From NCBI GenBank assembly GCA_028283345.1, contig JAPOGE010000007.1, positions 1 to 40,931 on the forward strand: a stretch of DNA of 40,931 bases, in the 5' to 3' direction. Position 1 is the first letter of the stretch. Each line of letters starts with the position of its first letter. This document shows positions 1 to 40,931 of the stretch, piece by piece. The position numbers and the translations under genes were made by a program. This stretch comes from Candidatus Poseidoniales archaeon. Its GTDB lineage: Archaea > Thermoplasmatota > Poseidoniia > Poseidoniales > Poseidoniaceae. The notes under the pieces were generated by a model. The model did not search any database, was not told the origin of the DNA, and saw only the letters and a program-made list of their open reading frames with translations.

Positions 1-1
1 C

Positions 2-103
2 AAACCCAAACCTAAACCCAAACCCAAATTCAAACCCAAACCCAAACCCAAACCGACAACCCCTGTAACATCGTCCCCCAATAAATCCCTAACTTATCCT
101 TGA
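2..103 (+). CDS. 3' end of a truncated CDS with a Lys-Pro repeat tail (KPKPKPKPKFKPKPKPKPTTPVTSSPNKSLTYP*)
   Basis: Frame 2 is open from the window edge to TGA at 101-103. The AAACCC hexamer run reads as (KP)n. Not in the ORF track because it has no start inside the window. Confidence 0.4.
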   Translation, partial: KPKPKPKPKFKPKPKPKPTTPVTSSPNKSLTYP

Positions 104-111
104 GCAGAGGG

Positions 112-182
112 TAGCGCGTGTTGCGCCCCGTAGTGCCGCATCTAGGCGGCAAAATAACCTCTGTTTCAAGGCCAAATCAGGC
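112..182 (+). repeat. Left copy of a ~71-bp imperfect inverted repeat bounding the AT-rich island
   Basis: tagcgcgtgttgcgccccg...aaggccaaatcaggc matches the reverse complement of 5972-6042 without gaps, about 58/71 identical by eye; the outer 19 and inner 15 bases are identical. Confidence 0.85.
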
Positions 183-183
183 A

Positions 184-384
184 AGATTGAAAATTGATGA
201 AATTGAAAAATTAGGTGGTGCTATGGCTGCGATAGAAGTTGGTTGGCAACAGCGTGAAATTCACGAAGCCGCATGGGCACATCTCAATGAGGTTGAAAGT
301 GGAAAACGAAAAATCGTTGGCATCAATCATGGATTGCTGAAAGAATTGATTTTGTGCGCTCATCTCGTTTGCTATCTGACTTAA
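184..384 (+). pseudogene. Methylmalonyl-CoA mutase large-subunit fragment
   Basis: RLKIDEIEKLGGAMAAIEVGWQQREIHEAAWAHLNEVESGKRKIVGIN resembles the MCM catalytic-subunit segment (E-LGG-AAIE-G--Q-EI-EAA---Q--VESG---IVGVN). Only ~45 aa is recognisable and the sequence then diverges and stops. Confidence 0.65.
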
Positions 385-456
385 CTTTCGGCATGAGCAA
401 TTCACTAAGTTTCTAAGTACTTGAAAGAAATGACTTGTTTAAGTTCTCAACAAAGA

Positions 457-710
457 CTAATTCTTCCGTCCTAGGCCTTCAAGAGATATTCCTGTCAACA
501 CACCCCAAACCGCAGGGTAATCGATTTCTAGTGCTAGACATAGTATCATTGCTAATACTCCAATAATCAATGATGTACCCAAACTTTACCAAATCTAAGA
601 TGGAATTTGAAACGTTCGGTAACAAATCTAGCAAATGCAAAGGATGCAATAAGAGAAACAGAGTACACGGCCCACATAATAAACTGCCACCATTCTAGTT
701 GGTATCGACA
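457..710 (-). pseudogene. Frameshifted small membrane protein
   Basis: Minus strand reads CRYQLEWWQFIMWAVYSVSLIASFAFARFVTERFKFHLRFGKV and then, in a neighbouring frame, TSLIIGVLAMILCLALEIDYPAVWGVLTGISLEGLGRKN*. Hydrophobic segments continue across a one-base frame change. Absent from the ORF track because each part is short. Confidence 0.4.
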
Positions 711-731
711 TTACGAAGTAATATTGTGTAC

Positions 732-1937
732 TTATACTTCCGAAATTTCATAAATTGTGCCAGCCCAACTAAAGACAAGTAATTCATCTGAAAGTCCGCG
801 GCCAAATCCTACAATCATTATCCCAGTTGTATCAATTTCCTCTGGTAGCCAGCCATCATCGGTTTGCTTAATCAACCAAATTGTACCTGTGCAAAAATCA
901 CCATACATGTATCCACCTTGTAAGGACGAAGGGCCCCAATCCATCCAGTATCCACCAGATATCGAACAAAAACCTCTTCCTGAATTATGTGAATAAACCG
1001 CAACTGGATCGGTGAATTCATCATCTGCAGGACTCATTTCTTGTTCACAATCCGAATCTGCAATGAATTCGTGAAATCCTTCCCTTTCTGACCATCCCAG
1101 ATTAGTGGGTTCAGAAGTTGTAACGTAATTGATCTCCTCCCAACAATTCTGGCCAACATCCGCTATCCAAAGCCCACCATTAGGATCAACATCAAACCTC
1201 CATGGATTTCGCAAGCCAGAATGGAGAATATATGGATCCCCTTCTGAATTGTTCAAAACTGGACTCATAGTTCCATTCACATATTGGAAAAGATGTATTG
1301 CTCCTTGAGGAGAAGAAGCGTTTTGTCCGTTTGAATATTGATCATTACTACCACCACCATCACCCAAGCCCCATAGATATTGATTATTACCAATGCTAAG
1401 CAAGTGCCCACCATTGTGATTTCGTTTAGGCTCTTCGACTTCCCTCAATACTACAATAGTTGATTGATTTAGTACACCATTTTCTATTTTAGCCTCTGCT
1501 AAGATTATCCCTGACTGATTCGGTCCCGTGCAGGTACCATTTTCCACATATGATAGCAATATAGCGCTGGTATTTTCATAATCTTCATCAAATGCCATTC
1601 CCAGTAATCCCTGTTCATAATGACATCTATTCACAACATCACCTAAACTCGCTACTACCCGAGTGGAATTACCATCCCAGGAAGTAATATTTCCAGATAA
1701 ATCTACCAACCACAATTCATCTAAAACTGGATGCTTCAAAGATAAGACTGGTGTTTCAAAGCCGGTCAGAAACTCAGTACAAACCAAATTTTCTCGATTT
1801 GGAGTCTTGCAGTCGATTTCTATCCTCTCTTGCCATTGATACCCCTTATCCTCTTCTACAACTTCCTCACTGCCAAAACATCCAGTAAATGTTGCAGACA
1901 ATACCAACAGAGAGATTAATATTGTCTTGGAGTACAT
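732..1937 (-). CDS. Glucose/sorbosone dehydrogenase-like (PQQ-type beta-propeller) secreted lipoprotein
   Basis: Signal peptide plus lipobox (LLVLSATFTGC); LGMAFDEDYE, NHNGGHLLS, LWGLGDGGGSND, SGLRNPWRFDVDPNGGLWIADVGQNCWEEIN motifs typical of the GSDH family. Confidence 0.85.
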   Translation of the reverse strand: MYSKTILISLLVLSATFTGCFGSEEVVEEDKGYQWQERIEIDCKTPNRENLVCTEFLTGFETPVLSLKHPVLDELWLVDLSGNITSWDGNSTRVVASLGDVVNRCHYEQGLLGMAFDEDYENTSAILLSYVENGTCTGPNQSGIILAEAKIENGVLNQSTIVVLREVEEPKRNHNGGHLLSIGNNQYLWGLGDGGGSNDQYSNGQNASSPQGAIHLFQYVNGTMSPVLNNSEGDPYILHSGLRNPWRFDVDPNGGLWIADVGQNCWEEINYVTTSEPTNLGWSEREGFHEFIADSDCEQEMSPADDEFTDPVAVYSHNSGRGFCSISGGYWMDWGPSSLQGGYMYGDFCTGTIWLIKQTDDGWLPEEIDTTGIMIVGFGRGLSDELLVFSWAGTIYEISEV

Positions 1938-2056
1938 AATATTCCCCAGATAATTTACTGCATACTATTCACCTATTTCAACAAATTTGTAAAATTGAGT
2001 TTGCAATAGGTTTTTCACCATATGATTATTTTTATTAAGAACTCTGGCCCATCAAC

Positions 2057-3205
2057 ATGGAGATTGATAAATCTTTACGGGAGGAAAATGTACAATCATT
2101 ATCATTATCCATTTCAATCGTATTTCTTGTCTTCATATTGATGAGTTCAACATTCAACTCATTTATTATCAAACCTTTACTTCGAGATGGAAGTTTAATT
2201 GTTCATGGGCGTTACATGATCACATTTGATGCACTAGATACTGTAGAGGCTGATGAAGGAGCAAGCGTAGTTGCAATTGGCTCCTCAATTACTCGTGCCT
2301 CGATTGATGGTAGCTGCATTGAGAATTTCAGTTCAATTCGGGATTTGGAGGTTTACAATTTAGGATTGTCAGCAGCCAATCCGTATACTGAACTGATGCA
2401 ATTAACCGCACTAATCAATTCAAATCCGGATATAGTATTGCTTGAGGCAGGTGTGAATAGTTTTTGGGATATAGATAGCCAAAATAGAACTGGTGGAATA
2501 AACGAAGAATCTTATATTGAATTCCGAATGAGATTAAACTCCATACTTATGGACGACTCTGATTTTGGTAATTGGACAGAAATTATTAGAGAAAAAGATA
2601 GAGAATTCCTTTTTGATGACTATTTCTCAAGAAATAATGAGACTGCTAAGTATTCCAATGAGGCTATTGAAGAACTGTTTAGCCGTTTCGTATTAGATCA
2701 ATCCAATGCAGCAAAAACCACAAGTTGGCTACGAGCACCAGAAACTTCTGATGAATCATGGGAGGACTATCTCAGTACACCAAATTACAGAATAGGAGTT
2801 TGGAATAACGGTTCTATGATAGAAGATTGGGAAGCATGGTTCGAAAATAATATGCAAGAGCGCTCTAAATTTGGTGAATTTAATCCCCAGCATAGTGGAA
2901 CATTATTTCACACTGTAATGGAACATATTGTTGAAGAATTGACAAGAAATGAGATTACGGTCATTCTAATTGCAACCCCTAGAAATCCAATGGTTTTTGA
3001 CTACCTTGAACCGGGCCAAACAGATGGACTGAATTCTTCACTTTCTAATTTGACCATTTCAGATGATGTCATTGTTGAAAATATGTTTTGGGAGACATGG
3101 GATAAGGATGAGTTCTTGGATAGAAATCATCTTAACGATAACGGAAGACAAAAAATGTGTGAAATATTAGCACCTAAAATTGATACTATTTTAACAGGTG
3201 AATAA
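2057..3205 (+). CDS. SGNH/GDSL-hydrolase-like membrane-anchored protein (AlgJ/AlgX-like partner of MBOAT)
   Basis: N-terminal TM segment; VVAIGSSITRASIDG (block I GxS), PDIVLLEAGVNSFWD, late DRNHLND (D-x-x-H-like); overlaps the MBOAT start. Confidence 0.6.
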   Translation: MEIDKSLREENVQSLSLSISIVFLVFILMSSTFNSFIIKPLLRDGSLIVHGRYMITFDALDTVEADEGASVVAIGSSITRASIDGSCIENFSSIRDLEVYNLGLSAANPYTELMQLTALINSNPDIVLLEAGVNSFWDIDSQNRTGGINEESYIEFRMRLNSILMDDSDFGNWTEIIREKDREFLFDDYFSRNNETAKYSNEAIEELFSRFVLDQSNAAKTTSWLRAPETSDESWEDYLSTPNYRIGVWNNGSMIEDWEAWFENNMQERSKFGEFNPQHSGTLFHTVMEHIVEELTRNEITVILIATPRNPMVFDYLEPGQTDGLNSSLSNLTISDDVIVENMFWETWDKDEFLDRNHLNDNGRQKMCEILAPKIDTILTGE

Positions 3206-4661
3206 TTTGGATTTTGTAACATCAGACTACTATTTCTGGTTTCTTCCAGCAGTTTTTCTCTGCACCTTTGTCATTGGAAATAAACAGAGAAGGAAGCAAA
3301 TAGCAATCCTACTTGTAAGTTCATATATTTTCTTCTGGTTTGCATCCGGTTGGCATATTTTATTATTGTTAATTTCAACACTTGTAGATTGGAATGCTGC
3401 AAAAAATATCTACTTATCTAATGATTCGAAAGTTAAGAAAAGATGGTTGAAAGGTGCTTTGATAATTAATCTTGGACTGTTAGGTATCTTCAAGTATCTA
3501 GATTTCATTATTGAGACTTGGAATTGGTCAACATTACGTATTACTGGCGCACCAGAAATAGATACATTAGGGCTATTATTACCGGTGGGAATTTCATTTT
3601 ACACTTTCCAAACAATGTCCTATACTATTGATGTATATCGTGGGAAAAGTGAACCATATGACGATTTTATTTCATTCGCTTGCTATGCGGCCTTTTTCCC
3701 ACAACTTGTAGCAGGACCAATTGTTAGATCAGACCATTTCAGAAAAGAAATCGAATCGACCTTGACCCCTTCAGCTATGAGGTTCAGACTTGGATTAACA
3801 CTAATCGTTTATGGTCTTGCGAAAAAACTGATTATTGCAGACAATGTTGCACTTCATGTTAATGCAATCTTTGAGGACTCATCTGGACTAAACAATATTG
3901 GCCTTGTCTGGTGGGGAGCACTTGCTTTTGGAATCCAGATTTACTGCGACTTTTCAGCATACACAGATATTGCTATCGGTTCAGCACATTTACTTGGAAT
4001 AAGATTGCCTGAAAATTTTGATTCCCCATATGGTGCAACATCTCCTCAGGACTTTTGGAGGCGTTGGCATATTTCTCTTTCAACTTGGTTGAGAGATTAT
4101 TTGTATATTCCATTAGGGGGGAGCAAAAATGGACCCCGTGTACTACTTTTCGCTCTAATGGGAACGATGTTACTAGGAGGATTATGGCACGGAGCGTCTT
4201 GGAATTTCGTGCTGTGGGGATTCATGCACGGATTGCTTTTGATTCTCCATCGCACCCTCAAAGATACTAAACCAGTAGCTAATCTATTTGAAAAACTTCC
4301 ACGAATCTCATGCCTATTAGGTTGGGTAGTAACACAATATTTTGTTTTCATGACCTGGCTAGTGTTCCGTTTAGAAGATACTTCGCTCCTTATACCTTCA
4401 TTGAAAACATACATTGGAATAGGTGGACATTGGAATATTTCTGAAATGGCAGACATATTGCCAGAAGTACGTTATCTTACCTTTGCTATTGCCATCATAT
4501 TCCTCATAGGACACTTTGTAAGTTGGAAAATTGGTGGAGTAAAAAATTGGATTTCCCGCCAGAATTCTGTTGTTTGGGGTGTTTGTATTGGAGTGATGTT
4601 GATGCTTACTTTGTCGCTGAGACCGGTTGAAACAGTAGATTTCATCTACTTCAGATTTTGA
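3198..4661 (+). CDS. MBOAT-family O-acyltransferase (AlgI-like)
   Basis: Polytopic; LPVGISFYTFQTMSYTIDVYRG, FFPQLVAGPIVR, DFWRRWHISLSTWLRDYLYIPLGG, LLGGLWHGASWNFVLWGFMHG are hallmark AlgI/MBOAT motifs; GTG start, 8-bp overlap with upstream ORF. Confidence 0.95.
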   Translation: MNNLDFVTSDYYFWFLPAVFLCTFVIGNKQRRKQIAILLVSSYIFFWFASGWHILLLLISTLVDWNAAKNIYLSNDSKVKKRWLKGALIINLGLLGIFKYLDFIIETWNWSTLRITGAPEIDTLGLLLPVGISFYTFQTMSYTIDVYRGKSEPYDDFISFACYAAFFPQLVAGPIVRSDHFRKEIESTLTPSAMRFRLGLTLIVYGLAKKLIIADNVALHVNAIFEDSSGLNNIGLVWWGALAFGIQIYCDFSAYTDIAIGSAHLLGIRLPENFDSPYGATSPQDFWRRWHISLSTWLRDYLYIPLGGSKNGPRVLLFALMGTMLLGGLWHGASWNFVLWGFMHGLLLILHRTLKDTKPVANLFEKLPRISCLLGWVVTQYFVFMTWLVFRLEDTSLLIPSLKTYIGIGGHWNISEMADILPEVRYLTFAIAIIFLIGHFVSWKIGGVKNWISRQNSVVWGVCIGVMLMLTLSLRPVETVDFIYFRF

Positions 4662-4670
4662 AGTTCTTCA

Positions 4671-4951
4671 CTAATCTTCAGAATTATTCTTTCGCCTAAC
4701 GCGAAAAGTCGATTTAGCCGGTTCAACATCATCCATTGGCTCAGGTCCACCTTTACGCTCTTCTAATGCAATTTCAAATCCGGGACGTATTTTCCAATCG
4801 GGACCTTTCTTTGGCCTATGGTGTTTGCAAACGAGAAAAACTTCGCTTGATGAGTTGCGACTGGCCAAGTGATTCCAAAGTTAAAGATAAGTGGTAACAT
4901 CAATGCTACCATTGTCCAACCAACAATCAGCGCAAGGACATCTCGTCGCAT
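4671..4951 (-). pseudogene. Disrupted membrane protein, possibly a TrkH N-terminal remnant
   Basis: MRRDVLALIVGWTMVALMLPLIFNFGIT... starts a few bases after the TrkA-like stop; the overlapping +1 ORF (4671-4868) continues with charged sequence, suggesting frameshift or fusion. Confidence 0.3.
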
Positions 4952-4957
4952 TTAGCA

Positions 4958-5332
4958 TCACACCTTGAATTTCTTTTCAAGGTCTTCAACCCTGTCTGGT
5001 GGAAGGAAAATTATTAGTTTGTCATCTTCCATAAGAGGCTTAGAAGGAGATGGCCGAAGTGTTTCCCAATCATCGTTAGCATTTCTTCTTTGGATAAATG
5101 CGACTTTACACCAACTTGGTAGACTAATCGATGATAATGTCTTACCGGCAAAATTTGCATTGGGAGTAATAGTAAGCATATGCCAACCACATCTGGAATA
5201 CTCGAAAGGAGGGCATAAGACCCAGGTAGTTCAGAATGTATTTTTGAAAGAATACTATCAACAGCAACACGTTTTCTATCGACTGCAAAAGTAATTCCCA
5301 TTCGCCTTACAACATTTACTAAATCAGCATAG
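4958..5332 (-). pseudogene. TrkA-like C-terminal remnant (RCK_C), frameshifted
   Basis: ADLVNVVRRMGITFAVDRKRVAVDSILSKI (frame of ORF 5014-5961), then in another frame ITPNANFAGKTLSSISLPSWCKVAFIQRRN...RPSPSKPLMEDDKLIIFLPPDRVEDLEKKF, resembling TrkA_C (PF02080). Confidence 0.6.
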
Positions 5333-5961
5333 ATTTCACCTGTGAATCTCTTGTTCTTGTCCTTGATGTGTTTGATGGCATCCTTGGTTCGCTCTGAAAT
5401 CTGCCCACTTTCCAATTCGGCGATTCCACCGATCATTGTCAAGAAGAATCGACCCATTGCTGAAGTCGTATCGAGGGCCTGTCCACCGAATTCAACCACA
5501 TGCATCCCCACGTCCTTCTTCGTCAATTCATCGACTGTTGTGAGCATGTCTTGCACAGTTCTGAACAACCTGTCCACCTTGACGATGATAATGTGCTTTA
5601 TTCCGTGGTTCTGAATATAGTCCTTCATCGCTTTACCTGCGGGTCTTGTCCACAGATGTTTAGTTGCTGAGACTCCATCATCAACGAATACCTTGACAAC
5701 ATTGTATCTCTTCATCCGGCCATAGTTTGTGCAATTTGTTTCCTGTGCTTCAAGACTGATTCCTTCTTCGGATTGCCTCTTAGATGATACTCTGATGTAA
5801 ATCACAGCTTTAGGCTGGTCTTCGGTATTGTTATCGGACACACCTACATTTATCTGTTCTTCTTTATACGTGGTGGCGGATTCCGTAACTGAATTTGTTG
5901 ACGCACTGTTGCTATTGGATTTGAGATGAAACGACCCAGTGTTTCCATCCATTTGACTCAC
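5014..5961 (-). CDS. Serine recombinase (resolvase-type catalytic domain), truncated after ~210 aa and read through into TrkA-like sequence
   Basis: KAVIYIRVSSKRQSEEGISLEAQ, VDDGVSA, IIIVKVDRLFRT, FFLTMIGGIAELESGQISERTKDAI. The expected recombinase/zinc-ribbon DNA-binding region is missing. Confidence 0.85.
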   Translation of the reverse strand: MSQMDGNTGSFHLKSNSNSASTNSVTESATTYKEEQINVGVSDNNTEDQPKAVIYIRVSSKRQSEEGISLEAQETNCTNYGRMKRYNVVKVFVDDGVSATKHLWTRPAGKAMKDYIQNHGIKHIIIVKVDRLFRTVQDMLTTVDELTKKDVGMHVVEFGGQALDTTSAMGRFFLTMIGGIAELESGQISERTKDAIKHIKDKNKRFTGEIYADLVNVVRRMGITFAVDRKRVAVDSILSKIHSELPGSYALLSSIPDVVGICLLLLPMQILPVRHYHRLVYQVGVKSHLSKEEMLTMIGKHFGHLLLSLLWKMTN

Positions 5962-5971
5962 TGTTTCAGTG

Positions 5972-6042
5972 GCCTGATTTGGCCTTAAAATAGCGGGTTT
6001 TTCGCCACCTGACTACGACACTGCGGGGCGCAACACGCGCTA
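5972..6042 (-). repeat. Right copy of the ~71-bp imperfect inverted repeat
   Basis: Reverse complement matches 112-182; lies immediately upstream of the serine recombinase start. Confidence 0.85.
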
Positions 6043-6393
6043 GTCCGTGTGCCGGACAACAGTGCCCCATTCAGACCCCGAAAAAGACCCTGTTTCAGAG
6101 GAGATTTCACCACCCTCCCAAGTGGGTGAAAGTGATGAAAACAGTAGTTCATCAATAAGTGAACTTGGTGGGAACAGTGCGTCCAACTATAATGGCGGCG
6201 CAGTGTGCCTTTCACGGCCAATTCCTGATGCGAAACCTTTTATGTAAAAAGAGAGGTATTAAGCAGAATGTACGTTTATGGTGGAGGTATGTCTATAGAC
6301 AAACCCAATAATAAGAAAATATCCCAACCTAAAGCAACATCATCATCATAAGATTAATTCGGGAGGTATGTACCACGCAGGGAGACCAATAGC

Positions 6394-7287
6394 ATGTCAT
6401 TTGGAGAAGTACGAGTTCCCGAACGCGCTCCGCTGCTCGCTTGGTTTCTATCATGCACCACCCTCGCCATCTGGAATTACAGCCGTGGCCTGTATCTTTG
6501 GGCGGGATACAACCTCGGGGGGGCGGTGATGGCCTTGATGGTGATCTCGTTCATGTGGAGCGGCCGTATACGCATGCCTGTATTGCCGCTGTGGATCGCC
6601 TACACCACGACGTTGCTGCACTTCTTCGGTGGCTCGCTCGGCGCACCGGATAGCGGACCTGGCCCCTTCTGCTTCGATGGCATGCAGCCGGGGGAATGGT
6701 TGTGCGCCGACGGCGTCAACGGGATGTACCACGTCCACGCCTGGTGGGACGAATTGGTGCACGGAACGAACAGCGCCGCCGCCGCCATCGGTTGGTCATT
6801 CGCATGGCGCAGGGTGTCCAATCACAACGGATGGGGGATTTCGCCACGCATGGTCGCGGGTATCTGCTTCTCGCTCACCGTCGCCATCGGGGTGGGTTAC
6901 GAGGTGTACGAGTTCTTCGGCAAGACCGTTTTCCTGACGATTGACCAAGGAGGCTACCTGAACACGGCGAGCGACCTCATCAGCAATCTCGTGGGCGCAG
7001 GGGTGGGAATGATGTTCGCACTGTTTTACGACCCACTGAACGGAAAGGCGCCGAGCGTGAGCGCTACCCCGCTGCCATGGCAGGCGTCACTCACGCTCAT
7101 CACCACGCTCCCACTCTCGGTCATCGGGGGCCTGCTCTCGCTCGACCTGCTATTGCTGGATGGTGCGTTGGTCGGTGCAGACTATGACCGCGTGGGAGAG
7201 ATCCTGCTCGGCTCGGTGCTGCTCTCCCTGTTGCTGTCAGCTGCGCGATTGGTTCAGCAATCACAGATGAAGAAACGAGAGGCCTGA
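6394..7287 (+). CDS. Polytopic membrane protein, YjdF/DUF2238-like
   Basis: Multiple TM segments; WWDELVHGTNS, GVGYEVYEFF, LNTASDLISNLVGAGVG pattern resembles YjdF-type proteins. Confidence 0.5.
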   Translation: MSFGEVRVPERAPLLAWFLSCTTLAIWNYSRGLYLWAGYNLGGAVMALMVISFMWSGRIRMPVLPLWIAYTTTLLHFFGGSLGAPDSGPGPFCFDGMQPGEWLCADGVNGMYHVHAWWDELVHGTNSAAAAIGWSFAWRRVSNHNGWGISPRMVAGICFSLTVAIGVGYEVYEFFGKTVFLTIDQGGYLNTASDLISNLVGAGVGMMFALFYDPLNGKAPSVSATPLPWQASLTLITTLPLSVIGGLLSLDLLLLDGALVGADYDRVGEILLGSVLLSLLLSAARLVQQSQMKKREA

Positions 7288-7558
7288 ACGAAAAGCCTGC
7301 GATTCGCGGTCGATTAAGCGAGAGGACTGTTCTCAGACGGGTGTGTTGGCGCGGTGAGAGATTCCTCATGTCTTAGGTTGAAATCAGTGGTTTGGAAAAA
7401 TCAGGCATAGTGGTATTTCCAAATGGCCTCTCCTCTGAAACGACGGGTGTTGCATGGCTACCCACTGATTAACCTCGCAGGATTGATAATTGTTGAGATT
7501 CACCTCAAAGAAATGTTGTGCTTTGTGCTGGATGTTTCACGGCGGTTTAGGGATTTGT

Positions 7559-7675
7559 ATTGACAGTAATGTTCCGAATCATCGGTAGCCTTCAACCCCT
7601 TTCGGAAGCGCCGAGCGATTATTTGAATAGAACGAGACGCTTAGGTTCGCCGCCAATGGGCGGCAGGGTAGAGTG
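7559..7675 (+). repeat. Dispersed intergenic repeat, copy A
   Basis: ttgacagtaatgttccgaatc; inverted ggaagcgccgagcg; gaatagaacga; ttcgccgccaatgggcggcagggtagagtg containing a 6-bp GCCGCC-AATG-GGCGGC hairpin. Confidence 0.65.
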
Positions 7676-7690
7676 CTGCCTACGGTGAGG

Positions 7691-9463
7691 TTACGAAGTT
7701 TCCCAGGCTAAATGGGTGATGTAAGAACCGTATATCACTACAGAGATCCCCAGGCTCTCCTCATTGAATCTACTCATGTCATCGGCATAGGTGTGGTATT
7801 CCCAAGACCCAGAGCCATAGCACACCAGCACCTTCCCCGGATTATCCAGGTCATAGGCGAAGGGCCCGTGGTCAGAGTTGTAGGGCAGACCATTCTCCTC
7901 CCCTTTTCCTCCCTCCAACAGTCTGAATTTGATTTCGTATTGGCTGGCAACCGCCGACCGCTTCTCCTGATATTGTTTGGCAATCTCCTTGATGGCATCG
8001 ACATCTCCCTTATCATTTCCGAACAGTGTCACCGACTTCCCCCGCTCACTGCTCTTATCGATATCGACATGGTTCATATCCAAGTTCACATACAGCCTGA
8101 GATTCTGCGACAACTCCCCATTGTGCGCCTCGACATAGGCCTTCGAGCCCCACAGCCCTTCCTCCTCACCACCCCAGGTGCAGAACCGCACCGACAGTCG
8201 TGGGTCACCGCGCTTGGCCACCTCGGCCGCGAACTGGTGCGCCATCTCCAGCACCGAAGCAGTCCCCGAGGTATCGTCGACCGCGCCAGGGCCGTTGTAG
8301 ACGGTATCGTGATGGGCGCCGATGATGATCATCTCCTCGCTGTCGCCGTACCAGGTGCCGCACGGGGTGCGGATGGTGCGGGTTCCGGCATTGTCGACCT
8401 CGGTCGAGACCGCCAATCGGCCCTCGCCGTTGAGGACCTGGTCATAAATCGCCTTCCCGGTCTTGTTCGAGACCATCATGAAAGGGATGTCTGTGGGCAT
8501 GCCGCCGCCGGCCGCGCTCTTCACGTCATCGACCCCGATCGACTTGAAGATAGGCACGCAGTCATCGGCAACGATCTTGCCGCAATTGTGCACCCCGTTC
8601 CACAGGATCAGCGCCGCGACATTATTGGCGGCGGCGCGTGAATACAGGTCGGTATTACTCGAAACCCCAACCGCTTCCAGTAACACCAGGGCGATTTTTT
8701 CGGTGGCGTTCGCCCATCCAGAATTTTCAGAGCCGTTGTAGAGATAGACTACCTCGACGTTGTCGGCATAGGAGAGGTCACCGCTTCCCGAGTATCCCTG
8801 TAAGACGAAATCGGTGCGATGCTCGAAGGTCGTCTCCTGTTGGCCGACATCACCGATTCCGCAGGGTGCGATATTGCTCCAGATGGGAATCGTTCCACCG
8901 GGAATGCATATCGACAATTCCGGCTCACTCATTATCTCAAACATCGGCACATCGTAGGACTCATCCTGAACGCTGAATCCCAGCGCCGTGAGATTATCGA
9001 TTACCAAATCGGCCGCCGCCCCTTCCTGGGGACTGCCAGAGAGCCGTCCGGGGTTTCCCATGTCGACCAATGCCTGGGCGAATCCTCTAGCCCTTGTGCC
9101 ATTGAAGTCTATCAGATCATACTCGATATCCTCTTCAAAGAATTGTGAAACCAAAGTGTAGGCACCATAGCCCAGGGTGCTGGTGACGATTAATCCGGCA
9201 ATCACTAGAATCGGAATCGGTAGTCCGACAACGGTTGCCACCCCACGGCGGAAAATTGCGTTCAGTTCCCCCGACTCCTCGGAAATCTCCCCGGCGACCA
9301 CCTCACCACTGGAATCTCCGTCGCCGAGCAGGATGGAGGGGTGCTCCTCGGGAGTGCTGTCGGCCAGTCTGGTGATCAGGTCGGACTTCTTCCCACCCAA
9401 CGGCAGGTTGCGGGCGCGCAACTCATCTCGCAGTTCTTTGACGGTCATGGTTTGCCAGGACAT
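7691..9463 (-). CDS. Membrane-anchored M28-family (PA-domain) aminopeptidase with N-terminal SAP domain
   Basis: N-term MTVKELRDELRARNLPLGGKKSDLITRLAD (SAP), then TM, then GAHHDTVYNGPGAVDDTSGTASVLEMAHQFA, WGGEEEGLWGSKAYV (M28 metal-binding motifs). Confidence 0.9.
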   Translation of the reverse strand: MSWQTMTVKELRDELRARNLPLGGKKSDLITRLADSTPEEHPSILLGDGDSSGEVVAGEISEESGELNAIFRRGVATVVGLPIPILVIAGLIVTSTLGYGAYTLVSQFFEEDIEYDLIDFNGTRARGFAQALVDMGNPGRLSGSPQEGAAADLVIDNLTALGFSVQDESYDVPMFEIMSEPELSICIPGGTIPIWSNIAPCGIGDVGQQETTFEHRTDFVLQGYSGSGDLSYADNVEVVYLYNGSENSGWANATEKIALVLLEAVGVSSNTDLYSRAAANNVAALILWNGVHNCGKIVADDCVPIFKSIGVDDVKSAAGGGMPTDIPFMMVSNKTGKAIYDQVLNGEGRLAVSTEVDNAGTRTIRTPCGTWYGDSEEMIIIGAHHDTVYNGPGAVDDTSGTASVLEMAHQFAAEVAKRGDPRLSVRFCTWGGEEEGLWGSKAYVEAHNGELSQNLRLYVNLDMNHVDIDKSSERGKSVTLFGNDKGDVDAIKEIAKQYQEKRSAVASQYEIKFRLLEGGKGEENGLPYNSDHGPFAYDLDNPGKVLVCYGSGSWEYHTYADDMSRFNEESLGISVVIYGSYITHLAWETS

Positions 9464-9581
9464 TTCCCCACCCAGTGTTCCCTGTCATCCGTCATTGATG
9501 AATGGTTGGCTTCTCTGGTCGCGTCGAAAATGACCTATTCAAACTGGGAAATCAGCCAATTGGTTGTAAATCAGTAACTAT

Positions 9582-10208
9582 TCACTTCAATTCATCGCCG
9601 GTCCATCGTCGACCCAGTGAATGCTTGATTCCCAAGTGGTCGAGAATCCGGGCGACGACGAAATCGACCAGGTCATCGATGCTGGTTGGATGGTTGTAGA
9701 ATCCCGGGCTGGCCGGTAGGATGACGGTATCCCATGACGACAATTTCGCCATGTTCTCCAGATGCACGGTCGCATAGGGGGTCTCGCGCGGCACCAGAAT
9801 CAGTTTCCGCCGCTCCTTCATCGCCACTATCGCCGAGCGGGTGGTGAGATTATCGCCGATTCCCGCCGCCAACTTCCCCAGGGTCGTGCCTGAGCATGGA
9901 CAGATGACGACCGCATCGATCTCGGCCGAGCCGCTGGCCGAGCGTGCCGCGATGTCGTCATTATCCTCGAGAATCACCTCGGCCGCACCAGACTCACTGG
10001 GCCCACCGCCCGCAGCTCCGGCCTCGCCCCCGGTCGCGGCGGCGGCAAGTTCCTCGGGGGTTATGTTGCATTCGTGTGCCAAGGTCAGCCGGCCGGCATC
10101 GGTGACCACAAGGCGAACCGTGCGGCCATCCTGCGCCAGTACCTCGACCAGCCTCTGGCCGTAGGCGGCGCCCGAAGCGCCGGTTATCGCCACGACGATT
10201 TCGCCCAT
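9582..10208 (-). CDS. ubiX: UbiX-family flavin prenyltransferase
   Basis: VVAITGASGAAYGQRLVEVL, DAVVICPCSGTTLGKLAAGIGDNLTTRSAIVAMKERRKLILVPRETP; carries a Gly/Ala-rich insertion. Confidence 0.9.
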   Translation of the reverse strand: MGEIVVAITGASGAAYGQRLVEVLAQDGRTVRLVVTDAGRLTLAHECNITPEELAAAATGGEAGAAGGGPSESGAAEVILEDNDDIAARSASGSAEIDAVVICPCSGTTLGKLAAGIGDNLTTRSAIVAMKERRKLILVPRETPYATVHLENMAKLSSWDTVILPASPGFYNHPTSIDDLVDFVVARILDHLGIKHSLGRRWTGDELK

Positions 10209-10257
10209 GCTTTCCCCTTCCCATCAATCCTTATTGAATCGCGCCAACCTTCTTCAC

Positions 10258-11472
10258 TCACCTCAGGTCTGACAGCAAGGCGTCGAGGGCGACCATCGCC
10301 GCGGTGAATTTGTCGGCTGGAATCGACCACGCCACCCGTAACCAGCGGTCGAGAGATTCATCGAACATACATCCGGGCACGGCCAGCAGGTCGTGCTTCT
10401 TGCCGAGGGTCTCGACCACCTCAAAGGCCGACATCTCTCCGGGCAATTCGAAGGCGCCGAACAATCCCGCCGGTGGCGGTGCCCAATCGATTTCGTGTTT
10501 TTCCAACACCGTTTGCAATAGTGGAAGATTCACTTGCCGCAACATGGTGATTCTCTCCAGCGCCCTATCGAGATGCGGCCATGCCGCCGCCACCATGGTG
10601 ATGACCGGACTCGAGAGCAGCGCCGAAGTGGTGCGAAAGGCGCGCTGTGCCGCCTGTGCCACAGCCTTGCTGGCGACCAGCCAGCCAAAGCGGAGATTCC
10701 CCATCGCGTGGCACTTGGTCAGCGATGAGACCGAGATGCAGTGCTCACCCTCGGCGAAGAACGGTTTGTACAATCCCTCTGGTCTCAGCGCATGGTCATA
10801 GACCTCATCGGCGATGAGCATCACCCCGTGTTCTGCGGTAGCCGCAACCAACCAGGCGTGGTCCTCATCGGTGAGCGACCAGCCGCATGGATTCAACACC
10901 GGGGTGATGATGAGGGCGCCGACCGTCGGTAGAATATCCGACAGGGGATCTCGGTCGAGGTGCCACGGCGACGCGCTCGGGCGTTCTTCATCTGGATGAC
11001 GATGAAACGGCACTGTCTCCAGCCCGAGCAATCGGGCACTCTGGGTGACCGGTGAATAGGACGGCATCTCCACCGCCACTCTGGTCATCCGCCCATCTGA
11101 TCCATTGTCCCCATCTCGCTCATCCGAACCACCGCGGGAACCTTTGCCGCGGCTCTCCAGTGCCGCCATCAGCGCCAGTTGCACCGCTTGGGTAGCCCCG
11201 GCACAACAGACCACTCGGTCAGGGGAGACTCCCTCAAGTTCGGCGACCAACTCACTCGGGTCACCCTTGCCCAGCGACCACCACTTATCCAGTTGGCCTA
11301 CCTGACCCTCCAGAAGTTTCTCCCAATCCCAATCCATCATCAGTCCCGATTGCGACAGGTCATGAGAATAGCCCTGGCCCAGTTTGGGGATATACCAATC
11401 CAAGTGAGCCACCGGTGGAATATCACCGCCGGCAACCGGCGCGCCGACCTGTGGCCACCACTCGCCGTCCAT
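10258..11472 (-). CDS. PLP-dependent aminotransferase, class I/II
   Basis: Fold-type I: LIITPVLNPCGWSLTDEDH, MLIADEVYDHALR, SVSSLTKCHAMGNLRFGWLVA (PLP Lys), C-terminal LRVAWSIP. Confidence 0.85.
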   Translation of the reverse strand: MDGEWWPQVGAPVAGGDIPPVAHLDWYIPKLGQGYSHDLSQSGLMMDWDWEKLLEGQVGQLDKWWSLGKGDPSELVAELEGVSPDRVVCCAGATQAVQLALMAALESRGKGSRGGSDERDGDNGSDGRMTRVAVEMPSYSPVTQSARLLGLETVPFHRHPDEERPSASPWHLDRDPLSDILPTVGALIITPVLNPCGWSLTDEDHAWLVAATAEHGVMLIADEVYDHALRPEGLYKPFFAEGEHCISVSSLTKCHAMGNLRFGWLVASKAVAQAAQRAFRTTSALLSSPVITMVAAAWPHLDRALERITMLRQVNLPLLQTVLEKHEIDWAPPPAGLFGAFELPGEMSAFEVVETLGKKHDLLAVPGCMFDESLDRWLRVAWSIPADKFTAAMVALDALLSDLR

Positions 11473-11499
11473 GACCGGCGATGTTGGCCTTCGGATTAA

Positions 11500-12162
11500 T
11501 CAGTAGGGAAAAACCCCGGTCTCCTCGACATCGTTGATTTCGTCTATTTCGCGCCCGATGCTCGACACGGTTGCAATCAGCGCATCGTGAATCTCCTGTT
11601 TGGCGACCCGATGCCCGAGTTTGTCCAGCGAGGTCGTGACCTGACTCTCCAGACCACATCCGGAAATCTCCTCCAGCCGGCCTGTGGGGGTGGCGTAATT
11701 GATGGTGAAACCATGCCTTGAAGTCCAATGGAAGAACGATAACCCGATGCTGGCAATCTTATTGTCGCCGACCCAGACCCCCCGCATCCGCGTATCGCGC
11801 CGACCGGTGATCCCCAGATTTTCCAGAGCCGAGATTATCCAACCCTCGATCAGGCTGATGATTTTGCCGACGTGCGCCTCCCCCTCCCGCTGCCATTCGA
11901 TTATCGGGTAGCAGATGACCTGGCCCGGGCCGTGCCAGGTAAGTCCTCCGCCGCGGTCGACTGGCCGGCTGGTGTATCCATCGGGGATGACAATCCCTTC
12001 CTTGCGCGCCCGCGGCCCGATGGTCACCACCTCGGGGTGCTCGACCAGAATCATCGTGTCGGGAATCTCCCCGGCGATGCGCAACTTCTGCAGTCGGCGC
12101 ATCTCCGCAACGACCACCCCATGCTCGACGATCCCCAGCTTGAGAACCCGCACCGCGCTCAC
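11500..12162 (-). CDS. lipB: Octanoyltransferase (LipB-type)
   Basis: ILVEHPEVVTIGPRARKE, VDRGGGLTWHGPGQVICYPII, RMRGVWVGDNKIASIG, HGFTINY, ISGCGLES. Confidence 0.9.
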   Translation of the reverse strand: MSAVRVLKLGIVEHGVVVAEMRRLQKLRIAGEIPDTMILVEHPEVVTIGPRARKEGIVIPDGYTSRPVDRGGGLTWHGPGQVICYPIIEWQREGEAHVGKIISLIEGWIISALENLGITGRRDTRMRGVWVGDNKIASIGLSFFHWTSRHGFTINYATPTGRLEEISGCGLESQVTTSLDKLGHRVAKQEIHDALIATVSSIGREIDEINDVEETGVFPY

Positions 12163-12226
12163 CTCATTCCGACCTACCCAACCGGTCGTCTGTCACAGCG
12201 AGGATGGCCGATGGTTTAACGCTGGC

Positions 12227-12697
12227 TCAGAATTCTCCGGTCGAGCCGAATCCACCTTCACCACGCTCGGTCTTACCGAGTTCCTCGACGCTGGCGACCT
12301 CTTCCCAAACTACCTCCGGAACTCTAGCGAAGATAACCTGCGCCACCCGTTGCCCGGCGCTGACCTGAAATGAATCTCCTTCGCCGATCCAGGTGGACAA
12401 GACCAGAAGTTCTCCCCGGTAGTCTGAATCTATGGTGCCGACACCGTTGGGCAACATCATTCCCTTCACCGCCAGACTCGAGCGACAACGTACCTGACCT
12501 TCCCAGCCCGGCGGGATGGCGATGGCGATTCCGGTGCGTATCTTGGTGGTCGCCCCTTTGGGTATCATGGTGTCCTCAAGCGCGTACAGGTCCCATCCGG
12601 CCGCCGCTGATGAGCCGCGGGTCGGGGCGGTGGCGGCGGTCGCAAGTCTGGTGAATCCAAGTGAAATTTTTTCTCGCCCCGTGCCCGCTCCGCCCAT
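12227..12697 (-). CDS. dut: dUTP diphosphatase (trimeric dUTPase family)
   Basis: AAGWDLYA, CRSSLAVKGM, NGVGTIDSDYRGEL, GQRVAQVIF, C-terminal RGEGGFGSTG: dUTPase motifs I-V. Confidence 0.92.
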   Translation of the reverse strand: MGGAGTGREKISLGFTRLATAATAPTRGSSAAAGWDLYALEDTMIPKGATTKIRTGIAIAIPPGWEGQVRCRSSLAVKGMMLPNGVGTIDSDYRGELLVLSTWIGEGDSFQVSAGQRVAQVIFARVPEVVWEEVASVEELGKTERGEGGFGSTGEF

Positions 12698-12973
12698 GAA
12701 CTACGGTGAAAGAAACCAGCCCTTAGCACTCTCGCCCCGGCCACTTTGCAAACGTGCGCGGAAAACGTCCTTCCATCGGAACTCAGCGGATACATGATAA
12801 GCCGCGTTGAGGGAGTGCAGGTCCGTGTCTGCGAGAGTAGTGCTTATGACCCCCTCACAAGGGTAAAAAAAACACCAGCCTTGACAAAGAAAAGCTGAGA
12901 TAAGACCAATAACTGTGGCAAAAGGTAGAAAGATTCCGGACAAAAAAAAACGCGATAACGGGTGGGATGAATA

Positions 12974-14011
12974 ATGCAGACAGGGGCGACTAGAGATGGC
13001 GTGGACATCGACCTGTCCTCGGAGTTCATCGAACCGATGCTACGTAAGAATCTCGACCGTTTCGTCCTGTTCCCAATCGAGCATTCCGACATCTGGGAGA
13101 TGTACAAACAAGAGCAGGCATGTTTCTGGACCGCCGAGGAAATCGACTTGGCTGAAGACCTGGCCGATTGGGAAAACAAACTCAATGACGACGAGCGTCA
13201 TTTCTTAAAACACATCCTCGCTTTCTTCGCCGCCAGCGACGGCATCATCAATGAGAATCTGGTGATGAATTTCTCCAATGAGGTACAATGGCCCGAGGCT
13301 CGGGCCTTCTACGGTTTCCAGATAATGATGGAGAATGTTCACGCCGAAACTTACTCATTATTAATCGACACCTACATCAAGGACGCCAAGGAAAAGACCC
13401 ACCTGTTCAATGCTCTGGAGACCGTCCCTTCGGTTGCCACCAAGGGTAATTGGGCACTGCGCTGGCTGTCGCGTAAGCGCGGTAATTTCGCCGAACGTCT
13501 GGTCGCCTTCGCCGCCATCGAAGGAATCTTCTTCTCGGGCTCATTCTGCGCTCTGTTCTGGCTCAAGAAGAGGGGGATCATGCCCGGCATGACCTTCTCC
13601 AATGAACTGATATCAAGAGACGAGGGATTGCATTGTGATTTTGCCTGCCTGTTGCACAATAAACTGGTGCGCGGCGCCGGCGAGAACAAGATCAGACAGA
13701 TCATCTCCGAAGCGGTCACCATCGAAAAGGAATTCATCATCGAGGCGCTTCCGGTTTCTCTCATCGGGATGAATTGTGACCTGATGTCGACCTATATCGA
13801 ATTCGTCGCCGACCGACTTTTGGTCGCCTTCGACTGCGCCAAGATGTACAATGTCGAAAACCCGTTCCCATGGATGGAGATGATTTCGATGCAGGGCAAG
13901 ACCAATTTCTTCGAAAAGCGGGTCGGCGAATATCAGAAGGCTGGCGTGATGAAGTCTGGCTCCAGCCTCGGTTCGGTACAGACAACCTTCTCTCTGGAGG
14001 AAGACTTCTAA
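12974..14011 (+). CDS. nrdB: Class I ribonucleotide reductase beta subunit (eukaryote-R2-like)
   Basis: [111 protein letters not shown]-term FSLEEDF. Confidence 0.96.
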
Positions 14012-14076
14012 ACCGTGCGCGCACGGGAAGAAATTGCGCTGTCTTAATTAGTGACTTATGAAGGGGGGAAAATCGG

Positions 14077-16527
14077 ATGGGTCTGAAGGTCGTTAATCGC
14101 CGCGGCGAGAAGGAGGATGTTCGCTTCGACGCCATCCTTGAGAAGATCACCACTCTCTCACAGGGTCTCGATACGGATTGGGTCGATCCCGGCCACGTCG
14201 CTAAATTGGTCATCGAGGGATTGTACGACGGTGTCACCACCCGCGAGTTAGACCGTTTGGCGGCAGAGACCGCCGCCAGTCTGGTAAGTCATCACTCCGA
14301 TTACAGTTACCTCGCGGCACGTATCTCGGTCGACGACCTGCACCGCTCGACCTCCGCCAGTTTTGCCGCTACCATCGAAGCATTGTACAATTATGTCGAC
14401 CCTGAGTCGGGCAAGCATGCCCCCCTGATCTCCGATGAGGTCTTGGCGGTGGTGCGCAAGAACTCCGAGGAACTGGATGATTACATTGATTATTCGCGCG
14501 ATAATTACTACGATTATTTCGGCTTCAAGACGCTTGAGCGCTCCTACCTGCTGAAATTGGATGGCGAGATCGCCGAGCGGCCGCAGCACATGTTGATGCG
14601 AGTCGCTTTGGGCATCCATCTCGATGATCTGGATAAGGCCAAGGAGACCTACGATCTGATGTCGCAGGGTTGGTTCACTCACGCCACCCCCACTCTTTTC
14701 AACTCGGGAACACCGAAACCCCAGATGTCATCCTGCTTCCTGCTGGCGATGAAAGACGATTCCCTGGAAGGAATCTACGATACCCTCAAGCAGTGTGCGC
14801 TGATTTCCAAGTCGGCCGGTGGAATCGGCATCTCGATTCATCAGATTCGTGCCAAGGGTTCCTACATCAGGGGAACAAATGGTAACTCTAACGGGTTGGT
14901 GCCGATGTTGCGGGTCTTCAACGACACCGCCCGCTACGTCGACCAGGGCGGCGGCAAGCGCAAGGGCTCGATCGCCGTCTACCTTGAACCGTGGCACCCC
15001 GACATCTTTGATTTCCTCGACCTGCGCAAGAACCACGGTAAGGAGGAGATGCGCGCCCGTGACCTGTTCTACGCGCTGTGGACGCCCGACCTGTTCATGG
15101 AACGGGTCGAGGCCAATGCCGAGTGGACTCTGATGTGCCCGAACGAATGCCCGGGACTGCACGAGATCTATGGCGATGAATTCCGTGACCTGTACCTGAA
15201 GTACGAGCAGGAAGGGCGCGGCCGCAAGACCGTCAAGGCGCGTGAGGTCTGGGAAGCCATCATCGCCTCACAGATCGAGACCGGTACCCCTTACATGTTG
15301 TACAAGGATGCCTGCAATGAGAAATCCAACCAGAAGAATCTCGGGACGATTCGCAGTTCCAACCTATGTACCGAGATTCTTGAATATACCAGCGATGACG
15401 AGGTCGCGGTGTGTAACCTGGCGAGCATCGCCCTGCCGAAGTTCGTCGATATCGAAGCCGGTGAGTTCGACCACCAGACACTGTTCGATGTGACCTATCA
15501 CGTCACCGGAAATCTCAATCGCGTCATCGACCGCAATTACTACCCGGTGCCCGAAGCCAAGAACTCGAACATGCGCCATCGCCCGATCGGGCTGGGAGTG
15601 CAGGGCTTGGCCGATACCTTTGCGATGCTGAAACTGCCGTTTGAATCCGAGGCGGCGCGCAAACTGAACCGAGAGATATTCGAGACCATCTACTTCGCCG
15701 CCTGCACCGCCTCCAAAGACGAGGCCATCACCGATGGGGCATATTCCTCATTCCCCGGTAGTCCTGCCAGCCAGGGTATCCTGCAATTCGACATGTGGGG
15801 AGTCACAGAGCACTCCGGGCGTTGGGATTGGGATTCCCTGAAGGCCGAGATTGTCGATACGGGTCTGCGCAATTCCCTGCTCTTGGCGCCGATGCCGACC
15901 GCTTCGACCAGCCAGATTCTCGGCAATAACGAGTGCTTTGAGGCTTTCACCTCCAATCTTTATGTCCGGCGAACCCTGTCGGGTGAATTTGTCGTCATCA
16001 ACAAGCATCTGGTGCGCGACCTGATCGGGCGCGGCCTGTGGAATCTCGACCTGAAGGATAAGATTCTGCTCAACAAGGGTAGTATTCAGACCATCGATGA
16101 AATCCCCGATGACATCAAAGAGTTGTACAAGACCACCTGGGAGATAAAACAGCGCAACATCATCGACATGGCGGCCGACCGTGGCGCCTACATCGACCAG
16201 AGCCAGAGCCTGAATATTCACATGACCGACGCTAATGCCGCCAAGGTCACGACCATGCACTTCTATGGCTGGCGTCAGGGGCTGAAGACCGGGATGTACT
16301 ATCTGCGTACCAAGTCAGCCGCCGATGCGATTCAATTCACCGTCGACGCATCGGTGAAGGATTCCGATACTGCAGCGAACGGAGAATCCGTGGCCAATGG
16401 CGGTTCCGAATCGATGAATAAACTGGCTGAGCGGGCTGAGGACCAGGCCATGGCTGATATCAGCTGTAGTCTCGACAGTCTCGACAGTCTCGACAGTCCC
16501 GATGACTGCATGAGTTGCGGGTCATGA
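14077..16527 (+). CDS. nrdA: Class I ribonucleotide reductase alpha subunit (eukaryote-R1-like)
   Basis: N-terminal ATP-cone; [75 protein letters not shown]-terminal CMSCGS. Confidence 0.97.
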
Positions 16528-16570
16528 AGGAAGACCCGAAAATTGCCGAGCGACTCTGCAAATAGAACGA

Positions 16571-16650
16571 TGTGAATGGATTCGCCGCCAAAGGGCGGCA
16601 AAGTAGAGTGAATCGCTCGACGCTTCCTTGACAGTGATGTTCCGAATCCA
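16571..16650 (+). repeat. Dispersed intergenic repeat, copy B
   Basis: gatgtgaatggattcgccgccaaagggcggcaaagtagagtgaatcgctcgacgcttccttgacagtgatgttccgaatcc (approximate ends); GCCGCC-AAAG-GGCGGC hairpin. Confidence 0.7.
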
Positions 16651-16702
16651 ATGCGGACTACAACCGATTAACCGAATCACCGAATAATTCCTGAATAGTG
16701 AG

Positions 16703-16772
16703 CGATGCGAATAGAGTCGCCCCCGACAAGGGTAGGTCGAGTGATACGCTCGGCGCTTCCTTCCCGAATCCG
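16703..16772 (+). repeat. Dispersed intergenic repeat, copy C (tandem with B)
   Basis: gatgcgaatagagtcgcccccgacaagggtaggtcgagtgatacgctcggcgcttccttcccgaatcc aligns along copy B with small deletions. Confidence 0.65.
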
Positions 16773-16789
16773 ACTGCATTTGCCGCCCG

Positions 16790-17305
16790 ATGACTGAAAA
16801 CTTCAAGAGTCATCACCCAATTCGGCCTGCCATGGGGAATGACCGGGCGAAGGGTAGGGAAATCGTCGAGCGTCTTGGCGGACGAGATTTGAACAAAGAT
16901 GGAACAGTGATTGATTTGGCGATTGTCGGCTCGAGCAGATTCTACGACTTCTCGGTAATCGAGGGTCATATCGAGGATTGGGTCGAGGCTAATGGTTATC
17001 CCGACCTGATAATCATCGGTGGGGCGAGTGGCGTTGATTATCTGGCTGAGAGATGGGCCGATAACAACAATATTCCAATCGCGGTATTCCACGAACAATG
17101 GGTCGGCAATCGCGGCGGGCTGGTCGACAGTGGCCGCCCCGAGGCTCCGAACACTTTGACCCGGGCGCTGGTCGAATCTGCGACCCACATACTTGCCTTC
17201 CCTTCCCAGACCAGCAAATGGACGCAGGTAACCTGTGACCTGGCAAAGGAAATGGGTAAGCCCGTTACCATTTCTCCCATCGAAGATGAGATAGAAGCCA
17301 CGTAG
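16790..17305 (+). CDS. SLOG-superfamily protein (YspA/DUF2493-like)
   Basis: LAIVGSSRFYDFSVIEGHIEDWVEANGYPDLIIIGGASGVDYLAERWADNNNIPIAVF ... ESATHILAFPSQTSKWTQVTCDLAKEMGKPV. Confidence 0.75.
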   Translation: MTENFKSHHPIRPAMGNDRAKGREIVERLGGRDLNKDGTVIDLAIVGSSRFYDFSVIEGHIEDWVEANGYPDLIIIGGASGVDYLAERWADNNNIPIAVFHEQWVGNRGGLVDSGRPEAPNTLTRALVESATHILAFPSQTSKWTQVTCDLAKEMGKPVTISPIEDEIEAT

Positions 17306-17404
17306 GCATCACTCAACTCTGCCGCCCTTTAGCGTGAATCTATTCGTTTCGTTCTAAGCGTAGGGTTCCAGGTGGCTTCTCGGAATCGGTTGTTGGATTC
17401 GGAA

Positions 17405-17508
17405 GGATTCGGAACATCACTGTCAAGGAAGCGCCGAAGATCGCCTAAGCCTTCCTGCGATAGGAATGATGCGAATCCATTCGCCCCTTACATGGGCAGG
17501 GTAGAGTG
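17405..17508 (+). repeat. Dispersed intergenic repeat, copy D (modules rearranged/inverted)
   Basis: ggattcggaacatcactgtcaaggaagc is the reverse complement of the gcttccttgacagtgatgttccgaatcc module of copy B; followed by gatgcgaatccattcgccccttacatgggcagggtagagtg. Confidence 0.65.
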
Positions 17509-17530
17509 TCACTTCGGCGATTTTAGAGAC

Positions 17531-19078
17531 TTACTGATGTATGGCTCTCCCCAGGGTGGCGAGGATTCCCTCATGGAAGGACTCGGTCATCGTCGGATGG
17601 GCATGGATGGTATGGGCGATATCATCGAGCACCGCACCCATCTCCAGGGCGAGGGTGAATTCCCCGGACAACTCGCTGACGTGACTTCCCACACATTGTA
17701 TTCCTAGCACGACATCATCAGATTTGTTGGCGACCACCCGCACGAATCCCCCGGTCTCCTCGGCTCCAATGGTCAGCGCCCGGCCATTGGCCGCCAGAGG
17801 AAATTTCCCGACCACTATCTCATGACCGGCCGCCACCGCCTCTTCGGGGGATAATCCGACGGTGACGATTTCCGGTTCTGTGAATACTATTGCCGGGATT
17901 GCCACCGGGTCGAATACCCGCTTATGCCCGGCGATGATTTCGGCTACCATCTCTCCCTGGGCGCTGGCCTTGTGTGCCAGCAATGGTTCGCCGGCGAGGT
18001 CGCCGATGGCGAAGATACCATTCATATTGGTGCGACATTGCTCATCTATAGAAATAAAGAGCCCGGCATCATCCATCTTGACGCCCATTGATTGCAAACC
18101 CCAACCCTCGGTATTCGGGATGCGCCCGACTGTGACTAGAACCTTGTCATAGGTCTCGGCAACGATTTCTCCAGCCTTGTTCTGCCACGATAATTCGACT
18201 CTGCTGCCGCCATCCCCACCGGCCTTCCGCTTGCCGCCTCCAGACTTTACGGGAGGGAGGATTTCGGCACCCTGGGCGAGACAATTGGTATGAATCTTGA
18301 CCTTGTGCTTTTTCAGCCAGCGCTCCAATGGGCGGCGTAGTTCGGCATCGAAGATAGCCATCACCGAATCCAAGCCCTCGATGACCGTGACTTCACTGCC
18401 CAATCGACTCAGCGCACAGCCTAATTCCAGACCGATGTAGCCGCCGCCGATGATGGCGACCTTTTCGGGTAGTTTCTCCAGATCGAGTGCTCCGGTCGAG
18501 GAGATGATGTGCTTCTCGTCGAATTTCATGAACGGTAGTTCAATCGCCCGAGATCCGGTCGCGAGGATAACGTTCTCGGCCGATATTCGCGCCACCTCGC
18601 CCTCGCCGGGTTGGCCCGCTCCGGCCTTTCTCCCCCCGGCATCACCGGTTTGGCCACTTGCAGAGTTTTCTTTGTCAGGCCTGTCTGTGGTGACGGTGCA
18701 GGTCTTGCCGTCGGTGAAGGTCGCCCAGCCTTTGACCAGCCGAACTCCGGCCTTCTTCAGCAGTGCCTCGACGCCCTTGTTGAGACGGGTGACGATATCA
18801 TCTTTCCACGATACCATCGCCTTCATGTCGAGTTTGACCTCGCCGGTAATCGACATCCCCATATGCCCCTCCTGATGTTTGGCCAGTGCCTCGAAGCGGT
18901 CGGCGGCGTGAATCATGGCCTTAGAGGGGATGCAGCCGCGTATCAGGCAGGTGCCACCGCATTTATCGCCCTCGACGATGACTGTCTTCAGCCCCAGTTG
19001 TCCAGCCCGTATCGCCGCCACATAACCGCCCGGGCCGGCGCCGACCACCAGCACCTGACAATCAATCTGCTCAACCAT
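17531..19078 (-). CDS. lpdA: Dihydrolipoyl dehydrogenase (E3)
   Basis: VVGAGPGGYVAAIRAGQLG, GGTCLIRGCIPSKA (redox disulfide), AIIGGGYIGLELG, NGIFAIGDLAG, HAHPTMTE; Gly-rich insertions. Confidence 0.95.
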   Translation of the reverse strand: MVEQIDCQVLVVGAGPGGYVAAIRAGQLGLKTVIVEGDKCGGTCLIRGCIPSKAMIHAADRFEALAKHQEGHMGMSITGEVKLDMKAMVSWKDDIVTRLNKGVEALLKKAGVRLVKGWATFTDGKTCTVTTDRPDKENSASGQTGDAGGRKAGAGQPGEGEVARISAENVILATGSRAIELPFMKFDEKHIISSTGALDLEKLPEKVAIIGGGYIGLELGCALSRLGSEVTVIEGLDSVMAIFDAELRRPLERWLKKHKVKIHTNCLAQGAEILPPVKSGGGKRKAGGDGGSRVELSWQNKAGEIVAETYDKVLVTVGRIPNTEGWGLQSMGVKMDDAGLFISIDEQCRTNMNGIFAIGDLAGEPLLAHKASAQGEMVAEIIAGHKRVFDPVAIPAIVFTEPEIVTVGLSPEEAVAAGHEIVVGKFPLAANGRALTIGAEETGGFVRVVANKSDDVVLGIQCVGSHVSELSGEFTLALEMGAVLDDIAHTIHAHPTMTESFHEGILATLGRAIHQ

Positions 19079-19096
19079 CTGGCTCGCCTCAACCCC

Positions 19097-20419
19097 TCAG
19101 AGAATTTCCATCGGATGTTCCAGCAACCGTTTGACCGCCTGCACCAGAGCGGCACCATCGGCACCATCGATGACCCGATGGTCGAACGAAGAAGACAGGT
19201 TCATGATTCGCCGGATGACGATTTTACCTTCGCGCACCACCGCGCGCTCCACTGCACTATGGATACCGAGAATTCCTACCTCTGGTGCATTGATGATCGG
19301 GGTTGCCCCGGTACCGCCGTCGCGCCCCAGACTGGTGATGGTGAAGGTCGAGCCCGAAAGTTCGTCTAAAGTTGCTGTGCCCTCTCGGGCTGCAGTTGAT
19401 ACACGGATGACCTCACCACCGACGCCCCAGATGTCCATTCCCTCGACATGGTGGACGACGGGGACATACAATCCGCGCTCGGTCTGGGTCGCAACCCCGA
19501 TATTCACCGCATCGTGCTGGCTCATCACCTCGGCCTCGTCATCATAACGAGAGTTGATTTTTCCATGCCCGCTCTGGAAAGCCTTGACCAGCGCCCGCAT
19601 AATGAATGAGATGTAAGTCAACTTGGGTTGTCCCTCACTGCGGTTGGCATTCATCCATTGCCGCAGAAGTTCCAGTTCGGTTACATCGACTTCATCGAAA
19701 TAGGAGAAATGGGGAATCGTCGTGTAGGATTTGACCATCTGTTCGGCAATCTTACGGCGCAATCCGCGGAGTGGGATTTCTGTAATCCCATCTTGGGAGA
19801 CGCCCGGGGATGAAATCTTGATTCCGCCACTGGCGGCGGATTCGATATGTACTTCCAGGTCAGCCTTGGAGATTCGCCCGGCCGGTCCGGTTCCGTTAAC
19901 AGTGGCTAAATCCACTCCGGCTGAGCGCGCCGCACTGCGCACCGCCGGGGAGGCCAGCACCTTGCCGCTGGAACGTGTGACAACATCCAGTGTTGCCCCC
20001 GGGGAGGCTTCCTCCGCGGTAGCTGGTTCTGGAGTTGGTTCCGGCTCTTCGCTGTCCTCGGCTTCACCCTCTGCGGCGTCTGGCACAATGGCTGGCTCAT
20101 CGGCCATATCATCCGCGTCGTTCTCAGGTTCTCCGGGCTCATCGGCCGTCTCGTCGGGGGCGATGGTATTGCCGTCGCCTTCGACTTCAAATTCTATACA
20201 TACACTACCTACGGGGATGATTTCCCCGACTCCACAGGATTGGCTGATGACTTTCCCATCGACAGGACTGGGGATTTCCACGGTCGCCTTATCGGTCATC
20301 ACCGATAGAATCGGGTCGTCTTCCGTAACTTCGTCACCGACCTTCACCATCCATTCGACGACTTCGCCTTCGACCACGCCCTCTCCGATATCCGGTAATT
20401 TGAATGCAAATATTCCCAT
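19097..20419 (-). CDS. 2-oxoacid dehydrogenase complex E2 (dihydrolipoamide acyltransferase)
   Basis: N-terminal lipoyl domain (FKLPDIGEGVVEGEVVEW...VMTDKATVEIPSP), E3/E1-binding domain (ASPAVRSAARSAGVDL), catalytic domain with SSSFDHRVIDGADGA. Confidence 0.95.
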   Translation of the reverse strand: MGIFAFKLPDIGEGVVEGEVVEWMVKVGDEVTEDDPILSVMTDKATVEIPSPVDGKVISQSCGVGEIIPVGSVCIEFEVEGDGNTIAPDETADEPGEPENDADDMADEPAIVPDAAEGEAEDSEEPEPTPEPATAEEASPGATLDVVTRSSGKVLASPAVRSAARSAGVDLATVNGTGPAGRISKADLEVHIESAASGGIKISSPGVSQDGITEIPLRGLRRKIAEQMVKSYTTIPHFSYFDEVDVTELELLRQWMNANRSEGQPKLTYISFIMRALVKAFQSGHGKINSRYDDEAEVMSQHDAVNIGVATQTERGLYVPVVHHVEGMDIWGVGGEVIRVSTAAREGTATLDELSGSTFTITSLGRDGGTGATPIINAPEVGILGIHSAVERAVVREGKIVIRRIMNLSSSFDHRVIDGADGAALVQAVKRLLEHPMEIL

Positions 20420-20422
20420 AGG

Positions 20423-21433
20423 TTATTCCTCCATCGTCCGCTTGATTGCATCGGCGATGCGCTTTGGACTAGGTAGATAATCCCACTCGGTGGTGTGGGG
20501 GAAAGGGGTGTCCCAACCGGTGACCCTCCTAATCGGATGTTCCAATTTCCAGAAACATCGCTCCTGTATGCTCGCCGCCATCTCGGCTCCGAACCCGCTG
20601 GTCTTGGGGGCCTCGTGAACGACGACGCACCTTCCGGTCTTGTTGACTGAGTTCACCACCGCATCACGGTCCCACGGAACCAGGGTCTGCAGGTCGAGCA
20701 GGTCACACGAGACACCGCTATCCTCGATTCCCTGTTGGGCGACGTGAACCATTGCCCCCCAGGCTATCACCGTGCAGTTATCACCTTCAAGCACCATATC
20801 AGCTTGCTCAAGCGGGATATTGTAATACTCCTCGGGCACCTCTGCCTTCGGGTGGTCCTTCCAGGTAGGGACGTTGTGCGGGTCGCCATAGAAAGGGCCT
20901 CGGTAACATCTTTTCGGCTCGAAGAAGATGACTGGATCATTGCATTCGATCGCCGCGGTCAGCAGTCCTTTGGCATTGTATGGATTTGAGCAATAGACCA
21001 CCTTCAATCCCGGGGTGTGGGTGAATTGTGACTCGGGTGATTGGCTGTGATGATGGCCGCCCTTGATACCCCCTCCTGCGGGGGTTCTGAAAGTGACCGG
21101 GGTCGAGAATTCACCGCCACTGCGGTGGCGTAATTTGGCGATTTCGTTGACGATCTGGTCATAGGCCGGGAAGATGTAGTCGGCGAATTGAATCTCGGCG
21201 ATAGGTCTCAAGCCATTCAATCCCATTCCCATGGCGATGGCGGCGATACCGCCCTCGGCCAGCGGCGTGTCGAAGACCCGATGGGCGCCGTGTTTCTCCT
21301 GAAGGCCGTCGGTGACGCGGAAGACTCCGCCGAAGTAGCCGACATCCTGACCGAAGATCAGCACGTTGGGGTCGCGCTCTAACTGTAGGTCGATGGCGCT
21401 GTTAAGCGCCTGAATCATATTCATATTCGCCAT
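20423..21433 (-). CDS. 2-oxoacid dehydrogenase E1 beta subunit
   Basis: MIQALNSAIDLQLERDPNVLIFGQDVGYFGGVFRVTDGL, FDTPLAEGGIAAIAMGM, VVVHEAPKTSGFGAEMAA. Confidence 0.95.
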   Translation of the reverse strand: MANMNMIQALNSAIDLQLERDPNVLIFGQDVGYFGGVFRVTDGLQEKHGAHRVFDTPLAEGGIAAIAMGMGLNGLRPIAEIQFADYIFPAYDQIVNEIAKLRHRSGGEFSTPVTFRTPAGGGIKGGHHHSQSPESQFTHTPGLKVVYCSNPYNAKGLLTAAIECNDPVIFFEPKRCYRGPFYGDPHNVPTWKDHPKAEVPEEYYNIPLEQADMVLEGDNCTVIAWGAMVHVAQQGIEDSGVSCDLLDLQTLVPWDRDAVVNSVNKTGRCVVVHEAPKTSGFGAEMAASIQERCFWKLEHPIRRVTGWDTPFPHTTEWDYLPSPKRIADAIKRTMEE

Positions 21434-21441
21434 GTCACCAC

Positions 21442-22683
21442 CTACTTACCCAACTCCTCACGCTGCTCTTGAATATGCCAGGGAACCTCTTCGTAGACCT
21501 CGGTGAAAATCGTCGAGGCCGGTGGATAAGGGCCGCTGGCGAGGTCACCGAATTTGACCGCCTCCTTGTAGGCGGCAACGACCTCTGCGTCGATTAATTC
21601 GCTCAGATGCTGGTGCTTTGCTTCGCTCCAATAGCCGGCCTTGATAAGATAATCCTTCAGTCGCTTGATCGGGTCGCCACCGGGCCAACTCTCAAATTCA
21701 TCGGCTGGCCGGTAACGGCTCGGGTCGTCACTGCTCGAGTGACCCCCGGTGCGGTAGGTGTAGGTCTCGATGAAGGTCGGCCCCTTTCCAGCCCGGATTC
21801 GCTCTCGTGCCCACTTGGTGATGGAGTAGACCGCCAGAAAATCATTGCCGTCGACGCGGAATGACGGGATGTCGTAGGGAATGCCGCGGGCGGCAAAGGT
21901 CGACCCGCCGGTAGCATTGTTAGCATGGGTCGAGATAGCCCATTGATTATTCACCACATTGAGAATTATCGGTGGCTTGAAGACACTGGCGAAATTCAAG
22001 CCGTAATGGAAGTCACCCTGGGCGCTGGTGCCATCGCCGAGCCAGGTGATGGTCGCTTGGTCATCACCCTTGTAGGCACTGGCCATCGCCACCCCGACCG
22101 CTTGACTGAATTGGGTGCCGACCGGACTGGAGATGGAAATGAAATGGCCTTCTCGCCACGAGTAGTGCACCGGCATCTGCCGGCCGCTGACATTGTCCTC
22201 GATATTGCCGATGCAGTGACAGATCATGCTGACCATATCTCGCCCACGCACGAATTGCGCCCCGGGTTGGCGGTAGGAAGGGAAAATCCAATCCTTTTCG
22301 TCAAGTGCCATGGTTTGTGCGATTGCTATCGCTTCTTCACCATGGGAGCGCATATAGAAAGACAGTTTCCCGGTTCTCTGCATCTTCATCATTCGGTCAT
22401 CGAAGATTCGCAGCCGCAACATGTAGCCCAGTCCGATCAACATGTCCTCAGCCCCCAGTTTGGGGTCCCACTCACCCTTGGCAAGATCATCATCATCGAG
22501 AACTCGCACCAACCCAGAGGTGTGTGGTATGGTTTGTGCAGTCGTACAGGAAGCCGGGTCAGGGCGGCTTAAATCCCCCGGTTTCTCCTTCCACAGGCCG
22601 CCGAAGTCGGCCTTATCTCCGGGGCGAAACGGTGCGGTTGGAATGGTATAAGGGGTGGTTGTCGCAGTCTTCCTACCACTCAT
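21442..22683 (-). CDS. 2-oxoacid dehydrogenase E1 alpha subunit
   Basis: TPP motif WLGDGTSAQGDFHYGLNFASVFKPPIILNVVNNQWAIST; YRTGGHSSSDDPSRYR phosphorylation-loop-like motif. Confidence 0.95.
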   Translation of the reverse strand: MSGRKTATTTPYTIPTAPFRPGDKADFGGLWKEKPGDLSRPDPASCTTAQTIPHTSGLVRVLDDDDLAKGEWDPKLGAEDMLIGLGYMLRLRIFDDRMMKMQRTGKLSFYMRSHGEEAIAIAQTMALDEKDWIFPSYRQPGAQFVRGRDMVSMICHCIGNIEDNVSGRQMPVHYSWREGHFISISSPVGTQFSQAVGVAMASAYKGDDQATITWLGDGTSAQGDFHYGLNFASVFKPPIILNVVNNQWAISTHANNATGGSTFAARGIPYDIPSFRVDGNDFLAVYSITKWARERIRAGKGPTFIETYTYRTGGHSSSDDPSRYRPADEFESWPGGDPIKRLKDYLIKAGYWSEAKHQHLSELIDAEVVAAYKEAVKFGDLASGPYPPASTIFTEVYEEVPWHIQEQREELGK

Positions 22684-22707
22684 ATTCTCACCTGCTGTCC
22701 ATCCTTT

Positions 22708-23712
22708 CTAAGCGTTGCCGGGGTTTTGTCCTGCCAATATTCCTCGGGCTTTATGCAATAATTGCCCGGCATGATAGGACGAGCGCACCAGCGGTCCGCA
22801 GGCCGAAGCGAGAAATCCGAGGCGTTCAATCTCATCCTCCCACTCGACATATCTATCTGGCTCGGGAAAGCGCTCGACCGGCAGATGCTTGGCCGATGGT
22901 GCGAGATACTGTCCTATGGTAACTAGGTCCACTCCTGCTTGTCGCAGTAGTTGCAAGGCTTCACTGACTTCTTCATCGCTCTCTCCCAGCCCGACCATGA
23001 GAGAAGACTTAGTCAGGATATCGGGGCGCAGTCGCTTGGCTTCACGCAGAATCCCGAGTGACTGCGAAAACGTCGCCCGATGGTCGCGCACGGTCGGATC
23101 CAAGCGTGGCACGCACTCGACATTATGGGCGAAAACATCGATGTAGAGGTGGTCCAAGAGCTGCGCCAGAACGGCATGGTCACCGGCCAGGTCGGAGCAC
23201 AGGAGTTCCAGTGTCACCTCGGGGCAGCGCTGGTGCACCGCCTCGAGACAGCGGCGATAATGTCCAGCCCCACTATCAGCCCGGTCATCACGATTGACAA
23301 CGGTGATCACAGCATGTTTCAGTTGCATCAATTCGACCGCGGTGGCGAGGTTTTCCGGCTCATCCACATCGAGTGGAGGTGGTGCCTTGATACTGCCGAC
23401 CGCACAGAAACGACAGCCGCGGGTGCATTCCTGACCGGCGACCATGAAGGTCGCATCTCCGGCCGACCAGCATTCGTGGATATTGGGGCACTTCGCCTCT
23501 TGGCAGACGGTATGCAGGGAATGGTCATTGACCGCATCGCGCATCGCATTGTATTTCACCTGTTGTTCACCACTGGGCAAAGTGGTGCGAAACCACGACG
23601 GCAGGCGTCCACGCCGCGGGTGGCTTGGGCGGGAATCAGGTATTTTCTCCACCGCGGCCTCACCACCACAGGGTCTACCGTCACCGGCCGCCATCGTTAG
23701 TCGCTCAGCCAT
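22708..23712 (-). CDS. lipA: Lipoyl synthase
   Basis: CQEAKCPNIHECW and radical-SAM CTRGCRFCAV motifs; C-terminal RSSYHAG. Confidence 0.96.
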   Translation of the reverse strand: MAERLTMAAGDGRPCGGEAAVEKIPDSRPSHPRRGRLPSWFRTTLPSGEQQVKYNAMRDAVNDHSLHTVCQEAKCPNIHECWSAGDATFMVAGQECTRGCRFCAVGSIKAPPPLDVDEPENLATAVELMQLKHAVITVVNRDDRADSGAGHYRRCLEAVHQRCPEVTLELLCSDLAGDHAVLAQLLDHLYIDVFAHNVECVPRLDPTVRDHRATFSQSLGILREAKRLRPDILTKSSLMVGLGESDEEVSEALQLLRQAGVDLVTIGQYLAPSAKHLPVERFPEPDRYVEWEDEIERLGFLASACGPLVRSSYHAGQLLHKARGILAGQNPGNA

Positions 23713-23820
23713 CTATCGTCCCTTCGGGACGAGCCATTCGCGGGTTATGCATCAAGGTTGGCCTTACTCTCGCTGAATTCCACCGCCACATTTGAAGAGA
23801 TAACCACCTGTGGAAGCGTC

Positions 23821-24618
23821 ATGGACGGCAATCCTCCCACAGCTGTCGACCACCCACCCGCAACCGCGCGCTCGTCGGGTGAAAAAGTCGCATTCGTGAC
23901 CGGTGGCAGTAGGCGAATCGGCGCCGAAATCTGCCGTCATCTGGCTGTATCGGGATTCAACGTCATAGTTCACACATATCGCTCTATAGTGGAATGTGAG
24001 GACGTGGTGGGTGAAATCAACCGGTCCGGTGGACGTGCTGAGATGGTGGCCGGAGACCTGTCCGACAACGATGGTCGAGACGCGGTCATAGCTGAGGTTA
24101 TCGCCACCGAGATTTTCTCGGGATGCGGTGGTCTCGATCTGTTGGTCAATTCCGCCTCCTTATTCAGCGATGGCAAAACCCTCGACCCGCCAGCCAAAGC
24201 CGTAGCCAGAGAGACGATGTTCGCCCTCCATGTCGAGGCACCACGCCACCTCGCCTCGACATTCTCAGAGTCGTTGGCGGAGAGAAATGGATGCATCATC
24301 AATATCATCGACGCCCTGCTAGAGCGCCCAGGGGAAGGATACGCGGATTATAGTTCCAGCAAACGCGCGATGGCCGAGTTGACCCTCGAGCAGGCGCTTG
24401 AATACGCTCCCGGATTACGCGTCAACGGTATCGGCCCGGGGGCGATTCTAGCCAGCCGGGCTGAGCGTGGACTCGAATCACAGATCGCCGAACTGGTGCC
24501 ACTGAAGCGCTGGGGTGAGCCAATTGATGTTGCTTCTACGGTGCTGTTTCTGGCCGAGTCTAATTACCTCACCGGGCAGATAATCAATGTCGATGGTGGC
24601 CTGTCGCTGAACCGGTAA
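23821..24618 (+). CDS. Short-chain dehydrogenase/reductase, pteridine-reductase-like
   Basis: VAFVTGGSRRIGAEICRHL, LLVNSASLF, YADYSSSKRAMAELT (YxxxK equivalent), ILASRAERG, GQIINVDGGLSLNR. ATG at 23821 chosen over upstream TTG at 23758. Confidence 0.85.
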   Translation: MDGNPPTAVDHPPATARSSGEKVAFVTGGSRRIGAEICRHLAVSGFNVIVHTYRSIVECEDVVGEINRSGGRAEMVAGDLSDNDGRDAVIAEVIATEIFSGCGGLDLLVNSASLFSDGKTLDPPAKAVARETMFALHVEAPRHLASTFSESLAERNGCIINIIDALLERPGEGYADYSSSKRAMAELTLEQALEYAPGLRVNGIGPGAILASRAERGLESQIAELVPLKRWGEPIDVASTVLFLAESNYLTGQIINVDGGLSLNR

Positions 24619-24624
24619 GGCGGC

Positions 24625-25764
24625 TCAACCCGACATGTCTGCATATGACCTTGCCAGAGCGGAGACTCCGCGTGCAATCTCCTCGCCCGAGAGATCGCCA
24701 CTGAGACTGAAGCGCACAGATGAGAGCGCGCCGGCCTCGCTGATACCCATCCCCAACAGCACATGACTGGCCTTGCCGGCCGAGGAGGTACAACCACTGC
24801 TCGGAGAGATCAGTAGCCCATTGATTCCGCACTCGATGACCAGAGGTTCGGCCAACACCGACTCGATGCACAGATTCAGGATTCCCGCGGCACAATTCTC
24901 CGGACTTATCGTCCAGCACTTCCTCCCCAATTCAGCTTTCACTATAGAATCTGCCAGTAAGAGGCTGTTGGCGGCTGAAAGTTCGGGCAGTTCACAGGCA
25001 TCGCCAAGCCCGGCTATCTGCGCATTTGCCAGCCCGGTAGAGTCGTAGCGAGAATTTGTACTGGCCGAAACGGCACCGCCATCGTGAATCAGTGGCGCGA
25101 GCACATTGCCGGATTTGACTATCAACACCCCGATACCGCTCGGTCCGCCGATGCTCGCGACATCGAACGACAGGCTGTCGACGCCGAGTTCATTGAAGGA
25201 AAACGGAATCCTTCCTATGGCGGCGCGTCCATTACAGTGAATCTTGGCCTTCGGGGCGATTTCTCTGATCAACTCGACCAATTCAGCAATCGGTTGAATC
25301 GCTCCGGTCTCCTCATTGACCAGATGAGCCGAGACCAATGCGGTGTCGGAACTGAGGACTTCTTTGGCCAGCCCCAGGTCCGCCACACCTTCCCGATCTA
25401 CCGGAATGGTCACCAAGTCCCAGCCGTGGCTCTCGATTTCGCGGGCACAGTTCAACGTGCTCAGAGGTTCGGTGGATAGCACCGCCAGAGATTTTCCACC
25501 CGGCTCGGCGCGCTTTGCGAATCCCTTTAGGGCGAGATTATCGGCCTCGGCTATGCCGCTGGTGAAGATTACCTCCCCCGGTGAACACCCGATGCGTGCC
25601 GCGACTTTGGCGCGCACGGTGGTATGGAGATTCTGAGTCGCATCACCCAAAGGGTGAAGGCTGGCCGGACTGGAGTTTAGACTCAGCCAGGGCCGCATTG
25701 CCTCGACCACCATGGGGTTGACCTCGGCTGTGGCCAAGCCATCGAAGTTTACCAAGTCGGTCAT
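24625..25764 (-). CDS. NifS/IscS-like class V aminotransferase homologue lacking the PLP lysine (putative pseudoenzyme)
   Basis: FTSGIAEADNLALKGFAK, VNEETGAIQPIAELVELIRE, LGVDSLSFDVASIGGPSGIGVLIV (SAHK position reads DVAS), SSGCTSSAGKASHVLLGMG (catalytic-loop Cys kept). ATG at 25764 preferred over the track start at 25809. Confidence 0.85.
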   Translation of the reverse strand: MTDLVNFDGLATAEVNPMVVEAMRPWLSLNSSPASLHPLGDATQNLHTTVRAKVAARIGCSPGEVIFTSGIAEADNLALKGFAKRAEPGGKSLAVLSTEPLSTLNCAREIESHGWDLVTIPVDREGVADLGLAKEVLSSDTALVSAHLVNEETGAIQPIAELVELIREIAPKAKIHCNGRAAIGRIPFSFNELGVDSLSFDVASIGGPSGIGVLIVKSGNVLAPLIHDGGAVSASTNSRYDSTGLANAQIAGLGDACELPELSAANSLLLADSIVKAELGRKCWTISPENCAAGILNLCIESVLAEPLVIECGINGLLISPSSGCTSSAGKASHVLLGMGISEAGALSSVRFSLSGDLSGEEIARGVSALARSYADMSG

Positions 25765-25833
25765 ATCCAGACCACCGAGGGGTATGTCTTGAGGTTTGAC
25801 CCTGTGCACCCAAGCGGTTCACTCAGGCCATCG

Positions 25834-25890
25834 GGGTTCAAATCCATCTCTGCGCGATAAAGGCGTTTTATTGCATAGTGCAGAGAGTGG
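25834..25890 (+). repeat. Direct repeat copy 1 of tRNA-Leu 3'-end plus flank
   Basis: gggttcaaatccatctctgcgcgataaaggcgttttattgcatagtgcagagagtgg; the last 28 bp (25863-25890) are identical to 26023-26050, offset 160 bp. Confidence 0.85.
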
Positions 25891-26015
25891 AGAATATCAA
25901 TGGACCAAAGTTTCACGCTTTGAAATGTTGAATTGTGAAACTTTGAAACACGTCACAATCGGTATTATGCATTTTGATGTGCCGATTGTGTCTGGTTCAA
26001 ATCCCATCTCTGCAC
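25878..26015 (+). other. Potential branched structured element (outer 9-bp stem enclosing two hairpins)
   Basis: GTGCAGAGA 25878-25886 pairs with TCTCTGCAC 26007-26015; CAAAGTTTCAC 25906-25916 with GTGAAACTTTG 25935-25945; CACAATCGG 25954-25962 with CCGATTGTG 25982-25990. All stems perfect. Confidence 0.55.
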
Positions 26016-26050
26016 GACAAAAGCGTTTTATTGCATAGTGCAGAGAGTGG
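25993..26050 (+). repeat. Direct repeat copy 2 (overlaps the tRNA-Leu 3' end)
   Basis: tggttcaaatcccatctctgcacgacaaaagcgttttattgcatagtgcagagagtgg. Confidence 0.85.
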
Positions 26051-26122
26051 GATTTGAACCCACGAACGTATCACGACCGGAACTTAACTCCGGCGCCTTT
26101 GACCAAGCTCAGCCATCTCTGC
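26039..26122 (-). tRNA. tRNA-Leu (anticodon UAA)
   Basis: Minus strand GCAGAGA...CCGGA-GTTAAGT-TCCGG anticodon arm, long variable arm, GTGGG-TTCAAAT-CCCAC T-arm, TCTCTGC acceptor, discriminator A; no encoded CCA. Confidence 0.9.
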
Positions 26123-26163
26123 ACCACCTCGCAGAATGCTGTGGGCTTTGAATAGGTCGGCGC

Positions 26164-29100
26164 TTGAGTATGGTGGGAATAATGATGCAGACCTCATCCC
26201 AACTATACAAACCGTTTAATGGGGCGAATACAGGCCTCACTGTGAGGCCGATGAGTAGTCGTACGTACGATAGCGCGGGGAAAGTGTTTCACTCACCCAT
26301 CACCAGCCCACGTCGAGAGCGTTTCCTCATCCCGGTTTTCCTCGTTTTCCTGATGCTCTCCTCTCTTTTTCCGTTGCTAACACCCCCCCCTCGGTCGGAC
26401 CAGTACCATGACCAGACAATCGAACTCGGAGATGAACTCGAATTACATCACGCCGGTGAGGATAATCTTGTCGACTATGATCTGTACGTGGTAGCGGAAA
26501 ATCAGACCGCTGGCGGTGATGGTTTCATCACTACACTGAGGCCCGATGACGGTGACCAGGAAGATGCCAGTGCCATCGACGGAATAGAGTTCCGCTCTGC
26601 TGAAATGGTTTCAGACCTACAGATATACGGTAAGGGGGCAACCAATTCTCCCGAGATTCGGATGTACTACTACCTTCAGTTCACCGGCCAAGACGGTTCC
26701 ACCGCCGACGTCACCATTTCCCTCGAGGCCGGCGGTTTCCAAATCACCGACAAGACCATCAGCATCGATGACCCCTGCAATAGCGGATTGTTCCAGGCCA
26801 GTTGTGCCTACAATGGTCGAGAAATTTATTTTGATGATATCGATGTCAATGGATTCTCGATACCTACAGGAAAACAGTTGGTGATCCGCATCGATGCTGA
26901 GGCTACGTGCGAAGGTAGTGATAACAACCCCCTCGGTGGCAGTTCCTGCGATGTCAGAATCGCCTACGGCAATGTCGACAATGATGGTGGCTCGGGATTC
27001 ACTCGAATCGAGGTACGCGCCAATGCGATGGCCAATAGCGAGGTTAGAATACACAAACTCGGTGGCGCCTGGAACGACGCCCAGGTCACCGAATGGTATC
27101 CCAACCACACACCCGAGCACCGCACCATGCAATTCAGCATCGATGTCCGCAACTCGTTTGGACGCTACGACATCACCCAGGTGAAGTTGCAACTTATTTC
27201 ACCCGGCGAAACCTCGTTTCCATTCGAGAAGATATTCTCAAACAACGAGTTGAAACTCGACAACCAAGGACTGGTCGGTAATTACAACTGGACCTATAAC
27301 GCCGGCATCGCCCCCGGTGAATACGGCCTGAAACTCGATATCACCGATCTGCAAGGTCATTCGGTGAAGTTTGAGCACGACGGAATCGAGATGCTCGAGG
27401 TCGGGGTTTCGGTTGAATTGGGCGCCGGCCAGTCCGATAATCTGCTGGTTGCGCCGGGTAAGACTTCGTCGGTGGAATTTGTCCTCAACCATATCGGCTC
27501 ATCCAGCATTTCGACTGAAGTTAATTTCACTCTTCAACAGAGTCTGTCCAGCGGTTGGTTGTGGCGCTTCGACCAACCGGGTTTCTATTCCCTTTCCGGC
27601 GGTGGTTCTTTCGCTCGCCCGATTCTCTCGGTCACGGCGCCCGAGGATGATATGACCAACACCCCCGATTCAATCACCATCATCGCCCGCGCCTACGCCG
27701 ACCAGGATGGTGACGGCACAGATGAGGAAGTGCAGGTGGTGAAGACTACAATCACTGTCGAAGAGGTCGGTGTATTCGCCCCTCCCAGAATCAACGTCTA
27801 TGAGGATGTGGAACATCAGATGGAAATAGCCGACTCAGCCCGCCCCGAGGCCTATGATGAGACCTTGTCCCACTTTGTCGATTCGGAACAGACCGGCAGA
27901 TTTTGGCTCGACCTGCTGAACACCGGTTTCGACGAGGATAGTTTCCGCATCAAGATCAAGGATATTCCCGAACAATGGGATGTTGCGGTCTACGACAATA
28001 CCACCTTGGTCGAGTTGGACAAGCAACAAGCCGCTTGGGTTTCGCCAATAATCCATAGTCACTCGGTCGACAATTTCTTCCTCGAAGTATACCCTCCACC
28101 CGAGAGGGAAGGAGAGGACTCGGGAATAATCGAGGTCGAGGTGATTTCCACTGGCGATGATGTACTGGTATCGTCGGTTCGTTTCACCTTGCACCGCACC
28201 TTTGGTGTCTACGCTGAAGTGATTTACGACCCATATGGTCTACCCGATGGCCACATCGGACCATTTTCTGCCGGGGCCGAAATCGATATGACGATAAGAA
28301 TCTCAGCCCAATCAGGAGACAGCAGTGTGGTGACTCCTTGGCAGATTCGTAACCCCGCGAGTCTGGACAAGAATCTTGAGGTCGAAAACGGAATGTATGG
28401 TCGTTGGGATTGGTCGATCACCTTCGCTTCCAACGGCACCTTCGCCCCGAAGGTCGACCTCGCAGCCAACTCGAGCGAGGAGATTAATCTCAATGTCATC
28501 ACCAAATCAGGTTTGTCGGCCGGCAACCATACGATTTACCTGCGCATCATCGAGGAAGGCGGTGGCGATGAGGCACGCTATTTCGACCTGCCGTTGAGGT
28601 TTGAAATCGACCGCGACCAACCCGATGACATCCAGATTACCCAGAAGAGCGAGTTGACCCCGTTCTCGGCCGGCGAGAACCGCGACATGTCCTTCAAGGT
28701 TTACAACGGCAACAACATCGACCTCTCGTTGCTGGTATCGGTGATTTCGCCCGATGGATGGGTGGTCTCGGTCTCCGATAATCCGCTACTGTCCATTCCC
28801 GCCTTCTCGGAAGGAAATTTCACCGTTTCCGTAAGAGCCCCCGACAGTGTGCGCCACGGTGATGACTTCACCTATACCCTGGAGGTGCGACCACTCGATA
28901 GCGAGGTTCACTTCGGTGAGGAATACACCGTGCGCAAAAATGTCAACATCAAAGTCGAAGCGGTCGGAATGGACCGCCTGATGGCCGAATTGAGCAACCC
29001 GAGAATGCCGACCATCATCGCCTTCGTAGCCATCGTCTTCCTTCTCGGAATCGGCTTCTCACGCCGCCGCGGCGTGGTTTACGAGGACTGGGAAGACGAA

Positions 29101-29295
29101 GATTTCGCTGACGACGGGCAAGACCCCGATGGTGATAACCTTGGTTTGCCCGGTGCAGAGATGGACAAGAAGACGGTCGATATTCCAGCTCCGGTCATCG
29201 ATGATGACCTGGAATTGCTCGATGATGACCTCGACGACGACGGAATAGATGTCGACGAATTAGACGGTGACGAATTAGACGGCGTCGAGAGATAA
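26164..29295 (+). CDS. Large secreted, C-terminally anchored surface protein (Ig-like/NEW3-type repeats) with acidic cytoplasmic tail
   Basis: N-terminal TM/signal (FLIPVFLVFLMLSSLFPLLT), many beta-rich repeats, C-terminal TM (IIAFVAIVFLLGIGF) followed by RRR and an Asp-rich tail. Confidence 0.75.
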   Translation: MSMVGIMMQTSSQLYKPFNGANTGLTVRPMSSRTYDSAGKVFHSPITSPRRERFLIPVFLVFLMLSSLFPLLTPPPRSDQYHDQTIELGDELELHHAGEDNLVDYDLYVVAENQTAGGDGFITTLRPDDGDQEDASAIDGIEFRSAEMVSDLQIYGKGATNSPEIRMYYYLQFTGQDGSTADVTISLEAGGFQITDKTISIDDPCNSGLFQASCAYNGREIYFDDIDVNGFSIPTGKQLVIRIDAEATCEGSDNNPLGGSSCDVRIAYGNVDNDGGSGFTRIEVRANAMANSEVRIHKLGGAWNDAQVTEWYPNHTPEHRTMQFSIDVRNSFGRYDITQVKLQLISPGETSFPFEKIFSNNELKLDNQGLVGNYNWTYNAGIAPGEYGLKLDITDLQGHSVKFEHDGIEMLEVGVSVELGAGQSDNLLVAPGKTSSVEFVLNHIGSSSISTEVNFTLQQSLSSGWLWRFDQPGFYSLSGGGSFARPILSVTAPEDDMTNTPDSITIIARAYADQDGDGTDEEVQVVKTTITVEEVGVFAPPRINVYEDVEHQMEIADSARPEAYDETLSHFVDSEQTGRFWLDLLNTGFDEDSFRIKIKDIPEQWDVAVYDNTTLVELDKQQAAWVSPIIHSHSVDNFFLEVYPPPEREGEDSGIIEVEVISTGDDVLVSSVRFTLHRTFGVYAEVIYDPYGLPDGHIGPFSAGAEIDMTIRISAQSGDSSVVTPWQIRNPASLDKNLEVENGMYGRWDWSITFASNGTFAPKVDLAANSSEEINLNVITKSGLSAGNHTIYLRIIEEGGGDEARYFDLPLRFEIDRDQPDDIQITQKSELTPFSAGENRDMSFKVYNGNNIDLSLLVSVISPDGWVVSVSDNPLLSIPAFSEGNFTVSVRAPDSVRHGDDFTYTLEVRPLDSEVHFGEEYTVRKNVNIKVEAVGMDRLMAELSNPRMPTIIAFVAIVFLLGIGFSRRRGVVYEDWEDEDFADDGQDPDGDNLGLPGAEMDKKTVDIPAPVIDDDLELLDDDLDDDGIDVDELDGDELDGVER

Positions 29296-29335
29296 TTCTC
29301 CAAAATAATTGATGTGGGACTAGAAACAGATATTT

Positions 29336-29354
29336 GATTCCCCTTAGGGGAATC
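29336..29354 (+). terminator. Perfect 8-bp stem / 3-nt loop palindrome between the two surface-protein genes
   Basis: GATTCCCC-TTA-GGGGAATC; terminator versus regulatory role is not determined. Confidence 0.4.
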
Positions 29355-29406
29355 GTCCGAACAATGCTCCACGTCCATTAAAAGGGTTGAACGGTGGGTT
29401 CGCCTC

Positions 29407-32400
29407 ATGTCTGAGTATGCCGGTGAGAGCCCCGTCTTCATCACCTCCCTGACCTCACGTAAGAGTAGGCGTGCCTTCAGTTTGGTATTGCTGATGATGC
29501 TGTCGACTGTGATTGGCTTGGAAATTGCCGCCTGGGAAGCGATGGCACTCAATGACCAGGACGGCGATGGACTCTCCTACGGACTTGAATATCTCATCAA
29601 TACCCAGCCTCAGAACCCGGATTCAGATAACGATGGCCTGCCCGATGGCTGGGAATGGAAATACGGCCTCGACCCGAACGATGGTTCTTCCATCGGTGTC
29701 AACGGCGCGACCGGTGACCAAGATGGCGACGGCATGACCAATCTGCAGGAATATCTCTACAAACAGCCGAGTAACTGGGATCTGGCCTCGACCCCCCAGG
29801 TTCTCGATAACGGAGTCTGGTGGAATGGCACCGTGCCGGTGCGTAATTGGAATGAGGAGAATGCGATGCAGTATTCACGACCGGGATGCGGTGATGCTGG
29901 AAGTGATGGTACCGGTAGCATTATCCTATGCGACGAGGACCCGGTCGGCAATATCTGCACCGATGGCATCGACAACGACCGCGATGGTCTGGTCGATAGT
30001 GCCGACAGTGATTTCGACGGTGATGCCGATTGTTCCTCCAACGATGACGATGGCGACGGGCTTTACGACGAGGACGTCGATGGCTGGGATACCGATGGCG
30101 ATGGTATGCCCGATGGCTGGGAAGCGGCCAATGGACTGGATGCAACCTCTGCCTCAAACGATGATGGCTATGGCGGCGACCCCGATGGCGACGGTCTCAT
30201 CAATATCTACGAATACGCCAATCCGTCCTGGACCACCCAGTGTGGCGGCCAAGACTGCTGGCGCCCCGGCCCCCCGACCGCGGCGATGACCGAGACCGTC
30301 ACCCCATGTGACCCGGCGGCGGGGATAGGCCCCAACGGTTGCCAGAGCAATACCGCTGAAGTCGATGGGATAACCAGTACCGATCCACAGAACCCGGACA
30401 CCGATGGTGACGGCCTGAACGATTCCTATGAGGCTCTGGTTCTATTGACCGACCCGACCTCCCGCGATACCGATGGCGATGGTATCGATGATGGGGTTGA
30501 AGTCAATGGTGCCTATGGGGTTCCCGGCCAGGCCAGTGACCCTCGTAACAACAATACCGATGGTGACCAATTCGACGATGGTGAAGAAGACCTGAATGGT
30601 AATGGCGTCATCGACCCCGGAGAAACCGACCCGACCCGAAGAGAGGATTCGGGTGATTTCGATAATGACGGAATCGAGAATTGGGAGGAGAACATGTCAT
30701 GCACCGCGTGGGATGTCTTTGATACCGACTCCGGAGGTGTTGGCGATGGTGATGAAAGAAATGTCACCCACAATACCGACCCGTGTATGTCGATGGTCAG
30801 TGCGACCGGAAATATCGTCATCTGGACCGCTGTTACCAGCCGTCTCACCTTGGCCGATGGTACCGGTTTCAATCCTGCCGGTGGTGTCGGATTCTACAAC
30901 AATAGTGGTACCTTGACCGCATTCGCCTATTCCACTGTGGTAAACGATGTTCTCTTCGGGGTCAGTCTTGCCCCTCCCGGAGGTGTGACCACGGTTGAAT
31001 CGCACAATGGTTCTTGGTGCCATACCCTGGCCACCAATGACGGTACCCTGTCGACCTGGCGGAATTACTGTGATGATGATTACAAGGATACCGATGGTGA
31101 TGGACTTGCCAATTGGCAGGAATTGCTCGGCACTTTCGGTTTCTTCTCCAATCCCACTCTTGTCGATACCGATGGTGACGGTGTAAATGACTACGACGAG
31201 GTGATGAATGGTACCGACCCGGGAGAAGCGTGTTGGAATAACCTCGATACCGATGGTGATGGTATCAACGATTACTTTGAGACCTCGACCGGGTGCGACC
31301 TCATCTACGTCGGGGTGATGAATGGTTCCATCGATGGTTATGTGACCGACCCGACGCAGATAGATACCGATAATGGCGGCATCGACGACCGTCAGGAATA
31401 CTTTGACGGCACCAATCCTGAAAACGACCCGACCGACGATATCCACCTGGCAGATACCGATGGCGATGGTATTCCCGATATCGTCGAGAATAACTCCGGC
31501 CTGAATTGGCTCAACCCGGATACCGATGGCGGCGGTATGCTCGACGGCGATGAGTGCCCGCAGGCATTCTGGTTCCTCAACTGCATCGGTGCCCCATTCG
31601 ACCCGTTCGACCCCCGCGATGATATTACATTTGACCAGATTGTGTTCTTCGCCAATAACACCACCGGCGTGGTCGATATCAACCAGCCGCATTATTGGCG
31701 CCTCCATACTTACGATTCCTATACCGGTGCCGCCTATGCAGCCTTTGTTTCGGTACACCCATCGACCGAGATAATGATTCCCTACGGTAATGCCACCCAC
31801 CTTGCCTCCTCTTCGTTTGGCAATGACTCGGTGACCTGGCAGATCAATTTCGTCAATGGCATCTCAACCGGCCCGTTTCCTTTACCGGCTTATTCGAGTA
31901 ACGTGACTTTCTGGTTCGACCCGGCGGTACAGGTCGAGCGCAGCAACGATACCCATCGTTACAATGTGATTGGTGGATACCTCAATGAATTATGGTCGGT
32001 GCAGGCCGAGAACTTCTTCGACGCCACAACCCAAGCTAATACGGTTGCCAATGCCAGTGCTGTATATGAGACCATATTGCCACAGTATTTGACCAATATG
32101 AGTACACCTGAATCAATGGTCTTCAATATCACCAACGGCGTCATCTCCGATTCCGGGGCGACCTCGGCCTGGGGTAAGTCTCAGGCCCTTGCCGATTTCC
32201 TCACCAACGCCGATGCCAATGCGACCGATTTCAAGATAAATTACAATGGTTCGCAGGTTCCAGACCTCGTCGACATCAGTATGCATATGCTAGTCTTAAC
32301 CAAGGAAGGGACCTGCTCAGAATATGCCACCCTGATGACCACCATGGCGCGTTTGGCCGGCCTTCCGGCGCGTATGGTGAGTGGTTACAAGGATGGTGAG

Positions 32401-35400
32401 TGGTCGGGATTGGGATATGCGGTGAGCAGTAACCATTTCACTTACTGGACCGAAATCAACATGCAGACCAGCCCCTCTAGTGGTGGACTGGATCTGGGCT
32501 GGGTTCCTTTCAACCCCTGCCCACCGGCAGAACTGATGGAAGTTGTGAACCTGACCTCATCCCTCTTCACCTGGGATAGAGATGCGTCCTCTTTGATTAA
32601 TCTAAGCGGACAATTACGCTTTGCCGACAACCAATCTGTAGTCGCCCACGCCACCATCAAGGCTTACCTTGCACCGGTCGGCGCCGCGTTCTCATCGATG
32701 GAGATCGGTTGGGAACTCGGCGCAGCAAATACCGATGAGAATGGCAATTTCACCATCAATGGCACACCCATCGATGCCTCTCCACCTGGATTTGGCATCA
32801 TCGTCTTCAAGCCGGTTAGAATGGGCTACGTCTCGGATACCAATATCGTCTCTTCGATACTCATCAACATCACCGATGATGTGGTGATGAGCCAATTGAC
32901 CCCCAATCCTACCGGCAATCCGGTGATTGGTGCCGGAGCATCGACGACGATGACCGGGAAAATAGAATATGAGAATCCTCCGGTTGAAGGGATTGAAAAC
33001 CTCGCCACGCTCACAGTGTTCTTTTCGTACACCAGTTCAATCGATGGGGCTGTCAACCTATCGACCGTGGTTGGCCCTGATGGTCTGTGGTCATTTGATC
33101 TCGGACTCGATGCCAATGAACCGCGCGGCAACCTGACCGGTACACTGTGGTTCGGCGGCTGGAAGGACACTTCAATCTCGATTCCCGGCAGTCCGCAGTT
33201 CAACCTGCGGCCCAGCAACCTCAGTATCGTCATGAATGTATCCGATGCGCCGAACCTTTCCGCCACCTTGGAGGGCCCGGGTGCAAATAATTCGATTCTG
33301 GTGCTCAACGATTTCATCTACATCAATGGTACGGTTCAGTCGCGCGGCGCCAGTCCGGTGAATATGAACGGCAGTCTGGAATTTTCAATCAGGGAGAATG
33401 GCTCCGGCTCGACCTACAGTTTCGTTTTCAACCAGACCGTAAACGGAACATTCAGTATCGTCTTCAATCTCACCGCCGCCACCGCCAGGATACCCGCCGG
33501 CAGATTAGACGCCCAACTGCGCTTCTATCCCTCTTCGATCGAGGCTACCGATGATGCGAATCTAAGCGGCCCTGCCTGGTGGCTGAAGGGCACCTTGGAC
33601 ATCACCTTCTCGCCCTTCATCACCTCGATGCGTGGTCAAGAGGCTTCGGCGATTATCGATTTCTACGACCATCGCGGCGTCAATTATGGCCTCAATCTGA
33701 CCGGCGAGTTCTCGAGCACCTTCGACTCGACCTGGATTAATACCACTGTCAGCCCGGCCGGGGGATACAATCTGCTATGGAATACCTCCAACAACATGAT
33801 TCCCGGGGATTATGTGCTGACGACTCAATTCAACGGTTCCGAACATTACCTCCCCAGCAACTCTTCGACCATGGTCCGTATTCAAGGCGACATCACGGTT
33901 AACGCCGCGCCGGTGGATTTCTGGATTCACATCGGAACAACTGGATATGTAGTCGGCAATGTGACCGATGCGGTTCTCGGCACTCTGGTGGTTGGGAATG
34001 ATAGCATCATCACCGCGATGCTGATAGGACCTGGTGGAATCATTCCACTAGGTACGACAATGCTCAATAATTCAACCGGTGAGTTCAATCTATCGGTATC
34101 GATTCCGGGAACCGGATTCGGCTCAGGAAATTATGAAGTGCAACTAGAGGTAAATTTCGCCGTTGCCGCACCACCGGGTGGTGCGTACTACAATTATCTC
34201 GGAGAATTCCTACCTTCCGCCACCATCGGGGTTGAATCTGAAGCAGCGCTCACGATAGGCACAGTTCCCGATGCTGCGGTTATCAACAGTACGATAGATC
34301 TGGTGATTCACGTTCATGACATAGCCGATAATTCGAATATCACCGGCGTAGATGTGAATTATGAATTCGATTACGGCGGCAGCAATACCTCCATTGGTAC
34401 CGCAACCACCGACTCCGAGGGTAATGCAACTCTATCTTGGCTGGTGCAGGGTTTTGAACCTGGACTTTACACAGTGCGCTACTGGATGGCTAATACCACC
34501 GCCGGCAGCGGTAAATGGTGGGGCAACTATACCACTTCGGAAATGACCATAATGGCGCCGACGATGGTCAATATCTCAATCATACCCAATACCGTCATAG
34601 CCGGGCAGAATTTCAATGTCTCAGGCATGATAATGGACCAGGATAACCTCAGCCGGCCGTTGGTTGAAGCGGTCGACCTCGACGTTTACTTGAGCGATAA
34701 TCCAGAGGAGAAACTCATTAATCGGCAATCCACCGACCCGTCTGGATATTTCAACCTCAGCGTGCCGACAGATAGTTCCGGAAATGGCACGGTTCGTGGT
34801 AACAATACCTTGGTCATCGAAGTTGTCAATGGCTCGAGTCCTTTCTATCTCGACTCAAATTTCAATCACCTGATTCTGGTGATCGGGGTCTCTGACTTTG
34901 AGGCCTTGAAGCCGCTGAATGCGATTATCATCAACCGCAATTCATCGGTCAACATCTCGGTGACATTGGTCGAATCATCGGATATGTTCTCGGCCCTTGC
35001 CGGTCGCAACGTCACCATGCAATTCGATGATGACCCGGTCATGCTGACGTCAATTACCGACGCCGGCGGCGCGTCGTCGTTCAACTATTCCATTCCATTA
35101 TCCCAACCGCTCGGCGTCGTCATTGTGACCTTCTCCTTCGCTGGCGACTTCGACCTGCTCGGTGCTAATAAGTCGATGAATTCCATCACCATTCGCTCGG
35201 TGACTTTCTTGGTCGTCGATACAATCACCGATAATCCGGTCGCCGGCGACATGTTCACGGTCAGTGGAAACATCAGCAGCGACAATGGTACTAGTGGCCT
35301 TATGTTCCGCGATGGTAGCGCACTAATCGCCAATGTATTGTTTAGAATCGATGGCCAGATCGGCAACTTCATCGTCGCAGATGGGGCGATTGATGCCGAT

Positions 35401-38268
35401 GGGTCGTGGAGCGCAAACATTACTCTGAACGACAACTTTGCCGCCGGTACCCACAATCTTTCAATCACATATGTGCCGACGGTGAACTACTACGAAGGTA
35501 GTTCCGCGCTCGCCACCTTCGATTCGCGCGGTTATTCGATCTTGACTTTCATCTATCCAGACCTCGACCAATTCGGCAATCCGGATTTGAATTCGCGAAC
35601 CCTGCGCAATGGTTCTATCGAGGTATTAATAAAATTGGTCGACAATACCATGGCTCCGGTCGCTTCGGGGCTCATCCACCTGCAGGTCGATGGCTTGAAC
35701 GGCACATGGCAAGCGGCCACTGCGCCCAATGGCACAGCATCATTCAATCTCACCATACCATTCGATTCAGTTCCCGGATTCCGCAATATCTCAGCGCTCT
35801 TCAACGGAACTTCCGGGACTACTGGAATAGTCGGTTCATCCACCAATAGCACCTTCGTGGTCATCGCCAATACCTCGGTGACGATATCAAGTGTGACCGG
35901 CGTCATGGTCGCCGGCGAGAGTGTCGTCGTCGATGGCAATCTGTTGGACGACCTCGGACTGCCATTGATGAGCATGGGCACTCCGGCCCCGGGTGTATTG
36001 CATCTCTTGGTCGATGGTATCGAGGTCATGACCACCCAGTCCAATGCCACCACCGGGCAGTGGTCGATGACCTACACCTTGCCGCTTTCAACCAGTGCTG
36101 GAGGGCATCAGATATCCGTTCTATACACCGCTGATTCGGCTTGGGGAGCACCGGGCTCACCCGATGCCGACATGGAGAATCCACTGTTCTATCGCCCCAG
36201 TGCTGACCAGAGGTGGTTCAACGTCAGTGTTACAACCGAGGTCAGACTCTCTTCTCTGGGCGGTGATATCGATCGTGAGGACTTACTCTTGGTCAACGGT
36301 AGTCTGGTTGATGTTGTCGGCTTGCCATTGGATAACCGTACCGTGGAAGTTTGGCTTGGAAGTGATTTCCTGACCAATGTCACCACCGATTCCAACGGTG
36401 CCTTCACGGTGGTTTATCCCGTCCCTGCCGATGCTCCTCTCGGGGTGAATATGCTGGTATTCGAATACCGTGGCGAGACTTTCTTCCTACCGAGTAACAT
36501 CAGCGGCACGTGGTATGTTTACAGTAAGATTGGCGTTGCCATTTCGGCGCAGTCTCAGGCTGCCATCGGTGATACCGTGGCGATTACCGGATTCGTCGGC
36601 GACAATCGGATGATGCCTATCGAAGGGCTTTACGTCGACATCACCGTCGACGGCATCTTGGTCGGACAAGCGCTTACCGATGCCGAGGGCAACTATTCAC
36701 TCGACTGGGTTATAGATTCCGCCTTCAATTATGGCGACAATATGATTCTTGCCAATGTCCTGGCCCAAGGTTGGTATCGTGGAGGTAGTGCAGATACCTC
36801 GATCAGCCTGCTCCACCGCACCGGATTGACCATTGAGTTCTCCGAGTCAGCCAGTGCTACCCGCGGCAGTTTCTGGACCGTACAAGGCCAACTATACGAT
36901 GACGACGCCAGCGGCGATGCTGGAATCGATGGCGAAACCATCACCGTCTACTTCGATGGAGTCGAAGTGGATACGGTATTGACCACCAATGGTGGTTACT
37001 GGACTGCAACCATCCCGGCACCGATGGCGGAGAGTCGTGGAGCCCACATCATTGCGGTTGAATTCCCCGGCGACAGTTTCTATCTCGGTTCACTCAACAA
37101 TATCACAGCAGTGCTGTGGGCTGATGTGATTATCGAGATCGATGCGATCAGCAATACCGCCACTCGCTCCTCGGCCATCGACCCGATAGTGATGAGTGGA
37201 AGGATTCGTGAGGTCGGAGGCCAGAATGAGATTATCGCCAACGCCGAACTGGTGCTGGGTGAAGGGCTGAACTGTGTTGGCGACGAAGAGATCAGGTGCA
37301 TCGCCATATCTTCGATTCTATGGAATAACGACGTCTTCTCGATTTCCGCTACCGCACCTTCGTGGATGGACGGCGGTGCCAACTACATCGCTCTGGAATA
37401 CGCCGGTAATTCATCGCAATATCTCAACGGCGCCGGCAACGATACCTTGCAGGTGACCATCCTTCTCGACGTGACCTTCACGGTGGTCCTTGAGGAGATT
37501 GTTCTCGGTGATGCCGATAAGCACAATGTTCGCGGGTCGGTCACCGCTACCGCCGACGATACCCAAAAACCGGTGCAGGGCATCGACATCTGGGTTGAAT
37601 TGGAAATTCCCAACGGCACCGACAGGATTGAAGAAAGGACCACCGATGAGAGTGGGATAATCATAATCTCCTTTGACGCTGACCCGCCTTATGCCGACGT
37701 CGACCGCTGGGGTGTGGTGAAGGTCAGTCTGCGCACCGATGACCCAATGCTGTCGGAGATCTCCAAGTTGAGGCTCGAGAGTTCTCACACCTCGGTCAGC
37801 ATGGAATATAATATGGGTGAGGAAGCCGATGCTGGATTCCCGTGGCATCTGGTGATCATCGCCTTGCTGATGGGGGTTGGTGCCGCGGTTTATCTGATAC
37901 GCAAGCGCAAGTTGGAAGCGCTCAGGGAAATCGGCGACGTGTTCTCCTACACCGCGGAATTACTCGCCGCCGGAGATGATATACGCGAGGCGATTTTCTC
38001 GTGCTATGAGAGTCTCTGTCACCTCCTGCAAAGTCATGGCTTCCTGCGCCATGACTTTGAGACCGTACGAGAATTCGAGGTCGCAATCCGCAAGGCGATT
38101 CCGATTCGTGAAGAAGCACTGGTCGCCCTCGACCAGGTGTTCGAAGTCGCTCGCTACAGCCGGATGCAGATGGGCGAGGCGCACAAGACCCAGGCACAGC
38201 AGGCGCTTGAAGGCTGTCTGGCAGAAGTGGAGAGAATCAGTACCCTACAGGAAATCCCGTCGCGATGA
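29407..38268 (+). CDS. Giant (2953 aa) surface protein: TSP3/EF-hand-like Ca-binding repeats, transglutaminase-like domain, Ig-like repeats, C-terminal TM and DUF4129-like domain
   Basis: Many DTDGDG(L/I)xD repeats at about 29550-31560; TGase core KEGTCSEYATLMTTMARLAGLPARMVSGYKDGEW...SNHFTYWTEIN...LGWVPFNPCPP; TM WHLVIIALLMGVGAAVYLI; YESLCHLLQSHGFLRHDFETVREFEVAIRKAIPI. Confidence 0.85.
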   Translation: MSEYAGESPVFITSLTSRKSRRAFSLVLLMMLSTVIGLEIAAWEAMALNDQDGDGLSYGLEYLINTQPQNPDSDNDGLPDGWEWKYGLDPNDGSSIGVNGATGDQDGDGMTNLQEYLYKQPSNWDLASTPQVLDNGVWWNGTVPVRNWNEENAMQYSRPGCGDAGSDGTGSIILCDEDPVGNICTDGIDNDRDGLVDSADSDFDGDADCSSNDDDGDGLYDEDVDGWDTDGDGMPDGWEAANGLDATSASNDDGYGGDPDGDGLINIYEYANPSWTTQCGGQDCWRPGPPTAAMTETVTPCDPAAGIGPNGCQSNTAEVDGITSTDPQNPDTDGDGLNDSYEALVLLTDPTSRDTDGDGIDDGVEVNGAYGVPGQASDPRNNNTDGDQFDDGEEDLNGNGVIDPGETDPTRREDSGDFDNDGIENWEENMSCTAWDVFDTDSGGVGDGDERNVTHNTDPCMSMVSATGNIVIWTAVTSRLTLADGTGFNPAGGVGFYNNSGTLTAFAYSTVVNDVLFGVSLAPPGGVTTVESHNGSWCHTLATNDGTLSTWRNYCDDDYKDTDGDGLANWQELLGTFGFFSNPTLVDTDGDGVNDYDEVMNGTDPGEACWNNLDTDGDGINDYFETSTGCDLIYVGVMNGSIDGYVTDPTQIDTDNGGIDDRQEYFDGTNPENDPTDDIHLADTDGDGIPDIVENNSGLNWLNPDTDGGGMLDGDECPQAFWFLNCIGAPFDPFDPRDDITFDQIVFFANNTTGVVDINQPHYWRLHTYDSYTGAAYAAFVSVHPSTEIMIPYGNATHLASSSFGNDSVTWQINFVNGISTGPFPLPAYSSNVTFWFDPAVQVERSNDTHRYNVIGGYLNELWSVQAENFFDATTQANTVANASAVYETILPQYLTNMSTPESMVFNITNGVISDSGATSAWGKSQALADFLTNADANATDFKINYNGSQVPDLVDISMHMLVLTKEGTCSEYATLMTTMARLAGLPARMVSGYKDGEWSGLGYAVSSNHFTYWTEINMQTSPSSGGLDLGWVPFNPCPPAELMEVVNLTSSLFTWDRDASSLINLSGQLRFADNQSVVAHATIKAYLAPVGAAFSSMEIGWELGAANTDENGNFTINGTPIDASPPGFGIIVFKPVRMGYVSDTNIVSSILINITDDVVMSQLTPNPTGNPVIGAGASTTMTGKIEYENPPVEGIENLATLTVFFSYTSSIDGAVNLSTVVGPDGLWSFDLGLDANEPRGNLTGTLWFGGWKDTSISIPGSPQFNLRPSNLSIVMNVSDAPNLSATLEGPGANNSILVLNDFIYINGTVQSRGASPVNMNGSLEFSIRENGSGSTYSFVFNQTVNGTFSIVFNLTAATARIPAGRLDAQLRFYPSSIEATDDANLSGPAWWLKGTLDITFSPFITSMRGQEASAIIDFYDHRGVNYGLNLTGEFSSTFDSTWINTTVSPAGGYNLLWNTSNNMIPGDYVLTTQFNGSEHYLPSNSSTMVRIQGDITVNAAPVDFWIHIGTTGYVVGNVTDAVLGTLVVGNDSIITAMLIGPGGIIPLGTTMLNNSTGEFNLSVSIPGTGFGSGNYEVQLEVNFAVAAPPGGAYYNYLGEFLPSATIGVESEAALTIGTVPDAAVINSTIDLVIHVHDIADNSNITGVDVNYEFDYGGSNTSIGTATTDSEGNATLSWLVQGFEPGLYTVRYWMANTTAGSGKWWGNYTTSEMTIMAPTMVNISIIPNTVIAGQNFNVSGMIMDQDNLSRPLVEAVDLDVYLSDNPEEKLINRQSTDPSGYFNLSVPTDSSGNGTVRGNNTLVIEVVNGSSPFYLDSNFNHLILVIGVSDFEALKPLNAIIINRNSSVNISVTLVESSDMFSALAGRNVTMQFDDDPVMLTSITDAGGASSFNYSIPLSQPLGVVIVTFSFAGDFDLLGANKSMNSITIRSVTFLVVDTITDNPVAGDMFTVSGNISSDNGTSGLMFRDGSALIANVLFRIDGQIGNFIVADGAIDADGSWSANITLNDNFAAGTHNLSITYVPTVNYYEGSSALATFDSRGYSILTFIYPDLDQFGNPDLNSRTLRNGSIEVLIKLVDNTMAPVASGLIHLQVDGLNGTWQAATAPNGTASFNLTIPFDSVPGFRNISALFNGTSGTTGIVGSSTNSTFVVIANTSVTISSVTGVMVAGESVVVDGNLLDDLGLPLMSMGTPAPGVLHLLVDGIEVMTTQSNATTGQWSMTYTLPLSTSAGGHQISVLYTADSAWGAPGSPDADMENPLFYRPSADQRWFNVSVTTEVRLSSLGGDIDREDLLLVNGSLVDVVGLPLDNRTVEVWLGSDFLTNVTTDSNGAFTVVYPVPADAPLGVNMLVFEYRGETFFLPSNISGTWYVYSKIGVAISAQSQAAIGDTVAITGFVGDNRMMPIEGLYVDITVDGILVGQALTDAEGNYSLDWVIDSAFNYGDNMILANVLAQGWYRGGSADTSISLLHRTGLTIEFSESASATRGSFWTVQGQLYDDDASGDAGIDGETITVYFDGVEVDTVLTTNGGYWTATIPAPMAESRGAHIIAVEFPGDSFYLGSLNNITAVLWADVIIEIDAISNTATRSSAIDPIVMSGRIREVGGQNEIIANAELVLGEGLNCVGDEEIRCIAISSILWNNDVFSISATAPSWMDGGANYIALEYAGNSSQYLNGAGNDTLQVTILLDVTFTVVLEEIVLGDADKHNVRGSVTATADDTQKPVQGIDIWVELEIPNGTDRIEERTTDESGIIIISFDADPPYADVDRWGVVKVSLRTDDPMLSEISKLRLESSHTSVSMEYNMGEEADAGFPWHLVIIALLMGVGAAVYLIRKRKLEALREIGDVFSYTAELLAAGDDIREAIFSCYESLCHLLQSHGFLRHDFETVREFEVAIRKAIPIREEALVALDQVFEVARYSRMQMGEAHKTQAQQALEGCLAEVERISTLQEIPSR

Positions 38269-38399
38269 TCCCGTCGCGATGATCCGAAAGCCACTATATT
38301 CTCTAGTATCCAAAGTGGCCTTCGTCCCGAGGCGACCACATTCCTTGGCATGGGTTGGGTATTAGCTATTCCCCCGCTACGGTGGGCGAAATGATGTGA

Positions 38400-40622
38400 A
38401 TGCTTTTGAGGGGTCGTTCATCAGTTGCGTTCATGTCGGCTTCCGAGGACACCTCAGGTGGCCGGAGGTTGACATTTCAGGCGCACGAAGAGTTGCGCCC
38501 AGTGCAAGTTGAGATGATTTCTGAATCCATTGCCGCACTCGAGCAACGCGGGGCCATCGTCGCCGCCGCTCCGACCGGGGTCGGCAAGACCGCGGCGGCG
38601 CTTTCCGCGGCCTTGGAAATCTCTCGCCGACCGGGCGATGAACGCACCATCATGTTCATGACAGGGCGCCAGAGTCAACATCGAATCGTGGTCGAGACGG
38701 TGCGTGAAATCAATCTGCGCCTACCGGCGGGACAGCCGCCGGTAACCCTGATCGACATGATTGGGCAATCCGGGATGTGTATACAACCATTCGCCAATGA
38801 GCACCCGACTCTGTTCACCAGTCTGTGCAGTGAAGCCAGAGCCGAGGCCAAGTGCCAACCATTCTTGGCCTCGACCAAGGCAATCGGGAATCTCGCCCTG
38901 ACCAGACCGTTGCACGTGCAGGAATTGGTGAAGATGTCCCGTGACTTTGAGGAAAACGGCCAATCGACCCCGGTCTGTCCGTGGAAAGTCGGCCGTGAGT
39001 TGGCCAGACACGTCGATATCATTGTCTGTGATTACAATCACCTGTTCAACGAAAGTGTCCGCGCTGCCTCTCTGGGAGGAATGCAGTTGGAACTGGATGA
39101 TCTCATACTCATCATCGATGAAGCACACAATCTCCCCGACCGAATCCGCAACGGGCTGGAGTTGAAACTGACCCCTGATATGGTGCGCAATGCTACTTTC
39201 GAGGTCGATGAATATCTGCAGACGATGGAATCCGCCTTTGGCGAGACCGATGATGAGGTGGTGGCGACGATTCGCTGGGCGCACGAAGTCGTAACCAGAT
39301 TACGCCCGACGATGCGCGCCTGGTTTCGCAAACTCGGGGTTGAGGTGGCGGCGAAGGGTGGCGGAAAGCGCAATAGTAGCCCTGAGATGAAACAGAGACG
39401 AGTCACGATGGAGGAATTCCATAACCTGATGAATCAGGCCTTTGATGCCAGGGTCCACGACAAGTCCCAGACCACCTTGGCCGTCTCGGCATCGGACGAG
39501 GTTGACCCAGCAAGCCCACCATCTGGGGGCAGGGAGCCGAATGGGGAGGTCACTACCGCAACTCCATCCGTGGAAATCCAATCCGCTGGAAGCCCACCCC
39601 CCGAATTACGGCTACGCCGACTGGCCGAGGTACTGCAAGGGGTTGAAATCGCCCGTGATGCAGATGAAATCCAGGATTTGGCCGCACACCGACTCGGCTC
39701 GATCATCGCCGCGGTCGAACAATTCGGCCATACCACTGCTCTGGCTCTGGTATTCGAGGACAATTCCGCCAATGGTGTCATCACCAGCCACCTGCTCGAC
39801 CCGAGTCTGGTCTCTGGACCGATATTCTCAAAGGTCGCCGGCTCGATTCTGATGTCGGGTACGCTATACCCCCCAGAATTGTACAGCAGGATTCTTGGCC
39901 TCGCAAAAAACACCGCCCTACGGTCATTCTCCTCGCCATTCATGCATGACCGCAGGCCGGTCGCCATCGCCAGCGATGTCAATGGCACCCACCGCCAAAA
40001 GAGCGAGGCGATGACCGCGAAGATTCAGAGTCATATCGCCGGAATGGTGAATTCATGTTCCGGCCACGTCGCGGTCTTCGCCCCATCTTATGCCCGCATC
40101 GCCGAATATGTCGCCGGTCATAACTGGGGCGACATCAAGGTCGTCTTGGAGGAGAGAACTTGGGGGAAACAACGTACTGACCGCCTGCTCGATGACCTCG
40201 AGGATGCTCGCCGGCGCGGCAAGAGATTACTGCTGGCGGGGGTATTTGCTGGGAAACTGGCCGAAGGTATCGATTATCGAAACAACATTCTTGATGCAGT
40301 GGTCTGCATCGGTATTCCGATGGCGCCGCCATCGGTCGAAGGAAATGCGCTGCGAGATTATTTCGACGATAAATTCGGACGCGGCAAGGGAATGCGCTGG
40401 GCCATGACTCAACCGCCGATGAACGCGGTATTGCAGGCGATGGGGCGGCCGATTCGCAGTGTCGAGGACCGTGCCTTCATTCTGCTTCTCGACGAGCGCC
40501 ACCAACGTGGCAACTACAAGGCCTGCCTGCCCGACAACCTGTCACCGATAATCACCCATGATGGCGCTACTACACAGATGATTGCCAAGCGTTTTTTCGC
40601 CAAGACCAAGCCGGCTGAGTGA
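38400..40622 (+). CDS. XPD/Rad3/DinG-type superfamily 2 DNA helicase with Fe-S cluster
   Basis: Walker A AAPTGVGKTAAAL, DEAH box IIDEAHNLPDR, four candidate Fe-S Cys (MCIQP, SLCSE, AKCQP, PVCPW), C-terminal QAMGRPIRSVEDRAFILLLDERH. Confidence 0.93.
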   Translation: MLLRGRSSVAFMSASEDTSGGRRLTFQAHEELRPVQVEMISESIAALEQRGAIVAAAPTGVGKTAAALSAALEISRRPGDERTIMFMTGRQSQHRIVVETVREINLRLPAGQPPVTLIDMIGQSGMCIQPFANEHPTLFTSLCSEARAEAKCQPFLASTKAIGNLALTRPLHVQELVKMSRDFEENGQSTPVCPWKVGRELARHVDIIVCDYNHLFNESVRAASLGGMQLELDDLILIIDEAHNLPDRIRNGLELKLTPDMVRNATFEVDEYLQTMESAFGETDDEVVATIRWAHEVVTRLRPTMRAWFRKLGVEVAAKGGGKRNSSPEMKQRRVTMEEFHNLMNQAFDARVHDKSQTTLAVSASDEVDPASPPSGGREPNGEVTTATPSVEIQSAGSPPPELRLRRLAEVLQGVEIARDADEIQDLAAHRLGSIIAAVEQFGHTTALALVFEDNSANGVITSHLLDPSLVSGPIFSKVAGSILMSGTLYPPELYSRILGLAKNTALRSFSSPFMHDRRPVAIASDVNGTHRQKSEAMTAKIQSHIAGMVNSCSGHVAVFAPSYARIAEYVAGHNWGDIKVVLEERTWGKQRTDRLLDDLEDARRRGKRLLLAGVFAGKLAEGIDYRNNILDAVVCIGIPMAPPSVEGNALRDYFDDKFGRGKGMRWAMTQPPMNAVLQAMGRPIRSVEDRAFILLLDERHQRGNYKACLPDNLSPIITHDGATTQMIAKRFFAKTKPAE

Positions 40623-40931
40623 GCCGAGGGTTCTTGAGCCACCGACATCTCGACCTCACCATGTCGGCAGGCCGCGAGCCCTCATCCACTCCCGGGAAAG
40701 AGAATCCGGGTTGGCAGTCGGTAACCATCAACGAGGGTAGATTCGCCTCGAGATCGTCCATGGGAGATATTGAAGACGGCCGAATCCCTGACTCGGCAAA
40801 GATCTCTCTCAGCGTCCACTTAGGATTGTCCGGCGAACCGCACATCTTGCACGCCCAACACCTTTCCTCCATCCCCCATCTGGCTGAAGTACAGGAACTG
40901 CATTCCAGATTCCTCGTCAGTGCCGGCGAAT

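Follow-up and report, generated by a model that had tools for sequence, protein, structure and literature searches.

The window analysed here is a stretch of 40,931 nucleotides from an uncultured ocean archaeon, Candidatus Poseidoniales (GCA_028283345.1, contig JAPOGE010000007.1, positions 1 to 40,931), and its first 6 kb hold a gene island framed by an inverted repeat. The 3' end of a gene for a KP-repeat protein (1..103, plus strand; read directly from the sequence) has its stop at 101-103 and is followed after a gap of 8 bp by the left repeat (112..182, plus strand), which thus lies just past the window-edge gene as the sequence-only reading had placed it. The host-side arm of this junction, half-site L (taacttatccttgagcagaggg, 90..111, plus strand), abuts a TA (112..113) with which the repeat, or R1 arm, begins. 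Further inwards are a methylmalonyl-CoA mutase (MCM) fragment (187..357, plus strand; PF01642) and three cargo genes that encode a GSDH-domain lipoprotein (732..1937, minus strand; PF07995, E 2.5e-19), an SGNH/GDSL-like acyl-transfer partner (2057..3205, plus strand; weak PF13472, below the Pfam cutoff) and a DltB-like MBOAT O-acyltransferase (3198..4661, plus strand; PF03062, E 4e-30; TIGR04091 below cutoff). The minus strand then carries a small membrane-protein gene broken by a frameshift (4671..4951; two overlapping frames), a frameshifted fragment of a TrkA_C-containing gene (4958..5319; PF02080) fused to a recombinase fragment, and the recombinase fragment itself (5320..5961), comprising an N-terminal extension and a complete catalytic domain without the C-terminal Recombinase domain. 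The serine recombinase expected at one end of the island is borne out by a PF00239 match running from 5961 to about 5320 on the minus strand (E 3e-35). The right repeat, R1' (5900..6042, minus strand), is a full copy of about 143 bp that makes up the 5' part of the recombinase gene. Its TA (6041..6042) is common to a second, head-to-head copy (CACGCGC-TA-GTCCGTG), termed W3 (6041..6183, plus strand), an older third member of the repeat family that is also present at the same gene in the sister species G001.

The inverted repeat was found exactly at the positions first described (112-182 / 5972-6042), with 58/71 identical positions (82%). It is the longest in the window and exceeds the best 71-nt inverted matches in 20 dinucleotide-block shuffles of 1-6400 (39-42/71); the pair gives E = 7.9e-14 by BLASTN over the whole genome. 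The GC content is 39.4% in 112-6042 vs 55.6% in 7291-40931, and tetranucleotide distances of 0.56-0.76 for 112-6042 compare with 0.31 +/- 0.04 (maximum 0.405) for windows beyond 8 kb, so that the proposed AT-rich island does lie outside the background. The composition shift reported near 6.35 kb does not mark the edge of the element, which is at 6042; an AT-rich stretch that includes 6041-6183 reaches about 6350 (44% GC; present in G001 too).

The cargo that the sequence-only reading had assigned to a recombinase element is present and looks like passenger DNA. The MCM fragment is foreign, being closer to a gene of another genus (G036, 75%) than to the genome's own gene (53%). The MBOAT protein shows 75% to those of three other-genus genomes, and G001, a genome that is only 68% complete, gave no match to it. 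In genome G037 an SGNH-MBOAT pair sits in a polysaccharide locus, which suggests that the pair is probably passenger DNA for surface-polymer acylation.

Copies aligned from other genomes define a repeat family with a length of about 145 bp; the left repeat corresponds to its first 71 bp, and the right repeat spans nearly the whole. An intact relative of the recombinase, 343 aa in length and 50% to the window protein over the catalytic domain, is found at locus L010, where the TA of an L-TA-R site is followed 6 bp on by its GTG start, and the right repeat likewise leads into the local recombinase frame. For these two reasons the repeat most plausibly represents a recombinase-gene 5' end that codes for an N-terminal extension rich in Ser and Asn, and the left repeat a truncated copy of it. 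An element bounded by repeats and tied to a serine recombinase had been foreseen and stands, but the repeat would be the start of the recombinase gene itself and not a mere terminal repeat. Several copies of this leader carry stops, the right window copy included, and the annotated local recombinase frame therefore begins further in; these stops also rule out a conserved free-standing peptide. A structured RNA was unconvincing (RNAalifold: 7 pairs, 1 with a compensatory change, -5.8 kcal/mol). The motif AACASTG is spaced through the repeat family and forms an array without a leader at L186 (about 235-330), and such motifs could be recombinase accessory sites.

Intact relatives (L010, L011, L018 and L031) carry a Resolvase followed by a Recombinase domain (PF00239 and partial PF07508; below the Pfam cutoff in L010). 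The truncated window copy does not have this order: only the catalytic domain is present and its C-terminal half is the frameshifted TrkA_C fragment. The best PHROG match of the recombinase is 'integrase'. Because the local recombinase is truncated, the window copy has probably lost its activity, except with help in trans, and no second recombinase was found in this 91%-complete genome.

DNA and profile searches of 318 genomes of the order detected the repeat family in 13 of them, from two families and nine genera (the weakest matches, at E 0.001-0.007, are uncertain), which rules out a repeat confined to this genome. The BLAST search of archaeal genomes that had been suggested from the sequence thus returned other genomes in which the repeat has other neighbours. 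Three cross-genome pairs are identical or nearly so from the TA inwards (137/137, 107/110 and 58/60), the first of them between genomes of different families, and the 60 bp outside the TA match at 20-31/60 ungapped, where the maximum of 31/60 includes the shared pre-TA motif. The TA is accordingly the edge of homology in these pairs and the inferred crossover dinucleotide. Copies cluster near contig ends (combined Fisher P 2e-8), as would be expected of repeated or population-variable junctions; contigs of metagenome-assembled genomes can be chimeric, and contig ends at repeats limit the visible context. IMG/VR gave no match for either the repeat or the recombinase of L010, and its 22 matches to a shorter pattern were ascribed to chance; a viral origin was discarded.

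None of the genomes yielded a complete element whose two ends could both be verified. The element in G044 has a different, putative second end (R2 type, TA near 6022 of L076) that is suggestive only, as a similar R2 occurs elsewhere without a preceding gene stop. This other right arm, TTCGGATAGACCC, stands behind the same kind of pre-TA arm in L076 (about 5990-6060), L026 (94) and L113 (9626), and about 40 bp upstream of it are conserved in the three genomes.

The host side of the junctions is also regular. At all 15 scorable L-TA-R sites a reading frame of the same direction ends 5-204 bp ahead of the copy, and the genes in this position include aceE, lipoamide dehydrogenase, subtilase and LVIVD (names other than LVIVD assigned by eye). 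The bases before the TA follow the pattern ..TGAGCARNSSS with an A at -6 in 16 of 17 copies, and the left half-site of the window fits it. Behind aceE the repeat is present in G060 and missing from its closest relative G068; the two match up to ..CTGAGCAGnCCn-TA and then diverge, so that G068 provides the unoccupied site called for by the sequence-only reading. The repeat recurs elsewhere, a site without the element is seen and k-mer composition differs, all in line with that reading. The G068 site is palindromic at 12/16 positions and a site behind LVIVD on contig C190 of the present genome at 16/16, vs 6-8/16 at two occupied L-TA-R junctions, which suggests that unoccupied targets are TA-centred palindromes. 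A site-like sequence that scores with the pre-TA pattern lies on the minus strand at window 7438-7481 (..TTAATCAGTGGG-TA-GCCATGCAACACCCGTCG, TA at 7459-7460), and L012 carries the similar CGACGGGTGTTGnATGGnTA.

Comparison with the sister species places the right edge of the island. In G001 the order is LVIVD gene, TA, W3 and gene 6394 (94% identical protein), and homology between the window and G001 starts exactly at 6041, which makes the right edge exact. W3 is opposite in direction to the right copy, and both share CTAG at 6040-6043. In our genome the LVIVD gene is on C190 and converges there with a lipoprotein gene. Between the two, and 29 bp past the end of the lipoprotein gene, stands CAGTGAC-TA-GTCACTG, palindromic at all 16 bp. 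The 4-7 bases left of the TA on the C190 side differ (TGAC vs GGGGGG in G001), which weakens the case for exactness at the TA there. The C190 MMPL gene is 95% identical to the G001 copy and thus genus-native. C190 is therefore not foreign DNA, and its left junction was rejected as an island edge of that kind.

These junctions bear on how the island arrived. It could have come in by plain insertion, as a transposon-like 5.9-kb unit whose terminal inverted repeats measure 71 bp and which entered at the TA of W3 with TA target duplication and without inversion. A TA stands at each end, the repeats resemble each other in inverted orientation, and G001 has W3 with its TA and no island, all as such an insertion would leave them. 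The LVIVD gene to the left of W3 in G001 is however not left of 112 but on C190, joined to another AT-rich and genus-native region. In addition no DDE transposase was detected among the scanned open reading frames of 112-6042 and its flanks, which also separates the island from TA-target insertion sequences of the IS630/Tc1 type. We therefore regard a simple insertion as unlikely. The right boundary first proposed is exact, but the junction is head-to-head with W3 and inversion between two sites fits it better than plain insertion does. An assembly or binning chimera, in which DNA of an AT-rich relative was joined at a shared repeat, would be in accordance with repeat copies at contig ends and with the affinity of MCM and MBOAT to other genera. 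Yet the junction at 6041 lies 6 kb in from the contig start, its two sides have no more than CTAG in common, less than an assembler would need to overlap them, and it falls exactly on an edge found independently in other genomes, making a chimera improbable. Marginally less probable again is that the repeats are relic fragments of an extinct element in an inverted layout without present function, as the fragmentary or frameshifted MCM, TrkA, membrane-protein and recombinase genes and the stops in several leaders might suggest, for the 137/137 match between two families and the intact L010 point to a family active in recent times, without implying the same for this copy.

Our preferred reading, to which we give a probability of roughly 0.65, is that 112-6042 is one integrated 5.93-kb copy of a family of elements, belonging to this archaeal order, mobilised by a small serine recombinase and targeting TA-centred palindromes, and that the junction at 6041 arose by a later reciprocal inversion. 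The ends of the element are inward-facing copies of the recombinase-gene 5' end (R1), the junctions lie at one TA, and the copies stand co-directionally behind genes. Host targets would be imperfect palindromes L-TA-L' between convergent genes with a half-site of about CARNSSS. A circle with R'-TA-R ends would recombine with L-TA-L' to give L-TA-R ... R'-TA-L', the exchange presumably being performed by the recombinase of the family. Junction edges at the TA and palindromic unoccupied sites are what we see, for comparison with an exchange of circle attP and attB at 2 bp. This would bring the recombinase gene, whose start is 6 bp within the crossover, to lie behind a host gene, from which read-through transcription could express it.

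Because TA reads alike on both strands, sites could pair in either orientation and orientation would not be enforced. For the A118 serine integrase symmetric core dinucleotides recombine both ways and give deletions as well as inversions (PMC3556126), which indicates that inversion at a symmetric TA is allowed. Prior to any exchange of partners, 112-6042 would have been an ordinary element flanked by the KP gene and the lipoprotein gene. Its original right junction, lipoprotein-L-TA-R1', and the LVIVD-L-TA-W3 junction, as in the sister species, would then have swapped partners. The products would be the head-to-head R1'-TA-W3 present at 6041 and, between the LVIVD and lipoprotein genes on C190, the palindrome L-TA-L'. 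This partner exchange is the simplest account of the 6041 junction: both parents are ordinary in architecture, and the products are exactly the two unusual junctions. All but one of the four junctions in the scheme are observed, the exception being the parental lipoprotein-L-TA-R1', which is predicted but did not turn up in any genome. Inversion of 112-6042 itself would be possible in principle since its two sites are inverted and the TA core is symmetric. As the resident recombinase is truncated, any present activity would depend on an enzyme supplied in trans.

The family resembles serine integrase elements (A118 and Bxb1 type; CcrB and XisF relatives) in its Resolvase catalytic domain followed by a Recombinase-domain stretch, in the conservative exchange inferred at a central dinucleotide and in having the recombinase gene beside the attachment site. 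Unlike in those elements the intact relatives measure 262-343 aa with only part of PF07508 and, in some, a long Ser/Asn-rich N-terminal extension, while the TA core is self-complementary and the many targets lie behind genes. The relatives are shorter than large serine integrases (roughly 450-700 aa), and no zinc-ribbon family was reported in them. DNA invertases and resolvases (Hin, Tn3 type) share the catalytic domain, and their sites are short palindromes with a 2-bp core. In contrast to these, no HTH_7 C-terminal domain was reported in the window recombinase or its relatives, and the family integrates at many loci and moves between genomes. IS607-family transposons also combine a serine recombinase with many targets, and are characterised (PMC6188088) by an N-terminal DNA-binding domain, no terminal inverted repeats and no target duplication. 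The present family differs in its usual domain order, catalytic then Recombinase, and in its 71-bp inverted repeats, and NF033518 scored far below cutoff. Searches of open-access papers on this group for recombinases, genomic islands and mobile elements turned up no serine-recombinase element, and the family is seemingly undescribed.

If our reading is correct, a path along which genes pass between families of these abundant, uncultured marine archaea would be defined by its exact ends, its target rule and its enzyme, and the breaks of their assemblies at the repeat sites would be accounted for. The symmetric core would be a natural test case for serine recombination without built-in orientation. 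One may speculate further, with the odds somewhat against it, that these elements represent a whole archaeal class of serine-recombinase elements with a self-complementary TA core, for which hairpin-like palindromes behind genes serve as landing sites and which, for want of orientation control, both integrates cargo and inverts large segments of the chromosome, so that natural populations would be mixtures of arrangements.

Leaders often adjoin truncated genes, such as MCM and TrkA in the window. Gene fragments are fused directly after the leader in L040/L182 (first 125 bp) and L041 (1200-1265), one of them unknown and one C-terminal AsnRS-like by eye. In L069 and L070 partial leader copies are joined at GAGGATAATAT to a HAD-hydrolase-like sequence that is near-identical in two genera, and this 11-mer is present in L183 too. 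Elsewhere in the window a dispersed repeat, TTGACAGTGATGTTCCGAATC, possibly a second repeat family, occurs at 7560-7597, 16617-16665 and 17405-17437, one pair being inverted, 755 nt apart and 97% identical. Two 60-nt copies (85%) at 25831-25890 and 25991-26050 start with the tRNA-like GGTTCAAATCC.
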